Shown here in pieces: positions 1 through 64,000 of a DNA stretch of 64,000 nt. Source of the stretch: a bacterium (GTDB lineage Bacteria > Electryoneota > RPQS01 > DYHQ01); contig JAUXGA010000001.1 of the NCBI GenBank assembly GCA_030622545.1, positions 310,001 through 374,000 of the forward strand. The letters run 5' to 3'. The position numbers and the translations under genes were made by a program. The first letter of the stretch is position 1. Every line of letters begins with the position of its first letter. A model generated the notes under the pieces. The model made no database searches and was not told the origin of the DNA. It saw only the letters and a program-made list of their open reading frames with translations.

Positions 1-2
1 AT

Positions 3-3000
3 GTGGACGTTCTGCCAGGAGCGTTGGCCACGATTATGATGGTTCCGGAAAGTGACAGTCTTTATGCTGATAATTTCAGTACCACGACGATTGATGTCTA
101 TGCGGAAGACAGCTTTGGAAATCCGGCGCCGGAAGGAACCCCGATAAGTTTTGAAGCCACCGAAGGCACAATCACTCAATCCGCGACCGTTGACGCGGAA
201 GGTCATGTGCAGGTGATTTATCAGGCCGGTTTAACATCCGGGCCTGCAGCAATCACCGCCTCGAATACGACGATACAAAATTTGATTTCAATTTACCTGA
301 TGCCGACACCTGCGGCGAGCATTTCTCTATCTGTGATGCCGGTGCAGCTTCCCGCCGATGGGAGCAGCAATGCTCAGCTCACCGCGCTCGTGCTCGACGC
401 CGAAAGCCGACCGGCTTCGGATGGAACCATTATTACCTTTACATCAAATCTGGGAGTCTTAGGTGGCGGAGGTACCACGATGCAAGTTCCCGGTTGGGCT
501 CCCTTGGAAAGGCCGAAAGACCGGCGGACAGGAAGAACGACTCGCACGCTTTCAGGAAGCAGCAGCCGAATGCTGAGAGGCCCTGTGCGACCCGGTGATG
601 ATCCGATGGCGTCGGTCTATGCGACGACGACAACGAATGGATATGCTTATGCGACTCTAACATCGTCAACGACGGCGGGAATTGATACCGTCGCCGCTTC
701 TGTGGAAAGCCTTTCCGATACCAAATATGTGATCTATACGCCCGGTCAGGCGGCTCAAATCGTCGTGGAACCGGGATTGCCTTCTCTCCCGGCTGACGGA
801 ATCAGCACAACGACAGTCACCATATCCGTGCAGGACATCTATGGAAATCTTGTCGGAGCGGGCGTGGAGGTCAGTGTTGAAGCAAGTCTGGGTACGGTGT
901 CGCCCAATCAAGGTCATACGAATACGGAATCCGTTTTTGTAACGACTCTTCAAACAGAAAGATTAACAGGGCTTTCAGCGATAACAGCCCAATCCGGCTC
1001 GGCGGTGGGATACGGAGAGGTGGAGTTCGCGGCTCCGGATGTTGCAGCTATTCTCGTGCAAGCGGATGAAACATCCATTCTGGCGGATGGGACGGCCCAA
1101 ACAACTCTGCGAGCGTTCGCAATGGACGGGAGTGGAGTCCCTGTGTTTGGTGTCTCAATGACTTGGGAGGCAGGTATTGGAATCGGAAGCGTTACTCCGG
1201 AACTCTCTGTGACGGATAGTTTGGGGATGGCATTGTCCGTTTTCCTGAGTGGAGCGTCCAGTACGGATGTCACCCAGCAAGTAACGGCGTCCGCCGGAGG
1301 CTTTGAAGATGAATTGACGATCATGATGCGCGGCGTTACCATCAGCGTGACGGCTCAGGATGAGATAATTCCTGCTGATGGAGAAACGATAACGGAAATC
1401 CGCGCTCACGTTCACGAAACCACCTCTCACATCGGGCTGGCGGATGTCAGTGTAATTTTTGCCACGACACTCGGCTCGATTCCGCAGACCGAACAGACCA
1501 ACAGCAGCGGCGTAGCGACTGTAATGCTTCAGGCAAGTTCGAGCGTCGGTCTCGCCGACATCACGGCTCACTATGGCGACACACTGAGAGCGATGACTCA
1601 GGTCAGCATGATTTCCACGCAAGGAGAAGTGATTTCAGTTGCGCCCGGCACGTCCACGCTGTTGGGCAACGGTCTGACATCGACACCGCTGTATGTATAT
1701 GTGGTCGATGATGGCGGATGGCCGACGGAGGGAGAAGTGGTCAACTTGTCGATTCTCTCTGGCGCAGGGACAATCACGCCGTTGGTTGTTGTCACCGATA
1801 CGAACGGAACAGCTACAGTGACTTATACAAGCGCTGCCGTAACGGAAGATACTCAGACGGAAATCGAAGCTCTCATTGAACGCGCCAATACAACAACGTG
1901 GATTTCCTTGCAGGGAGTGACGCTGACATGCACTGCGATTCCCGAGATGATTGTCGCTGACGGACATTCGACATCGCAGATAAGCGTGCAGCTCTTTGAA
2001 ACAAGCACGACCGTGGCCATCGAAGGTGCGCAAGTTTTTTTTGGAACCAATTTGGGGAGTATGCCGAATCAGGCCGTAACGAACAGCAGCGGTATCGCGA
2101 CGGCGACGCTGACATCCGGAACGGCAACCGGCACAGCTCGGGTGGTTGCGGGTTACGGAGTTGGATTAATCGATACGGTGCAGATTGCCTTTGCCGAATC
2201 CACACCGACGCACTTGAATCTCACGGCGAATCCTACAATTATTCTTGCGGATAATGCTTCGACGTCTGTAATCACGGCCGTGATTACGGATCAAGGAGGT
2301 AATCCTGTTCCGGATGGAACGCAGATTCATTTTGATATTCCTCCCAATTCGGGTTCTCTTGAAAATCTCCGCACCACCGTCGGTGGAGTCGCCACGAGTA
2401 TCCTGACTTCCAGTACGAACCCCGATACGGTGGAAGTACTGGCATGGGCGGGAGCGAATCCCTCTGCCCGTGACAGCATCGAAGTCACTTATACGGTTGG
2501 TCCGGCGGTGGTCGTTCTTTTGTCGGCTCAAAGTGACACTCTAAAGGCGGACGGCATATCGGTAGACACGATATACGCTACCGTAAAGGATGCTGTTGGA
2601 CATCTGCTTTCGAATGTGGAAGTGCAATTCGAAACCACCATCGGGAATATTCCGGAAAGCCGCACCACCGGTGAGAATGGAACCGTTCAGGTTCCCTTCT
2701 CCTCACAAACAACAGGGACGGCTCAAATTACGGCGACCGCCGGTACGGGAACTGCGAACTACACGATTTATCTGGTGCCGGGGTGTCCGTGGAGCGTCGA
2801 GATGGAATATAATCCGCATTCCGTCGGTGTGCGGGAAAGCGGGCGCAATGAAACGCTTCTGATTACTGCTACTATCAAAGATGCCAGCAATAATCCGGTC
2901 GTTGACGGTACGCCGGTCTGGTTCGATATCTATTCTCAGCCGATAACGCATCCCGATTCGATGGGCTCTCTGTCATCCGAGGATTCGATTCCGACCATCA

Positions 3001-3983
3001 ACGGTCAAGCCAGCGTTTCGTACACCAGCGGTTTCCGTTCGGGAACGGTACGCATCCGCGCCCAAAGCAGCGGCATCTGTGAAGAAGAGCCTTATGATGT
3101 TTCCGCGATTACGACCGAAATCGTCATCTATTCCGGGCCTCCCTATATAGAAAATGTCTATAATCCGGACGGCTGCGGCTACTTCAATACGAGTCATATC
3201 AAAGTCGCGACATCACCGTGTGATTTAGTCGGTTGGAGCGCCGTTGGAGACTCGGTGAATATTACGGCGATTGTCGGTGATAAATGGAACAACCCTGTTC
3301 CGGAAGGAACCGCTGTCTATTTCACGGCATCAGGCGGTGTGATTACCACAGCAACTGGATTTACCGATGCCAATGGATTCGCTTCGGTAACACTTTTCGG
3401 AGGCAATCCCATGCCGACGTTGAGTCGTTGGTGGAACACTCTCGAAGACCCGAATTTGGGCGGACAGATTGACTGTTGGGGAGCTCCGGATCGCGACGGA
3501 ATCGCCAAAGTTCTTGTGACGACGGAAGGCGAGACACAGAATAATCAAAGCGCCATCGTCTGGGCGACATGCGGAGTTCGCTTTACCGCGCCCTATGACG
3601 GCATTCGCATACTTGAGGCGACGGTGAATGGAGATCCGAATGAACGCACGCTCTATATTGGAGAGAATGCTCTCATTCTCTACGAGCTCTGGGAAGGAGG
3701 AAATCACTGGCCGATTGATTCGGAATCTCTCGTACGCTTCAGCGCCAGTGCGGGAGCGGCCTATCCCAGTCAATTCACCATCGGGTGTCCCGGTGATACC
3801 TTATATACAGTATCTTTCTTTAATAACCTGACGACTCAGGATGATGCGACTGCGACACCTGTCTTGATTGAAGTCGAATCGAAGAACGGAAACCTTTGGA
3901 CGTTTTCAGAGACGTTCCTCTTGCTGCCTCAGTTGCCGCCGGATTCATCGAGTTCGGCAGATGAAGGCCGAGTGGAAAGATAA
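3..3983 (+). CDS. Giant Ig-like repeat (invasin/intimin Big_1-type) surface protein, 5' partial
   Basis: The reading frame is open at the window edge, so the N-terminus and any signal peptide lie upstream; at least 1,326 residues are visible. It is built of about eleven Ig-like beta-sandwich repeats spaced about 97 residues apart. Each opens with an (L/I)xADGxSxT-type motif (visible near residues 20, 116, 262, 359, 456, 553, 650, 746 and 846; two diverged copies near 942 and 1082), followed by DxxGNPVxxGTxVxF and TxxxGxAxxxxxS. This is the pattern of bacterial Ig-like domain group 1, known from adhesins such as invasin and intimin. The second repeat carries an insert of about 50 residues rich in Arg, Gly, Pro and Ser (around bases 490-605). 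No sorting domain is seen at the C-terminus, which ends in a Pro/Ser-rich tail. The next gene starts 31 bases downstream and pilin-like genes follow, so a role as pilus-associated or tip adhesin is inferred. The protein class is clear; its attachment to the pilus is a hypothesis. Confidence 0.82.
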   Translation: MDVLPGALATIMMVPESDSLYADNFSTTTIDVYAEDSFGNPAPEGTPISFEATEGTITQSATVDAEGHVQVIYQAGLTSGPAAITASNTTIQNLISIYLMPTPAASISLSVMPVQLPADGSSNAQLTALVLDAESRPASDGTIITFTSNLGVLGGGGTTMQVPGWAPLERPKDRRTGRTTRTLSGSSSRMLRGPVRPGDDPMASVYATTTTNGYAYATLTSSTTAGIDTVAASVESLSDTKYVIYTPGQAAQIVVEPGLPSLPADGISTTTVTISVQDIYGNLVGAGVEVSVEASLGTVSPNQGHTNTESVFVTTLQTERLTGLSAITAQSGSAVGYGEVEFAAPDVAAILVQADETSILADGTAQTTLRAFAMDGSGVPVFGVSMTWEAGIGIGSVTPELSVTDSLGMALSVFLSGASSTDVTQQVTASAGGFEDELTIMMRGVTISVTAQDEIIPADGETITEIRAHVHETTSHIGLADVSVIFATTLGSIPQTEQTNSSGVATVMLQASSSVGLADITAHYGDTLRAMTQVSMISTQGEVISVAPGTSTLLGNGLTSTPLYVYVVDDGGWPTEGEVVNLSILSGAGTITPLVVVTDTNGTATVTYTSAAVTEDTQTEIEALIERANTTTWISLQGVTLTCTAIPEMIVADGHSTSQISVQLFETSTTVAIEGAQVFFGTNLGSMPNQAVTNSSGIATATLTSGTATGTARVVAGYGVGLIDTVQIAFAESTPTHLNLTANPTIILADNASTSVITAVITDQGGNPVPDGTQIHFDIPPNSGSLENLRTTVGGVATSILTSSTNPDTVEVLAWAGANPSARDSIEVTYTVGPAVVVLLSAQSDTLKADGISVDTIYATVKDAVGHLLSNVEVQFETTIGNIPESRTTGENGTVQVPFSSQTTGTAQITATAGTGTANYTIYLVPGCPWSVEMEYNPHSVGVRESGRNETLLITATIKDASNNPVVDGTPVWFDIYSQPITHPDSMGSLSSEDSIPTINGQASVSYTSGFRSGTVRIRAQSSGICEEEPYDVSAITTEIVIYSGPPYIENVYNPDGCGYFNTSHIKVATSPCDLVGWSAVGDSVNITAIVGDKWNNPVPEGTAVYFTASGGVITTATGFTDANGFASVTLFGGNPMPTLSRWWNTLEDPNLGGQIDCWGAPDRDGIAKVLVTTEGETQNNQSAIVWATCGVRFTAPYDGIRILEATVNGDPNERTLYIGENALILYELWEGGNHWPIDSESLVRFSASAGAAYPSQFTIGCPGDTLYTVSFFNNLTTQDDATATPVLIEVESKNGNLWTFSETFLLLPQLPPDSSSSADEGRVER

Positions 3984-4014
3984 AGAACGAATGCCGATTG
4001 TTCTTGGAGGAAAA

Positions 4015-4770
4015 ATGCGCATCAAGCTATTCATTGCTTTTATCATAGGAACGCAGGCGGCCATGGCGGGAGGTCTGGTCGGCAGGCCGTCCTTCTGTCT
4101 GGGCGACAAAGGGGTCGCCATGACGCTGGAGTTTTCACGAATGCACTACGTCACCAACACGGCAGAGCCAGCGTTGGGAGGAGAGACGGAAAAGATTGAA
4201 ACTCAGCGCGGTATCCTGCGCGCAACGTTTGGCGTGGCGCAGGGAATTGATGTCGATGTGGCTTTGGGAACGGCTAATTTGCGATTCCCGGAACCTCCGG
4301 ATGGTTATTCGATGTTCGAATCGGATTGGTCGATTGCCTGGGGCGGCGGTTTTCGCTTGGGATACCCAACCGCCCACCAACCCTGGCAGCTTCAATTGAG
4401 CGCGAGTTATCTCGGATTTCAGGCGGAAGGCGAGGCGGTGAGCGAAGCGAAAATTCTTCGCACAAGCTATGCATGGCAGGAGCTGACACCGACTGTAACG
4501 GCGGGGTATCGGTTCGGTCAATTCACGCCTTATGTTGGGGTGATGCAGGTGATTCTTTTCGGGACTCGCGAAACGGATGTGGAATTTTTGGGAGTCGCGC
4601 GTCCCGGCGCTGGCGGGAAGACGGATTATACGAATATGGACCAGAAACCGCAGGTGCTTCTCGGAGTAGATTGGTTGCTACCGGATGGGTATTACGTGAC
4701 CGCTCAAGTCAGTTCATCCGGTGGAGAGCAGTGGGGCTTTTCGGTAGGCCTTGCACAAGCATTGAAGTAA
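4015..4770 (+). CDS. Predicted outer-membrane beta-barrel-like protein
   Basis: A 251-residue protein with a classical signal peptide: MRIK, a hydrophobic core and cleavage near the Ala-Met-Ala of residues 14-18. The mature part is rich in alternating polar/aromatic strands and ends in a strand-like segment (WGFSVGLAQALK), resembling small outer-membrane barrels. The start at 4015 was chosen because GGAGG lies at 4006-4010 and the signal peptide begins there; an in-frame ATG at 3991 is a weaker alternative. I recognise no family. It sits between the Ig-repeat gene and the prepilin genes in one apparent operon, so it could help export or anchor the adhesin, but nothing in the sequence proves that. 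Confidence 0.7.
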   Translation: MRIKLFIAFIIGTQAAMAGGLVGRPSFCLGDKGVAMTLEFSRMHYVTNTAEPALGGETEKIETQRGILRATFGVAQGIDVDVALGTANLRFPEPPDGYSMFESDWSIAWGGGFRLGYPTAHQPWQLQLSASYLGFQAEGEAVSEAKILRTSYAWQELTPTVTAGYRFGQFTPYVGVMQVILFGTRETDVEFLGVARPGAGGKTDYTNMDQKPQVLLGVDWLLPDGYYVTAQVSSSGGEQWGFSVGLAQALK

Positions 4771-4795
4771 GGTATAAGAAAGGAAGGGTGCGGCG

Positions 4796-5161
4796 ATGAA
4801 AAGGCGACGTAAAGAACGAGGAATGACTCTGCTCGAGGTTCTCCTCGCGACGCTTGTGCTGGTAGTAGGTTTTCTGATTATCATCAGTTCTTTCGTCGCT
4901 ATGGCTCGGGCAAATCGGTATAGTGAGAAGCAGGATATCGCGGTTCAACTTGCCAGTCGAGTCATGGAGGACGTGCGCAACCAGAAATTTGCTGATGTTC
5001 AAAGTGAAGAAGGCAGCTACGACGAGTACTACGCATTTCCCGATTTTCGGCACAAAACTGAAGTCGTGACAGTTGGACTGGTCAAAGAAGTCATCGTCGA
5101 AATCTACTTTGATAATGATCGAAAACGAGTCAGACTCGTGAGTTATTGTGCGAATATGTAG
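4796..5161 (+). CDS. PilV-like minor prepilin
   Basis: A 121-residue prepilin. Residues 1-10 are a short basic leader ending in Arg-Gly; the mature N-terminus MTLLEVLLATLVLVVGF has the hydrophobic helix and the Glu at mature position 5 that prepilin peptidase substrates and pilus assembly require. The rest is a short soluble head, as in PilV/GspI-type minor pilins. It is the first of three prepilin-like genes in a row (PilV, PilW and PilX types), an order known for minor pilins that prime type IV pilus assembly. The start has the purine-rich stretch GGAAGGG upstream. Family assignment rests on the N-terminus, size and neighbours; the head domain is not diagnostic. Confidence 0.85.
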   Translation: MKRRRKERGMTLLEVLLATLVLVVGFLIIISSFVAMARANRYSEKQDIAVQLASRVMEDVRNQKFADVQSEEGSYDEYYAFPDFRHKTEVVTVGLVKEVIVEIYFDNDRKRVRLVSYCANM

Positions 5162-5195
5162 CATTAAAAGAGACTATGGAAAAGGAGTTGGCGCC

Positions 5196-5993
5196 ATGGA
5201 AAAGAAACGACGATCCTTCTGGGGTCGAAGAACAATCCGAAGAGGGCGACAAACTCAAGAAGCGGGCTTCTCGGTGGTCGAGTTCACCATCGCCATGACG
5301 ATGACTATTGTATTAATGGCTGTGACGGTCAACGTGTTTCAAGGTGTCATGCAGAGAGCCGCGCTTGAAGGAAGAAAAGATGATGCTCGTGCAGACGGTC
5401 GACTGATTCTGAAACGTCTGGAACACAATATGCGGCTGATCGGTCTAATGGCGCCCTTGGATGTCGATGGGGACTCAAATGACATCAATACCGACGTGAC
5501 AGGTGAAATCTGGACGGATTTAGTGCGGGATGATTTTGAGTATGCTATCGACGACGAACTCGTTTTCACATCGGACTATGACAACGATGGAAACACCGAG
5601 ACCGTTCGGATTTGGCGCAACGCTCTCGACTTGCATGAGACCGTTTGGGAGTGGTCGCGTGACTCGATAATATGGGATGCGCCTGTTGACCGTGTGCTGG
5701 CGCGAAATGTGGAACGTTTGATCTTTCGCTTTTTCGATCGATATGGCAACACCGTGCCCACGACGCTTAGTTATGGTGGCGGAGGAACGATTCTTCCGTT
5801 GACAGCTCCATTAACAAGCGGTGAACGTCAGTTGGTGGTTGAAGTCGAATTGATACTGATTTTGAGGTCAGATTTTGAGGACAAGCAGCGTACATACAAT
5901 ACGATGTTTCCCGACGGGAGTGAAACTTGTGATGGATATCAGCGATTCTGGCTTACAACCCGGACTCGCGGTCGGAATTTAGCACTTGGATAG
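5196..5993 (+). CDS. PilW-like minor prepilin
   Basis: A 265-residue prepilin with a long leader of about 28 basic residues ending in Glu-Ala-Gly, followed by FSVVEFTIAMTMTIVLMAVT: a hydrophobic helix with Glu at mature position 5. Length and the larger head domain fit PilW/GspJ-type minor pilins. The start at 5196 is preferred because AAAGGAG lies 8 bases upstream (5181-5187); an earlier in-frame ATG at 5148 overlaps the previous gene and has no ribosome binding site. It follows the PilV-like gene by 34 bases and precedes the PilX-like gene by 28, so the three are almost certainly co-transcribed. Confidence 0.85.
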   Translation: MEKKRRSFWGRRTIRRGRQTQEAGFSVVEFTIAMTMTIVLMAVTVNVFQGVMQRAALEGRKDDARADGRLILKRLEHNMRLIGLMAPLDVDGDSNDINTDVTGEIWTDLVRDDFEYAIDDELVFTSDYDNDGNTETVRIWRNALDLHETVWEWSRDSIIWDAPVDRVLARNVERLIFRFFDRYGNTVPTTLSYGGGGTILPLTAPLTSGERQLVVEVELILILRSDFEDKQRTYNTMFPDGSETCDGYQRFWLTTRTRGRNLALG

Positions 5994-6021
5994 ATGAAGT
6001 ATGAAGAGCAAGAGGTGTAAA

Positions 6022-7665
6022 ATGAACAGCGAAAAAAAACCTCGGCGGCGAGACAAGAAGAGAGCCCAAAAAGGAATGGCTCTCGTCTTAACAGTCATTC
6101 TCATGACAATACTCCTATTTGTCACGGGAACCACGGCCATCCGTACGATTGGACAGGCACGCGTGACCGCTCGAGATGTAGATGGAGTGCGAACATTTTA
6201 CGCGGCGGAAGCCTGCACCGAATGGGCCGCAGCAGAATTACAAAATCTGCTGCAAACGAACCTTGCTCCCTCGCAGCAGGATTTGGATGCGCTTCCTCAG
6301 CCGCCGCTTTCAGGATTTACTTTCCCGACCTACTCGATTGCGCCGCAGGGAACCCGCACTCAGCAAGTCCTAACAAACGGAGACTATATTGGATTAATCG
6401 GATTTGTTCAAAAGTATCAGCTTCTCTGTGGAGCCTCAAGTGGGCGGCATACATCACAGATTGAACAAATCATCGAGCATCAGTTCATTCCGCTGTTCCA
6501 ATTCGGCGTTTTTTATGATGAAGATTTGGAGATTTTTCCGGGACCCCAGATGACATTCGTCGGGAGAATACACACGAATGCGGATCTGTATATTGGCGCC
6601 GAATCCGGAATTTCGTGCAATTCGTATGTAACGGCGGTGGGAGATATTTGGCATTATCGTAAAGACGGCAGTCATGTAGATCCCCCCGGTTTCGTGAATA
6701 TCCGTGACCATCTAGGTGTCTATCAGGACATGTGGACCGGAGCTTATTGGCTCGATGAGAGACAGGCAACATGGGCAACGGAAGCTATTGAACGTTGGGG
6801 TGAAATGGTTCAGGATGGCGCACATGATTTGCACAATCTGAAATTGCCTCTTCCTCCGGCGGAAGATATGCACGTCATCGTCGAGCGTGGTGTTCCCGGA
6901 GATACGCCGGATCTGATTGATGCAAAGTACTGGTACAAAGCGGATGTTCGTATTGTGGATGGTGTCATGGTCGACAGCGGTGGAACTCCTCTCAATCCGC
7001 CCTCCGGAGTGTGTGATTACGTGGTGGATGCTTTTCGGGACGGACGAGAAGAAAAGTGGATGGATGTGATAGAGCTGGACATTGCCGCGCTGGTCGCTGC
7101 CGGACTGAATCCCGACAATGGGATTATATATATCTCCGGCTCAGGCTCGCAAAATGCAGTCCGAGTCCTAAACGGTACGCAGTTGCCGGCAGGAGGTTTG
7201 ACGATTGTCACCGACAATCCTCTCTATCTTCTCGGCGACTACAATACCATTTCCAAAAAAGGCTCCGCACTTATCTGTGACGCGATTACGATTCTATCGG
7301 GAAACTGGAATGATGCTCTATCGAATCAATTTTTGAGCCTGCGGATCCCTACAACAACTTGGGTAAATGCGTGTATCATGACCGGACACGTGGAGACAAC
7401 TTATGGCAGCACCTACAGCGGGGGTGTGGAAAATCTGCCTCGTTTTCTTGAGAAATGGTCAGGAGTCACTCTTACATTTCGGGGCAGTATTATCGACCTC
7501 TGGTTCAGTCGTCAGGCAACAGGGATTTGGAACTATGGCAGCTATTACACCGCTCCCAACCGTAACTGGGGATTTGATACTGATCTTTTAGATCCCGCGA
7601 ACTGGCCTCCGGGAACTCCGCGGGTTCATATCATTGAACGTGGAAACTGGAGACAAATAAGCTGA
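6022..7665 (+). CDS. PilX-like prepilin, unusually long
   Basis: A 547-residue protein whose N-terminus carries a basic leader ending in Lys-Gly, then the hydrophobic segment MALVLTVILMTILLFVTGTT and the motif region around FYAAEACTEWA typical of PilX N-terminal domains. Mature position 5 is Leu, not Glu, as also seen in GspK pseudopilins. Known PilX proteins are under about 200 residues and GspK about 330, so this protein has a large extra head (residues 150-547, aromatic- and Gly-rich). The start at 6022 is supported by AGAGG at 6011-6015; an in-frame ATG at 6001 has a weaker site. It is the last of the three prepilins and would be expected near the pilus tip. What the extra domain does is unknown. 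Confidence 0.78.
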   Translation: MNSEKKPRRRDKKRAQKGMALVLTVILMTILLFVTGTTAIRTIGQARVTARDVDGVRTFYAAEACTEWAAAELQNLLQTNLAPSQQDLDALPQPPLSGFTFPTYSIAPQGTRTQQVLTNGDYIGLIGFVQKYQLLCGASSGRHTSQIEQIIEHQFIPLFQFGVFYDEDLEIFPGPQMTFVGRIHTNADLYIGAESGISCNSYVTAVGDIWHYRKDGSHVDPPGFVNIRDHLGVYQDMWTGAYWLDERQATWATEAIERWGEMVQDGAHDLHNLKLPLPPAEDMHVIVERGVPGDTPDLIDAKYWYKADVRIVDGVMVDSGGTPLNPPSGVCDYVVDAFRDGREEKWMDVIELDIAALVAAGLNPDNGIIYISGSGSQNAVRVLNGTQLPAGGLTIVTDNPLYLLGDYNTISKKGSALICDAITILSGNWNDALSNQFLSLRIPTTTWVNACIMTGHVETTYGSTYSGGVENLPRFLEKWSGVTLTFRGSIIDLWFSRQATGIWNYGSYYTAPNRNWGFDTDLLDPANWPPGTPRVHIIERGNWRQIS

Positions 7666-7670
7666 GAAAC

Positions 7671-8852
7671 ATGCTATCAAAACTACTGAATCGCAAACGA
7701 CCGCCTGAAGAACAGGTGCGGGATTTGATGCGCCAGAAGAAATGGCAGAAGGCGCTGCCCGAACTTGAAAAACTTGCTCGGGCGGAAGAACAGAATTTCA
7801 ACATCTGGAATACTGTTGGTGATGTGCATTTTCGATGCGGCTCGTCTCGAGAAGCCATCGAAGCTTGGCGACGAGCCATTGATGGATTCACCATCGAAGG
7901 CCTCTATGAAAATGCGCTGGCTATCGCAAGGAAAGCCCTGCGGGTGATTCCGGGCGAGATGGAGTTTCATCTGACTCTGTCCGAACTGTATTTGGCCATG
8001 GGATATGATGCAGATGCTTTAAGCTCGCTGGGAACGTACTTACGCACCTGCTCTCGTCCGTCCGAGCCTGAACTCCGCACTTTCTTCCGGAAAGTTATCG
8101 ACAGCTCACTACAGCACCCTCATTTACTGGAAGAAATCCTGCCGCTTTACCGTGAGGCGGGCGTTGAAGACGAGGAACTCCAAAGAGACCTGGAGATCTT
8201 CGTGAATTCCAGAAGAGTCGCAACAGAATATTCCGAACCACTGGTGGCAACACCAGAGAAGAAAGAGGAAGCAGCGCCGCTGGAGTCTTCCCATTCGTAT
8301 GCAGAGAATCAGGGTGGATTGCTTACTCTGGGAACGGGAGCAACTGCAACAGAGGAATTTCAGGATGAATCCGCGTCGTTCGCCGGCGAATTTCAAGACC
8401 AGGCGACGTTAGAAGATACGCCGACAAGACAGAAAAAAGCACACGCATCGACCGGTGAGGTCATTGCCGACGGAGAAGGTCGGGATCACTATGACCTGGG
8501 AGTTGTCTATCAGGAAATGAAGCTATGGGACGCTGCCGTCGAAGAATTTGAAAAGGCGCGTCAGGATAAGGGTTATAATTTCCGTGCGAGCCTGTCTCTG
8601 GCGGAATGCCGGCTTGCCATGCAGGATCCAAAGCGCGCATTGGAACTTCTTGAACCCTTTGAACAAAGCGAAAATGAGCCTTTGGAAATGCAGTTACGAT
8701 TGGAGTTTGCCAAAGGAGAAGCTCAGGAAATCTCGGGGAATCTTGAGCAAGCATTGACTCATTTCGAAAGCATTTACCAGCAGCAAGAAAGCTTTGGAAA
8801 TGTGAAAGAGAAGATACAGGCGCTGAAACAACAAATGGTGAATGGGGACTAA
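7671..8852 (+). CDS. TPR-repeat protein of the pilus operon
   Basis: A 393-residue soluble protein with no signal peptide. Helical tetratricopeptide-like repeats appear in the N-terminal half (residues 10-130, for example around VGDVHFRCGSSREAIEAWRRAI) and again in the C-terminal third (residues 270-390, around DLGVVYQEMKLWDAAVEEFEKA), separated by a low-complexity acidic linker at about 180-260. The gene starts 5 bases after the PilX-like stop and is followed by pilT. TPR proteins such as PilF/PilW assist secretin assembly, but those are lipoproteins; lacking a lipobox, this one looks cytoplasmic. A scaffolding or regulatory role near the ATPases is an inference. Confidence 0.7.
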   Translation: MLSKLLNRKRPPEEQVRDLMRQKKWQKALPELEKLARAEEQNFNIWNTVGDVHFRCGSSREAIEAWRRAIDGFTIEGLYENALAIARKALRVIPGEMEFHLTLSELYLAMGYDADALSSLGTYLRTCSRPSEPELRTFFRKVIDSSLQHPHLLEEILPLYREAGVEDEELQRDLEIFVNSRRVATEYSEPLVATPEKKEEAAPLESSHSYAENQGGLLTLGTGATATEEFQDESASFAGEFQDQATLEDTPTRQKKAHASTGEVIADGEGRDHYDLGVVYQEMKLWDAAVEEFEKARQDKGYNFRASLSLAECRLAMQDPKRALELLEPFEQSENEPLEMQLRLEFAKGEAQEISGNLEQALTHFESIYQQQESFGNVKEKIQALKQQMVNGD

Positions 8853-8907
8853 AACGTAGAAGTGACGCGTGAGGGTGGGGATTATTGCGATTGACTTGGG
8901 TAAACCT

Positions 8908-10056
8908 ATGGCAACAAACTTTCGAGAACTCTTAGAACTTCTGTTTATTCGCAAGGCGAGTGACTTGCATATACGTGTTGGCACACCGCCGGTCTTGCGC
9001 ATTGACGGTGAGCTGTATGCAACGCAAGAAGCGAAGCTTACCTCTCAGGAAATCGAAAAATTCCTACAGAGCGTTCTCTCAGAGCAGCAATTTCAAACCT
9101 TTATCCGGGAAAAGGAATTTGATTTGGCACTTACCGTCCCCGGCCATGGCCGCACACGTGTAAATCTTTACTTTCAGAAGGGGACACCCGCGGCAGCCCT
9201 TCGTTCCATTAAGACGCAGATTCCCTCCTTTGACGAACTCAATCTGCCGGAAGTCCTGAAGAAAATCTCCGATTATCGGCGAGGATTCGTTCTTTTAACA
9301 GGCGCAACAGGTTCCGGAAAATCCACCACAATGGCGGCAATTATCGATCGAATCAATACGACTCGAAGCGCAAATATCTTATGTATCGAAGATCCGATCG
9401 AATACCTGTTCACAAATAAAAAATCCCTCATCGCGCAGCGGGAAGTGAAGATCGATACGATGCATTTCTTCACAGCATTGACACATGCGCTTCGAGAAGA
9501 CCCTGATGTTATTATGGTCGGAGAGATAAGGGATCCGGATACGATGATTATGGCTCTTCAAGCCGCTGAAACCGGTCATTTAGTTCTGACAACGCTGCAT
9601 ACTCTGAATGCTCTGGAAGCGGTGAACCGGCTTATTTCGTTCTTTCCTTTCTCGGAACAAGCTCAGGTTCGAGCGATGCTCGCGGGAACAATGCAAGCCA
9701 TTGTTTCGCAGCGCCTGATTCCGCGCAGCGATAAACCCGGGCGCGTGCCGGTCGTAGAAGTGCTGGTCAACACCGCCGCCGTGAAGGAATGCTTGGAAGA
9801 TCAAGATAAGATGTCTATGATTACAGGGCTTGTCGAAGATGATCGCGGCGTTCATGGCATGCAGAGCTTTGACCAATCTATTCTAAGCCTTTATCGCCAA
9901 GGCGTGGTTTCTATGGAAACCGCGATGCAGACCGCCACGAATCCCAATGATTTGGATATGGCGATTCGCGGAATTCAGGCTTCGGGTTCGCGGCTTGTTC
10001 AAACCGATGAGGCGGATACTGAGTCGCATAAAATGACGCCGAGTATAGCGGAATGA
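8908..10056 (+). CDS. pilT: Twitching motility / pilus retraction ATPase PilT
   Basis: A 382-residue hexameric ATPase of the type II/IV secretion family. The N-terminal PAS-like domain begins ELLFIRKASDLHIRVGTPP, typical of PilT. It is followed by Walker A GATGSGKSTT, an Asp box (EDPIEYL), Walker B (ALREDPDVIMVGEIRD) and the His box (GHLVLTTLHTLNA). PilT depolymerises pilin subunits into the inner membrane and powers retraction and twitching. The ATG at 8908 gives the usual length; a GTG at 8869 would add 13 residues and cannot be excluded. No pilB extension ATPase or pilC platform gene is in the window, so they must be elsewhere. The acidic C-terminal tail after about residue 350 is not conserved in the family. 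Confidence 0.95.
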   Translation: MATNFRELLELLFIRKASDLHIRVGTPPVLRIDGELYATQEAKLTSQEIEKFLQSVLSEQQFQTFIREKEFDLALTVPGHGRTRVNLYFQKGTPAAALRSIKTQIPSFDELNLPEVLKKISDYRRGFVLLTGATGSGKSTTMAAIIDRINTTRSANILCIEDPIEYLFTNKKSLIAQREVKIDTMHFFTALTHALREDPDVIMVGEIRDPDTMIMALQAAETGHLVLTTLHTLNALEAVNRLISFFPFSEQAQVRAMLAGTMQAIVSQRLIPRSDKPGRVPVVEVLVNTAAVKECLEDQDKMSMITGLVEDDRGVHGMQSFDQSILSLYRQGVVSMETAMQTATNPNDLDMAIRGIQASGSRLVQTDEADTESHKMTPSIAE

Positions 10057-10108
10057 CAGTTGGAGGAAGGGCTTCCTTTATCACAAATGAAGTTTGAGGG
10101 CACAGGAA

Positions 10109-11809
10109 ATGAACGGACGTGCTAAGCGTGCTATTGGTGTGGACATCGGAAGTCGTCGCATCAAAGTGGTTGCACTGAAAAAATCGAAAAAGGGGATTGA
10201 ACTCGAACGGTTTCACATCGAGTCGCTGCCTCCCGGATGCATCGTTGATCATCAAATCACGGATAGCTTCAGGCTCAGCGAGGTACTTGCCGACCTTGGA
10301 AGGAAAACGAAAATCCGAGGGAAAGAAGTCTGCTCGAGTCTGTACGGTAAGGGAATAGCGATTAAGAAAATCCTGACCGATTCGATGTCGGATGCTGAAC
10401 TGGCGAGTGCGATTTCCTATGAAGCGGAACAAAATTTCTCCTTCGATACCCGCGAAGTTTGTCTGGATTATATTCCTCTTCCGCAGGAACTCGATACGGA
10501 AGGCATGGAAGTTCTCCTGGTTGCGGCAAAGAATGACCTTGTTCATTCGACCATCGATGTACTCAGAGATTCCGGATCCCAATTAGGGCTCCTCGAAGTG
10601 GAACCCTTTGCTTTGCAGGCGGCGCTTACGGAAAGCGGCGATATTGATGAGACATCGACGATTGCTGTTCTTCAAATCGGGTTTCAAACGTCAACGATAA
10701 CGCTCTTCCACGAAGGACAATTTGAAGGCTCGCGCGATATCAACATTGCAGGACGAACCTATATCGAGGAATTGATTCGGCAGCGGGGAGTTTCTTTCGA
10801 ACGGGCAACGGCGATGCTTGCTCGCGAGAAGCTTACCCCTGCGGATGAAGGCGCTCTGGAAGAGGTGACGCGGAAAATCGGAGAGCGGTTCGCGGGAGCT
10901 GTTGTTCGAGCTTTCCCGACGAGTTTTGGCTCGGCGGCAGAAAAACCGGTATCTCATATCCTATTGTGCGGCGGTGGTGCGCATCTCCCGGGTATTGTAT
11001 CGATACTGTCGGAGAAATTCGATGTCACAACAGAGATAGCGGATCCTCTGAGTTTCGTCCTTCCCAGCATAGATGGTCGGGATGATGAACGAAAAGCCGT
11101 TGCGCCGGATCTGGCAACGGCCGTCGGATTGGCGTTACGCGGACTGGGCGATTTGTATCCGGGATTCAATCTGATGCCGGATGTGGAACGGAAAGGCGGC
11201 AGGAGAAGCCGACTCGCGGGAGCGTCCGTGATACTTCCGATTTTAGGGTTCGCGCTCATGCTGCTGGCCATGGTGATTACCACGATTGTTCAAGAGAATA
11301 AACTCGGAATCCTCCGGCACGAAGTGATGAAGATAAAAGGCGAGGTTGCTGTTTATGCGGCGAAGATTGCGGTGGTCGAGGAGTTGACTTCAAAGCGGAA
11401 AGATATTGTCGAACGGATTAACTTGATCGAGAAACTCGATCACGACCGCTTCTTACGGCTTCATATCTTAGATGAAATCAATCGAGCCCTCCCTCGATTG
11501 ACATGGCTGACATCCGTTCGAGAAGAGGGTGGAGGAGGACAGGGAATCACGTTTACGATACAAGGAGTGACATCCTCCAATTTAAAAGTGGCGGCATTCA
11601 TGGGCAATCTGGTCGCGTCGCCCTACTTGACGAACGTTGATCTGACGGTGACCGAAAAGAGCGAAATCGCAAATACGAGCGTCACGAAGTTCACACTCAT
11701 CGCCACCGTCAACGCAGCTCAGAAGGAGAAGCCGCCTCCGCAGCCCAAGGAAGACGCTCTTGCTCGGGGAATGCGTGTCATTCGAGAAGGGCGTCCCTCA
11801 AGCCCCTGA
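10109..11809 (+). CDS. PilM-PilN fusion, type IV pilus alignment complex
   Basis: A 566-residue protein in which two normally separate pilus proteins are one reading frame. Residues 1-345 are PilM, an actin-like ATPase-fold cytoplasmic protein (GVDIGSRRIKVVAL near the start, LCGGGAHLPGI near 290). At residues 353-357 comes FNLMP, matching the INLLP motif with which PilN normally docks in PilM, then a basic stretch, one transmembrane helix (about 374-394), a coiled coil and a ferredoxin-like periplasmic domain typical of PilN. No stop or plausible new start separates the halves. The start at 10109 has GAGGG 8 bases upstream. Downstream come a lipoprotein gene, pilO, pilP and pilQ, the standard alignment subcomplex order. 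Confidence 0.9.
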   Translation: MNGRAKRAIGVDIGSRRIKVVALKKSKKGIELERFHIESLPPGCIVDHQITDSFRLSEVLADLGRKTKIRGKEVCSSLYGKGIAIKKILTDSMSDAELASAISYEAEQNFSFDTREVCLDYIPLPQELDTEGMEVLLVAAKNDLVHSTIDVLRDSGSQLGLLEVEPFALQAALTESGDIDETSTIAVLQIGFQTSTITLFHEGQFEGSRDINIAGRTYIEELIRQRGVSFERATAMLAREKLTPADEGALEEVTRKIGERFAGAVVRAFPTSFGSAAEKPVSHILLCGGGAHLPGIVSILSEKFDVTTEIADPLSFVLPSIDGRDDERKAVAPDLATAVGLALRGLGDLYPGFNLMPDVERKGGRRSRLAGASVILPILGFALMLLAMVITTIVQENKLGILRHEVMKIKGEVAVYAAKIAVVEELTSKRKDIVERINLIEKLDHDRFLRLHILDEINRALPRLTWLTSVREEGGGGQGITFTIQGVTSSNLKVAAFMGNLVASPYLTNVDLTVTEKSEIANTSVTKFTLIATVNAAQKEKPPPQPKEDALARGMRVIREGRPSSP

Positions 11810-11884
11810 GGTATAAGGGAATGGGGGGCGGTTTAACGTTAAAAGATGTTTGGAAATCATAGATATTAGCTTTGGGAGGAGACG

Positions 11885-12340
11885 ATGAAACGGCTTGCCG
11901 TGCTTGTCTTCAAAGTGGGAATCATCGGAGCGCTGTTGGCTTTTTCAAGTTGCACAGAAGGAGTCGATGACTATCCGGATGCCGCGAAAGTCAGTGGGTA
12001 TGTGTTCACCGACGAAACTGAGTCTCAGGGAGTGCAGGGAGTCAGTATCATCTTGGAATCGGATTCGGAAAGCGAAACAGCTTATCTGGGTCCGGATCGA
12101 TGGTGCTATACGGATGAAAACGGTTACTTCGAGGGATTTCTCAATCTCGGGAGTACGCGGAATACGGTCACCGGAGACTTCACCTATCAGTACTTCGGCG
12201 ATGTCAGGATAAGTTACCATTACAATGGTCAATTCTTTTCCTGGGGCGGCGGTGCGACCGTTCAGGCCGGAGGGAACTTCCTGTGTCCGGAGGTCTATTT
12301 GACGCAATTTCTCCCGATCGGTTCAGGAGGAGGAGGGTAG
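11885..12340 (+). CDS. Lipoprotein with carboxypeptidase-regulatory-like domain, inserted in the pil operon
   Basis: A 151-residue protein with a lipoprotein signal peptide: basic start, hydrophobic core, and FSSC with the candidate lipidated Cys at residue 23. The mature part contains KVSGYVFTDETESQGVQGV and YTDENGYFEGFL, a pattern of carboxypeptidase-regulatory-like/CNA-B beta-sandwich domains, and ends in a Gly-rich tail. GGGAGGAG precedes the ATG, and the stop lies 2 bases before the pilO start, so co-expression with the alignment complex is very likely. Secretins often need a lipoprotein pilotin, and a piloting or outer-membrane anchoring role is possible, but the fold differs from known pilotins, which are TPR or small alpha/beta proteins. 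No function can be assigned. Confidence 0.7.
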   Translation: MKRLAVLVFKVGIIGALLAFSSCTEGVDDYPDAAKVSGYVFTDETESQGVQGVSIILESDSESETAYLGPDRWCYTDENGYFEGFLNLGSTRNTVTGDFTYQYFGDVRISYHYNGQFFSWGGGATVQAGGNFLCPEVYLTQFLPIGSGGGG

Positions 12341-12342
12341 AC

Positions 12343-12966
12343 GTGAAACTGCGAGATCCTGCGATACAAAAATGGATGATCATTGGCGGTCTTGCCATCG
12401 GACTTGCTTATGGCTACTGGAATTATATCTATCAGCCAAAAAAGGCAAGAATCCTTCAAATGGAGCAGAAACTGAAGACGGATCGCGAGCGCTTGGAACG
12501 AGGGAAAAGAGTCGCAAGGAATTTCAATTCCTTTCGAGACAATTATGAGCAACTGCTGGTTAATTGGGACGCGGCTCTCGAACTATTGCCGACAGAAAAA
12601 GAGATGGATGACCTGCTCAAGCAGATTACGCTGGCGGGACAGAGCAGTCAGGTGTCGTTTCTTCTCTTCCGACCTTTGGAGCCGGTGGAACATCCTTATT
12701 ATTGGGAGAATCCGATCCGCGTGAAAACCCTTTCGACCTACCATCGTCTTGGGGAATTCATGTCGAAAATCGCGGCGCTGCCTCGAATCGTGAATATTTC
12801 AAATCTGACGATGACAGCCTGGGCTCCGCGAAAGGGACGTTCGCAGAATACAGTGGAAACGGAATTCCTGGCGACAATCTATATCTTTAAACAATTAGGT
12901 GCGCCGGCAACAGTTTCCAAACCCGAAGAAGAGACACGCAAGAGAAAACCGCGCAGAAGAAGTTAA
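12343..12966 (+). CDS. pilO: Type IV pilus alignment protein PilO
   Basis: A 207-residue inner-membrane protein: a short cytoplasmic N-terminus, one transmembrane helix (about residues 13-30), a coiled coil (residues 30-75, rich in Lys, Arg and Glu) and a ferredoxin-like periplasmic domain, with the PilO-typical stretch around LGEFMSKIAALPRIVNISNL. It pairs with PilN to connect the inner membrane to PilP and the secretin. The GTG start at 12343 is chosen because GGAGGAGGAGGG ends 5 bases upstream and the upstream gene stops at 12340; a start further upstream would overlap the lipoprotein gene. Confidence 0.92.
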   Translation: MKLRDPAIQKWMIIGGLAIGLAYGYWNYIYQPKKARILQMEQKLKTDRERLERGKRVARNFNSFRDNYEQLLVNWDAALELLPTEKEMDDLLKQITLAGQSSQVSFLLFRPLEPVEHPYYWENPIRVKTLSTYHRLGEFMSKIAALPRIVNISNLTMTAWAPRKGRSQNTVETEFLATIYIFKQLGAPATVSKPEEETRKRKPRRRS

Positions 12967-12979
12967 GAGGAGTTCTGGA

Positions 12980-13546
12980 ATGAAAAACAGAATGGACATC
13001 GGCAGAACATACATGTGGAGCCCAGTTCTCTTGGCTTTTGTTGTCTTCGTCTGTGCTTCGAGTAGTTCAGCCGAAACGATTTCCAAGCAGACAGCCAATC
13101 TTCCGGAGAATACCTCGACGGCTGATTCGGCGGTGAACTTTGTCGGGCCGGTGGCTTCAACAGAAGCTCTGCTGAAGTCAGAAGAACTTCACCAGAAGAA
13201 AACAAAACCTCAACCGACGATTCGAAGAGAAGAACCCTTTGTCTATTCGTCCCGAGGTCGGAGAGATTCCTTCCGGCCGCTGATTACGGATTCGAAGAAA
13301 GGCGAAGTAGTAAAGACGGATTTGCTGCAGCTGGAGGGAGCGGTTTTGACGGGAGTTGTCTGGAGCGGAGGAGAGTATTTGGCGATGGTTAAAGACAAAG
13401 ACGGCAGAAGCTTCTTCCTTAGACAGGGAGACAGTGTTTACCGAGGGAAGGTCATCACGGTTACTCAAAAAAAAGCCGTTTTCCGGCTTGTCGAATTCGG
13501 CGAAGTCGAGCGGATTACACTGTCCGTCCGCTCCAATCAGGGATAA
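12980..13546 (+). CDS. pilP: PilP-like periplasmic connector
   Basis: A 188-residue protein with an N-terminal signal or anchor (hydrophobic residues 14-28, ending Ser-Ser-Ala). A disordered linker follows, then the PilP-type motif SSRGRRDSFRPL (residues 84-95; the consensus has DPFxP) and a small beta domain (GAVLTGVVWSGGEYLAMVKD, then FFLRQGDSV and VITVTQKKAVF). PilP binds the PilN/PilO dimer and the N0 domain of the secretin. Proteobacterial PilP is usually lipidated; here the Cys in the hydrophobic core is not in a good lipobox. AGAGGAG lies 7 bases upstream of the ATG. Position between pilO and pilQ supports the call. Confidence 0.88.
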   Translation: MKNRMDIGRTYMWSPVLLAFVVFVCASSSSAETISKQTANLPENTSTADSAVNFVGPVASTEALLKSEELHQKKTKPQPTIRREEPFVYSSRGRRDSFRPLITDSKKGEVVKTDLLQLEGAVLTGVVWSGGEYLAMVKDKDGRSFFLRQGDSVYRGKVITVTQKKAVFRLVEFGEVERITLSVRSNQG

Positions 13547-13576
13547 CACCAAACGAGCGCATAGAGGGAAGGTATC

Positions 13577-14809
13577 ATGAAACGGTTCGTTACTATCATG
13601 GCCGTGATGGCAACACTAATCGCGGCGGAAGCTCTCTTCGGGCAAACGGCTCCGTATCGGGGTTCCGCTGGAAAGATTTCGCTTAATGTCGAGGAAGCCG
13701 ATATCCGAACGGTTCTCCGCAGTATCTCGGAGTTCTCCGGGATGAATATTGTGGCGGGTTCCAAGGTGAAAGGGTCTGTCACCGTTTTGCTGCATGAAGT
13801 TTCCTGGCGAGAAGCGCTGGATAATATCCTCAAGATGAACGATTTTGTCGCCATCGAGGAACAGGGAATCATTCGTGTCACCACACTTGAAGATATTCAG
13901 AACGCGGTGAAAAATGAAGAACTCGAGACGGGGATATTTCAAATCAAATACGCCCGTGCCGAAAAACTTGCAGCGGTGATTGACAAACTACTGACGGATC
14001 GTGGAAAAGTGCAAGCGGATGTCCGAGCGAACACGCTGATCGTTACAGATATCTCCAGTAGCATCGAAGCGGTTCAGAGAATTGTTAAGGAACTGGATAA
14101 GCAAATGGATCAGGTGCTCATCGAAGCTAAAATCGTCGAAGTGGATACTCGAGTCGAAAAGGAAATCGGGATCGACTGGTCTATGGGAAATCTGGATAAT
14201 CCGCTGCAGCCAGTCCATGCAGGTGCTAACGTGGAGCTTAGCCCGGGCGATCCGACAGGGACGTTCACCTTGGGGCGTTTGCACAAGGGCGTTAACCTGC
14301 AGGCGATGATAAAAACCCTCGAGGAAGAGGGCAAGGCCGAAATCTTATCGCAGCCATCCGTGCTCATTTCCGATAACGAAACCGCCACCATCCTTTCGGG
14401 AAAGAAAATCCCCATTAATCGTATCGATATGGCTGGGAATATTATCACGGAGTTCTACGACGTCGCTGTCAAGCTGACCGTCACTCCTCACATTAATCCA
14501 AATAATCAGGTCCTGATGGATCTTCACCCCGAGGTCAGCGATCTTTCCGGAGAAGCAACCGTTTCCGGGGGAATCATTATTCTGACATCCGAGATTAAGA
14601 CGAAGCTTCTTGTTGATGATGGTGAGACGGTCGTTATTGGCGGGGTCGTGCGCTCGAAAAAAGAGGAGACCGAGCGCCGGATTCCACTTCTGCATGCGAT
14701 TCCATTGCTTGGCAGATTATTTACCTATAACTTCGAGGCTCTGGACAAAACGGAGATCATGATTTTCGTCACCCCGCATGTGATTGAGGCGAAGGTGGCT
14801 CAGAAGTAG
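13577..14809 (+). CDS. pilQ: Type IV pilus secretin PilQ, short form
   Basis: A 410-residue secretin with a signal peptide (cleavage near residue 21). Domains in order: N0/STN (about 30-105, SLNVEEADIRTVLRSISEFSG), N1/secretin_N (about 115-180, ending VLIEAKIVEV) and the secretin pore domain (about 185-405, with GKAEILSQPSVLISDNETATI and ETVVIGGVVRSKKEE). It forms the outer-membrane channel through which the pilus passes. The family usually has 600-900 residues; the peptidoglycan-binding AMIN domains and extra N domains are missing, which may leave anchoring to another protein, perhaps the lipoprotein encoded upstream. It is the last gene of the pil operon. Confidence 0.95.
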   Translation: MKRFVTIMAVMATLIAAEALFGQTAPYRGSAGKISLNVEEADIRTVLRSISEFSGMNIVAGSKVKGSVTVLLHEVSWREALDNILKMNDFVAIEEQGIIRVTTLEDIQNAVKNEELETGIFQIKYARAEKLAAVIDKLLTDRGKVQADVRANTLIVTDISSSIEAVQRIVKELDKQMDQVLIEAKIVEVDTRVEKEIGIDWSMGNLDNPLQPVHAGANVELSPGDPTGTFTLGRLHKGVNLQAMIKTLEEEGKAEILSQPSVLISDNETATILSGKKIPINRIDMAGNIITEFYDVAVKLTVTPHINPNNQVLMDLHPEVSDLSGEATVSGGIIILTSEIKTKLLVDDGETVVIGGVVRSKKEETERRIPLLHAIPLLGRLFTYNFEALDKTEIMIFVTPHVIEAKVAQK

Positions 14810-14811
14810 CC

Positions 14812-14894
14812 AATCCTACATTCTTACATACAAAAAAACTTGCCGCGAAACGATCCATAATAAGGTGATCATGGCAAGTTTTTTCTGTAGGATT
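14812..14894. terminator. Large two-stem inverted repeat ending the pil operon
   Basis: Outer arms AATCCTACA (14812-14820) and TGTAGGATT (14886-14894) are perfect complements. Inner arms AAAAAACTTGCC (14833-14844) and GGCAAGTTTTTT (14873-14884) are also perfect. The inner stem has an A-run on the left and a T-run on the right, the layout of a bidirectional intrinsic terminator. The 28-base loop contains a further short GATCC/GGTGATC pairing. It starts 3 bases after the pilQ stop. Confidence 0.75.
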
Positions 14895-15087
14895 TCTTAT
14901 GAATCCTGTCGCAGACGGGTGACACACCCACAACGGCGAGTGGAATACGATATGAAACTTCTGCGACAAGCCTCGAATCGGGTTAATTCAGGGTTTTAAT
15001 TGCATGATATTTATTCATTTTACATGAAATGATGTGATAAACAGTGATGATGATACATGAAAATTTGAGGAAAGCAGGCTCAGAGAG

Positions 15088-15116
15088 TTGACTTTTAGGA
15101 AAGTATAGTGTAAATT
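15088..15116 (+). promoter_or_regulatory. Sigma-70-type promoter for the secreted protease
   Basis: TTGACT (15088-15093), a 17-base spacer and TAAATT (15111-15116) lie 55 bases upstream of the protease ATG. The rest of the gap after the pil terminator (14895-15087) is AT-rich, contains a small palindrome around TCATTT/AAATGA, and has no gene that I can see. Confidence 0.6.
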
Positions 15117-15170
15117 TATGGATTGAATAAAGTGCATCTTTGAATTCACAACACCGTAGGAGAAATTAAC

Positions 15171-17900
15171 ATGCGATTCCGATGGAGCGAGGCGGTATGG
15201 CCGCTACTTGCACTGCTGGTGCCTTGCCTGGTCTTTGCAGCACCCTATGAAGGCGACGAATGGTTGCCGGGGCACCTGATTATTAACTTCAAGGCGTCGA
15301 TTGGAACGGCGACTCCGACAACCTTAGATGATGGCATTGTCTCGATGGGCATCCCATCGGTTGATGAACTTCTTTCCACCTATCAGGTTCATCAGGCGAA
15401 GAGGCTGGTGCCGGACGAAATCCTTGCTCGAATGGAATACCCGCCGGATTTCAGTCGTCTGTATATTTTGCATTTCCCGACACTCCTTGAAGTCATTCCC
15501 ATAATCGCCGATTTCGAGGCGAATCCTTATGTTCGATATGCGGAACCTGATCTTCTGCGTATCATAAATCGCACTCCCAACGATCCCATGTGGGGAAATC
15601 AGTGGGATAAAGCTATCATGAATTGTCCGGCGGCATGGGATTACAGCACAGGTGATTCGACGATTATCGTTTGTGCGATTGACACAGGAACCGACTGGAA
15701 TCACCCTGATCTTACCCCAACTCTCTGGGTGAATCCCGGGGAGGATTTGGATGGAGATGGAGTCCCTTGGGAATGGGATGACATTCCCGGCGACCCGGAC
15801 GATGCGGATTGGATCGACAACGACGGCAATGGCTACGTGGATGATCTCATCGGCTGGGACTTCATCGATAACATGGGCGGCTGCGCCACAGGTGAGGATT
15901 GTGATAATCCGGACAACGATCCCTTTGGTATGGAACCGCATGGAACACACTGTCTTGGACTCATGGCGGCGAAAGGGAACAATTCGACGGGCGTCACTGG
16001 TTGCGGCTGGAACTTCAGTGGTATGGCGGTTCGCGCTGGTTATCTGGCCAGCGATGGAATGGGATACATGCCCCAGAGCGCAACTCTTCCGGCAATTGCC
16101 TACGCGACAGCTATGGGAGCGAAAATCATTACCATGTCCTATGGCGGGGGTGGTAGCAGCTCTGCCGGAAGGGATGCGATGGAAGCCGCGTGGAATAACG
16201 GCGTTCTCCTGTTTGGCGCCGCTGGCAACGAGCCGACGGAACAATTGCATTATCCCGCTTGCTATCCCTATGTCATATCCGTTGCGTCAACTGCAGAGAA
16301 TGACGCACTTTCCTATTGGTCGAATCGCGGTACCTGGCTGGATCTTTGTGCGCCGGGCGATCACCCTATCTGGTCCACCATCATTAATGGTTACGGCGGC
16401 TCGGGTTGGGGAGGAACCTCAATGGCTTGCCCTAATGCCGGAGGAGTCGCGGCTCTTATCTGGAACATGATACCGGAGTTCACCAACGCTGATATGGACT
16501 CGATGATTATGTACTACAGTGCGGATATCAGCGCACAAAACCCCGGAGTTGATCCTGCAAAACTCGGCGCCGGTCGCATTGATGCCGGGATGATGCTCAT
16601 GACTCGTTTCGCTCACTTGACATTTGTCGGCACCGAAATCACTGGAGATGATGACGGCGATGGGCGTCTTGAAGCGGGCGAAAGCGGTGACTTGATTATC
16701 ACGATTCGTAACGACGAAGGCTGGGCGACAGCGAGGGATATTCGCGGCCGAGTATTTACGGATGACCCCAATCTGACCGTGATGGAAGATTCGGTCTATT
16801 TCGACGATTTAATGGGTGGTATGAGCGGAACAAATGCAACTTCCCCTGTGCTGATTGCTGTGGATAATTCCGTTGAGGGATCTTACTGGTCAACTTTCAC
16901 ACTGGATGTTCAAGCGGACGGTTATGAATTGACCGAAGAATTTCAGGTCTTGATCGGACGTCCGCCATTGCTGTTTGTGGATGATGCTGCCGGATTGTAT
17001 TACGATGCACAATTTACTTCGGATTTCGATTGTCTCCGTGTGCCGTACGATTTCTGGGATGTTGAAGAAGACGGCGAGCTGGATGCAACGACGATGGCAT
17101 TCTACCAGGAACTTTTCTGGTATTGTGGAAATGAAGATACCTCGACGCTGACAGTGGATGATCAGACTAATCTGGCGGCTTTCCTGGACAATGGAGGGAA
17201 ATTAGCGCTTATCGGAAGGTTAATCGACCGCGATTTGCGAGATGATGATTTCTATGCCGATTATCTTCATTGCGCAAGCGGAGAACTTGATTCTCTGGGA
17301 CGGCAATTGACAGGCGTAACCGATGATGAGATTTCGGATGACCTTAGTCTGCTGCTTCTGGGGAGCTGCGCCAACAACGGCGGAACAAATCCACAATCCC
17401 GGATTGTTCCCCTTGCAGGAGCATCAACGGTGTTTACATATAATGAGGATGGCCGTACAGCGGCGATCAAATACGGAGATTCTACAACCTATCAAATCGC
17501 CTATTTCGCCTTCGCTGTCGAAGCTGCATGTGGTTACAGCGGTTCGGATCACCATCGGGTGATTGTAAGGAGAGTCCTGGAGTGGTTCCGTGGTCATTCG
17601 CTGGCTACTGAACCAGTAGAGGTTGGTCGTATTCCCGAACAATATGCGCTGTTAGGCAACTATCCGAATCCGTTCAATCCAACCACGACGATTCGCTATG
17701 ATGTGCGAACGCCGGGACAGGTGACGTTGAAGGTCTATGATGTCATGGGACGGTTGACAGCGACTCTCTACGATGCGCGTGCGCAAGTCGGTCATCATCA
17801 GGTGCAATTCAATGGCGCGGGTCTGGCAAGCGGTATCTACTTCGTGAACATGACAGCGCCGGGATTTTCGAGCACCAACAAGATGGTTCTCCTGAAGTAA
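15171..17900 (+). CDS. Secreted subtilisin-like serine protease (S8) with Por/FlgD-type C-terminal sorting domain
   Basis: A 909-residue exported protease. Residues 1-23 are a signal peptide. An N-terminal propeptide-like region follows, then the S8 catalytic domain with Asp171 (CAIDTGTDWNHPDL), His257 (PHGTHCLGLMAAKGN) and Ser417 (GWGGTSMACPNAGG). The middle part has beta-rich domains with repeated DDGDGRLEAGE-type acidic motifs that may bind calcium. Residues from about 830 form a sorting domain beginning NYPNPFNPTTTIRYDV and ending SGIYFVNMTAPGF...MVLLK, the FlgD-like/type A C-terminal domain used for secretion in FCB bacteria. TAGGAG lies 8 bases before the ATG. The gene has its own promoter and terminator, so it is monocistronic. 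Type IX secretion is inferred; no por/spr genes are present here. Confidence 0.95.
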   Translation: MRFRWSEAVWPLLALLVPCLVFAAPYEGDEWLPGHLIINFKASIGTATPTTLDDGIVSMGIPSVDELLSTYQVHQAKRLVPDEILARMEYPPDFSRLYILHFPTLLEVIPIIADFEANPYVRYAEPDLLRIINRTPNDPMWGNQWDKAIMNCPAAWDYSTGDSTIIVCAIDTGTDWNHPDLTPTLWVNPGEDLDGDGVPWEWDDIPGDPDDADWIDNDGNGYVDDLIGWDFIDNMGGCATGEDCDNPDNDPFGMEPHGTHCLGLMAAKGNNSTGVTGCGWNFSGMAVRAGYLASDGMGYMPQSATLPAIAYATAMGAKIITMSYGGGGSSSAGRDAMEAAWNNGVLLFGAAGNEPTEQLHYPACYPYVISVASTAENDALSYWSNRGTWLDLCAPGDHPIWSTIINGYGGSGWGGTSMACPNAGGVAALIWNMIPEFTNADMDSMIMYYSADISAQNPGVDPAKLGAGRIDAGMMLMTRFAHLTFVGTEITGDDDGDGRLEAGESGDLIITIRNDEGWATARDIRGRVFTDDPNLTVMEDSVYFDDLMGGMSGTNATSPVLIAVDNSVEGSYWSTFTLDVQADGYELTEEFQVLIGRPPLLFVDDAAGLYYDAQFTSDFDCLRVPYDFWDVEEDGELDATTMAFYQELFWYCGNEDTSTLTVDDQTNLAAFLDNGGKLALIGRLIDRDLRDDDFYADYLHCASGELDSLGRQLTGVTDDEISDDLSLLLLGSCANNGGTNPQSRIVPLAGASTVFTYNEDGRTAAIKYGDSTTYQIAYFAFAVEAACGYSGSDHHRVIVRRVLEWFRGHSLATEPVEVGRIPEQYALLGNYPNPFNPTTTIRYDVRTPGQVTLKVYDVMGRLTATLYDARAQVGHHQVQFNGAGLASGIYFVNMTAPGFSSTNKMVLLK

Positions 17901-17926
17901 TCCCCTTCTGTGAAATCTATACAATC

Positions 17927-17958
17927 GAGTGCCGCCCATCTGGGCGGCACTCTTTTTT
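17927..17958 (+). terminator. Strong rho-independent terminator after the protease gene
   Basis: GAGTGCCGCCC (17927-17937), loop ATCT, GGGCGGCACTC (17942-17952), then six T. The 11-bp GC-rich stem is perfect and starts 26 bases after the stop codon. Confidence 0.95.
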
Positions 17959-18026
17959 ATGCAAGATTCTGAAGGATAGGCAGGCGGAAAATATCCGCCG
18001 TGGCATGCGTCCTTTTTCTCCGCCGA

Positions 18027-18094
18027 GCCGGGTTCAGCGCAGATTCCCGCACTCCAAACGATGAAGTTACTACGCGTAACCCGGCCGGAATCTG
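18027..18094. other. Interleaved inverted repeats (pseudoknot-like topology) in the protease-symporter gap
   Basis: Within the roughly 330-base gap that holds no gene, GCCGGGTT (18027-18034) pairs with AACCCGGC (18078-18085), and CAGATTCC (18040-18047) pairs with GGAATCTG (18087-18094). The order A-B-A'-B' cannot be drawn as two nested or separate hairpins. It lies upstream of the symporter promoter, so it may be a DNA operator, part of an unrecognised RNA, or chance. Function unknown. Confidence 0.5.
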
Positions 18095-18156
18095 GGACCT
18101 ATTCTCTCCTTGCGTAGCCGATATAGATTGATTGCTTTGAACTCCTGCGCACTCAC

Positions 18157-18185
18157 TTGAAATTCTCATATTATTATTGTAGAAT
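18157..18185 (+). promoter_or_regulatory. Sigma-70-type promoter for the symporter operon
   Basis: TTGAAA (18157-18162), a 17-base spacer and TAGAAT (18180-18185). The predicted transcript starts near 18192, about 105 bases before the symporter start. Confidence 0.6.
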
Positions 18186-18298
18186 TTATCTATGTCCATA
18201 TACTGGCGATTGTTATCGCGAATGAGGCGGGCTGGTTTATCGGGGGAAGATTTCAAAACCGTTTACACGATACATTCGAGACATAGGAGATGAAAGCG

Positions 18299-19888
18299 AT
18301 GCCCAAAGAGAATACCGGGCGCGTGCGAGGAAACTGGGGAAGTCGGTTGGGGGTAATCTTAGCGGTCTCCGGCAGTGCAGTGGGACTGGGGAATTTCCTT
18401 CGTTTCCCTGTGAAAGCAGCGTCCAATGGCGGCGGCGCTTTCATGGTTCCCTACTTCATCGCGTTTCTCTTGGTGGGGATTCCGCTGGCGTGGATTGAAT
18501 GGACGCTGGGACGCTACGGCGGCAAACATTCTCACGGCAGCGCGCCGGGAATTTATCACCGCATCACCGGCGGGAAATCATGGGCGAAATACGTCGGAGC
18601 GATTTCGATTTTCGTCCCGCTCGTGATTTCGTTTTACTACGTCTATATCGAGGGCTGGGCGTTGGCATTCAGTCTTTTCTCACTGACGGGGCAGCTTCAA
18701 ACCGCCGCAGCCGCCGGGGATATGCCGGCGTTCTTGAACGGATTTTTGGGAATCGAAAAGAATCAATATTTCTCAGGCCCTTGGACGGCGTTCACGATTT
18801 TTATCGTCGTTTTCGTGTTGAACTATGCTGTGATTTTCCGCGGTGTAAAAATGGGCATCGAAAAACTGAACAAAGTCGCCATGCCGATTTTGCTGGGCTG
18901 CGGAATTATTTTAGCGGTTCGTGTGCTGACCTTGGGAACTCCGGACCCCGTGAATCATCCGGAATGGAACGTCATTTCAGGATTGGGCTTCATGTGGAAT
19001 CCGGACTGGTCTCAGCTTCTGCGAGCGCGGGTTTGGATTGAAGCGGCGGGGCAGATTTTCTTTACGCTGTCCGTGGGAATGGGGGCGATTTTAGCTTATG
19101 CCAGCTATTTGCGGCAGCGTGATGACGTCGTGCTTTCCAGTTTGACCTCCGCAAGCACGAATCAATTCGTCGAAGTGATTTTGGGAGGCTCGGTCGGTTT
19201 AGTGGCAGCGGCGATTTTTTATGGCGCCGCGCAAGCTCAAACTATCGCGCAGGGAGGAGCATTCGGTCTGGGTTTCGTGACCATGCCGATGATTTTCGCC
19301 AATATGGGCGGGGGAACCATCATGGGATTCTTATGGTTCTTCCTTCTCTTTGTCGCGGGGATAACGTCATCGGTTTCACTGCTCCAGCCGGCGATAGCCT
19401 TCCTCGAAGATGAACTGAGCTTGAGCCGTCACAGCGCAGTTTTGTATTTGGGCGCGGCAGGTTTTTGCATCACATCGTTTGTGATTTTGACGATGGCTTA
19501 TGGAACGCTTGATGAGATGGATTTCTGGGCGGGAACGGTCATGCCGGTGATATCCGCGACGATTGAGGTGATTTTATTCGCTTACTTCCTCGGAGTGCGC
19601 CGCGGATTCGAGGAGATGCACCGGGGAGCCGATATGAAAGTGCCCGGCATCTATAAGTTCATCATTAAATTCATCACTCCGATATATTTATGTGTACTGT
19701 TAGTCGTGTGGGGGTATCAGGAATGGTTCTCGGTAATTATGATGCGGGGTATCGAGGATCCGAATCAGTTTTTCTTTAAATTGCTGACACGGATTTTACT
19801 GTTGGTTGTTTTCGGCGTTTTGATTTTGTTGATTGTAAGAGCGGATCGCCGCGGTCGTTTCCCGGCGATGAAAGGAAAGGAACTATGA
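18299..19888 (+). CDS. Neurotransmitter:sodium symporter (NSS/SNF) family amino acid transporter
   Basis: A 529-residue polytopic membrane protein with about eleven or twelve transmembrane helices. The first helix has the NSS signature around GSAVGLGNFLRFPVKAASNGGGAF, whose unwound centre binds substrate and Na+ in LeuT-type transporters. Bacterial members take up amino acids such as Leu, Met, Ala, Trp or Tyr; substrate cannot be read from the sequence. The ATG at 18299 has AGGAG 9 bases upstream; the ATG at 18290 directly abuts that site and is less likely. Its stop overlaps the start of a 49-codon membrane gene, the arrangement of MetP/MetS-type two-component NSS transporters. Confidence 0.93.
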   Translation: MPKENTGRVRGNWGSRLGVILAVSGSAVGLGNFLRFPVKAASNGGGAFMVPYFIAFLLVGIPLAWIEWTLGRYGGKHSHGSAPGIYHRITGGKSWAKYVGAISIFVPLVISFYYVYIEGWALAFSLFSLTGQLQTAAAAGDMPAFLNGFLGIEKNQYFSGPWTAFTIFIVVFVLNYAVIFRGVKMGIEKLNKVAMPILLGCGIILAVRVLTLGTPDPVNHPEWNVISGLGFMWNPDWSQLLRARVWIEAAGQIFFTLSVGMGAILAYASYLRQRDDVVLSSLTSASTNQFVEVILGGSVGLVAAAIFYGAAQAQTIAQGGAFGLGFVTMPMIFANMGGGTIMGFLWFFLLFVAGITSSVSLLQPAIAFLEDELSLSRHSAVLYLGAAGFCITSFVILTMAYGTLDEMDFWAGTVMPVISATIEVILFAYFLGVRRGFEEMHRGADMKVPGIYKFIIKFITPIYLCVLLVVWGYQEWFSVIMMRGIEDPNQFFFKLLTRILLLVVFGVLILLIVRADRRGRFPAMKGKEL

Positions 19889-20034
19889 CAACCGTCGGAT
19901 GGATTTTCATGGCGATTTCGTGGAGTGTGATTTTATGTCTGGTTACTTTTTGCTTCACGAAAGTTATTCGCAATCGCAAAGTCAATACGCAGGCTCCCCT
20001 CGAACTCGAATTCGACGATACAAATAAAGGATAA
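19885..20034 (+). CDS. Small single-span membrane subunit (MetS-like) of the NSS symporter
   Basis: A 49-residue protein whose ATG overlaps the symporter stop (ATGA), a classic translational-coupling arrangement. It has one hydrophobic span at residues 5-25 (GWIFMAISWSVILCLVTFCF), then a basic segment (KVIRNRK) and an acidic tail (LELEFDD). In Corynebacterium the NSS methionine/alanine transporter MetP needs a small subunit, MetS, of similar size and position. Similarity to MetS is by architecture and context only. No downstream gene is linked. Confidence 0.75.
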   Translation: MTTVGWIFMAISWSVILCLVTFCFTKVIRNRKVNTQAPLELEFDDTNKG

Positions 20035-20130
20035 CAAATCATCGCCGAGCAGCAAATGAATCGCCGAGGCAGATCCCCCGATCTGCCCGGAATGTTAAAC
20101 ACACAACAACAGTAAAATTCTGCGGTGTTG

Positions 20131-20235
20131 TCCGCCAATCGGCGGATTGCAGCCGACCCATATTACCCTATAAGCTGGCTCCGCCTGCCCTGCCTATAAA
20201 TCACATGGTATCGTAACGACGGGCGGGAGCCCGCC
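20131..20235. repeat. Two GC-rich palindromes, REP-like intergenic elements
   Basis: TCCGCC-AATC-GGCGGA (20131-20146) and GGCGG-GAGC-CCGCC (20222-20235) lie between the convergent symporter and acetyltransferase genes. Neither is followed by a T-run on the plus strand. Such GC-rich palindromes resemble dispersed repetitive extragenic palindromes. The surrounding 225 bases hold no gene. Confidence 0.45.
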
Positions 20236-20259
20236 GCTAGGGCAATTGAACGTTTTCAT

Positions 20260-21234
20260 TTACACATCCTCACTTTCCCGCTTCGTATAATACAGAACAC
20301 CGTGGTAGAGTTTATAACCGCAGCTTTCGAGCATCTTGATGGATGCTTTGTTTTCCCCCATCACAAGTCCCGCAATAATTTTTATTCCGCGAGCTTGCAG
20401 CGCTTTTTCGCAAACAGCAACCAGCGCTTGAGCGATGCTCTTTCTGCGATAATCAGGGTGAACCGCTAAGCGATTAATCCATCCTCTTCGACCATCCGAC
20501 GTCCCGATAATCGAACCGACGATTCTTTGATTATCAAAAACTCCCCAGAATAAATCGGGAATTCGTCGTCGTTCTGCTCGCAAATTCTCAAGAGTATCCC
20601 GGCCTCGCGGACGATGATCAAGTTCCGCGTCTTGCCACGACTCGAGCATCGGTGCGAGGTCAGGCTCCCTAATCGGACGAAGCGTCAATTCTTCAGGCAA
20701 GCGAACGTCTATTTCTATAGTATGGGAAGTTTGTTTTTCGTCATCGCCCACGGACAACTTCATCACCCGCCCTGCGTCCGCCAAACCGAAGTGCTCATAA
20801 ATCCGCCGGGCATGAACGTTATCTTCCGCGACGAGGAGCCAGAGTTCCTTACAGTTCAATTCGGCGGTTCGCTTTTGAGCTAAGTCCAGCAACCTCCGGC
20901 TTAAGCCGTTCCCTCGATAAGCTTCATCGACAGTGATATCCCATATCCAGAGTTCTTTCTGGCCGTTGAAATGGTTATGGGTGGTATGCAGCCAAAGCTG
21001 CGCGACGATGTGCCCTAATGGCTCCGCAAGAACGTGGATTTCGCTGCTTTCTTCAAACGCATGTTCATGGACGAAGCTTTTAAACTGTTGTTTTTGAAAG
21101 TCTTTGTCGATTCCTTCTCGCCCATGTAGAAAAGCGCATGTCGGGAAACCTAAGTCGATAAACCGTTTAATCTCGTTCCGGTAGAGAGGACGCAACTGAA
21201 AATCTTCGGGTTTCAGGTTGGATTTGTGTTCCAT
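20260..21234 (-). CDS. Tandem-domain GNAT N-acetyltransferase
   Basis: A 324-residue protein with two GNAT folds. The first (about residues 10-185) has the acetyl-CoA motif YRGNGLSRRLLDLAQKR and the downstream NVHARRIYEHFGL. The second (about 200-320) has DYRRKSIAQALVAVCEKAL and NKASIKMLESCGY; its pyrophosphate loop lacks the usual central Gly (RRKSIA for Q/RxxGxG/A), so it may be degenerate. I start at 21234 (MEHKSNLKPEDF) because the open frame further upstream runs through the antisense of tRNA-Ala and low-complexity sequence. No good ribosome binding site is seen. Substrate unknown. Confidence 0.85.
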   Translation of the reverse strand: MEHKSNLKPEDFQLRPLYRNEIKRFIDLGFPTCAFLHGREGIDKDFQKQQFKSFVHEHAFEESSEIHVLAEPLGHIVAQLWLHTTHNHFNGQKELWIWDITVDEAYRGNGLSRRLLDLAQKRTAELNCKELWLLVAEDNVHARRIYEHFGLADAGRVMKLSVGDDEKQTSHTIEIDVRLPEELTLRPIREPDLAPMLESWQDAELDHRPRGRDTLENLRAERRRIPDLFWGVFDNQRIVGSIIGTSDGRRGWINRLAVHPDYRRKSIAQALVAVCEKALQARGIKIIAGLVMGENKASIKMLESCGYKLYHGVLYYTKRESEDV

Positions 21235-21455
21235 AGTGCGAATTGATGCTCTTAAAAAGGATTGAAATGACCCAAGAATATACGTGCTTTCAATTTCCAA
21301 AGCAAGCAGGAAGAGGAAATTCCATGCTTTTATAGCGTCTGCAAGCGTTAGAGGAAAGTAATTCAATGGGAACTTTATAAATAATATCAAGTTAAAGAGC
21401 GGAGAGGCATCAAAGGCGAAACCTGCAAAGGAGGAGGAAAGAAGGCATTCTCTGC

Positions 21456-21484
21456 TTGACAAATGCAGCAATTTTAAGTATATT
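21456..21484 (+). promoter_or_regulatory. Promoter of the tRNA-Ala cluster
   Basis: Consensus TTGACA (21456-21461), a 17-base spacer and TATATT (21479-21484), 23 bases upstream of mature tRNA-Ala. The 270 bases between the acetyltransferase start and the tRNA otherwise show nothing recognisable. Confidence 0.85.
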
Positions 21485-21507
21485 ATAGGTTCGTAAAATT
21501 CACGCGA

Positions 21508-21580
<73 letters not shown>

Positions 21581-21589
21581 CAAGGAAAA

Positions 21590-21666
21590 TCGGAAATCCG
21601 AAATCCAAAATCCGAAAATAACATGCTTTAGTATTTCGGATTTTAGATTTTTGATTTTGGATTTTT
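21590..21666. repeat. AT-rich GAAATCC-type repeat and inverted repeat between tRNAs
   Basis: A block of degenerate copies of (G)AAATCC and its complement GGATTT fills the tRNA-Ala to tRNA-Gly gap. The left arm at 21601-21620 and right arm at 21632-21650 are near-perfect inverted copies with an 11-base loop. Low-complexity blocks of this type are scattered in some environmental genomes. Confidence 0.6.
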
Positions 21667-21671
21667 ATTTC

Positions 21672-21744
21672 GCGGGAGTAACTCAGTTGGTAGAGTATCA
21701 CGTTGCCAACGTGACTGTCGCGGGTTCAAGTCCCGTCTCCCGCT
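21672..21744 (+). tRNA. tRNA-Gly (GCC)
   Basis: Acceptor GCGGGAG/CTCCCGC, anticodon stem TCACG/CGTGA with loop TTGCCAA (anticodon GCC), T-loop TTCAAGT, discriminator T. No encoded CCA. Confidence 0.96.
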
Positions 21745-21776
21745 CGAAGTCTGCTGCAAGCAAGATCTTTGTTATC

Positions 21777-21853
21777 GGCGGCGTGGCCAAGTGGTCTAAG
21801 GCGGAGGTCTGCAAAATCTCTATTCAGCGGTTCGAATCCGCTCGCCGCCTCCA
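21777..21853 (+). tRNA. tRNA-Cys (GCA)
   Basis: Acceptor GGCGGCG/CGCCGCC, anticodon loop CTGCAAA (anticodon GCA), discriminator T as usual for Cys, and an encoded CCA at 21851-21853. Confidence 0.96.
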
Positions 21854-21871
21854 AAAAAAATAATCCGGTTT

Positions 21872-21960
21872 GCCGGGGTGGTGGAATGGTAGACGCAGGG
21901 GACTTAAAATCCTTGGGGGCCTTATAAAGCCCCGTGCCGGTTCAAGTCCGGCCCCCGGCA
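21872..21960 (+). tRNA. tRNA-Leu (TAA)
   Basis: Class II tRNA with long variable arm. Acceptor GCCGGGG/CCCCGGC, anticodon loop CTTAAAA (anticodon TAA), discriminator A. No encoded CCA. Confidence 0.96.
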
Positions 21961-22053
21961 CAAACCACTGATGTCCCGGTCAATAAATTTTTTTAAGGGG
22001 TGACACTCGAAGCGGCATCAAAAGCCAACCGTCCCCCGAAGCGGGAGTGAAAC

Positions 22054-22127
22054 GGGCGATTAGCTCAGTTGGTTAGAGCGCTTGCGTGACATGCAAGAGG
22101 CCACAAGTTCGAGTCTTGTATCGCCCA
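22054..22127 (+). tRNA. tRNA-Val (GAC)
   Basis: Acceptor GGGCGAT/ATCGCCC, anticodon stem CTTGC/GCAAG with loop GTGACAT (anticodon GAC), discriminator A, no encoded CCA. Last tRNA before thrS, 79 bases downstream. Confidence 0.96.
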
Positions 22128-22206
22128 CAAAGGTCCACAGATTAACAGTCCGTGTGAGCGCGTGATAGGTAGTTTAAGGACTGCACCTGTGGACTGCGGT
22201 GTAATT

Positions 22207-24120
22207 ATGAAGGAATTGGAACTAAAATTTCCCGACGGGAAAGTCGTCAAGATTGCACCGGCAGCTAAGCCTTTTGATTTGCGTTCCAACGGCGATATCG
22301 AGGTGCCGCCGGGCGTTTTAGGCGCTCTGTTGAACGGCGAAGTCTGGGATATGCACCGGCCGATGAACGAAGGCGGTGACTTCCGCTGGCTGACATTTGC
22401 CGATGACGAAGGCAAACACCTCTACTGGCATTCAGCGTCGCACCTGATGGCGCATGCCGTCAAGGAACTCTGGCCGGACGCTCAGCTTGCGATTGGCCCG
22501 CCGATTGATGGCGGCTTCTACTACGATATCGATTCTGAGCATATTTTTACTCAAGAAGATTTCCCGGCTATCGAAGCGAAGATGGCGGAAATTACCAAAC
22601 GGAATCTCCCCATCATTCGCCGGGAACTCAGCCGCGATGAAGGTTTTGCTCTTTTCCAGAAGCTGAATGAACCGTACAAAATTGAGCTGATTGAGGATCT
22701 CGACACGGCTCCCACAGTTTATGAGCAGGGAGATTTTGTTGACTTGTGCCGGGGGCCGCATGTTGACCGGACAGGGCGCATCAAGAACTTCAAGATTCTT
22801 TCGGTGGCGGGAGCTTATTGGAGGGGCGATGAACGCAACAAGATGCTGCAGCGTCTCTATGCGACAGCCTATCCCAAAAAAGAGCTATTAAAGGAGCACC
22901 TTCGCCGACTCGAAGAAGCTCAGAAACGCGACCATCGCAAGTTAGGCAAAGAGCTCGACCTGTTCAGTTTTCACCCGGAAGCTCCGGGCGCTCCTTTCTG
23001 GCATCCCAAGGGTGTTGCGATTGTTGAGGAAATCAAAAAATACTGGCGGGAAGAGCATCGCAAGGCCGGGTATCAAGAGGTGCAGGCTCCGCTGATTTTA
23101 TCTGAGGAGCTGTGGCGCCGTTCCGGGCACTGGGATCATTATCAGTGTAATATGTATTTTACCGAAGTGGACAAACAAGCCTACGCGGTGAAACCCATGA
23201 ATTGTCCGGGGCATCTGCTGATATACAAATCCCGTCAGGTGAGCTACCGCGACTTGCCGCTCAAGTTCAATGAATTAGGTCTCGTTCATCGCTACGAGAA
23301 GTCGGGAGTCCTTCACGGGCTGTTTCGCGTGAGAGTTTTCACGCAGGATGATGCTCACGTTTTTGCGACGCCTGAGCAGGTCGAGGAAGAAGCGGCGAAG
23401 ATTGTCCAGCTTATCTTCAAGATGTATCGCGATTTCGGTTTTGAGGATTTCGAGGTAGAACTTTCGACACGACCCCGCGACCGCATCGGCAGCGATGAAA
23501 TTTGGGACCTTGGAGAGAAAGTCTTAGCGGATGCTTTGAATTCCCTCGGTGTAAAGTACAAGGTGAATGTGGGGGAAGGCGCGTTCTACGGGCCGAAGAT
23601 TGATTTTCACATTCGAGATGCTCTCCATCGAACATGGCAGTGCGGTACCGTGCAATGTGATTTCTCGATGCCGGAGCGTTTTGGATTGGAATACATCGGG
23701 AAAGACGGCGCGGCTCATATTCCCATCATGCTTCACCGGGCGCTGCTCGGGTCTATCGAACGGTTTGTCGGAATTCTTTTGGAACATTACGCGGGGGATT
23801 TGCCGCTGTGGCTGGCGCCGGTTCAAATCATTGTGTTGCCGATTTCGGACAAGCAAAACGATTTTGCCACTCAGGTGAAAGAAACTTTGGCCGACCGGGG
23901 ATTCCGTGTGGAAGCGGATTTGCGCAGCGAAAAAATCGGCTACAAGATTCGGCAGGCGGAAAGCTTGAAAATTCCCTATATGGCTGTGGTCGGAGCTCGC
24001 GAGGTGGAGAACAAACACGTCGCACTGCGGCGGCATAAAAAGGGCGATTTAGGCACGTTTGATTTGGACGCGGTGACGGAGCGTTTGCGCGGCGAGATTC
24101 TCGCAAAGACGTCAGAGTAG
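22207..24120 (+). CDS. thrS: Threonine-tRNA ligase
   Basis: A 637-residue class II synthetase that charges tRNA-Thr. Domains in order: TGS (residues 1-62), the editing/SAD region with HSASHLMAHAVKELW, the class II catalytic core (motif 2 around MNCPGHLLIYKSRQVSYRD; motif 3 around MLHRALLGSIERFVGILLEHYAG) and the C-terminal anticodon-binding domain (from about 540). Length matches the family. The ATG at 22207 gives the canonical TGS start MKELELKFPDGK; its ribosome binding site is weak. It heads the thrS-infC-rpmI-rplT-pheST group. No T-box leader is seen upstream, where the tRNA cluster lies instead. Confidence 0.98.
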   Translation: MKELELKFPDGKVVKIAPAAKPFDLRSNGDIEVPPGVLGALLNGEVWDMHRPMNEGGDFRWLTFADDEGKHLYWHSASHLMAHAVKELWPDAQLAIGPPIDGGFYYDIDSEHIFTQEDFPAIEAKMAEITKRNLPIIRRELSRDEGFALFQKLNEPYKIELIEDLDTAPTVYEQGDFVDLCRGPHVDRTGRIKNFKILSVAGAYWRGDERNKMLQRLYATAYPKKELLKEHLRRLEEAQKRDHRKLGKELDLFSFHPEAPGAPFWHPKGVAIVEEIKKYWREEHRKAGYQEVQAPLILSEELWRRSGHWDHYQCNMYFTEVDKQAYAVKPMNCPGHLLIYKSRQVSYRDLPLKFNELGLVHRYEKSGVLHGLFRVRVFTQDDAHVFATPEQVEEEAAKIVQLIFKMYRDFGFEDFEVELSTRPRDRIGSDEIWDLGEKVLADALNSLGVKYKVNVGEGAFYGPKIDFHIRDALHRTWQCGTVQCDFSMPERFGLEYIGKDGAAHIPIMLHRALLGSIERFVGILLEHYAGDLPLWLAPVQIIVLPISDKQNDFATQVKETLADRGFRVEADLRSEKIGYKIRQAESLKIPYMAVVGAREVENKHVALRRHKKGDLGTFDLDAVTERLRGEILAKTSE

Positions 24121-24144
24121 TTTCGGATAAAATTCGGAGGATTT

Positions 24145-24675
24145 ACGAGCCAGAAAGATAAGCAACGAGCAGTTCCGATTCGGATAAACGAGCGCATCCG
24201 CGCTCCGCAAGTACGTGTGATTGACGCGGGAGGAGAACAACTCGGCATTATGGATCCTCGTCAGGCTCTTGAATTAGCTCAAGACCGGGATTTAGACCTT
24301 GTCGAAATCGCACCGAAAGCAAATCCGCCTGTCTGTCGCATCCTTGATTTTGGAAAGTATAAATACGAATTGTCTCGAAGGGAGCGGGAAGCCCGAAAAA
24401 AGCAGCATGTGTTGGTCATGAAGGGGATTCGTTTTACGCCGCTGATTGACAACCATGATTTTGAAACGAAAGTAAAGCGAGCCCGAGGATTCCTTGAGGA
24501 TGGAGCGAAGGTCAAAGTAACGATTGTATTCCGGGGACGACTCATGGCTCATCGGGAATTCGGCCATAAGATGCTGAAACGTTTTTCCGAAGCGGTCGAG
24601 GATGTCGGAAAAGCTGAATCGCTCGCCAAGATGGAAGGGCCTCGCCACATGGTCATGATTTTCTCGAAGAAATAG
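24145..24675 (+). CDS. infC: Translation initiation factor IF-3, non-canonical start
   Basis: IF-3 binds the 30S subunit, prevents subunit joining and proofreads the start codon. The N-terminal domain signature INERIRAPQVRVIDAGGEQLGIM and the C-terminal domain (IRFTPLIDNHDFETKVKRA, VTIVFRGRLMAH) are complete. The conserved N-terminus begins well before the first in-frame ordinary start codon (GTG at 24217). The frame is open back to the thrS stop, and GGAGG at 24136-24140 lies 4 bases before an in-frame ACG at 24145, giving 176 residues, the usual family length. In-frame ATT (24178) and ATA (24184) are other candidates. IF-3 genes are known for rare start codons (AUU in E. coli) that let IF-3 limit its own translation. 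The gene call is secure; the exact start is not. Confidence 0.93.
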   Translation, partial: TSQKDKQRAVPIRINERIRAPQVRVIDAGGEQLGIMDPRQALELAQDRDLDLVEIAPKANPPVCRILDFGKYKYELSRREREARKKQHVLVMKGIRFTPLIDNHDFETKVKRARGFLEDGAKVKVTIVFRGRLMAHREFGHKMLKRFSEAVEDVGKAESLAKMEGPRHMVMIFSKK

Positions 24676-24692
24676 TTGCATTTTTATAAAGA

Positions 24693-24713
24693 ACGACAAC
24701 ACTTTGTTGTCGT
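24693..24713 (+). promoter_or_regulatory. Perfect 9-bp hairpin in the infC-rpmI spacer
   Basis: ACGACAACA (24693-24701), loop CTT, TGTTGTCGT (24705-24713). No T-run follows, so it is not a terminator. Position 27 bases before rpmI suggests an RNA processing, stability or ribosomal-protein feedback site; L20 is known to repress this operon in other bacteria. Confidence 0.55.
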
Positions 24714-24740
24714 GTATCGTAGAAAGGTAGTTTTTTCAAG

Positions 24741-24938
24741 ATGCCGAAAATGAAAACAAAGCGGTCTGCCGCCAAGAGATTCACTCGGACGGGTTCAGGC
24801 AAGATTAAGCGAAATCACGCTTTTAAAAGCCATATCCTGACGAAGAAAAGTCGGAAGCGGAAACGTCATCTGGCGAAGAGCGCTCTGGTGGACCCCGCCA
24901 ATGAACGTCAGGTTCGTCGCATGCTGCCGGGACTGTAG
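24741..24938 (+). CDS. rpmI: Large ribosomal subunit protein bL35
   Basis: A 65-residue, strongly basic ribosomal protein. [14 protein letters not shown] at the N-terminus and the [20 protein letters not shown] stretch are diagnostic. It follows infC and precedes rplT as in nearly all bacteria. Confidence 0.98.
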
Positions 24939-24990
24939 TCCTTAAGGCGCGTGCAAGTTTTTAAGACCGTAGAAAGAAAGGAAAACAGTT

Positions 24991-25344
24991 ATGCCACGGG
25001 CAACAAATAGTCCCGCCTCACACCGACGTCGCAAAAAGATTCTCAAAGCGGCGAAAGGGTATCATGGTGGACGCCGGAGGCTGCTGAAGCGTGCGACGGA
25101 GACCGTGGAAAGGGCGTGGACGAACGCGTATCGCGACCGTCGGCGCAAGAAGCGTGAATTCCGTCGGCTGTGGATTGTGCGTATCAACGCCGCCGCAAGA
25201 GCTCACGGGCTGAGCTATTCGGTGTTTATGAATCGCATGAGCAAGCTATCCGTCGGGCTGGATCGCCGGCAATTGGCGGATTTGGCTGTGCGTGATCCCG
25301 AAGCTTTTGGAGCTCTGGCGCGTCAAGCGGCGCAGGCGGCCTAA
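24991..25344 (+). CDS. rplT: Large ribosomal subunit protein bL20
   Basis: A 117-residue basic protein that binds 23S rRNA early in 50S assembly; in other bacteria it also represses its own operon. The signature [20 protein letters not shown] and, further on, [21 protein letters not shown] are typical. GAAAGGA lies upstream of the ATG. It is the last gene before a 168-base gap leading to pheS. Confidence 0.98.
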
Positions 25345-25445
25345 AACGAAATCGAGCGATGGACATGGACTTGGGATTTACGACATCACATGGTCAAACG
25401 GACTCAGTGACCTGATTGGGCGAAAGGGAGTTTCACGATTTTTTA

Positions 25446-25480
25446 AGAGCGACCCCCAAATGGTTGGTGAGAGTCGCTCT
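25446..25480 (+). promoter_or_regulatory. Hairpin in the rplT-pheS spacer
   Basis: AGAGCGAC (25446-25453) and GTCGCTCT (25473-25480) form a perfect 8-bp stem, with additional CCC/GGT-type pairing inside. A pyrimidine-rich but not T-rich run (CTCTCTATCT) follows. It could be a weak terminator or an attenuator before pheST. No pheLT-type leader peptide is evident in the 168-base gap. Confidence 0.5.
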
Positions 25481-25512
25481 CTCTCTATCTGATATCGCAA
25501 AAGGCGAGCGTC

Positions 25513-26520
25513 ATGATTGAAGCATTAACCGATATTCGCGAACAAGCGCTCCGGGAGCTTCAGGAAGCAAAAACCCTGCAGGATGCCGAGGCAGCGAAGT
25601 ACAAATTTCTCGGTCGGAAAGGTCTCATTGCGGGGCTTTTCGGGCGTATGCGAGACTTGTCCGTGGAAGAACGACCGGAAGCGGGACAAGCTTTAAATCG
25701 ACTGCGCACCGAGTTGGAAGCAGCAGCGGAAGCAGCCTTAGCGAAGTTCGCTCGGAAAAAGGACGCGCTCAGTATCGATACGACGCTGCCGGGCAGGATG
25801 TCTCATTTAGGAGCGCTGCATCCGCTGACGCTTGTCACGAGACACATCATCGATATCTTCCGGCAGATGGGATTCAGAGTCGCTCGCGGTCCGGAGCTTG
25901 AAACCGTCTATTACAATTTTGATGCTCTCAATACGCCTCCGTGGCATCCATCCCGTGATGAAACCGATACCTTATATCTTCCGAATGGGTTTGTTCTGCG
26001 AACGGAAACATCGCCTGTTCAGATTCGTGTCATGGAAAGCACGCAGCCTCCGGTTCGCATTATTGCTCCGGGACGCGTTTACCGCCGCGACAAACCTGAT
26101 GCGACACACTCTCCGATGTTTCATCAGGTAGAGGGACTTTATGTGGATGTCGGGGTGACGATGGCGGATTTGAAAGGCACGCTTATCGCGTTCTACCGCG
26201 CTCTTTTCGGACAGGACACAGCGGTTCGTTTCCGGCCTCACTTCTTTCCGTTTACGGAACCCTCGGCGGAGGTGGATGTTAATTGTTTCTTCTGCGCGGG
26301 GAAAGGCTGCCGTATCTGCAAAGGAACCGGCTGGATCGAAATGGGCGGTTCAGGCATGGTGGACCCAAATGTTCTCGATGGTGTGGGTTACGACAGCGAA
26401 AAATATACCGGCTGGGCTTTCGGCCTTGGGATTGAACGCGTCGCCATGATTCTTTACGGTATCGATAACATCCGCACGCTTTATGATGGGGATGTCAGGT
26501 TTCTCAAGCAATACATCTAA
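25513..26520 (+). CDS. pheS: Phenylalanine-tRNA ligase alpha subunit
   Basis: A 335-residue class II catalytic subunit of the (alpha-beta)2 PheRS. An N-terminal coiled-coil arm (residues 1-90, binds tRNA) is followed by the catalytic core: HPLTLVTRHIIDIFRQMGFRVARGPELE (motif 1 region), the VYRRDKPDATHSPMFHQVEGL region (motif 2) and the C-terminal AFGLGIERVAMILYGIDNIR (motif 3). A CxxC-like cluster (CAGKGCRICKG) typical of many bacterial PheS proteins is present. It is followed by pheT after 11 bases. Confidence 0.98.
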   Translation: MIEALTDIREQALRELQEAKTLQDAEAAKYKFLGRKGLIAGLFGRMRDLSVEERPEAGQALNRLRTELEAAAEAALAKFARKKDALSIDTTLPGRMSHLGALHPLTLVTRHIIDIFRQMGFRVARGPELETVYYNFDALNTPPWHPSRDETDTLYLPNGFVLRTETSPVQIRVMESTQPPVRIIAPGRVYRRDKPDATHSPMFHQVEGLYVDVGVTMADLKGTLIAFYRALFGQDTAVRFRPHFFPFTEPSAEVDVNCFFCAGKGCRICKGTGWIEMGGSGMVDPNVLDGVGYDSEKYTGWAFGLGIERVAMILYGIDNIRTLYDGDVRFLKQYI

Positions 26521-26531
26521 GAAAAAATCCG

Positions 26532-28916
26532 ATGATTCTTTCATACCAGTGGCTAAAACAATTCGTGGATTTACCTATCAGCCCCGAGCAGACGGCTGAA
26601 CTGCTGACCATGCTCGGGCTCGAGGTGGAGTCCATGATGTCTTATGGCAAAGGGGTGGACAAAGTTGTCGTCGGTCGGATTGTCGAGCACAAACCGCTCG
26701 AAGGTTCAGAGACACTTCAAATTGTGCAGGTGGACATCGGAAGCGAAGTTGTGCCCATTGTCTGCGGCGCTCCGAATATCCGGGAGCAGATGACCGTTGC
26801 GCTGGCGCTGCCTTCGGCAATCCTCGCGGATGGCACGGAAGTCAAAATCGCCAGTTTTAAAGGACAGGAATCACGCGGCGTACTCGTCTCCGAAGCCGAA
26901 ATCGGGATATCGCCGGATACCACTGTACTCTTAGAAGGAGAACCGGATTGGCTGCTGGGAAGCCCGATAGCCAGCCTCTCGATTCCCGAAGACACGACGT
27001 TCGATGTGGAAGTGACTCCGAACCGCCCGGATTTTCTGTCCCATTTTGGAGTCGCCCGCGATTTGGCGGCGAAGCTCCGGCTGCCGCTGAAACCGCCGGA
27101 AATTAATTTGCAGGAAGTAGAAACACCCACATCCGAGCGCATTCAAGTAGTGCTGGAAGATCCGAGTGGATGTCCCCGATATGCGGCGCGTTTCGTAGAA
27201 GGAATCACCCTTAAGCCTTCGCCGTTCGATATGAGACTTAGGCTTTCGCGTTGCGGTTTGCGTCCCATTTCGAATATCGTGGATGTGACGAATTATGTCA
27301 TGCTGGAACTCGGTCATCCTCTTCACGCGTTCGATTACTCGCTGCTGCAGGGAGCGGAGATTCGCGTTCGCTGTGCGCGCTCCGGAGAATCCTTCGTAAC
27401 ATTGGACGAAGAGGAACACACGCTGCGGTCGGATTCGTTGCTCATTTGCGACGGTCGAAGAGGAGTCGCTCTTGCAGGAGTTATGGGCGGACGCAACAGT
27501 GAAATCAAAGAAACCACAAGCGATGTCCTGATAGAGTGTGCCTATTTCGACCCGGTATCCATTCGGCGCACTTCGAAATTCTTAGGGCTTTCCACAGACT
27601 CTTCGAGGCGTTTTGAGCGCGGCGTTGACCCGAACGGAGTGGCGCAGGTGATTAATCGCACCGCCGCTTTAATGGCTGAGCTCAGCGGCGGGAAAGTTTA
27701 CAAGGGAACCGTGGACAAATATCCGGAGCCGATAGAGCCTGAGATGATTGCGTTTCGTCCTGCGCGCGCCCGCAGTCTTGTTGGCGTGGATATGCCGGAC
27801 AAAGCGATGAAGGAAATCCTTACCGGACTCGAATGCGATGTGGATAGCAGCGGCGAATCATGGGTGGTTTCGCTGCTGACATTTCGCCCTGACTTGACGC
27901 GTGAGGTTGACCTGATAGAAGAAGTCATTCGCCTGTATGGCTATGACGAAATTCCTGTGGCGATTACCAGTCGAGTGCCTCTACAGTCGTACAGGGATCC
28001 GCTTTCGGAACTGGCGAATCGCTCTGCGGACATTCTTGTCGGGCTGGGATTTTTAGAGGTTCACAGCGTTTCGATGGGCAACAGCGACCCTCAAAAGGAG
28101 CCTCCGGGAATACCGGAAGGAGTCAAAATCGCCAATCCCGTCACGGATGATATGACGCATCTTCAAGGAGCTCTCCGGGGAAATCTGGTGCAGGTAGCCG
28201 CGGCGAACTGGCAGCGCGGAGACCGGACGTTGCGCCTCTTTGAAATGGCGCGCACGTTCCGGAAAGGCGAGGCGGATGATCCCCGAACTTGGGAAGAACT
28301 GTCCCTTGCGGCGATTCTGACCGGAACCGTTTATCCTACTGGCTGGACAAACCCGCCTAAGCCTACGGGATTTTTTGAGTTAAAGGGGGTACTTGAAACC
28401 CTCTGCCGTAAGATTTCTCTTGACAATATCGAGATTTATTGCTATGATGAAGAAGGTGGAGCGAACCTTCACGGGGGGATAAAGGCAGGAAGCGATATCC
28501 TCGGTCAGTGGGGAGTTTGGAGCCAGAAAGAGATGAGCTCCTCTGAGATTGAAGCCGAGGTCGCTTATTTTGAATTATCCGTGGACGCGCTCCTCAAGCA
28601 TGTTCAGTTAGAGCGTAAATTTCAACCGCTTCCACGCTTTCCGAGCATTGTTCGGGATGTTGCTCTAATTGTAGATGAATCGCTTTCGGCCGGAGAATTA
28701 CTGGCGGCCATAGAGCAACTCGGCGGGGAGAATCTCCAGCGTGTCGAGATATTCGACCTGTACCGGGGTGAACAGGTCGGTGATGCTCATAAGAGCCTTG
28801 CTTTTCATCTCGAATTTTCTCACCCTGTGCGGACACTGAAAGCAGAGGAAGTGGACGCGAGTATGGAGCAAATCCTCAAAGGATTAAAGGATAAGTACCA
28901 AGCAGTTCAGCGGTAA
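26532..28916 (+). CDS. pheT: Phenylalanine-tRNA ligase beta subunit
   Basis: A 794-residue structural and editing subunit of PheRS. Domains in order: N-terminal B1, tRNA-binding OB fold (about residues 40-150), B3/B4 editing domain (about 210-380), B5 (about 400-475), catalytic-like module (480-680) and the C-terminal ferredoxin-fold anticodon-binding domain (about 700-794, FPSIVRDVALIVDE). The length matches bacterial PheT. Translation starts 11 bases after pheS. Confidence 0.98.
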   Translation: MILSYQWLKQFVDLPISPEQTAELLTMLGLEVESMMSYGKGVDKVVVGRIVEHKPLEGSETLQIVQVDIGSEVVPIVCGAPNIREQMTVALALPSAILADGTEVKIASFKGQESRGVLVSEAEIGISPDTTVLLEGEPDWLLGSPIASLSIPEDTTFDVEVTPNRPDFLSHFGVARDLAAKLRLPLKPPEINLQEVETPTSERIQVVLEDPSGCPRYAARFVEGITLKPSPFDMRLRLSRCGLRPISNIVDVTNYVMLELGHPLHAFDYSLLQGAEIRVRCARSGESFVTLDEEEHTLRSDSLLICDGRRGVALAGVMGGRNSEIKETTSDVLIECAYFDPVSIRRTSKFLGLSTDSSRRFERGVDPNGVAQVINRTAALMAELSGGKVYKGTVDKYPEPIEPEMIAFRPARARSLVGVDMPDKAMKEILTGLECDVDSSGESWVVSLLTFRPDLTREVDLIEEVIRLYGYDEIPVAITSRVPLQSYRDPLSELANRSADILVGLGFLEVHSVSMGNSDPQKEPPGIPEGVKIANPVTDDMTHLQGALRGNLVQVAAANWQRGDRTLRLFEMARTFRKGEADDPRTWEELSLAAILTGTVYPTGWTNPPKPTGFFELKGVLETLCRKISLDNIEIYCYDEEGGANLHGGIKAGSDILGQWGVWSQKEMSSSEIEAEVAYFELSVDALLKHVQLERKFQPLPRFPSIVRDVALIVDESLSAGELLAAIEQLGGENLQRVEIFDLYRGEQVGDAHKSLAFHLEFSHPVRTLKAEEVDASMEQILKGLKDKYQAVQR

Positions 28917-28922
28917 TCTTAA

Positions 28923-28966
28923 GGAAGTTCTCATCCGGGGGATGCCTGGCGATGAATGGAACTTCC
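28923..28966 (+). promoter_or_regulatory. 13-bp hairpin with an ATG bulge at the start of the ZapB-like gene
   Basis: GGAAGTTC (28923-28930) pairs with GAACTTCC (28959-28966), and TCATC (28931-28935) pairs with GATGA (28951-28955). The only interruption is a 3-base bulge, ATG (28956-28958), which is the first in-frame start codon of the next gene. The structure may control translation of that gene or mark an mRNA processing site. Confidence 0.55.
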
Positions 28967-29267
28967 CAAGATGCCACACATCATTCATATTGGAAGGGCA
29001 AATCAATCCGTGGATACCCAGGCTTTTGATATTCTCGAACAGAAAGTAACCCAAGTTCTTGAAAAACTTGGCCGTTTACAGTCCGAAAACGAAAAATTGC
29101 GCTCGCAGGCAAAGGACTGGGAGACTCGTTATAAGGAGGCTTCCCAGAAATTGGAGGGGGTAACGCGAGAGCGGGACTCGCTGGCAGAAAACCAGCGCGA
29201 TGTCGATAAAGATGAGCGCATTCGCCAGAAGGTGGCGGAGCTTCTCGCACGTCTGGAAGCGGCCTAA
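28956..29267 (+). CDS. ZapB-like coiled-coil cell division protein
   Basis: A 103-residue protein that is almost entirely one coiled coil from about residue 20 (FDILEQKVTQVLEKLGRLQSE) to the end, rich in Glu, Lys, Gln and Arg with leucine heptads, like ZapB. It lies directly before zapA, and ZapA and ZapB work together to link FtsZ filaments. The first 20 residues (MPHIIHIGRANQS) are unusual for ZapB. Start alternatives are 28956, inside a hairpin, and 28971, just after it; neither has a strong ribosome binding site. Identification rests on size, coiled coil and position. Confidence 0.75.
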   Translation: MELPKMPHIIHIGRANQSVDTQAFDILEQKVTQVLEKLGRLQSENEKLRSQAKDWETRYKEASQKLEGVTRERDSLAENQRDVDKDERIRQKVAELLARLEAA

Positions 29268-29323
29268 GTGAAACGAAGCCAGTATTCAAATTGATGAGCC
29301 CATCCGTAAGAGCAGGTCCGGTC

Positions 29324-29614
29324 ATGGATGATCGGGAAAAAACGGTTCAAGTCACGATTTTCGAGCAGGAATGCTCCGTTAAAGGTGACGCAGACGCGGA
29401 TTATATTCGGCGGGTGGCGGAATATGTCGATGCCCGAATGCGCGCAGGACGCGCGGCACAGCCCTCTAAGCCTCCTCTCAAAATTGCCATAATAACAGCC
29501 CTGAACCTTGCCGACGAGCTTCTGGCCTGTCAGCGGGATAAAGAGGAACTCCTTTCGCGATTTGAAGAAAAGGCTCGAGAATTTTCCGACAGTCTGAACC
29601 GGGGGCTAACGTAA
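29324..29614 (+). CDS. zapA: Cell division protein ZapA
   Basis: A 96-residue ZapA. The N-terminal FtsZ-binding head VQVTIFEQECSVKGDADADYIRRVAEYVDARMR is typical, followed by a C-terminal coiled coil (ALNLADELLACQRDKEELLSRFEEKA). ZapA bundles FtsZ at the division ring. Start chosen at ATG 29324, which gives the usual length; a TTG/ATG pair at 29291-29294 would add 11 residues. The following gap holds a structured RNA, as in many bacteria where the 6S RNA gene follows zapA. Confidence 0.93.
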   Translation: MDDREKTVQVTIFEQECSVKGDADADYIRRVAEYVDARMRAGRAAQPSKPPLKIAIITALNLADELLACQRDKEELLSRFEEKAREFSDSLNRGLT

Positions 29615-29689
29615 ATATCCGTTCATTTTCCCGAAATCTGTGGAGGAACTGTAGCGACACAAATTTCATAACAAGAGACATCCCAAGGA

Positions 29690-29906
29690 TTTAAAAATCC
29701 CTGCTTGAGCCAGGCATTTAAGAACCACAAAGTTAAATGCATGGGAGCCCGACTCTGGCGTCTATTGCAAGCCTGAAATCCCGCATGCGGGATTCCGCTC
29801 GACTTTCGGTCGATGACGGATAGAGGAAGCGAGAACCGTACAGGAGGGCACCCACCGTTATGTACCAGGTTCTTGGTACAGGCCGCCTTGCAGGGATTAT
29901 TTTTTT
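29690..29906 (+). ncRNA. Candidate 6S RNA (ssrS)
   Basis: No protein gene fits between zapA and rny. The sequence can fold into a long 6S-like rod: closing stem AATCCCTGC (29696-29704) with GCAGGGATT (29890-29898), second helix AAGAACC (29720-29726) with GGTTCTT (29868-29874), an open central bubble (29727-29741 and 29855-29867), then apical helix TGGGAGCCC (29742-29750) with GGGCACCCA (29846-29854; one A-A mismatch) and smaller hairpins beyond. The closing stem is followed by seven T, serving as terminator. 6S RNA mimics an open promoter and sequesters housekeeping RNA polymerase. The zapA-6S-rny position is known from other phyla. Both strands of the second helix can instead form local hairpins, suggesting two conformations. 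The 5' end is estimated. Confidence 0.72.
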
Positions 29907-29925
29907 GGGGTGGGAGGGAAACACG

Positions 29926-31491
29926 ATGAACACTTTAATTATTGTTGCGATAATAGGGGGGATAGGCATTGTTGTCTTCTTTATTATCGGATGGTTCATT
30001 GGAAAGCAGCTGGAACGAGGACGCTACCTCAGAGCGCAGCGGGATGCTGACCGCATTATCTCGGATGCTCAAAAAGAAGTCGAGACCATGTTCAAGGAGA
30101 AGCTTCTCGAAGTCAAAGATGAGCAGCTTCGCCTAAAGGGGAAACAAGAAGCGGAACATCGCCGCAAACTTGACGAAATCGCACGGTCGGAGCGAAGCAT
30201 CCGGGATAGGGACGCCAATGTGAAATCCCGGCTTGAAGCGAGCGACAAGCGCGACAAGGAATCGGAAAAACTCCAGCAGCAATTAGGACAACGCGACAAA
30301 GCCGTTCGTGAAAAGGAAGAGGTGATTGACGCGCTGGTCGAGGAGCAAAAGGCCGCTCTCGAACGTGTCAGTCAGTTGACTCAGGAACAGGCAATTGAAG
30401 AGCTTAAAGAGCGCCTTCTGGAAAAGGCAAAAGAACAAACCGCTGAAATGATGAAGGAGATGCGCGACCGGGCTCGGCAGCAAGCGAACCGGGAAGCCAA
30501 AGAGATTGTCATATCAGCGATTCAGCGTACCGCCGCCGACCATTCGGTTGAAACAACCGTTTCGGTCGTCCATCTGCCGAATGATGAAATCAAAGGACGG
30601 ATTATCGGGCGTGAGGGGCGCAATATCCGGGCATTTGAACAAGCCACTGGCGTCGATATTATTGTGGACGATACACCCGAAGCCGTGATTATTTCAGCCT
30701 TTGATCCTCTGCGAAGAGAAATCGCCCGCCAGACTCTCGAAAGGCTCATGGCCGATGGCCGTATTCATCCCGCTCGCATCGAAGAGCTTGCCAAGAAATG
30801 CGAGAAGGAGATGGAGGAGCAGCTTGTTGAGGCCGGTGAAAACGCGGCTATGGAAGCTGGGGTCGTCGGTTTGCACGGCGAACTTATCAAAACCATGGGA
30901 CGGCTGAAATATCGCACAAGTTATGGGCAAAATGTGCTTCAACATTCCATTGAAGTCGCGCATCTGGCAGGACTGATGGCGGCTCAGCTTGGATTGGATG
31001 GCAAGATGGCCAAGCGCGCCGGCTTCCTGCACGACATCGGCAAAGCTATAGACCGCTTCACAGAAGGAACGCATGTGACCATCGGCGCCGATTTAGCGAA
31101 GAAATATCGTGAGCCGAGAGTAGTACAAAACGCGATTTCCGCTCATCACGGAGATGAGGAATCCACATCACTCATCGCGGTGCTCGTGCAGGCCGCCGAT
31201 GCGATTTCCGGGAGTCGTCCCGGAGCGCGCCGTGAAACTCTGGAAGCCTATATCCAGCGACTGGAAAAGCTTGAAGAAGTGACCAAATCATTCTCCGGCG
31301 TGCAGAAGTGTTTTGCGATTCAAGCAGGCCGGGAGATTCGCGTCATCGTCGAACCGGAGAAGGTCAACGATGCTCGCGCCGAAGCTCTGGCGCACGATGT
31401 GGCGGAACGCATTCAGGAAGAAATGGAATATCCGGGACAGATTCGCGTCACGGTCGTACGGGAATTCCGAGCCGTAGAATTTGCGAAGTAG
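29926..31491 (+). CDS. rny: Ribonuclease Y
   Basis: A 521-residue membrane-anchored endoribonuclease that initiates mRNA decay. In order: an N-terminal transmembrane helix (residues 3-24, [20 protein letters not shown]), a long coiled coil (30-200), a KH domain with [21 protein letters not shown] (about 215-280) and an HD domain with [13 protein letters not shown] and the metal-binding HDIGK (about 335-430). The start at 29926 is preferred over an upstream ATG at 29860 because GGGAGG precedes it, it gives the canonical anchor, and 29860 lies inside the preceding RNA. ymdB follows 4 bases downstream. Confidence 0.97.
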
Positions 31492-31495
31492 CAGC

Positions 31496-32290
31496 GTGCA
31501 GGATACTCTGAATATACTTTTCGTGGGGGATGTTGTGGGAAAGCCCGGAATGGAGGTGCTCCGTCACCTTCTTCCGGGGCTTTTGCTCAAATTCCGCATT
31601 GATTTCTGTCTCGTCAATGGCGAGAACGTGGATGGCGGCAAGGGAATATCGCCGAAGCTCTTTGAAGAAATGCGGACGCTCGGAGTGGATGTGGTTACTG
31701 GCGGCAACCATAGTCTTTACCGGGATAAAATTCTGCCGGTAATGGAAGAAAGCCCGTCTCTGCTCAGACCCTTCAACTATCCATCCGGTACGCCGGGCTA
31801 CGGTTCGGGCGTTTTCGATTTAAAGCTTCGGGATCGCGTGGCGGTGTTGAATCTTCAGGGGCGTGCGTTCATGCCGCTCACGGACTGCCCGTTCCAAACT
31901 GGACGCGAAGAAATGAAACGACTGTCGACGTATACGAAAACTGTTCTGGTGGATTTTCATGCGGAAGCGACGGCGGAGAAGATGGCCTTTGCACGCTACG
32001 TTGATGGCCTGTGCAGCGCAGTTATCGGGACGCATACGCATGTTCAAACCGCCGACGAAATGATTCTTCCGGGAGGGACAGCCTACATGACGGACGTCGG
32101 GATGACCGGAGCTCACAGCGGAGTTATCGGTCTGGATACCGAAAACGCCATACACCGGTTTTTATATGTTCGACATGGAAAGCAAGCAACACTCGCAAAA
32201 GAAGATTTGCGCCTCTCGGCGGTTCTTCTGGAAATCGAAACGCAAACCGGTCGAACGCTTCGTATAGAACGATTACAGTTGTCTCCATGA
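31496..32290 (+). CDS. ymdB: YmdB-family metallophosphoesterase
   Basis: A 264-residue dinuclear-metal phosphoesterase. Motifs seen: ILFVGDVVGKPG near the N-terminus, LVNGENVDGGKGI, TGGNH (family GNH), LVDFHAEATAEKMAFARYVDG and GTHTHVQTADE. B. subtilis YmdB hydrolyses cyclic nucleotides and affects RNA turnover, and the rny-ymdB pair is conserved. The GTG at 31496 begins just after the rny stop and leads straight into the conserved core. The stop overlaps the next ATG by 3 bases (ATGA), implying coupled translation. Confidence 0.93.
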   Translation: MQDTLNILFVGDVVGKPGMEVLRHLLPGLLLKFRIDFCLVNGENVDGGKGISPKLFEEMRTLGVDVVTGGNHSLYRDKILPVMEESPSLLRPFNYPSGTPGYGSGVFDLKLRDRVAVLNLQGRAFMPLTDCPFQTGREEMKRLSTYTKTVLVDFHAEATAEKMAFARYVDGLCSAVIGTHTHVQTADEMILPGGTAYMTDVGMTGAHSGVIGLDTENAIHRFLYVRHGKQATLAKEDLRLSAVLLEIETQTGRTLRIERLQLSP

Positions 32291-33846
32291 CGAAACGAAT
32301 CATTGCGGAGGCTTGGCGAGCCGCGCACCGGCCAGTCGAACGGGTCGTTGTTGATATCGAGGGGGAACGCATTGCAAGGGTCACACTTGCGAAGGAAGTA
32401 TTTCCTTCACCGCGTGACCTTGTTTTTGGCAAGCCGGCTCTGTTGATACCCGCTTTCCATGACAGCCATGCTCATCTGCTGCAAGGCGGCTTGACTCTGA
32501 TTCGAGTCAGCCTCACAGGTGTCCGCGATATCGATGAAGCCGCTTCTCGCCTTGAAGAAGGGGCAGAAGATTCGGATAGGCGTTGGATGGATTGCTATGA
32601 CTGGGATGAGACAACGCTTCCTCTGAACCGGCGTCTGCTGGACCGAATCGTTCCAGACATCCCTGTATTCATTTTCAGTCACAACCTTCACACGGCTGTT
32701 GTGAACAGCAACGTTTTTCGGCAAGCGGGAATTGATGAGCGCGCACCTAATCCTCCGCGAGGAAGATTCGGGCGGGATGCAGACGGGAAGCTGAATGGAT
32801 TGCTGCACGAAGACGCCATTGATTTCGTTTCAAGGTCACGCCCGCCGATTGAAAAATCACAGGCGCGTTCTGCGATGTTGAAAGCTCAATCTCTTGCTTT
32901 TTCGCTGGGAATCACGAGCATAAGTTGCAGTGTCCGCAGCGAATTGCTTCCGTTTTATTTCGATTTCGCCGAGAGCAGTGACGCAAAGATACGCCTGAAC
33001 CTGTGGAAAGTCGCGGCTGATTTTGATTACGAAGCGGAGCGTTTCGATCGCCGAGAAGGAACGCGCTTTCGCCTCGCAACCTTCAAGGGATTCGTGGATG
33101 GAGCTTTAGGCTCGCAGACCGCGGCATTGTGGGAGCCTTATTCAAACAACCCGGAAAACAGCGGTATCTTGAGCGCCACGAAAGAAGAGCTCTCCGCATT
33201 TATCGAGCGCGCGGCAGGTGATGGCTTTCAGGTGGCGCTGCATGCGATTGGAGATTATGCCTGCACAACAGCGCTCGATGCTTTTGAAGCGGCGAAGTGC
33301 TTTGACAGTCGTATGCGCCTCGAACATGCACAAATTCTCCGGCAGGAAGACATCGGCAGGTTTGGACAACTTGGAGTCATCGCTTCGATGCAGCCGATTC
33401 ATTGTACGGCGGATATGAAATGGGCTGAGGAACGAATCGGTCTGGAAAGGGCTCGGCTCAGTTATGCGTGGCGCTCGGTCAAAGACGCCGGCGCTCGTCT
33501 CTGTTTCGGAAGCGACTGGCCTGTGGAAGCACTTAGTCCTTTTGCTGGAATTCATGCCGCCGTAACGCGACAGGACGCGGAAGGCAATCCTCTGGGTGGT
33601 TGGATACTGGAGCAGCGATTGAACGTTGAGGAAGCTCTATCAGCGTATACAGAGGCGGGAGCTTATGCCGCATTCTGGGAGAAAGAATTAGGTACGATTT
33701 CAGAAAGGAAGCTGGCGGATATTATTGTCCTGTCTTGTAATCCGCTCGTCTGCGAACCTCAAGAACTACTGAATGCGAAAGTGCTGATGACGATGCGCGG
33801 GGGGGAGATAGTCTATCGTGACAACGCTTTTAGAGCGTCTATCTAA
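32287..33846 (+). CDS. YtcJ-like metal-dependent amidohydrolase
   Basis: A 519-residue amidohydrolase (Amidohydro_3 type). Metal-ligand motifs in order: FHDSHAHLLQGG (HxH), the VDGALGSQTAALWEPY region, HAIGDYA, RLEHAQIL and FGSDWPVEALSPF. The N-terminal and extreme C-terminal beta strands form the usual composite sandwich. Such enzymes hydrolyse C-N bonds in cyclic or acyl amides; the natural substrate is unknown. The ATG overlaps the ymdB stop, so it is the last gene of the rny-ymdB transcript, and a strong terminator follows 22 bases after the stop. Confidence 0.9.
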   Translation: MTKRIIAEAWRAAHRPVERVVVDIEGERIARVTLAKEVFPSPRDLVFGKPALLIPAFHDSHAHLLQGGLTLIRVSLTGVRDIDEAASRLEEGAEDSDRRWMDCYDWDETTLPLNRRLLDRIVPDIPVFIFSHNLHTAVVNSNVFRQAGIDERAPNPPRGRFGRDADGKLNGLLHEDAIDFVSRSRPPIEKSQARSAMLKAQSLAFSLGITSISCSVRSELLPFYFDFAESSDAKIRLNLWKVAADFDYEAERFDRREGTRFRLATFKGFVDGALGSQTAALWEPYSNNPENSGILSATKEELSAFIERAAGDGFQVALHAIGDYACTTALDAFEAAKCFDSRMRLEHAQILRQEDIGRFGQLGVIASMQPIHCTADMKWAEERIGLERARLSYAWRSVKDAGARLCFGSDWPVEALSPFAGIHAAVTRQDAEGNPLGGWILEQRLNVEEALSAYTEAGAYAAFWEKELGTISERKLADIIVLSCNPLVCEPQELLNAKVLMTMRGGEIVYRDNAFRASI

Positions 33847-33867
33847 AGAAAGCGTTTCCAAAAGAAA

Positions 33868-33906
33868 AGCGCCGAACACGATTCATGTGTGCGGCGCTAA
33901 ATTTTT
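33868..33906. terminator. Bidirectional terminator between amidohydrolase and cytochrome genes
   Basis: AGCGCCGAACAC (33868-33879) pairs with GTGTGCGGCGCT (33887-33898) with one mismatch and a 7-base loop, followed by AAATTTTT on the plus strand. It serves the plus-strand amidohydrolase and probably also the converging minus-strand cytochrome gene. Confidence 0.9.
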
Positions 33907-33934
33907 GTCGCAGGGTTTTGTAAGGCGTGAGTGT

Positions 33935-34546
33935 TTACTTGTCCTTTTCACCTTCGGTTTCAGGTTCTGCTGGGGTTTCGGCAGGAGCTTCGGCTTCAGG
34001 TTCTGCTGGGGTTTCAGCAGGAGCTTCTTCCGCGGCGGCTTTGTTATGTGTCCCGGTCGCCAAAGCCTCTTCGTAGTTAAAACCCTTAAAAGTCGGTGAA
34101 GCTTCGTTGTGGCAGCTCGTGCAAGTCTCTTCGGTAGGAACAATCATACCCGCCGCGACGGCCAGTTCACGGTCTTTCATGACCTTCATCGACTTGTAGT
34201 CGGCTCCGGGTCCGTGGCAGGTTTCACAACCGACATTCGCGAGGTTTTCATCCGGCGCTTCAGGATTATATCCCGTCGCTGTGCCAAAGCCCACAGTATG
34301 GCACTTCAGGCACTCGGGATTCTTGTCCTCACCTTTTTCAGCGTCCAGAGATTCCATAGCCTTCGCGTGCTTCGTCTCCAGCCAATTCTCCCAAATCATC
34401 CCTTTCTTCTCGCCCTTGTGACACATCTTGCATTTACTGTTACCGACATAATCATGGGCAGCTTCTTCGGCGGCAAACGCTGGGAGTACAGCAAATGCTC
34501 CGAAAACAACAATCGCCAGAAACAGAACGGCAATTTTGCGATACAT
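33935..34546 (-). CDS. Secreted tetraheme cytochrome c (c554-like)
   Basis: A 203-residue exported protein. Residues 1-25 are a signal peptide ending Ala-Phe-Ala. Four CxxCH heme sites are visible (Cys39, Cys79, Cys107 and Cys142 start them), with the spacing and the CLKCHTVGFGTATGYNP segment of cytochrome c554-type proteins, which carry electrons in the periplasm. After the last heme the tail (residues 172-203) is a Pro/Ala/Glu repeat encoded by a 36-base tandem duplication (around 33950-34025). AAGGAGG precedes the ATG. It appears monocistronic, with a promoter overlapping the upstream gene's terminator. The redox partner is unknown. Confidence 0.92.
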   Translation of the reverse strand: MYRKIAVLFLAIVVFGAFAVLPAFAAEEAAHDYVGNSKCKMCHKGEKKGMIWENWLETKHAKAMESLDAEKGEDKNPECLKCHTVGFGTATGYNPEAPDENLANVGCETCHGPGADYKSMKVMKDRELAVAAGMIVPTEETCTSCHNEASPTFKGFNYEEALATGTHNKAAAEEAPAETPAEPEAEAPAETPAEPETEGEKDK

Positions 34547-34639
34547 GGATAGTCCTCCTTCTTAATTCAAACGCCGCCGTACAAAAAACGATTTGATTGC
34601 GACGCCTTACAAAATGGGTTTATCTCAAATCCTATATAA

Positions 34640-34670
34640 CTTATAAAAAATAAATCGCTTTGTCAAGCGA
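34640..34670 (-). promoter_or_regulatory. Overlapping terminator (receiver gene) and promoter (cytochrome gene)
   Basis: On the minus strand, TCGCTT-GACA-AAGCGA followed by TTTATTTTTTATAAG is a stem-loop with T-run that can end the receiver transcript. The same bases contain TTGACA (complement of 34661-34666), a consensus -35 for the cytochrome gene, with TATAAG about 15 bases downstream as a possible -10. A second AAGCGAA/TTCGCTT pairing lies just upstream. Confidence 0.6.
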
Positions 34671-34680
34671 AAAAATTCGC

Positions 34681-35058
34681 TTATTCCCCTATCATGGAAA
34701 GGACCTTTTGAACGACGGTCGCACCTAAATATTTGAAATCTATTGGTTTGACGATGTAGTCCGATGCGCCAAGTTCCAGAGAAAGACGCCCCTCTTCGTC
34801 GTTAGCATACCCTGTCATCATGATGACTCCCACCGTGGAATCGAAACGTCGAATTTCTCGAAGGGTTTCAATGCCATCAAGGCCAGGCAGGCGGATATCG
34901 AGCAGGACGAGGTGCGGTCGTACGGCGCGAATCAACAACAACGCTTCCTCACCAGTCGTGGCCGTGTGAATCTCGAATTTACGCTTAGCAAGAAATTGAT
35001 GGATAGCTTCTATGATATCAGGATCGTCATCCACTATCACAATTCGGCCTTGAATCAC
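34681..35058 (-). CDS. Stand-alone response regulator receiver (CheY-like)
   Basis: A 125-residue single-domain receiver. Acidic pocket Asp10/Asp11, phosphoacceptor Asp54 (VLLDIRLPG), Thr82 (MMTGY) and Lys104 (YIVKPID) are all present, so it should be phosphorylatable. There is no output domain. AGGAGG is upstream and the ATG is only 3 bases after the MFS gene stop, so it is co-transcribed with the transporter. No histidine kinase is in the window, so its partner is unknown; a link to pilus motility is possible but not shown. Confidence 0.95.
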   Translation of the reverse strand: MIQGRIVIVDDDPDIIEAIHQFLAKRKFEIHTATTGEEALLLIRAVRPHLVLLDIRLPGLDGIETLREIRRFDSTVGVIMMTGYANDEEGRLSLELGASDYIVKPIDFKYLGATVVQKVLSMIGE

Positions 35059-35061
35059 GAT

Positions 35062-36408
35062 TTATCCTCCTGTTTCAAAAGCCTTTGCTTGTTCCCGCCC
35101 GATATTCTCATTCACTCGCCATAGTATCAAAGCCCCAACACCGAAGAAAATCAGCAATGTCAACATCGCGATTCGCAGACTACCAGCCAGTAGAACCGCC
35201 AGACCATAAACCAGAGGCCCAACAGTCCCAGCGAATTTGCCTGAAATTCCAAAGAAACTGAAAAATTCACTCGAGTGTTTTGGAGGAATCAAGTAAGCCT
35301 GTAACGAGCGCGACGCGGCCTGAGTTCCTCCCAAAACAAGTGCAGACAACGCGCCGAGTATCCAGTATTCCTTGTGAGCATTTCCCAGCCAACCGAGTCC
35401 CCAAGCCCAAATCAGTACAATACACCAGACCGCGAGGCAGGATAAAATCACACGTCGATTCCCGATGCGACCGACCAGCCATCCGAAAAACAACGCTCCG
35501 AGAAAGGCGACAGCTTGAATCATCAGGAAGAACATAATGAGTTCTTCCGTTCCCATTCGAAGTTCCTGATCACCGAAAACAGCCGCCATGATGATGACGG
35601 TTTCCACCCCATCATTATAGATAAGGAAGGCGATAAAGAATTTCCCGAGCTCGGGAAGTTGCTTGATTTTCCGAAGTGTCCCCGAAAGCGTACGCCAGCT
35701 TTGCCGGAACAAGCTGTCTGTTTTCGAGATGACAACAATTCCCGTTTCTCGTACACCCGCCAGCAGAGGGATAGAGAAGAGAGCCCACCAGATGGCAACA
35801 CTGACAAAACAGTGTCCCAACGTAAACGTTCCGGCGGGAAACCCTAAAACTTCCGGGGACTGCAGCATCAGCAAATTGAGAAGCAGCAGCAGTCCGCCGC
35901 CGATATAACCCCAGGCCCATCCGATGCCGGAAATTTTACCGTAGTCTTCGGGTTCAGCAATATCAACGAGCAGAGCATTGTAAAAGATGTTAGCGCCCGC
36001 AAAACCCAATTGGGCAAAGATGAAAAGAAGTCCGCCCCACAGCCACTCGCCGGCTTCCACTGTCATCATCAGTGCCGTAGCGACGCACCCGATAAATGCG
36101 TACGCGCCGAGGAATCTTTTTTTGCGCCCCAGAATATCCGCCAACGCGCCCAGCAGCGGAGAACTAAACGCAACCAGAATCATGGCGGCTGCGACTGTAA
36201 AGGCCAGCATCGTCGCGCCGGGAATGCGGACGGAGCCAAAGTGAACTCCACCCTCGCCTCCCGCTACGACGCCCGCATAGTATTTATTGTAAATGACCGC
36301 TAAAATAACGGTCGCAAATGCACTGTTGGCGAAATCATAAAAAGACCAAGCCGCGACTTCGCCCGGATTGTTGCGCTGAAATCGAAAAAAAGAAAGCGGC
36401 GCGGCCAT
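35062..36408 (-). CDS. UMF1-type major facilitator superfamily transporter
   Basis: A 448-residue inner-membrane protein with about twelve transmembrane helices. AAWSFYDFANSAFATVILAVIYNKYYA at the N-terminus and the SGIGWAWGYIGGGLLLLLNL segment are typical of the UMF1/Atg22-like MFS branch. Members are putative effluxers, with homologs to the yeast vacuolar amino-acid exporter Atg22; the bacterial substrate is undetermined. GAGG lies upstream of the ATG. It follows the secreted-protein gene by 11 bases and precedes the receiver gene. Confidence 0.9.
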   Translation of the reverse strand: MAAPLSFFRFQRNNPGEVAAWSFYDFANSAFATVILAVIYNKYYAGVVAGGEGGVHFGSVRIPGATMLAFTVAAAMILVAFSSPLLGALADILGRKKRFLGAYAFIGCVATALMMTVEAGEWLWGGLLFIFAQLGFAGANIFYNALLVDIAEPEDYGKISGIGWAWGYIGGGLLLLLNLLMLQSPEVLGFPAGTFTLGHCFVSVAIWWALFSIPLLAGVRETGIVVISKTDSLFRQSWRTLSGTLRKIKQLPELGKFFIAFLIYNDGVETVIIMAAVFGDQELRMGTEELIMFFLMIQAVAFLGALFFGWLVGRIGNRRVILSCLAVWCIVLIWAWGLGWLGNAHKEYWILGALSALVLGGTQAASRSLQAYLIPPKHSSEFFSFFGISGKFAGTVGPLVYGLAVLLAGSLRIAMLTLLIFFGVGALILWRVNENIGREQAKAFETGG

Positions 36409-36419
36409 AACAAGTGCCT

Positions 36420-39125
36420 CTACCGGATGAGAATAAGTTTTCGGGCGCGTGTTTCGTCCGGCGTTTGCAGCACATACAAATACATGCCAGTGGGCAAATC
36501 ATGGCTGTGATTGTCTCTGCCGTCCCATCGCAGAGTGTGATAGCCTTGCACCGCGCCTGAGAAGAGTGTGCGCACTTGCTGCCCCAGGAGATTATAGAGC
36601 ACAAGATGAACAGGATTTTCTCCCGGCGGCGCAAAGAACGAAATCGTGGTTGAGCTGTTGAAAGGATTCGGCCAATTCTGCGAAAGTGAAATCGTCGTGG
36701 GAACGCCATGGCGTGAGCGCGGCGCTGCCGAAACGCCGAAGAAATCGAAAGCACGCGTCAGGATATCCGTTCGCGTGTTAGACTGAAGCATTCCTGAAAC
36801 ACCTTCCAATCCGAAAGCGAAGAAGATGTATTTGCCGGAGCCGTATTCCCCCTGAACACCCGCGGGCAAACTATCATCCGTGGCATAGTGAAAACACTCC
36901 GTACTTCCCTCCAACACTTCGAGCGACGACGGCGCGTGCTGATTTCCGGCTCCTCCAGCTCCAATCAGATAGATTTCCAATCCTTCGCTGACAGGGTCTC
37001 CCGCCGTCCCATAGAGATGCCGAGAACCGACATCATGCTCGCGCACATCACAGTGCAGCACGTCCCTCAGGAAAGGCGCTCCTGTCTGCAAATCCTCCGT
37101 GATGTCCTGACCGGTCAGCAGCAGCGAGCCGCCGTCTGAAAGATACGATTCGATGGCTGTCTGATCTTCGGACGTGAGTGTCGTGGTCGAATCGTTGCCG
37201 GTCATCCAGAGCGCAACAGGGACGTTGTCAAGCTCAGGCACTCCGTGTAAAAGGACATCCCAATGGCGAAAAGACACCGGAAATTCTTCTAAAGTTGTTA
37301 GCAGATACGTTTCGTAAAAAGCACAGGCGTCATCATCAATGAGTGCGATTTGTGTTGGCTCAAGAAGGATGAATACATGAAAATAACTCCAGGCTTCCGT
37401 CAATGAGAAATCAATGGACGTCGGCATTAATGCCAATGGCGGAAATACGTCAACTGTGTAATCACCTAACATAAACGGAGCGGCGAAAATAAACGTTCCT
37501 TCAGCAATAACTTCGTATTCGACACAGGGAGTATCCGGGAAGGCATGGTGATAGAAGGTCAAGCGCGTTCCGGCAACATTCAGGTTCGGATCCTCTGCAA
37601 AAATGTCTCCCTCGATAAAAGCTCCTTGACGGATATCGAAGTAAACCGTTGTTGTATCGTTATCAGGGCGCATATCATCGGCGTGATAAACGCTCAGCGT
37701 CAGGGGAATCAGCTCCGGTTGATTTGGAAGTATCGGCGAAATCCACGGCGTTTCAAATGTGACGGTCGTATCAAGGCCGAGCCCGAAATCCACATAAAGA
37801 GAATCCTCGAATTCACCTTCGACTTTCACGAGCACGCTGTCGAGCTCTGACCATCCGACGTTTATAACTCGGACAGCAACCGTCAGAGAGTCTCCCGCAC
37901 TATGAGGCACATCTGGAGATGGACGGACGAAATTCGCCGCCGCGATATCAGCTTCGGGCGATGTATTGATGATGCGTTCCAAATCCATCCAGTTCAGATA
38001 ACTCGACACCCAGCTCTGGTCAACGGTATCTGCATCAAAGCCGTTTGCTGTTATGCCGCCGTCATCGTCCGTGTCGAAACGCAGGAGCGAATCGGCGATA
38101 TACACCGCATTGTCCCAATAGGTGGAATCCTGCAGCACGACGAAGACCAGATGATGCGCATGCCCGTACCATGTGTTCCATGCGTTGTTCCAGCGGCTCG
38201 CAATTGGCGATTGCCAGATTTCCAGACTGGGTGCAATCGTGGGAAGCCATAGCCCGCCGCTGTCAGGATAAGCGTCAAAAAGACTTGCGCACACACCCCA
38301 GAGCGCTGTGCCGCCGGACAAAGCCCATTCCTCATTATTATAAAGGCGAGCCGGATTATCTTCAATCCAATCGCGCACGCGGCGAGCTTCCGTAAGCGCC
38401 GTTTCTCTCCAGGTGTCGTTGCCTTCCTGCACAGCATATAGATAGAGTGTTCCGGCAGACCAGCCCTGAATCAGCGGCAAAAGACGGCGCATGGTTGAAC
38501 TTCCTTGATTGAAGGGAAGGGAATTCGACGCCAGATAAGCCGCGCACTCATCCGCGTACCATTTGTAGGTGGTATCACCGTAAACCTCGCGGTATTTCAT
38601 TTCCGCGACAAGACCCCAGCCGCAGTTGTGACTGCGATAATAGCCAAAATCTCCCGGGTTACTTTCTTCCTGCCAAGCCGGGTAACGAAGTCCGTACTCC
38701 CAGGCGCGAGTGATGGGAAGGCTGTAGAGAGAGGTGTCTTCAGTCCACGCGCCGTACTGTGACCAGACGCGAATCGCTTCCAGTGTATTATCGGTCTGAA
38801 CAATGGACGCGACAATACCGGTTTCACCTTCAATCATCCCGCCCATGTCTGTGCCCGGTCCCGGATGCTGCAAGCGAACAAGGAAATCGCAGATTTGAAC
38901 GTACTCGGCAAAATAAGCGACTTCATCCAGCGCGTGCCGCGTAGGCGGTTCCGGTTGTGGAATGCTTCGCTGCGGGAGACCTTGACTGGAGAACTGTTCG
39001 AGTTCTACCGGTGTCAGATACGGAGTCGCCAATCCGGACTGATGCACTCCGAGGAGCATCATCAGGAGAGTGACAAAAAGGCATAGTCTATTGTCAGCAA
39101 ACCGGAAAGTACTCGCGGATTTCAT
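36420..39125 (-). CDS. Secreted protein of unknown function with Por/FlgD-type C-terminal sorting domain
   Basis: A 901-residue exported protein. Residues 1-34 form a signal peptide (hydrophobic run LCLFVTLLMMLLGV). Residues 60-400 are rich in Trp, Tyr and helices and recall alpha/alpha-barrel (six-hairpin) enzymes acting on polysaccharides, but no catalytic motif is recognised. The middle contains CARDB-like beta domains (DSLTVAVRVINVGWSELDSVLVKV) and a region like that of the subtilase encoded near 15-18 kb (DDDACAFYETYL...GGSLLLTGQDITEDL). The C-terminus carries NWPNPFNSSTTISF, a type A sorting domain. The start overlaps the end of the upstream glutamine synthetase gene by 32 bases. Function unknown. 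Confidence 0.85.
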   Translation of the reverse strand: MKSASTFRFADNRLCLFVTLLMMLLGVHQSGLATPYLTPVELEQFSSQGLPQRSIPQPEPPTRHALDEVAYFAEYVQICDFLVRLQHPGPGTDMGGMIEGETGIVASIVQTDNTLEAIRVWSQYGAWTEDTSLYSLPITRAWEYGLRYPAWQEESNPGDFGYYRSHNCGWGLVAEMKYREVYGDTTYKWYADECAAYLASNSLPFNQGSSTMRRLLPLIQGWSAGTLYLYAVQEGNDTWRETALTEARRVRDWIEDNPARLYNNEEWALSGGTALWGVCASLFDAYPDSGGLWLPTIAPSLEIWQSPIASRWNNAWNTWYGHAHHLVFVVLQDSTYWDNAVYIADSLLRFDTDDDGGITANGFDADTVDQSWVSSYLNWMDLERIINTSPEADIAAANFVRPSPDVPHSAGDSLTVAVRVINVGWSELDSVLVKVEGEFEDSLYVDFGLGLDTTVTFETPWISPILPNQPELIPLTLSVYHADDMRPDNDTTTVYFDIRQGAFIEGDIFAEDPNLNVAGTRLTFYHHAFPDTPCVEYEVIAEGTFIFAAPFMLGDYTVDVFPPLALMPTSIDFSLTEAWSYFHVFILLEPTQIALIDDDACAFYETYLLTTLEEFPVSFRHWDVLLHGVPELDNVPVALWMTGNDSTTTLTSEDQTAIESYLSDGGSLLLTGQDITEDLQTGAPFLRDVLHCDVREHDVGSRHLYGTAGDPVSEGLEIYLIGAGGAGNQHAPSSLEVLEGSTECFHYATDDSLPAGVQGEYGSGKYIFFAFGLEGVSGMLQSNTRTDILTRAFDFFGVSAAPRSRHGVPTTISLSQNWPNPFNSSTTISFFAPPGENPVHLVLYNLLGQQVRTLFSGAVQGYHTLRWDGRDNHSHDLPTGMYLYVLQTPDETRARKLILIR

Positions 39126-40419
39126 AATCCGTCACCGCTGTTCGATAGCGGTCCCATTCGACTTTTTTATTCGCAATGAAACGTTCGAAAACATGTTCGC
39201 CGAGAGTTTCGCGTACGAGGTTACTCTTTTCGGTTTCCATAATTGCTTCGAGCAGACTGCCCGGGAGCATTTCGATGCCGTGTTTGTCACGGATTTCCGG
39301 ATGCATTTCGTAGATGTTTTCTTCGTTGGAAGCGCGAGGTGTGAGACTCTGCCCGACGCCGTCCATTCCGGCGGCAATCATCACGGCGAAAGCGAGATAG
39401 GGATTGCACACCGGGTCGGGCGAACGCAGCTCAATGCGCGTCGCTTTTTCATCTCCCACGCGATAGCGGGGAACACGCACGAGCGCGCTGCGGTTTTTCT
39501 GACCCCACGTGATATAGACCGGCGCTTCATAGCCGGCGACGAGTCGCTTAAAACTGTTGACGGTTTGATTCAGCACAGCCGTCATGGCGCGAACGTGTTT
39601 CAGGACGCCTGCCATATAAGAACGTCCGAATTTAGACAGATGATAACTGTCTTTCGCATCGAAAAAGAGATTCTTGTCGCCTTTGAAAACAGATTGGTGC
39701 GTGTGCATGCCCGAACCATTTTTCCCCGCTATCGGCTTGGGCATAAAACTGGCGTAGAGATTTTTTTGCTGCGCGACGGCTCGCACTATAAAGCGGCAGG
39801 TCAAACATCGGTCGGCCATCGTTAAAGCGTCGTCGTACTTCAGGTCAATTTCGTGTTGACTGGCAGCGACTTCATGGTGCAGAGCTTCGACGGGAATTCC
39901 CATTTCCATCAGCGCGTCGGTTGTTAGCTGCCGCGCCTGAGTGCCCACGTCGATAACGCTGTCGTCAAAATAACCGACGGAGTCAATCGGTACAGGCTTT
40001 TTATCATCCGCGAAATAAAAATATTCCAACTCGGGGCCGATGTAGAACGTGAACCCTTGTGCGGCGTGCTTCTCGATGGTGCGCTTCAAAACGTAGCGCG
40101 AGTCTCCTTCAAAGGGAGTTCCTTGCGGTGTTTTTAAATCGCAGATAAAGCGAGCCACGTGACCGTTTGAAATCTGTTGAGGCAGAACCGCGAACGTACT
40201 CAAATCCGGCACAGCCATGAGGTCGCTCTCTTCAATGCGCGAGAAGCCTTCAATCGAGGAACCATCGAAACCAACACCGCGATCAATAGCGTCGGGAAGT
40301 TCCTTTTCGGGAATTGTCACACCGCGCAGCCGGCCATTGATGTCGGAAAACCACAACCGAATATACTGAACGTTTTTTTCTTTAATCGTACGAAAAATAT
40401 TGTCACGCGAAACAGACAC
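39094..40419 (-). CDS. glnA: Glutamine synthetase, type I (441 residues)
   Basis: Makes glutamine from glutamate, ammonia and ATP as a dodecamer. The beta-grasp N-domain contains RLWFSDINGRLRGV and FDGSSIEGF; the catalytic domain has YIGPELEYFYF, the ATP motif KPIAGKNGSGMHTHQS, and RVPRYRVGDEKATRIELRSPD. The 441-residue length and the lack of a 25-residue insert fit the GSI-alpha group, which is not adenylylated. It lies 65 bases downstream of a second, different glutamine synthetase gene and overlaps the next gene by 32 bases. No GlnK, GlnR or GlnE is present in the window. Confidence 0.97.
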   Translation of the reverse strand: MSVSRDNIFRTIKEKNVQYIRLWFSDINGRLRGVTIPEKELPDAIDRGVGFDGSSIEGFSRIEESDLMAVPDLSTFAVLPQQISNGHVARFICDLKTPQGTPFEGDSRYVLKRTIEKHAAQGFTFYIGPELEYFYFADDKKPVPIDSVGYFDDSVIDVGTQARQLTTDALMEMGIPVEALHHEVAASQHEIDLKYDDALTMADRCLTCRFIVRAVAQQKNLYASFMPKPIAGKNGSGMHTHQSVFKGDKNLFFDAKDSYHLSKFGRSYMAGVLKHVRAMTAVLNQTVNSFKRLVAGYEAPVYITWGQKNRSALVRVPRYRVGDEKATRIELRSPDPVCNPYLAFAVMIAAGMDGVGQSLTPRASNEENIYEMHPEIRDKHGIEMLPGSLLEAIMETEKSNLVRETLGEHVFERFIANKKVEWDRYRTAVTDYEIREYFPVC

Positions 40420-40484
40420 GAGGAACCTCCCGAAGTTAGTAAAACTACTGTGGTGATATTTCCGTTTGCGGATTTGGCAAGCTA

Positions 40485-41918
40485 TTACACGTCGTAATAG
40501 AGACCGATTTCATACGGGTGGGGGCGTCGCCGGACTTCATCGTACTCCTTGTCCAGCTTTTGTTGAATCCAGATGTTCATAAAGTCCGCAGGGAAGACTC
40601 CGTCTCGAGTCAGAAACTCATGGTCTTCCTCGAGCGCCACGCACGCTTCTCGGAGTGACGTGGGAAGCATGCGGATTTTTAACTGCTCTTCCAGAGGCAT
40701 TTTCATGATGTTCTTATCGATGGGGCCCATCTTGAGCTTCGTGGGATCGAGTTTGCGGCGAATTCCGTCGATACCCGCCAGCAACTGAGCGGCAAGCGCC
40801 AGATAGACATTACAAGTCGCGTCACCGGGACGAAACTCGATTCTCTTTTCATCGTGACTAGTTGCATATTTCGGGATTCGAACCGCCGCCGAACGGTTCG
40901 CCAGCCCGTAGAAAAGCCTGACAGGCGCTTCAAAACCCGGCACCAGACGTTTGTAGGAATTCGTAGAGGGATTCGTCAGCGCCAAGAGAGCGGGGCCGTG
41001 GTCGAGGAGTCCGGCGATATAGGAGTGCGCCAGAGCAGAAAGCCCCGCGTAGCCGTTTTCATCATAGAAAAGATTGCGGTCGCCTTTCCATAGCGTCTGA
41101 TGAAAATGCATGCCGGAACCGGCTTCATTATAAAGCGGTTTCGGCATAAACGTAACTGTTTTCTCCGCCTGATGCGCGGTCATCCGAATCAGATATTTTG
41201 CTCGCTGAGCGGCATCGCCAATCCACGGCATTGACCCCAAGAGTATCTCGATTTCCGATTGTCCGGGTCCACCGACTTCATGGTGATGGTAGCGCACAGG
41301 GATTTTCGCTTCTTCAAGCCGTTCGACCATCTTAGCGCGCAGATTGTAAAGGCGATCCAGCGGGGGAGGAGCATGATACCCGGAGCCTCGCGGAATTTTA
41401 TGACCCAGATTTCCCGGCAAATCCTGTCCGGAATTCCAGTCGGCTTCCGCCGAGTCAATCCGATAACCGGCGAGATTCACATCGTTCTGATAGGAGACCT
41501 GATCGAAGATGTAAAACTCGAATTCGGGCGCCCACATACTGCGGTCACCGATGCCGCTGGAGATTAGAAGCTCTTCCGCGCGTTTGGCGATGCCGCGAGG
41601 GTCGCGGAGGAAGTCAGCGCCGGTGTCCGCTTCGCGCACAAACGAGATAAACGAAAGCGTCTTCGATTCCCAGAAAGGATCCCAAAGAACCGTCGAAGGA
41701 TCAGCGACAAGCGACATATCTCCGGCTTCGAGACTTTTAAAGCCGGGAATGGAGGCTCCGTCAAAAGGAAGACCAGTCGTGAAAATCGTTTCATCTAATT
41801 GGGATATGGGCAGCGTCAGATGATGCCAGCCACCGAAAAGATTCGTGAATTGCAGATCGATTGCCTTAACTTTTTCAGTCTTGGCTAAGGCGAGAATTTC
41901 TTGAATGTTTGTGTCCAT
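40485..41918 (-). CDS. Second glutamine synthetase, type I (477 residues)
   Basis: A 477-residue enzyme with the beta-grasp domain (DLQFTNLFGGWHHLTLP, FDGASIPGF) and catalytic motifs (MWAPEFEFYIFD, KPLYNEAGSGMHFHQT, IPKYATSHDEKRIEFRPGD). Its length and insert (YQNDVNLAGYRIDSAEADWN) resemble GSI-beta enzymes. At the site where GSI-beta has the adenylylated Tyr (consensus NLYxLP) this protein reads NIMKMP, so that control is probably lost. The two tandem enzymes are well diverged from each other, which argues for distinct roles or regulation and against a recent duplication. Gene symbol left blank to avoid ambiguity. Confidence 0.95.
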   Translation of the reverse strand: MDTNIQEILALAKTEKVKAIDLQFTNLFGGWHHLTLPISQLDETIFTTGLPFDGASIPGFKSLEAGDMSLVADPSTVLWDPFWESKTLSFISFVREADTGADFLRDPRGIAKRAEELLISSGIGDRSMWAPEFEFYIFDQVSYQNDVNLAGYRIDSAEADWNSGQDLPGNLGHKIPRGSGYHAPPPLDRLYNLRAKMVERLEEAKIPVRYHHHEVGGPGQSEIEILLGSMPWIGDAAQRAKYLIRMTAHQAEKTVTFMPKPLYNEAGSGMHFHQTLWKGDRNLFYDENGYAGLSALAHSYIAGLLDHGPALLALTNPSTNSYKRLVPGFEAPVRLFYGLANRSAAVRIPKYATSHDEKRIEFRPGDATCNVYLALAAQLLAGIDGIRRKLDPTKLKMGPIDKNIMKMPLEEQLKIRMLPTSLREACVALEEDHEFLTRDGVFPADFMNIWIQQKLDKEYDEVRRRPHPYEIGLYYDV

Positions 41919-41986
41919 TGTTCTGAAGATTTTTATGGATAAAAGATGGCGACTTGAAAACGGAAATCAGGGCGGCACAGAAACGC

Positions 41987-43084
41987 TTAGGAATTTTTCG
42001 GATCGTAGTCGGCAAAGAGCCGTCCCCACGATGTGTCCTTTTTCCACTGCTCGAAAACTTTGCGGTCTTTCATCGGCCAGCGGTAGAAATCATGATAAAC
42101 TTCCGAGCCTAAAATAAATATTCCTACGAGCGGTGTGCGGAAGAAAAACTTCTGAATCGCTTTTAAAGGACTGAACCAAAGAAGGTCTCCGACGCGGCTG
42201 GCCAGATTATCTCCGACAGAAAAACCCCAGCTCTCCCCGGAAATATCGTCTCCGACGACTTCGATATCACGGGGGTCGCCGACGCCAAGTTTTTGTTCGT
42301 GAGCCACGGCGATGTATTCCAAACTGAGAGGATCGAATCCCATCATCTTCGCCGAAATCGCGTCAATGGCGACTTGGTCGGCGCTGGCGAGAATGACATT
42401 CTTGATTTCAGGAAACATCGTGCGCGGTCCCGGGCCGTTTCCGGCGGTTGTTCCGTCCATGATGGCAAAGATTCCGGGATGAATTTCTTTCTGGATAGCC
42501 AGAAGGTCCACCAGCGTTTTATGAATCCAGCTATGAGCGTAATGACGTTTGGTATTCAGAAGACCGCCGAAAGCATTTTTCATTGCTCCCGTCGTCGTTG
42601 TGTAGATATGGCATTTGACAGTCGGCAGGTGGATGATATTTTTCCCGTGAAAATAATCCGGAACGGTGAAACCTTCCGGATATATCTTATCCAGCACAAG
42701 CATCTTCGCTTTCGGTTTGTACACCTCCCATGTCATATCCTTATCCTTAAAGTTGAAGAGGACAGGAATGCGGTGTTTGTCGAAAATGGGGCGGTATTTA
42801 TTCAGGTCTTCCCCTTTGAAAGCGTTGGTGACGACGGTTTTGTTCTGGACGCAAACGACATCCTCGAATCCGCTTTTCCGAAGAGCCATGATAGTGCCTT
42901 CCAATTGCCACGGAGTCGTATTCGCTCCCGGAAAAGGGAAGTGCCACGAAATATTGTCTTTCAGAATGGTCGTTGCGCCGGGTGACAGAGTCTCTTTCAT
43001 CCCTGCCAACTCGCAGAGACGAACGAAATCCTCCAAGATTCTATCGGGGTTTGTTTTCAGAACGGCGACTAGCGCTTTTGCCAT
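41987..43084 (-). CDS. DUF362 family protein
   Basis: A 365-residue protein. The DUF362 pattern is seen: ILKDNISWHFPFPGANTTPWQLEGTIMALRKSGFEDV in the N-terminal part, then HLPTVKCHIYTTTTGAMKNAFGGLL and ILASADQVAIDAISAKMMGFDP. Some family members carry Fe-S centres and act on unknown redox substrates; here no CxxCxxC cluster is present. Function not known. Its 5' end overlaps the CvfB-like gene by 44 bases, so the two are translated together. Confidence 0.88.
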   Translation of the reverse strand: MAKALVAVLKTNPDRILEDFVRLCELAGMKETLSPGATTILKDNISWHFPFPGANTTPWQLEGTIMALRKSGFEDVVCVQNKTVVTNAFKGEDLNKYRPIFDKHRIPVLFNFKDKDMTWEVYKPKAKMLVLDKIYPEGFTVPDYFHGKNIIHLPTVKCHIYTTTTGAMKNAFGGLLNTKRHYAHSWIHKTLVDLLAIQKEIHPGIFAIMDGTTAGNGPGPRTMFPEIKNVILASADQVAIDAISAKMMGFDPLSLEYIAVAHEQKLGVGDPRDIEVVGDDISGESWGFSVGDNLASRVGDLLWFSPLKAIQKFFFRTPLVGIFILGSEVYHDFYRWPMKDRKVFEQWKKDTSWGRLFADYDPKNS

Positions 43085-43484
43085 AGGGCTTCTTCTTTCT
43101 TTCTCTTTTATTCATCCCCGGAGTCAGGGCGCGCACACCGTGGGGCAGCAGTTCCACGCGCCGCTGCTTAAACAACTTTCCCAGCCCTCGTTTGAATGCC
43201 TTCTTCGAGAGTCCGAATTCCGCCCAGATTTCCGCTGCCGATGAACGGTCATCGAACGGCATGACTCCGCCGGCCTTGATTAGCCGATTCCAGACGACGC
43301 GGGATTCCAGTTCGATTTTATCCCAGTGACGCTGAGCTTCCGAATGAGGGCGGTGCGGAAGTCGCCCGATTTCCTTCTCGAGTGAAGGTGAAGGGCCTTG
43401 TCTTAGCGACGGCGCTCTGTCAACGGCTTGCCGCACTCGGCGGCTGGTCGAAGACGAACGGCGGGATTTTTCTTTTGGAGGCAT
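43041..43484 (-). CDS. Stand-alone CvfB-type winged-helix protein
   Basis: A 147-residue basic protein. Residues about 75-130 (GGVMPFDDRSSAAEIWAEFG, then LSKKAFKRGLGKLFKQRRVEL) closely match the C-terminal winged helix of the S1-domain RNA-binding protein CvfB/YitL. The S1 domains that normally precede it are absent, replaced by a disordered Arg/Ser/Pro-rich N-terminus, and a Lys/Arg-rich tail follows. I chose ATG 43484, because the predicted promoter (-10 at 43514-43519) would start transcription inside a longer GTG-initiated form beginning at 43523. It may bind RNA or DNA; role unknown. Confidence 0.75.
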   Translation of the reverse strand: MPPKEKSRRSSSTSRRVRQAVDRAPSLRQGPSPSLEKEIGRLPHRPHSEAQRHWDKIELESRVVWNRLIKAGGVMPFDDRSSAAEIWAEFGLSKKAFKRGLGKLFKQRRVELLPHGVRALTPGMNKRERKKKPYGKSASRRSENKPR

Positions 43485-43513
43485 GGATGAACCGGAATAA
43501 TTTAAACCTAAGT

Positions 43514-43542
43514 AAGATAGCACAAAGCTTCGAAACTTGCAA
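43514..43542 (-). promoter_or_regulatory. Minus-strand promoter for the CvfB-like/DUF362 genes
   Basis: Reading the minus strand: TTGCAA (43542-43537), 17-base spacer, TATCTT (43519-43514). The predicted start is near 43507, 23 bases before ATG 43484. It is back to back with the purF promoter. Confidence 0.6.
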
Positions 43543-43572
43543 GTCTAACTTTAGAGGGATTGCAGGTATCAG

Positions 43573-43601
43573 TTGACAAAGCCATTAGCGTTGTGTATAT
43601 T
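43573..43601 (+). promoter_or_regulatory. Consensus promoter of purF
   Basis: TTGACA (43573-43578), 17-base spacer, TATATT (43596-43601). Predicted transcription start near 43608 leaves a leader of about 17 bases that contains GAGGAGG, supporting the ATG at 43625. Confidence 0.85.
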
Positions 43602-43624
43602 AGTTTTTTATGCTTGAGGAGGCT

Positions 43625-45070
43625 ATGAGTGAACGCATAAAAGAGCACTGCGGGCTTTACGGTGTCTTCGGTCATCCGCAGGCGTCGGAACTGACGTATC
43701 TGGGACTGTACGCCCTACAGCACCGGGGGCAGGAATCCGCGGGAATTGTCAGCGCCGACAACCACCGGCTCCATGCCCGCGCGGGAAACGGTCTGGTGGC
43801 GGATGTTTTCCATGACCACGGTGTTTTTAGCCGGCTGCAGGGAACGAGTGCCGTCGGGCATGTGCGCTATTCGACAGCGGGCGACTCGTCCAACCGGAAC
43901 ATTCAGCCTTTTGTTGTCACGACCAAAGACGGTCCTCTTGCGGTCGCTCATAACGGCAATCTAACAAACGCCGAATCTCTCCATCAGGAGCTTTCGGCTG
44001 AAGGGGCGATTTTCCAGACGAGCAGTGATACCGAACTGATTGTTCATCTGGTGGCGCGTTCTCAAGCGGAAACGCTCTCGGAGCGAATCCGGGAAGCTTT
44101 AGAGCGACTCGAAGGAGCTTTTTCGTTGCTCTTCCTATCGCCAACCGGGCTGATTGCGGCGCGGGATACGCATGGTTTCCGTCCTCTGGTTGTCGGGAAA
44201 AAAGGGGAATCGGTGATGGTGGCCTCAGAGACGTGCGCCTTTGATTTGACCGGTACCACTTTCGTTCGCGATATAGAACCTGGCGAGATTTTCGAGGTGG
44301 ACAGCGGCGGTCAGAAGTCATTGCGATTCGGAAAACCGAAACTCTGCCAGTGCGTTTTCGAACTTATTTACTTCACCCGGCCGGACAGTTATATCTGGGG
44401 AGATCCGGTGGATCGCAGCCGCCGCCGCTTCGGCAGGCGTCTGGCCGAAGAAGCTCCGGCGAAAGCCGATATCGTTATCTCAGTACCTGACTCTTCCAAC
44501 ACGGCGGCGCTGGGGTATGCTCACGCCAGCGGGATTCCGTATGAAATCGGTCTGATACGCAATCACTATATCGGTCGCACCTTTATCAATCCAAGTCCCT
44601 TCATGCGCACGTTCAATACGCGTATCAAATACAACACGGTCGCGGAAGTTCTCGAAGGGCAGCGCGTGGTGCTCGTGGAAGATTCCATTGTACGGGGCAC
44701 GACGCTGAAAAAATTAGTGGGACTGCTGCGCCGTGCGGGAGTTCGGGAGATTCATGTGCGGGTTTCCTCGCCACCCATTGGGCATCCCTGCTTTTATGGA
44801 ATGGATTTTCCCACGAAGAAAGAGCTGATTGCCGCGTGGAATTCCGAGGAGGAAATTCGCAATTTCCTCCAAGTGGATTCTCTCCGGTATCTGTCTCTCG
44901 ATGGATTGCTGCAATGTGTTCCGGGCAAAGCCGCAGACTTCTGCACGGCATGTTTCAGCGGGAATTATCCGGTGCCGATTCCTCCGGGCGAGGGACGGGC
45001 TCTACTCGAAGAGACAGGGGAAGCTTGGGCGCAGGGAGAACTCGAACGTCTCTTGAGCGGCCTGACATAG
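43625..45070 (+). CDS. purF: Amidophosphoribosyltransferase
   Basis: A 481-residue enzyme catalysing the first committed step of purine synthesis, PRPP + glutamine to phosphoribosylamine. A short propeptide (MSERIKEH) precedes the catalytic Cys9, which becomes the N-terminal nucleophile (CGLYGVFGHP). The Ntn glutaminase domain (YALQHRGQESAGI, VGHVRYSTAG) is followed by the phosphoribosyltransferase domain with VVLVEDSIVRGTT. Cys residues near 243 and in DFCTACFSG fit the B. subtilis-type enzyme that needs a propeptide and a 4Fe-4S cluster. An upstream ATG at 43610 would be almost leaderless and is rejected. No other purine genes are adjacent. Confidence 0.97.
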   Translation: MSERIKEHCGLYGVFGHPQASELTYLGLYALQHRGQESAGIVSADNHRLHARAGNGLVADVFHDHGVFSRLQGTSAVGHVRYSTAGDSSNRNIQPFVVTTKDGPLAVAHNGNLTNAESLHQELSAEGAIFQTSSDTELIVHLVARSQAETLSERIREALERLEGAFSLLFLSPTGLIAARDTHGFRPLVVGKKGESVMVASETCAFDLTGTTFVRDIEPGEIFEVDSGGQKSLRFGKPKLCQCVFELIYFTRPDSYIWGDPVDRSRRRFGRRLAEEAPAKADIVISVPDSSNTAALGYAHASGIPYEIGLIRNHYIGRTFINPSPFMRTFNTRIKYNTVAEVLEGQRVVLVEDSIVRGTTLKKLVGLLRRAGVREIHVRVSSPPIGHPCFYGMDFPTKKELIAAWNSEEEIRNFLQVDSLRYLSLDGLLQCVPGKAADFCTACFSGNYPVPIPPGEGRALLEETGEAWAQGELERLLSGLT

Positions 45071-45123
45071 ACTGAAATAATCGTTTATCGTTTCCTTTCA
45101 CAAATCCCACTTCAGGGAGGCAA

Positions 45124-45840
45124 GTGTCGGACGAGATTCCTAAAAAAGAAAAAGTTTCCCTCAAGAATGTAAGCGGTATCGAAAGGCACCTTAGCAAGGA
45201 GCCTTACGAGGTTCCGGAAGGGCCTCACGGACGGCTTTTTACGCTTCCGAATCTGATTACCTTCTTCCGGGCATTGCTGCTGATTCCCCTCTTCATTTTC
45301 TTGAAGCTTGGAGAAAAAGGGCACGGGAATCTTCTGGCTCTGTTCGTAATTGGTATCGCGTTGTTGTCCGATTTCTTTGACGGTTTTCTGGCGCGTATTT
45401 TGAAGCAGGAGACCGATTGGGGCCGATTTTTCGATCCTCTGATAGATAAAATTTGGATTGCGGGACTCGGAATCTTTCTGGCGCTTCCGTGGCGTCAAAA
45501 TCCCCTCCCTTGGGGCTTTTTGGTATTGGTTCTGCTCCGTGATGTCCTGATTATTGCCGCTGGGATTCACGCCTATCGAGGACGGCGCATCGTTTTGGAA
45601 TCGAATCTCTGGGGGAAATGGGCGATGTTCCTGACGGCTTTGACTCTGGTCGCTTACGCGATAAATTTACAGCCGCCGGGGAGATTCCCGTGGGTGCAGT
45701 CGGGTTTGCTGCTTTGGATGAGCGTTTTCTTCCTGGTAGTGTCAGGTCTGGTATATTTCGCTCGGTATACAAAGCTTCTCCGCTCCGTCCCCGCGGCTTC
45801 ACGTTCTTCGCAATCGTCACCAGCACAGGTGGACTCGTAA
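45124..45840 (+). CDS. pgsA: CDP-diacylglycerol-glycerol-3-phosphate 3-phosphatidyltransferase
   Basis: A 238-residue inner-membrane enzyme that makes phosphatidylglycerol phosphate. The CDP-alcohol phosphotransferase motif D-G-x2-A-R-x8-G-x3-D-x3-D is complete (DGFLAR...GRFFDPLID, about residues 87-108). About five or six transmembrane helices are visible. A hydrophilic N-terminal extension of about 38 residues is longer than usual, so a start further inside is possible; GTG 45124 has AGGGAGG just upstream. The stop abuts the cysS ATG. Confidence 0.92.
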   Translation: MSDEIPKKEKVSLKNVSGIERHLSKEPYEVPEGPHGRLFTLPNLITFFRALLLIPLFIFLKLGEKGHGNLLALFVIGIALLSDFFDGFLARILKQETDWGRFFDPLIDKIWIAGLGIFLALPWRQNPLPWGFLVLVLLRDVLIIAAGIHAYRGRRIVLESNLWGKWAMFLTALTLVAYAINLQPPGRFPWVQSGLLLWMSVFFLVVSGLVYFARYTKLLRSVPAASRSSQSSPAQVDS

Positions 45841-47238
45841 ATGGCACTTCATTTTTACAATACATTGACGCGCCGCGTCCAGGATTTTGAACCACTCGCA
45901 GAGGGAAAGGTCGGGATGTATGTCTGCGGCCCGACCGTCTATAATCTGGCTCATATCGGTAATTTTCGCGCGTACATTTTCAGTGATTTGCTTCGGAGGT
46001 ATCTGAAATATCGCGGCTATGAGGTTTTCCATGTCGTGAATCTGACCGATGTGGACGATAAAACGATTCGAGATTCCCAAGCCGAGAATATTCCGCTCAA
46101 GGATTATACCGACCGTTATAAGAAAGCGTATTTCGATGATTGCGATACTCTGAAAATCGAACCTGTCGAAATGTATCCGGCGGCGACGGATCATATTCCG
46201 GATATGGTGAGGACGATTGAACGCCTGACCGAGAACGGACATACCTACGTCTCGGATGGTTCCGTTTATTTTAAGATAGACACCTTTCCTTCCTATGGCA
46301 AATTTGCGAATTTGGATGTTTCCGGAATGCGCTCGGGCGCTCGCATTCTGGCTGATGAGTATGAAAAGGAAGACGCGCGCGATTTTGTGTTGTGGAAAGC
46401 ATGGACGCCTGAAGACGGCCCGGTATTTTGGGAAACGTCTTTGGGCAAAGGGCGGCCCGGCTGGCATATCGAGTGCTCCAGCATGTCGCAGAAATATCTG
46501 GGCGAGACGTTTGATATTCATGGCGGCGGAGTCGATTTGATTTTTCCGCACCATCAAAACGAAATCGCGCAGGCGGAAGGAGCGACCGGAAAACCTTTCG
46601 TCCGGTACTGGATACACTGCGAGCATCTGCTCGTCGAAGGTCAGAAAATGTCAAAATCCGCCGGGAATTTCTATACGCTGCGGGAAATTCTGGATAAGGG
46701 ATACCGACCGATGGAAATTCGGTATATTCTGCTCGCAACCCATTACCGGCAGCAGCTTAATTTCACGTTTGAAGGGCTCAAAGCCACCAGAGGCGCGCTT
46801 GAAAGGCTCAGCGACTTCGTTCGCAATGTGCGCTTGGCCGATGGGCAACCGGCAGGCGAAGTATTGAATAAGATTCTGGGACAACGGGAAAACGAATTCG
46901 TGACGTCGCTGGACGATGATTTGAATATCTCGCCTGCACTCGGGGCGGTATTCAATTTTGTACGGGATGTTGGTCGCTTGATTTCCGATGGGAAACTGGC
47001 GAAGGATGAATCGTCCAAAGTATTGGACAAGCTAACGGCTTGGAACCGGGTCTTAGGATTCATGGATTTCGAAGAGGAGGCATTGGCTGAGGAGGAGGTT
47101 GCCAGGCTCATCGAGAAACGAACAGAGGCGCGCGAGAAAAAAAATTGGGCTGAGGCTGACCGGCTCCGGAAGGAACTCGAGGCTCAGGGAATCCTACTTG
47201 AAGACCGTCCAAAGGGTACTATTTGGAAGCGTAAATAA
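45841..47238 (+). CDS. cysS: Cysteine-tRNA ligase
   Basis: A 465-residue class I synthetase. The zinc Cys and HIGH-like motif (MYVCGPTVYNLAHIGN, residues 24-39), GWHIECSSM, GGGVDLIFPHHQNEIAQ with other zinc ligands, and KMSKS (about 267) are present, followed by the DALR anticodon-binding helical domain. Length is typical. It starts directly after the pgsA stop with no spacer, so translation is probably coupled. The 200-base gap after it holds only the promoter of the next tRNA cluster. Confidence 0.98.
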   Translation: MALHFYNTLTRRVQDFEPLAEGKVGMYVCGPTVYNLAHIGNFRAYIFSDLLRRYLKYRGYEVFHVVNLTDVDDKTIRDSQAENIPLKDYTDRYKKAYFDDCDTLKIEPVEMYPAATDHIPDMVRTIERLTENGHTYVSDGSVYFKIDTFPSYGKFANLDVSGMRSGARILADEYEKEDARDFVLWKAWTPEDGPVFWETSLGKGRPGWHIECSSMSQKYLGETFDIHGGGVDLIFPHHQNEIAQAEGATGKPFVRYWIHCEHLLVEGQKMSKSAGNFYTLREILDKGYRPMEIRYILLATHYRQQLNFTFEGLKATRGALERLSDFVRNVRLADGQPAGEVLNKILGQRENEFVTSLDDDLNISPALGAVFNFVRDVGRLISDGKLAKDESSKVLDKLTAWNRVLGFMDFEEEALAEEEVARLIEKRTEAREKKNWAEADRLRKELEAQGILLEDRPKGTIWKRK

Positions 47239-47382
47239 CAGTAATTAATATATTTGCATTTTGTTTTGGTCTTGAAAATGAGTGCGGATTTGACAGGAAA
47301 ATCCGTTGAATCAGGCCGATTTTAATTACGATATGAAGGAGAAAAATAGGAAACCAAGAGAGGCAAAAGATAGTATTTACTC

Positions 47383-47411
47383 TTGACTTTGTCGAGAAAA
47401 CATTGTAACTT
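47383..47411 (+). promoter_or_regulatory. Promoter of the tRNA-Thr/Tyr/Gly/Thr-tuf cluster
   Basis: TTGACT (47383-47388), 17-base spacer, TAACTT (47406-47411), 30 bases before tRNA-Thr. The preceding 140 bases after cysS are AT-rich and hold nothing else that I can see. Confidence 0.6.
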
Positions 47412-47441
47412 TTAACTTACCTTTTTAAGGACAGGAATTGA

Positions 47442-47517
47442 GCTGGCGTAGCTCAACTGGTAGAGCAGGTGATTTGTAATCACCAGGTTACGGGTTCAAG
47501 TCCTGTCGCCAGCTCCA
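47442..47517 (+). tRNA. tRNA-Thr (TGT)
   Basis: Acceptor GCTGGCG/CGCCAGC, anticodon stem GGTGA/TCACC with loop TTTGTAA (anticodon TGT), discriminator T, encoded CCA at 47515-47517. Confidence 0.97.
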
Positions 47518-47603
47518 ACATCCACATGCGTGGATGTTTGATTATATTACAAACTGCAACACCCCCTGCCGCCGTTAGTTAGGGGGTTGCTATCGATTTT
47601 TTT
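47517..47603 (+). terminator. Two consecutive hairpins between tRNA-Thr and tRNA-Tyr
   Basis: AACATCCAC-ATGC-GTGGATGTT (47517-47538) is a perfect 9-bp hairpin directly at the tRNA 3' end. GCAAC(A)CCCCCT (47556-47567) pairs with AGGGGGTTGC (47581-47590), with seven T at 47597-47603. They may partly terminate or guide processing of the tRNA-Thr transcript. Confidence 0.55.
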
Positions 47604-47607
47604 CGAT

Positions 47608-47690
47608 GGTGGCGTGCCCGAGTGGCTAAAGGGGGCAGGCTGTAAACCTGCTGGCTTCGGCCTACGGTGGTTCGAATCCATCCGCCACCA
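47608..47690 (+). tRNA. tRNA-Tyr (GTA)
   Basis: Class II tRNA with long variable arm. Acceptor GGTGGCG/CGCCACC, anticodon stem GCAGG/CCTGC with loop CTGTAAA (anticodon GTA), discriminator A, no encoded CCA. Confidence 0.97.
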
Positions 47691-47794
47691 CGATATTTGT
47701 ATCTAACTCATACAATTTCAAAGTCTAAGACCTGTAAAGGGGTTTTGGAGACGGTGCCATTTCCACCGGCTAAGAATCTTTGTATGTCTTTTTT

Positions 47795-47870
47795 GCGGGC
47801 GTAGCTCAGTTGGTAGAGCATCAGCCTTCCAAGCTGAGGGTCGCGGGTTCGAATCTCGTCGCCCGCTCCA
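47795..47870 (+). tRNA. tRNA-Gly (TCC)
   Basis: Acceptor GCGGGCG/CGCCCGC, anticodon stem TCAGC/GCTGA with loop CTTCCAA (anticodon TCC), discriminator T, encoded CCA at 47868-47870. Confidence 0.97.
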
Positions 47871-47920
47871 CTCAATAGCTTGTAAATCCATAGTTTAGAC
47901 TGCAATTACCTGCGAGTACT

Positions 47921-47993
<73 letters not shown>

Positions 47994-48050
47994 CTATTTT
48001 TCGACAGTTTTATAACCCAATATCCTGTACATGAGGAGGTTCATCGGGCA

Positions 48051-49241
48051 ATGGCAAAGCAGAAGTTCGAAAGAACAAAAACGCACGTGAACATCGGCAC
48101 GATCGGCCATGTTGATCACGGCAAAACGACCTTGACGGCGGCGATTACTCAGGTTCTGGCGCTGAAAGGCTTAGCTCAGGCAAAAGATTTTGACGACATC
48201 GACAACGCACCGGAGGAAAAGGCGCGCGGATTGACTATTAACGTCCATCACGCGGAGTATGAGACAGAAAAACGCCATTACGCTCATGTTGACTGTCCGG
48301 GTCACGCTGACTATGTCAAGAACATGGTGACCGGCGCGGCTCAGATGGACGGAGCGATTTTAGTGGTTTCCGCTGCGGACGGGCCCATGCCTCAGACACG
48401 CGAGCACGTTCTTTTGGCACGTCAGGTAAATGTTCCGTATCTGGTTGTCTATATGAACAAGATTGATCAAGTGGACGACCCGGAAATTCTGGATTTGGTG
48501 GAACTCGAAGTACGCGATCTCCTCAACTTCTATGAATTTCCTGGAGATGATCTTCCGGTGATTCGCGGTTCGGCTCTGGAAGCTCTTTCTGCGCCAACCG
48601 ATGCTGAAAAGACGAAGAGCATTGTCGAACTCATGGATGCCGTGGACAACTACATCCCGAATCCCAAACGCGATGTTGACAAGCCCTTCCTGATGCCGGT
48701 GGAGGATGTTTTTTCCATTACGGGTCGCGGCACGGTCGGAACGGGTCGTATCGAACGCGGCAAGATTAAAGTGGGTGATGAAGTCGAAATCGTCGGTTTT
48801 GGAGCCAAGCGCAAGACGGTTTGCACCGGCGTGGAAATGTTCCGGAAACTTCTTGATGACGGTCAGGCGGGAGACAATGTCGGTCTGCTGCTGCGCGGTG
48901 TGGAAAAGGACGAACTCGAGCGCGGAATGGTCGTAGCGGCTCCCGGTTCGATTCATCCGCACACGCAGTTTGAAGCTCAGATTTATGTGCTGGCCAAAGA
49001 TGAAGGAGGACGTCATACTCCATTCTTTGCCAACTATCGTCCTCAGTTCTATTTCCGGACAACCGACGTTACCGGTTCCATCGAACTACCGGAAAATGTC
49101 GAGATGGTTATGCCGGGAGACAACGTGACCATTAAGGTAACGCTGATTACCGAAGTGGCGATGGATGAGGGTCTTCGTTTCGCGATTCGCGAAGGCGGAC
49201 GCACCGTCGGCGCTGGCGCTGTGGCGAAAATCCTCGAATAA
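48051..49241 (+). CDS. tuf: Elongation factor Tu
   Basis: A 396-residue GTPase that delivers aminoacyl-tRNA to the ribosome. P-loop [10 protein letters not shown] (residues 19-28), switch [18 protein letters not shown]-type specificity motif (MNKIDQVDD), then the two beta-barrel domains with [19 protein letters not shown]. Switch I reads [18 protein letters not shown], where most bacteria have ERERGITINTSHVEYET. GAGGAGG lies 11 bases upstream. It sits in the conserved tRNA-tuf-tRNA-Trp-secE order. Confidence 0.99.
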
Positions 49242-49352
49242 TCTTTCTGTCTGTTCGAGGAACCATAAGAAGAAAGCGGGTTTATTTGTTTTGCCCGCCG
49301 AGCTCTTAGCCAATTCGTGACCATTTAAAGCAATCCCGTGTTTGGATTGCGG

Positions 49353-49428
49353 AGGTCTGTAGCTCAATTGGTAGAGCACCGGTCTCCAAAACCGGGTGTT
49401 GGGGGTTCGAGTCCCTCCAGACCTGCCA
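49353..49428 (+). tRNA. tRNA-Trp (CCA)
   Basis: Acceptor AGGTCTG/CAGACCT, anticodon stem CCGGT/ACCGG with loop CTCCAAA (anticodon CCA), discriminator G, encoded CCA at 49426-49428. Its place before secE is conserved in many bacteria. Confidence 0.97.
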
Positions 49429-49456
49429 AAGAGAGAGTAGGAGTCATCAGAGCATC

Positions 49457-49639
49457 ATGATACGGAAAATCTTCAAGTACTTTGCGGATGTAAAAGTCGA
49501 GATGAGCAAGGTCAGTTGGCCGACGCGCAAGGATCTCATCGAATCCACGCGCTTGGTGCTGATAATGGCGCTCATCCTTTCCATCATGGTTTTTTTGACA
49601 GATCGGGTTCTGAGTCTTCTGCTTGAAATGATGTTGTAA
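49457..49639 (+). CDS. secE: Preprotein translocase subunit SecE
   Basis: A 60-residue membrane protein of the SecYEG channel, the short single-span form. The amphipathic segment with VEMSKVSWPTRKDLIESTRLV is diagnostic, followed by one transmembrane helix (residues 33-57). nusG begins 9 bases downstream. Confidence 0.98.
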   Translation: MIRKIFKYFADVKVEMSKVSWPTRKDLIESTRLVLIMALILSIMVFLTDRVLSLLLEMML

Positions 49640-49648
49640 GGCGACAGC

Positions 49649-50254
49649 ATGGCCAGCGATAATTTAAAACCCGAACTTCCCGAGGACGCCGTCACAGAAA
49701 CGTCACAGGAAGAACAGGATCCGAAACAGTGGTACGTGATTCACGTTTTCACCGGGCAAGAGGAAAAGATTCGCAACTACCTCTTGGAGGAAGCGAAGCG
49801 TCAGGGTATTGCCGATAAGCTGGCACAGGTGCTCATTCCCAAGGAAGAAATCTTGGAGATGCGGGACGGGAAGAAACGGATGAAGACCCGCATCTTTTTC
49901 CCCGGCTATCTCTTTGTGGAAATGCTGCTGGATCGTTCCACCGAACACCTGATTATGAATACGCCGCAGGTGATTGAATTCGGTCGTCGCAACAAGCCGC
50001 AGCCGCTGCCGAAACGGGAAGTGGATCGGATTTTGGGACGATGCAGTGATGCCAAAGGGCGGGAAGTGGTCGAAGTTCCTTTCAGTGTGGATGATTCCAT
50101 TCGTGTTATTGATGGTCCGTTCAAGGATTTCACCGGCGTCGTTCGAGAAATCAGTATCGAAAAGCGGAAGCTCAAAGTGATGGTATCTATCTTCGGGCGC
50201 TCGACTCCTGTCGAGTTGGATTTTCTTCAAGTTACCACGGAATTAGGAACGTAA
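49649..50254 (+). CDS. nusG: Transcription termination/antitermination protein NusG
   Basis: A 201-residue factor that binds RNA polymerase and couples it to ribosomes or Rho. The NGN domain starts at WYVIHVFTGQEEKIRNYL (about residue 27) and includes RIFFPGYLFVEM; the C-terminal KOW domain has IDGPFKDFTGVVREISIEKRKLKVMVSIFGR. An acidic N-terminal extension of about 26 residues precedes it. Downstream of secE as usual. Confidence 0.98.
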   Translation: MASDNLKPELPEDAVTETSQEEQDPKQWYVIHVFTGQEEKIRNYLLEEAKRQGIADKLAQVLIPKEEILEMRDGKKRMKTRIFFPGYLFVEMLLDRSTEHLIMNTPQVIEFGRRNKPQPLPKREVDRILGRCSDAKGREVVEVPFSVDDSIRVIDGPFKDFTGVVREISIEKRKLKVMVSIFGRSTPVELDFLQVTTELGT

Positions 50255-50337
50255 CGATATAAATGATTCGGCGAAGCAGATTGTCGGGTCGTCATCGAAA
50301 TATTCATAGAATTTTTTAGGGCGAGTTTGAGGATAAA

Positions 50338-50763
50338 ATGGCAAAGAGGATTGAAGGGTACATCAAACTGCAGTTGCCCGGTGGACAAGCGACTCCCGCA
50401 CCGCCGGTCGGCCCGGCTCTCGGACAGAAGCAAGTCAACATTATGGACTTCTGCAAGCAGTTCAATGCCCGAACAGACAAATCAAAAGGAACGATTATCC
50501 CTGTCGTTATCACCGTCTATGCGGATCGTTCTTTTAGCTTTATTACCAAAACCCCACCGGCCGCTGTGCTGCTGAAAAAGGCCGCGTCCGTGGATAAGGG
50601 TTCGGCCGTGCCCAATCGAGAGAAAGTCGCGAAAGTGACGTCGGAGCAGGTTCGTGAAATCGCAACGCTGAAAATGAAAGACCTGAACGCCTATGATGTT
50701 GATATGGCGATGAGAATGGTCGAAGGCACGGCGCGCTCGATGGGAATCACGGTGGAAGATTAG
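50338..50763 (+). CDS. rplK: Large ribosomal subunit protein uL11
   Basis: A 141-residue L11 of the GTPase-associated centre. [21 protein letters not shown] at the N-terminus and the C-terminal rRNA-binding domain ([29 protein letters not shown]) are typical. GAGG is upstream of the ATG. Confidence 0.99.
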
Positions 50764-50832
50764 TGGATTGTCCGGCGTTCTAAATGAAAGAGTGGATTCG
50801 CCGGGAATTTTTGCGTGAAAATTTTTGAGAAT

Positions 50833-50873
50833 TGACCGTCCGGGAGAGCGTTAACGCTCGCTAAAACCGGTCA
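50833..50873 (+). promoter_or_regulatory. Hairpin with asymmetric internal loop upstream of rplA, candidate L1 autoregulatory site
   Basis: TGACCG (50833-50838) pairs with CGGTCA (50868-50873), and GAGCG-TTAA-CGCTC (50846-50859) forms the upper stem; the internal loop has 7 bases on one side and 8 (GCTAAAAC) on the other. It ends 19 bases before the rplA ATG. L1 is known to bind helix-loop-helix mRNA structures that mimic its 23S rRNA site. That this is such a site is inferred from shape and place. Confidence 0.5.
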
Positions 50874-50892
50874 TGGAAGGAGAACCGATATA

Positions 50893-51585
50893 ATGTCACG
50901 GTCGAAAAGATACCTTACAGGCAAAGAGCAGGTTGAGCGACTGAAGGAGTATTCACTGGATGAAGCCATTGAGCTTCTTAAAAAAGTCGCCAACACGAAG
51001 TTCGATGAGACCATCGAATGCGTGGTAAAATTAGGGGTGGATCCGAAAAAAGCGGATCAGATTGTTCGGGGGACCGTCACGCTTCCCGCAGGAACCGGAC
51101 GCACCGTTCGAGTTCTGGTGCTGACGAAGACGAAGCAGGAAGAAGCGAAAGAAGCCGGAGCCGATCATGTAGGCGCCGACGATTATATCGAGAAGATTAA
51201 GGGCGGCTGGCTTGACGTTGATGTGATTGTCGCCACACCCGAGGTTATGCCTCAGGTCGGGCGCTTAGGAAAAATTTTAGGTGCGCGCGGCTTGATGCCG
51301 AATCCGAAATCCGGCACCGTGACTCCAAACGTGGAGCAGACAGTCAGTGAGATTAAAGCCGGGCGAGTGGAATTCCGTGTCGATAAGGCCGGAATTCTCC
51401 ATTTGGGACTTGGTAAAGCGAGTTTCACTCCGCAGCAGATAAAGCAGAATATCGAAGAATTTCTGCGCACCGTTGTCCGGCTCCGTCCGGCGGCTGCGAA
51501 AGGCCAATACATCCGCGGAATTTATCTCACTTCGACGATGGGGCCCGGGATTCGAGTGAGTAAAACCGCCGCGGAATTCAAGTAA
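50893..51585 (+). CDS. rplA: Large ribosomal subunit protein uL1
   Basis: A 230-residue L1 of the ribosomal L1 stalk. [21 protein letters not shown], the [21 protein letters not shown] signature and the C-terminal [17 protein letters not shown] are typical. AAGGAG precedes the ATG. Confidence 0.99.
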
Positions 51586-51669
51586 TTTTTTTCGTTGTCT
51601 GGGCGTACCAAATAGATCATCTGCGGACAGAATGTGTTCTTCTCCCACAGCCTGCCGCAACAACATGTC

Positions 51670-52239
51670 ATGGACGTTATGGAAAATGTAAAACACGGTC
51701 GAGCCGAACCCAATCCTGCGAAAGTCGAAGCGGTTAAAAAGTTAGCAGAGCGTTTGCAAAACGCCAACGCGATCTATTTGACTGACTTTACCGGGTTGGA
51801 TGTCAAGCTGATGACTAAACTGCGCCGCGAATTTCACGAAGCGAAGGCGGAATACATTGTCAGTAAAAAATCACTGACCCGATTGGCGCTGAAAGATGCG
51901 GGCTGGACAGACCTTATCGAGATGCTCGACGGCTCTGTAGGATTGGCCTTGGGGCATGATGATCCTGCGGAACCTGCGCGCATTATCACTAAATTCGCCA
52001 AAGCGACGGAGAAACTACCCGTCCGCGGAGGAATTTTTGAAGGTCGCCCGATTGGACCGGCAGATATGGAAGCGATCCGCAAGTTGCCGACACGCATCGA
52101 AGCTTTGACGGGAGTCGTTCAGATGGTAAACGGGCCCCTGCAGAATTTCGCAGGAGTCATCGCAGGTATTCTGCAAAACTTTATGGGCGTTTTGGACGCC
52201 GTTATCGAGAAAAAGAAAGCCGCTGCGGAAGAGGCATAG
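51670..52239 (+). CDS. rplJ: Large ribosomal subunit protein uL10
   Basis: A 189-residue L10 that anchors L7/L12 dimers to the ribosome. KVEAVKKLAERLQNANAIYLTDFTGLDVKLM and RREFHEAKAEYIVSKKSLTRLAL are diagnostic, and the C-terminal helix (AGVIAGILQNFMGVLDAVIEKKK) is the L7/L12-binding site. The start is uncertain (51670 or 51679): neither has a clear ribosome binding site. The 84-base leader contains a possible TGTCTG/CGGACA stem, which could be part of an L10-type leader. Confidence 0.97.
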   Translation: MDVMENVKHGRAEPNPAKVEAVKKLAERLQNANAIYLTDFTGLDVKLMTKLRREFHEAKAEYIVSKKSLTRLALKDAGWTDLIEMLDGSVGLALGHDDPAEPARIITKFAKATEKLPVRGGIFEGRPIGPADMEAIRKLPTRIEALTGVVQMVNGPLQNFAGVIAGILQNFMGVLDAVIEKKKAAAEEA

Positions 52240-52350
52240 CCTATTTCCTTAAGCAGCACGACCAGCACCGTTTCGGTTGGACAGCCTGGGGCAGCGGAGT
52301 CGGTCGAGATATCACTAAAAAATCGCCCCTTCAAATAGTCGGAGGAAGAA

Positions 52351-52719
52351 GTGCAACAGATTATCGAAGCCATTGAAAAAATGACTGTCATGGAGCTTGT
52401 TGAACTCAAGAAGGCTCTTGAAGAGAAGTTCGACGTTACAGCCGCCGCACCTGTGATGATGGGGGCGATGCCCGCTGCGGGTCCGGCTGCGGAAGCTGAG
52501 GAAGAGCAGACGGAATTCACCGTGATGCTGACAGATTTCGGAACGAAGAAGATTCAAGTTATCAAAGCCGTTCGCGAGCTTACGAGTCTCGGTCTGAAGG
52601 AAGCCAAAGACCTTGTCGAAGGCGTTCCCCAGCCGATCAAAGAGAATGTAACCAAAGAAGAAGCCGAGAAAGTTAAAGCCAAGCTCGAAGAGCAAGGGGC
52701 GACGGTGGAACTCAAGTAG
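52351..52719 (+). CDS. rplL: Large ribosomal subunit protein bL12 (L7/L12)
   Basis: A 122-residue stalk protein starting with GTG after GGAGG. It has an N-terminal dimerisation helix ([24 protein letters not shown]), an Ala/Gly/Pro-rich hinge and a C-terminal factor-binding domain ([26 protein letters not shown]). It follows rplJ after 111 bases. Confidence 0.99.
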
Positions 52720-52816
52720 GCCATCCATCGTGCAATCCCGTCGTATTGCTGAAAAGAGCCGGGAAATGGGTTGCCGGATCCGGAAAATTGGGTCTGGCAA
52801 TCTTGCATTTTAGAAA

Positions 52817-52863
52817 GAGCAGCCACTTGTGTCTGAAACCCGGCTGCTCATGGGTATTTACCC
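52817..52863 (+). promoter_or_regulatory. Tandem hairpins in the rplL-rpoB spacer
   Basis: GAGCAGCC (52817-52824) pairs with GGCTGCTC (52842-52849), immediately followed by GGGT/ACCC (52852-52863). In other bacteria the rplL-rpoB gap holds an attenuator and an RNase III site that lower polymerase expression. No T-run follows, so processing or attenuation is a possibility only. Confidence 0.5.
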
Positions 52864-52894
52864 GTCGGAGTTGCTTATTGCTTAGGAGGCAATC

Positions 52895-55800
52895 TTGCGT
52901 GACAATCACAAAATGATTCAGCGCATTTCCTTCTCCAAAATTCCTGAAGTTTTGGAGATTCCCGATTTGTTGGACATTCAGCTTCAGAGCTTCAAGGGTT
53001 TCCTGCAGGCTGACGTTCCCGTTCACAAGCGGAAACACCAAGGATTGCAGGCGGTCTTCGTGAATATCTTTCCGATTATCGATAATCGGGAAGAACATAT
53101 TCTGGAGTTCGTCGAATACCATATCGAGCCGCCGAAATACACGGAAGACGAATGCCGCCAGCGAGGAGTCACGTACTGCGCGACTCTCAAGGTGAAGATG
53201 CGTCTGTCATCGCGCGAAAGTTCCAAAGAGGGCGTGGGATTCGACAATACCATCGAAGCGGATGTTTATCTGGGAAATCTCCCGGTGATGACAAGTTCGG
53301 GGACGTTTATTATCAACGGAGCGGAACGTGTGATCGTCTCCCAACTCCATCGGAGTCCGGGAGTCTTTTTCGGTGAGGATATTCATCCCAACGGGAAGAA
53401 AATCTATTCGGCGCGTATTATTCCGTTCCGGGGTTCCTGGATAGAATTCACGACGGACATCAATGACGTGCTCCACGTTTACATCGATCGCCGCAAGAAA
53501 TTCCCCGCGACGATGCTCCTGCGCGCACTCGGACATGAATCGGATTCGGATATCCTGCGCTTCTTCGGTTTTATCGAAGATGTCAACCTGACCGGCAAGG
53601 ATCACAAAGAACTCGGGCGCATTGTCGCCACCGATATTGTCAATCAGGAGACCGGCGAAGTTATCCTCACCGGTGGGACGGAGCTGACCGAAGAGAACGT
53701 CGAGATGCTTCGTGAAGCGAAAGTGCGTACGGTGGAAGCACTTCGCTTCCGCAAAAAAGACATCGCTTTCGAAATCATACAGAATACGCTGCGAAAGGAC
53801 AAAACCAAGACTCCCGACTCGGCGCTCGAAGCGGTGTACCGGGAACTGCGCGGCGGAGATCCTCCGGATGTCGAAACAGCTCGCAAGTTCCTGCATCGGC
53901 TTTTCTTTGATGAAAAACGTTATGACCTCGGGACCGTAGGTCGCTACCGGATTAACACGAAGTTGATGCTCAATGTCCCCCGGCAGGTCACTGTACTGAC
54001 AGAAGACGATATCATCAGCATTCTGAAGCATGTTCTGAAACTGCGTGCCGGAAAAGAAGTAACTGACGACATTGATCATCTGGGAAATCGCCGCATCCGC
54101 ACCGTCGGAGAGCAGCTTTCCAATCAATTCAGTGTCGCGTTGTCACGTATGGCACGTACGATTAAAGAACGGATGAACCTGCGGGATAGCGAACAGCTGA
54201 CTCCTCAGGATTTGGTCAACGTCCGGACGATTTCGTCCGTCATCAATACTTTCTTTGGAACCAACCAACTCTCTCAGTTCCTTGATCAGGTGAATCCACT
54301 GACGGAACTCACACACAAGCGTCGTCTTTCGGCGCTGGGTCCTGGAGGATTGACGCGGGAACGGGCGGGTTTTGAAGTCCGAGATGTTCATTACACGCAT
54401 TACGGGCGTTTATGTCCTATCGAGACTCCCGAAGGACCGAACATCGGTTTGATTTCCTCCTTGTGTACATTCGCCAAGATTAATAATCTCGGATTTGTCG
54501 AGACGCCTTACCGTATCGTGAAGAACGGACGCGCGACGCGTCAGATACGTTATTTGTCGGCGGATGACGAGGACCGAGTGGTCATCGCTCAGGCAAATGC
54601 TTCGTTGAGTTCCCGCGGAGAATTTCAAGACGAACAAATTAAATGCCGCCTGAAAGGTGATTTTCCTGTCGAAACTCCCGAGAACATCCAATATATGGAT
54701 GTGGCTCCCTCGCAAATCGTTTCAGTGGCGGCGGCGTTGATTCCGTTTTTGGAACATGATGATGCGAACCGTGCTTTGATGGGTTCGAATATGCAGCGTC
54801 AAGCCGTTCCATTATTGATTCCCAAAGCGCCTTATGTAGGAACGGGGATGGAAAGGAAAGCTGCTGAAGATTCCCGAGCGCTCGTGAGGGCTCCTGAAGA
54901 CGGTATGATTGACTATGTCGATGCGGATCAAATCGTCTTGCGTCCCAAGACCAAGCCGGGAGGGAATGGAAAGAGCAAGGGGAAAGATAAATCTCCGGAG
55001 TTGGTCACTTATCAGTTGAAGAAATTTGTGCGTACGAATCAGGATACCTGCATCAATCAACGACCGATTGTTTCCGAAGGGGAGCAGGTCCGGAAAGGAC
55101 AGGTGCTGGCTGACGGATGCGCGACGGAGCGCGGAGAAATTGCGCTGGGACGGAATGTACTGGTCGCGTTTATGCCGTGGCATGGCTATAATTTTGAGGA
55201 CTCCATTATCGTCAGCGAGCGGGTTGTTTACGACGATGTTTTCACCTCGCTTCACATCGAGGAGTTGGAGCTTCAAGTTCGCGAGACAAAACGGGGGGAT
55301 GAAGAGTTGACCTGTGAAATTCCCAACGTCTCCGAAGACGCCATCAAAGATCTTGACGAAATCGGCATCGTTCGTGTCGGAGCGATTGTTCGACCCGGCG
55401 ATATTCTGGTTGGGAAAGTGACGCCCAAGGGAGAGACCGATTTAACTCCCGAAGATAAATTACTGCGGGCTATTTTCGGCGATAAAGCCGGAGATGTGAA
55501 AGATGCTTCTCTACGCTCTCATACCGGGATGTATGGCATTGTCATCAATACGAAGCTCTTTTCCCGGAAGAGGAAGGACCCGAAAACACGGCGTGAAGAC
55601 AAGCATGCCATCGGAGATTTGGACGAGAAATTCCAGAGGGAACACAGCTCTCTGCGGCGTGCGCTGGCGGAGGAATTGCACTCCTTTCTCAAAGGGACGA
55701 AATCAGCGGAGATTCGAAATCGAAATCTGACGCATATTCTTATCCCTGAAGGAACGCTGTTTACGGAAGCGCTGTTGCAGGAACTCAATCCCGATGAAGT

Positions 55801-56680
55801 CGAAAGTGGTTATCGATGGACGAATGATGGTTCTCTCAACGAAATGGTGGCGCAGGCGTTCGAAAAGTATGAAGACCGACTTTTCCGCCTTCAAACAGAA
55901 CTCAAAAATGAGAAGTACCGTATCCAGGTCGGCGATGAACTTCCATCAGGGATTGTTCAACTGGCGAAAGTCTACGTCGCCCAGAAAAGAAAGCTTTCTG
56001 TCGGCGATAAAATGGCAGGCCGTCACGGAAACAAAGGCGTCGTCGGTCGGATTGTTCCGATTGAAGATATGCCTTTCATGGCGGACGGAACGCCGGTGGA
56101 TATCATCTTGAATCCTTTGGGAGTGCCTTCCCGAATGAATCTGGGTCAGATTTTTGAGACGACGTTAGGATGGGTGGCTCACCAGCTCGGTCTTTATTTC
56201 TCCACACCTGTTTTTGACGGCGCCAAAATAAAAGACGTGGAAGAGTGGATGGAAAAAGCGGGGATTCCTCCGTCGGGAAAAACCGTTCTTTGCGACGGTC
56301 GAACGGGCGAACCCTTCGATCAGGAAGTCACAGTGGGTTATATCTATATGATGAAACTCTCTCACCTGGTGGACGACAAAATCCACGCGCGCTCCATTGG
56401 GCCGTACAGCCTGATTACGCAGCAGCCGCTCGGTGGGAAGGCTCAGTTTGGCGGTCAGCGATTCGGTGAGATGGAGGTATGGGCTCTGGAAGCTTACGGC
56501 GCTGCCCATACGCTTCAAGAAATCTTGACGGTGAAATCGGATGATGTCAATGGCAGAGCCCGGACGTATGAAGCGATTGTCAAAGGCGACAATTTGCCGG
56601 TTCCCGGAGTTCCGGAATCGTTTAATGTTTTAGTCAACGAACTACGCGGGTTGGGCTTGGATGTCCAACTTGAGGAATAG
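52895..56680 (+). CDS. rpoB: DNA-directed RNA polymerase subunit beta
   Basis: A 1,261-residue beta subunit. Conserved blocks seen: IPEVLEIPDLLDIQLQSF, SQLHRSPGVFFGED, the rifampicin region (FFGTNQLSQFLDQVNPLTELTHKRRLSALGPGG), the NMQRQAVPLL block, MPWHGYNFEDSIIVSER, and the C-terminal GQRFGEMEVWALEAYGAAHTLQEILTVKSDD. The rifampicin pocket appears wild type. The TTG start at 52895 is favoured because AGGAGG lies 5 bases upstream and no in-frame ATG occurs before 52913. rpoC follows after 49 bases. Confidence 0.99.
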   Translation: MRDNHKMIQRISFSKIPEVLEIPDLLDIQLQSFKGFLQADVPVHKRKHQGLQAVFVNIFPIIDNREEHILEFVEYHIEPPKYTEDECRQRGVTYCATLKVKMRLSSRESSKEGVGFDNTIEADVYLGNLPVMTSSGTFIINGAERVIVSQLHRSPGVFFGEDIHPNGKKIYSARIIPFRGSWIEFTTDINDVLHVYIDRRKKFPATMLLRALGHESDSDILRFFGFIEDVNLTGKDHKELGRIVATDIVNQETGEVILTGGTELTEENVEMLREAKVRTVEALRFRKKDIAFEIIQNTLRKDKTKTPDSALEAVYRELRGGDPPDVETARKFLHRLFFDEKRYDLGTVGRYRINTKLMLNVPRQVTVLTEDDIISILKHVLKLRAGKEVTDDIDHLGNRRIRTVGEQLSNQFSVALSRMARTIKERMNLRDSEQLTPQDLVNVRTISSVINTFFGTNQLSQFLDQVNPLTELTHKRRLSALGPGGLTRERAGFEVRDVHYTHYGRLCPIETPEGPNIGLISSLCTFAKINNLGFVETPYRIVKNGRATRQIRYLSADDEDRVVIAQANASLSSRGEFQDEQIKCRLKGDFPVETPENIQYMDVAPSQIVSVAAALIPFLEHDDANRALMGSNMQRQAVPLLIPKAPYVGTGMERKAAEDSRALVRAPEDGMIDYVDADQIVLRPKTKPGGNGKSKGKDKSPELVTYQLKKFVRTNQDTCINQRPIVSEGEQVRKGQVLADGCATERGEIALGRNVLVAFMPWHGYNFEDSIIVSERVVYDDVFTSLHIEELELQVRETKRGDEELTCEIPNVSEDAIKDLDEIGIVRVGAIVRPGDILVGKVTPKGETDLTPEDKLLRAIFGDKAGDVKDASLRSHTGMYGIVINTKLFSRKRKDPKTRREDKHAIGDLDEKFQREHSSLRRALAEELHSFLKGTKSAEIRNRNLTHILIPEGTLFTEALLQELNPDEVESGYRWTNDGSLNEMVAQAFEKYEDRLFRLQTELKNEKYRIQVGDELPSGIVQLAKVYVAQKRKLSVGDKMAGRHGNKGVVGRIVPIEDMPFMADGTPVDIILNPLGVPSRMNLGQIFETTLGWVAHQLGLYFSTPVFDGAKIKDVEEWMEKAGIPPSGKTVLCDGRTGEPFDQEVTVGYIYMMKLSHLVDDKIHARSIGPYSLITQQPLGGKAQFGGQRFGEMEVWALEAYGAAHTLQEILTVKSDDVNGRARTYEAIVKGDNLPVPGVPESFNVLVNELRGLGLDVQLEE

Positions 56681-56729
56681 ATTCGGTCAGACCAATGCTT
56701 TCCTTCTTTACAAATGAGGAGACGTGGAG

Positions 56730-59700
56730 ATGACGTCATATCAGACGCCTGGTGCAGCAGAAACCGGAAGTTTTACCAAAATCTCGATCAGTCTGGCTTC
56801 CCCGGATACAATTTTAGGTTGGTCGAAGGGAGAAGTAACCAAGCCGGAAACGATTAATTACCGCTCCTACAAACCCGAAAAAGACGGCCTGTTTTGCGAA
56901 AAGATTTTTGGGCCGATTAAGGATTGGGAATGTCACTGCGGGAAATATCGAGGCATCCGCTATCGAGGTATCGTCTGTGATCGTTGTGGTGTAGAAATCA
57001 CCAAGAAAGATGTCCGCCGCCGCCGCATGGGTCATATTTCTCTGGCGGTTCCCGTCGTTCACATCTGGTTTTTCCGCAGCCTGCCTTCGAAGATTTCCTA
57101 CATCCTGAACATGAGCACGCGGGATCTGGAAAAAGTTATCTACTATGAATTTTATATGGTCATTCAACCGGGGGCATCCGGATTGCGCCGGAAGGATTTG
57201 CTTTCGGAAGCAGACTATCTGCGGATTGAGGAAGAGCTTGGAGATCAGGACTCTTTGCCTTCCGAAGAACGCTTTATCGCTAAAATGGGGAGCGAGGCGA
57301 TTTTAGATCTCCTGAAGGGAGAAGATATCCCTCGTCTTTGCACGGAACTGCGCACCAAAATCAAAACAGAGACATCCGTTCAGAGAAAAAATGACGCGAT
57401 TAAAAAATTGCGCGTCGTCGAGGCTTTCAAAAAGGTGGACAGCGCCGGTCGTATGAATCGTCCCGAATGGATGGTGATGGCAGTGATTCCGGTTGTTCCG
57501 CCGGATTTGCGTCCTCTGGTTCCTCTCGAAGGTGGCCGCTTCGCGACCTCAGACTTGAACGATCTCTACCGGCGTGTTATTATCCGGAATAATCGCCTGA
57601 AGCGGCTGATTGAAATCCGAGCTCCCGAAGTGATTTTACGCAACGAAAAACGCATGTTGCAGGAAGCGGTGGACAGCCTCTTTGACAATGGACGTAAATC
57701 CGTTGCTGTTCGCAGTGATGGTAACCGGCCTTTGAAATCCCTTTCAGACAACCTGAAGGGCAAGCAAGGACGTTTCCGGCAGAATCTCCTTGGGAAACGA
57801 GTCGATTATTCCGGACGTTCCGTCATTGTCGTGGGCCCCGAGTTGCACCTGCATGAGTGCGGGCTGCCGAAAGAAATGTCGGTGGAGCTTTTCAAGCCAT
57901 TTATCATTCGCAAACTGATTGAATATGAACACACAAAAACGGTGAAATCAGCGAAACGTCTGGTCGAGAAGAAGACAGATGAAGTCTGGGCGATTCTCGA
58001 GGAGATTATTCAGGATCATCCCGTGCTGCTCAATCGAGCGCCGACATTGCATCGCTTGGGAATTCAAGCTTTCCAACCGCTGCTCATCGAAGGGAAAGCC
58101 ATTCGTCTTCATCCGCTGGTTTGTGCCGCTTTCAACGCTGACTTCGACGGCGACCAGATGGCGGTGCATATTCCCCTCTCCTATGAAGCTCAGACGGAAG
58201 CGCGGCTGCTCATGATGGCCAATCAGAATCTGCTTCATCCGGCTCATGGACGTCCCATCGCGGTGCCGTCTCAGGATATGGTTCTGGGACTTTACTATCT
58301 GACGAAACAACATCCGGGCGAACCGTATGAATGGAAGTGCTTCTCAGATCCCGGGGAAGTGATTGTGGCTCATAATGATAAAAAAATCGGGCTTCATACG
58401 CGCATTCGTGTTCGGATTCGAGGGAAACTTATTGAAACAACGATTGGGCGAGTTATTTTCAATCGGATTCTGCCTGCGGAGGTACAGCAAACTCGCTTCT
58501 TCAACGAAATGCTTGCCAAGAAGCGCATTGAAGAAATTATCTATTACTGCACTCGGCAAGTGGGAATGTCTCCGACAGCGGATTTTCTGGATCGCTTGAA
58601 AGAACTGGGATTTTTCTACGCAACGATGGGCGGGCTTTCCGTTGGGCTTGATGATATTGAAATCCCCGATGAAAAAGGGAAGCTGATTTCCAGAGCACAG
58701 GTTGATGTCGAACGGATTCAGCGCCAGTATGAAGAAGGGGTCATTACCGACGGTGAACGCTATAACAAGACGATTGATATCTGGACCCATACGACGACGG
58801 AAGTTGCGGAGATGATGTTTTCTCGGTTAAAGCAGTCCCGCGACGGATTTAATCCGATCTTTATGATGGCGGATTCGGGAGCTCGTGGATCTAAAGAACA
58901 GATTCGGCAGCTTGCGGGGATGCGCGGTCTTATGGCAAAGCCTCAGAAGGCGATGACCGGCCAAAAAGGGGAAATCATCGAATCGCCGATTACCGCGAAC
59001 TTCAAAGAAGGTTTGTCGGTTTTGGAGTACTTCATCTCGACACACGGCGCGCGCAAGGGATTGGCGGATACAGCGCTTAAGACGGCTGATGCCGGCTACC
59101 TGACTCGTCGTCTTGTTGATGTCGCTCAGGATGTTATTATCCGCGAATATGACTGCAAAACTCTGCGCGGCATCTTCCTTGAAGCGATTAAAGAAGGGGA
59201 AGAGGTCACGGAGCAGCTTTACGAAAGGCTGCTCGGACGAGTGCTGGCTGAACCTGTCATTGATCCGGTTACCGGAAAGAAAATTCTCGATATCAATACG
59301 ATTGTGGATGAAGAGAACGCTGCTCTGATTGCCACAGCCGGGGTAGAACGAGTCAAAATTCGAAGCGTATTGACCTGTGAAACCCCCAGGGGAGTCTGTG
59401 CCATGTGTTATGGAACGAACATGGCAACCGGACGGTCGGTAGACATGGGAGAGGCGGTCGGAGTTATCGCCGCACAATCTATCGGGGAGCCCGGCACGCA
59501 GTTGACGCTACGCACCTTTCACATCGGGGGTACCGCGGCGCGTATTGCGGCGGAGTCCCGCGTGCAAACGCGGGCGGACGGGCGGACGGAATTTGATACG
59601 GTGGAGTTCATCCGACAAGAAGATGACACCAGGATCACGATTCGGCGGAATGGAATTGTGAAAGTAGTCGATGAAAATAACCGTATCGTCGCTAAATATA

Positions 59701-61049
59701 ACGTGCCTTACGGAGCGAGGCTTTTTGTCGGAGATGCGCAGGACGTTAAGAAAGGAGATACTCTTTTCGAGTGGGATCCCTACGCGGATAACATTATCAC
59801 AGCGGCGGCGGGGATGGTTCACTTTGTCGATGTGAAGGAAGAGCAAACTTTCCACGAGCAGGTCGATGAAGTGACGGGGATGAAACAGAAAGTCATTATT
59901 GAAACAAGAAATCGCAAATTGAATCCCCATATCCTCATATTGGATGACGAAGGAAAGAAGATCGGCAACTATATGCTGCCGGTTGGAGCCAACCTTTTGG
60001 TCAATGAAGGCGACAGAATCAAAGCAGGTGATTCATTGGCGAAAATGCCGAGAGAGGCATCCCGAACCAAAGATATTACCGGTGGTTTGCCGCGAGTGAC
60101 AGAACTCTTTGAGGCTCGTCGTCCTAAGGAACCGGCCATTATCAGCGAGATTGAAGGAACGATCCGGTTTGGTGTTCTGAAGCGAGGTGTGCGAGAAGTT
60201 ATCGTGACATCTCTGGATGGCAAAACAGAAAAGAGCTATTCGATTCCCTATGGGAAGCATGTGCTTGTTCACGATGGAGATCACATTCAAGCCGGGGAAC
60301 GTCTTTCGGAAGGGTCGGTCACTCCGCAGGATATTCTGGCGATTCTGGGGCCGGCGAAAGTTCAGGAGTATCTGGTTCGAGAAATTCTGGATGTCTATCG
60401 TTTGCAGGGTGTGCGCATTAACGATAAGCATATCGAAGTGATTGTCCGGCAGATGCTTCAGAAAGTTCGAATTGAAGACTCTGGTGATACTCCCTATTTA
60501 GAGGGGGATCAGGTGGATGGGCTGAGGTTTATCCGCGAAAACGAACAGATGCTGGGCAAGATGATTGTCGAAGAACTCGGCGATTCTTCGTGGCAAGTCG
60601 GGCAAATGGTTCCGAGAGTGGATTTCAATCGAGAGAATCGCAGACTCAGAGCAGCCGGGGAAGCTGAAGCGAAAGCTCGTCCGGCCAAGCCTGCTGTTTC
60701 AACGCCGATGCTTCTGGGTATTACACAGGCGAGTCTTTCCACTGACAGCTTTATATCCGCCGCGAGTTTTCAGGAAACGACGCGCGTGCTGACGGAAGCC
60801 GCCATCGAAAAGAAGGTGGATATTCTTTCCGGTCTCAAGGAAAACGTGATTATGGGGCATCTGATTCCCGCAGGCACGGGCATTTCGCGCTATAGAAAAA
60901 TTCGCGTTGCCCGTCCTCCGGAAGAGGAAGAAGAATTGGCCAAAGATTGGAGAGTCCCCGAACCGACACCCGAAGCCGCGCGAACTCCTTCCATTACCGA
61001 TGCGGAGATGCTCTTTTCCGATAAAACGGAAGAGACGAAAACGCCGTAG
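56730..61049 (+). CDS. rpoC: DNA-directed RNA polymerase subunit beta'
   Basis: A 1,439-residue beta' subunit. The N-terminal zinc finger is [20 protein letters not shown], the catalytic magnesium loop is NADFDGDQM, and the bridge/trigger region includes [22 protein letters not shown] and [31 protein letters not shown]-type sequence. The second zinc site ([13 protein letters not shown]) is present. The ATG at 56730 has GAGGAG 8 bases upstream; GTG 56724 is too close to it. The C-terminal tail is acidic. It is the last gene of the polymerase operon here; rpsL does not follow. Confidence 0.99.
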
Positions 61050-61079
61050 GTTGCCCTTTTTTCTACATCCCTTTAATAA

Positions 61080-61108
61080 GCCGGGATTGACAGTTTTGTC
61101 AACCCGGC
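61080..61108. terminator. Hairpin after rpoC
   Basis: GCCGGG-A-TTGAC (61080-61091), loop, GTCAA-CCCGGC (61098-61108), an 11-bp stem with one bulge between convergent genes. No good T-run on either strand, so it may be a rho-independent terminator of weak efficiency or an mRNA-stabilising stem. Confidence 0.6.
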
Positions 61109-61135
61109 ATCCTCGCTCAAAGAGACGCTGGGAGG

Positions 61136-62680
61136 TTAGAATTTACAGAGTGGATAGGGCAGACGACTGTTTATGAATGCTCTTTCTTCAGGCCGGAAAA
61201 TTTTATGCAGCATATTTATTGCAAGAAAGATCACCGCGAAGCATGGGACGCTTAAAAAGACTCCGCCGACTCCAGTGAACATGTCCCTGATTTGCAGGAA
61301 TAGAAAAGCGGTGAGGGCGCTGTTTGCGACAAGCCGGAGTAGTCCGGCAAGATCGGTTCGGATTCCGAGTTTTGTTACGGTGAAGATATAAAAGAGCGTG
61401 TTTTGAAGCGAGTACGCCAAGCCTGATATCCATACCATTGCGATTGCTCCCCCTTTGGGCACCAGCCATAATCCCACCACGATTTTAATGACACCGGCCA
61501 CTTTGCTGTAGATGAGTAAATCGATTCGCTCCGCATTCTGGAGTATCAGGCCCAGGGGCTGTTGGAGCGCCACCATGGGAAGAAATAGAGCCATGATGGA
61601 GAGGATGCCCGCTGCCTGCACGTAATGTGGATCAAACAGGTGCACAATCACAGGTTTGGCCATCAGAGCAAGCCAAATCCCAATGGGGAGTGTGATGAAG
61701 GAGGTGGCTTTGACCAGTAGCGTGTATCCAAATTGTACAGAGCTGTCTTTCGATGAACCGTATTCGCTGAAGAAGAGTGGCTCAATAACCCATCTTAGAT
61801 TTTGATAGGGTAGAACTTGGCTCATCATCATCGAAATCCTGTTGGCTACGCCATAGTAACCGACAGCAACCGCTCCGAGGATACCTGTCACAAGGATTAG
61901 ATCGGTTGCCGTTGCCAACAAACCACCGGCGATTTCACTTAAGTAGCTCAGCCCGGTATAACGACTGAACCTTCGCCATTCGATGCGCTCGACTTGATGC
62001 TGATCTTGAGCGATGAGAGGACGGATTGTCCAGCGGTAAGCAACGGAGTAGAAGACCAACCCAATTAAAAAAGCAACGACCTCGGCAATGATGATTGCCA
62101 AAAGTGAATAGGCGAATTGGGTGACATAAAGAATGCTGGCGAGACGCACGAAATTATAAAATAAAAGGATCCAGAAAATAACTCGCTGCCTAAACAGACC
62201 GCTGAGTAGCGTCCGAAAATTTTCCTGCACGAGATAGGCAAGGGCTCCTATCGAAAAGATTCTCAGAGTCGTTTCCGATCCCGGAAACTTTATTAAGATG
62301 GCGAGATTGGGAGCAAAGATAAAGGCAATCAACAGCAACAGGAATGCCACCCCGATCTGCAGCAAATTAGCTCTCTGGAAAAGCCGGTTAATCGTCCGGA
62401 ATCGAGACTGGGAGAAGAGTTCAGGGGTGAAGCGGAGAAGAAAATTGGGAATACCCAACCGGGCGAAATAGGTAAGATAGAGCATGATGCCCGCGAAAAG
62501 CACCGCGTAGAGACCATACTCCTCAACAGCCATGGCATGAAGTAATAACCGAGTAATAATGTATGAGAAAATGGCCCCTTGTGCTTTGCCGAAAATCGAA
62601 AAGAAGACATTTTGGAATACGCGGCGCCGCGGCTGAGGAGGCGTAGGGGAGTCGGTAGATGTAGTCTTACTTTCAGACAT
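61136..62680 (-). CDS. Wzx-type polysaccharide/lipid-linked oligosaccharide flippase
   Basis: A 514-residue inner-membrane protein with about fourteen transmembrane helices of the MOP superfamily. The N-terminal segment FQNVFFSIFGKAQGAIFSYIITRLLL, with HAMAVEEYGLYAVLFA, is typical of Wzx flippases that move undecaprenyl-linked sugar units across the membrane. A Pro/Thr/Ser-rich cytoplasmic N-terminus (residues 1-20) precedes it. It converges on rpoC and diverges from the next gene, suggesting the edge of an exopolysaccharide or O-antigen locus. Substrate unknown. Confidence 0.88.
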   Translation of the reverse strand: MSESKTTSTDSPTPPQPRRRVFQNVFFSIFGKAQGAIFSYIITRLLLHAMAVEEYGLYAVLFAGIMLYLTYFARLGIPNFLLRFTPELFSQSRFRTINRLFQRANLLQIGVAFLLLLIAFIFAPNLAILIKFPGSETTLRIFSIGALAYLVQENFRTLLSGLFRQRVIFWILLFYNFVRLASILYVTQFAYSLLAIIIAEVVAFLIGLVFYSVAYRWTIRPLIAQDQHQVERIEWRRFSRYTGLSYLSEIAGGLLATATDLILVTGILGAVAVGYYGVANRISMMMSQVLPYQNLRWVIEPLFFSEYGSSKDSSVQFGYTLLVKATSFITLPIGIWLALMAKPVIVHLFDPHYVQAAGILSIMALFLPMVALQQPLGLILQNAERIDLLIYSKVAGVIKIVVGLWLVPKGGAIAMVWISGLAYSLQNTLFYIFTVTKLGIRTDLAGLLRLVANSALTAFLFLQIRDMFTGVGGVFLSVPCFAVIFLAINMLHKIFRPEERAFINSRLPYPLCKF

Positions 62681-62805
62681 AGATTCTTGACCTTGAGAAG
62701 AAAACGTTTCGATTGAATTTACTAAAAAGTGACTATAGTTGCAAGTTGTGAGTTATAGGTTCGCGTTGGTGATTGATCTTCGTTTAACAGAGAGTTTTTG
62801 GTGCT

Positions 62806-64000
62806 ATGAGCCGTAGAGAACAGTGTTGGATAACAAAAAAGCTCTTGATATATTTTCCTGAATTGACATTGAGGGTATGGCAATTCTATCAACTTGTATG
62901 CTTTTCGTTTTCTCGAAGTCGACAGCATGCGCTTAACATAGATGATCATGCCAAGCTCATAACACCTTGGGACTGGGCAGGTGTGCCGTCTGAATCCGGG
63001 GAGTTGTTCTTTGGCTACTTCGACAAATCTCCTTGGTCTCCGAACGGAGACAGAATGATTCTCCATTTCCGGAAAAGGAGAGCAAGCCGTCGAGTAGAGA
63101 TTCGTGTTTTTGATAAGGAGAAAAACACTTGCCAAAAAGTAGGCGAGTCGAGTGCCTGGAATTTTCAACAGGGGACAATGGCTCAATGGCTGCATGATTC
63201 CAGTGGCGCTCGCATTATCTTCAATGACGTCGTTAATGATGAGCTTGTCGCGCGTATCGTTTCAAGCAATGGAGTGGAAGAATCCGTCATCCCATTTCCG
63301 ATTCAGACGGTTCATCCAAATGGTCAAGAAGCTTTCACTCTAAACTATAAGCGCCTTCTGAAACTTCGACCTGAATACGGTTATTATCCGCGGGTGAAAA
63401 ATTTCACTCCGAATCAACAGCTTGAGAAGGATGGTATTTGGCGAGTGGATCTCTTGTCTGGTAAAGGAGAGCTCGTTGTGAGTCTGGCAGAGCTCTTAAC
63501 AATGCCACCTCGAAGAGAAATGAATCCAGTGAAAACGAAGATCAACGCCATCTTCTTCTCTCCAACGGGGAAGAGATGTGCTTTTGTGCATCGTTGGTTT
63601 CTCCCGAAAGACAAGTACACTCGCCTTTATGTGATGGATTCGAATGGAATGAATCTTCGCCTTCTGCTTGATAGTGGATTGCCTGCTGAGAATCACTGGC
63701 ATAGTCTTCTCGCCTCTCACTACTACTGGCGTGATGATGATCACTTAATCGTTTGTGGATGGACTCCTGATAAGCGAGGTAGATATTTCCAGTTGAATGT
63801 TGTAACAGGATATTGTCAAGGAATCGGTGAAGGTGCTTTGGATGATTTTGGGGACGGCCATCCCTCCTATTCACCTGACCGTCACTGGATTGTAACGGAT
63901 ACATATCCAGATGAGAATTTTCAGCAGCATCTACTGTTGTATAGAATCCATCAAAATGAACTTTTAGAGGTGGGCAGGTTCCTGCATTCGCCGAGATTCT
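62806..64000 (+). CDS. Beta-propeller-like protein, 3' partial, in a polysaccharide context
   Basis: An open frame of at least 398 codons runs from ATG 62806 to the window end without a stop, so the C-terminus lies outside. Repeated blades are suggested by FFGYFDKSPWSPNGDRM, AIFFSPTGKRCAFVHRW and DDFGDGHPSYSPDRHWIVTDTYPD, the TolB/oligogalacturonate-lyase-like propeller pattern. No signal peptide is evident: the N-terminus is basic and aromatic. It is divergent from the flippase gene. Proteins with the FGYFDKSPWSP and GDGHPSYSPD motifs occur near glycan genes. Catalytic activity is not established. Confidence 0.8.
   Translation, partial: MSRREQCWITKKLLIYFPELTLRVWQFYQLVCFSFSRSRQHALNIDDHAKLITPWDWAGVPSESGELFFGYFDKSPWSPNGDRMILHFRKRRASRRVEIRVFDKEKNTCQKVGESSAWNFQQGTMAQWLHDSSGARIIFNDVVNDELVARIVSSNGVEESVIPFPIQTVHPNGQEAFTLNYKRLLKLRPEYGYYPRVKNFTPNQQLEKDGIWRVDLLSGKGELVVSLAELLTMPPRREMNPVKTKINAIFFSPTGKRCAFVHRWFLPKDKYTRLYVMDSNGMNLRLLLDSGLPAENHWHSLLASHYYWRDDDHLIVCGWTPDKRGRYFQLNVVTGYCQGIGEGALDDFGDGHPSYSPDRHWIVTDTYPDENFQQHLLLYRIHQNELLEVGRFLHSPRF

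Follow-up and report, generated by a model that had tools for sequence, protein, structure and literature searches.

A divergent 6S RNA between zapA and rny, with a P2 region that was probably remodelled within one bacterial order

Bacteria restrain their RNA polymerase with a small RNA, the 6S RNA. This molecule is a mimic of the open promoter, and the synthesis of a product RNA on it unwinds the helix P2; the product RNA pairs with the 5' side of the central bubble and with the 5' strand of P2 (excerpts of PMC8876501). The same excerpts indicate that the known 6S RNAs respond to this opening in different ways. In Escherichia coli, unwinding of the downstream helix allows the 3' side of the bubble to fold into a 9-bp hairpin; in the 6S RNAs of Bacillus subtilis (6S-1) and Aquifex aeolicus, a central bubble collapse helix joins the 3' strand of P2 to the distal part of the 5' bubble (PMC8876501). 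A structurally related molecule, Ms1 RNA, also binds polymerase (PMC9130861); it is described from Actinobacteria, as a ligand of the core enzyme. As regards genomic setting, the gene order zapA-6S-ygfA has been described for Gammaproteobacteria (excerpt of PMC9788540, citing Wehner 2014).

Here, we examine a stretch of 64,000 nucleotides (the window) in which positions 29695-29900 of the forward strand hold what is probably the 6S RNA of this bacterium, with a P2 region remodelled within the order to which its genome belongs. These limits are those of the match to the Rfam 6S family (RF00013); a covariance model of our own (R1, see below) covers the equivalent of 29696-29899. The initial annotation of this DNA had already proposed a 6S RNA and had suggested the Rfam model as a check. 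Run against the window with relaxed thresholds, that model aligns over its full length (model positions 1-187 of 187; 34.2 bits, E 2e-5), and across the whole genome of 2.66 Mb it has one match only, this locus (E 3e-5). The score falls short of the gathering cut-off of 46.4 bits, which is a curation threshold and not a biological property, and for this reason the homology was tested independently. At Rfam's own cut-offs a scan of the window returned tRNAs only, and an all-family scan of the stretch gave no match to Ms1 at E values up to 10, the inclusion of an Ms1 model in the library being uncertain. A match of 14.2 bits to the Na+ riboswitch at the 3' end of the RNA was dismissed as a product of chance.

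By blastn, the RNA was found in 10 of the 12 other genomes of the order; the two that gave no match are a genome whose contig begins within rny (G010) and one that is 56% complete and in which rny was undetected (G012). The model R1, built solely from the 11 order sequences, detects the RNA in 35 of the 39 genomes of the phylum, and G038 and G014 carry it too, their loci scoring 25.8 and 37.9 bits with R1, respectively. Six loci from sister families exceed the Rfam 6S cut-off in their own right, syntenic homologues in family f5 among them. R1 also matches genomes outside the phylum, where two of the loci that it found (L143 and L145) have Rfam 6S scores of 61.6 and 63.7 bits. The chain of homology that leads from the window to the order, from there to the sister families and finally to curated 6S RNA is thus closed. 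R1 has no match at the ssrS gene of E. coli, so that the link to this organism runs through the Rfam model and the intermediate loci; its additional matches to the opposite strand in some members are due to the near self-complementary shape of the RNA. Backed by the full-length sub-threshold Rfam match, by conservation in the same gap throughout the phylum and by the reach of R1 to loci above the Rfam cut-off, the original identification stands: this is a real 6S RNA, too divergent for the cut-off of Rfam. A 6S RNA is now known in nearly every genome of the phylum, whereas only six of the 39 have a match above the cut-off of the Rfam model.

The 217-nt gap in which the RNA lies folds at -79.5 kcal/mol, compared with a mean of -61.1 +/- 4.3 for shuffled sequences (z -4.3; 0 of 200 shuffles as good). 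The consensus structure of the 11 order members has the rod shape of a 6S RNA, with a closing stem, P2, a central bubble and an apical arm, and for 14 of its 57 pairs at least one member has both partners changed. The closing stem is formed by ATCCCTGC (29697-29704) and GCAGGGAT (29890-29897), and nearly all of its pairs are invariant in the order. The apical arm extends from GGGAGCCC to GGGCACCC (29743-29853) in the RNAalifold consensus, which includes pairs changed on both sides, and its tip carries two hairpins that vary by lineage. The closing stem had been thought to double as an intrinsic terminator. In all 11 order members it is followed by at least six T within 8 nt (in the window, the 3' strand and its T tract together occupy 29890-29906), and stem and tract plausibly act as a terminator; a generic terminator scan, however, gave no score, as a stem with so long a loop is not scored by it. 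A generic promoter scan found no promoter-like site upstream of the RNA.

The class of this RNA is already known; what is new is an order-specific rearrangement around P2. The core of this helix joins AAGAACC (29720-29726) to GGTTCTT (29868-29874), both of which are invariant in the 11 order members. Each strand is also part of a perfect local hairpin. On the 5' side this is GCATTTAA-gaaccacaaag-TTAAATGC (29714-29740, with arms at 29714-29721 and 29733-29740), whose loop contains the GAACC of the core; on the 3' side it is TGTACCA-ggttct-TGGTACA (29861-29880, with arms at 29861-29867 and 29874-29880), whose loop is the 3' strand of P2. All three pairings had been put forward in the initial annotation and lie exactly where it had placed them. 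The gap contains perfect local inverted repeats (7 bp or more, loop of 3-15 nt) in four start/loop combinations, which represent three hairpins; 0.17 repeats of this length are expected by chance and none of 500 shuffles equalled the observed count. Alternatives that compete with P2, such as a 6S RNA should possess, are found on both sides. The 3' strand has an additional potential partner after the apical arm, where GAGAACC (29831-29837) could pair with GGTTCT (29868-29873). This motif is present in 9 of the 11 order members, the other two having AAGAACC and AAAACC, and in sister families its position reads AGAAACG or AAAAACG.

The order shows no variation in the P2 core, so covariation is silent there, and in the wider set the 5' strand of the core is also nearly invariant, as (A/G)(A/G)GAACC. 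The flanking pairs were analysed with a swap test, which compares the pairing energy of a genome's own strands with that of strands exchanged between genomes (5000 permutations), in the 11 order sequences and in 26 sequences from outside the order, three of these from outside the phylum. The permutations take no account of relatedness, and the contrast between the two groups is the stronger argument. Outside the order, the extension of P2 is genome-specific (-6.2 kcal/mol for own strands and -2.6 for swapped ones; 0/5000), and the 5' hairpin gives no signal (-5.8 versus -5.5 kcal/mol). Inside the order the situation is reversed: the 5' hairpin is genome-specific (-12.3 own versus -8.9 swapped kcal/mol; 0/5000), with several pair types at most of its positions (e.g. 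U-A, A-U and C-G; ranks are counted from the loop and registers are approximate), and the P2 extension gives no clear signal (-4.2 versus -3.8 kcal/mol; 378/5000). The 3' hairpin that straddles GGTTCT has a mean energy of -11.4 kcal/mol in the order, where it is almost invariant (593/5000) and its inner pairs show little covariation; outside the order a hairpin in this place yields no signal (-2.1 own versus -2.5 swapped kcal/mol). The covariation that had been anticipated for both conformations is thus found for the 5' hairpin inside the order and for the P2 extension outside it, but hardly for the 3' hairpin. The swap test was also applied to the canonical hairpin of the 3' central bubble, which would lie immediately before GGTTC, and gave no covariation signal in the order or outside, although neat single-locus examples of it exist, such as CCGTACATAGTACGG in L024.

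Two local variants of these regions may be mentioned separately. In one clade (L008, L009 and L011, from genomes G005, G002 and G008), the region of the 5' hairpin contains the palindrome TTCTTGATTCAAGAA, which could hide the AAGAA of the P2 core in another local hairpin. The 3' part of L125 (G021) reads GGTTCTTTGAACC, and there the 3' strand of P2 is able to pair with a downstream GAACC as a small hairpin.

The folding energies, which leave aside protein and tertiary contacts, also differ between the two groups. In the partition function the mean probability of P2 is 0.04 for the order (above 0.5 in 0 of 11 members) as against 0.59 outside it (15 of 26), the latter figure being an underestimate, with the core anchor one or two bases off in L139, L141, L020 and L145. 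Both hairpins are predicted to form in 9 of the 11 order members and in none of the 26 other sequences, and constrained folding favours the two-hairpin state over P2 by 1-6 kcal/mol in nine members of the order. For the RNA of the window itself the two states are nearly equal (P2 -76.6, both hairpins -75.9 kcal/mol), and the optimum at -79.2 kcal/mol is neither of them: it retains the 5' hairpin, with GGUUC paired to the GAGAACC at 29831-29837. When the 5' strand is blocked in the folding, the 3' hairpin prevails in 9 of the 11 order members, and GAGAACC becomes the partner of GGUUC in the window and in G008. Within the order, then, the predicted ground state consists of the hairpins and not of the long-range helix.

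It could be argued that this is an ordinary 6S RNA that adopts a standard P2 in the cell and that energy-based folding produces the hairpins largely as an artefact. Such a view draws on the invariance of the core in the order, on the covariation of its extension elsewhere and on an energy in the window that is no worse than that of the two-hairpin state; RNAalifold applied to the order alignment also gives P2, but this alignment places the arms of the 5' hairpin in different registers in different clades, which penalises the hairpin. What makes a standard P2 unlikely, in our judgement, is that the 5' hairpin covaries inside the order, where none of the 5000 swaps matched it and where the signal of the P2 extension is lost, and that the stability of the 3' hairpin in the order is well beyond that seen in any sister family.

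The two hairpins could, alternatively, coexist in the working RNA, with a kissing interaction of AGAACC with GGUUCU in place of the continuous P2 and no large refolding. The overlap with P2 is indeed marginal: in the window, the 5' hairpin shares two nucleotides with it (A29720-A29721) and the 3' hairpin a single one (T29874). Both loops leave their core strand exposed (mean probabilities of being unpaired 0.77 on the 5' side and 0.64 on the 3' side), the 3' loop consists of exactly the six nucleotides GGUUCU in most order members, and the 6-bp duplex between the loops has a predicted energy of -8.3 kcal/mol in all 11. This complementarity, however, is inherited from P2 and so makes the kissing form possible without being independent evidence for it, and none of the papers searched links kissing loops with the central bubble of 6S RNA. 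We consider this arrangement doubtful; if it were true, open-promoter mimicry and release in the order would rely on a tertiary contact instead of a continuous P2. These considerations also qualify the initial claim that the conformations are mutually exclusive and that either hairpin breaks the long-range helix. Comparative data do back the existence of alternatives to P2, and the claim holds for a nested P2 duplex; it does not hold for pairing between the loops, both of which contain the GAACC/GGTTC core, and there coexistence is possible.

We favour the interpretation that this order has probably turned the P2 region into a pair of hairpins with loops that are still able to pair with each other. 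The flanks of P2 would have been remodelled in such a way that the core strands AAGAACC and GGUUCUU are displayed in the loops of two hairpins, of which the 5' one covaries and the 3' one is conserved. The RNA would occupy the housekeeping RNA polymerase, which would be freed when it copies a short product RNA from its ligand. In the polymerase-bound RNA the core would serve as the downstream duplex. By analogy with the 6S RNAs described above, a product RNA copied from the 5' strand would cover AAGAACC, and the 5' hairpin or the P2 core would unpair; the local hairpins, energetically favoured already, might then keep the RNA in its released shape. The tie between the two conformations and polymerase release is taken from the 6S literature, and on that footing the order would seem to reach the released state in a way of its own.

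The 6S RNA of E. coli (SsrS, RF00013) is similar in its closing stem, P2, central bubble and apical arm, in its upstream neighbour zapA and, according to the excerpts of PMC8876501, in a 3' bubble hairpin that acts as a competitor of P2. It differs in that the 3' hairpin of the window RNA straddles the 3' strand of P2 and encloses GGUUCU in its loop, and in that the window RNA has an extra 5' hairpin, is followed by rny and not by fau, and has an Rfam score under the cut-off. As in B. subtilis 6S-1 and A. aeolicus 6S RNA, P2 would by analogy be opened by the product RNA and an alternative pairing would take over; in place of their collapse helix, however, the window RNA has a separate local hairpin for each strand of P2 and carries that strand in the hairpin loop. 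From Ms1 the window locus is set apart by its match to the 6S model. What takes the place of the helix opened by product-RNA synthesis varies between sister lineages, and this natural experiment makes the role of the local hairpins in polymerase release directly testable.

The gap is bounded upstream by a gene at 29324-29614 (+) that, by recognition, we take to be zapA, and downstream by rny (RNase Y; 29926-31491, +), the product of which has about 50-60% identity to proteins from Firmicutes and other phyla, with matching lengths. As judged by tblastn both neighbours are syntenic and flank the RNA in the loci examined from the order and the rest of the phylum, barring neighbours that were undetected by tblastn or unassembled. 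The RNA is located directly upstream of rny in 34 of the 35 R1 matches in the phylum, the exception being G019. Two nearly complete genomes of family f4, G019 and G014, carry the 6S RNA but yielded no rny; in G014 the neighbours of the RNA are zapA and a ymdB-like gene. This suggests that rny was lost from the cluster. In E. coli the order is zapA-ssrS-fau, and together with the gammaproteobacterial arrangement this makes the zapA side the shared part of the synteny. A cis-acting role as leader of rny, with the RNA as an autoregulatory structure in the 5' UTR and not a 6S RNA, could be argued from the short distance between its end and this gene, from the terminal T tract and from the widely conserved adjacency. 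Such a role is highly improbable, given an Rfam 6S match that spans the full length of the RNA, its retention in the two genomes where rny was not found and the position of the E. coli 6S gene between zapA and fau. On the other side of zapA, between this gene and pheT, an open reading frame for a coiled-coil-like protein of 103 aa (window 28956-29267, +) has the same place in all the order genomes examined, and it may encode a ZapB-like or similar division protein.
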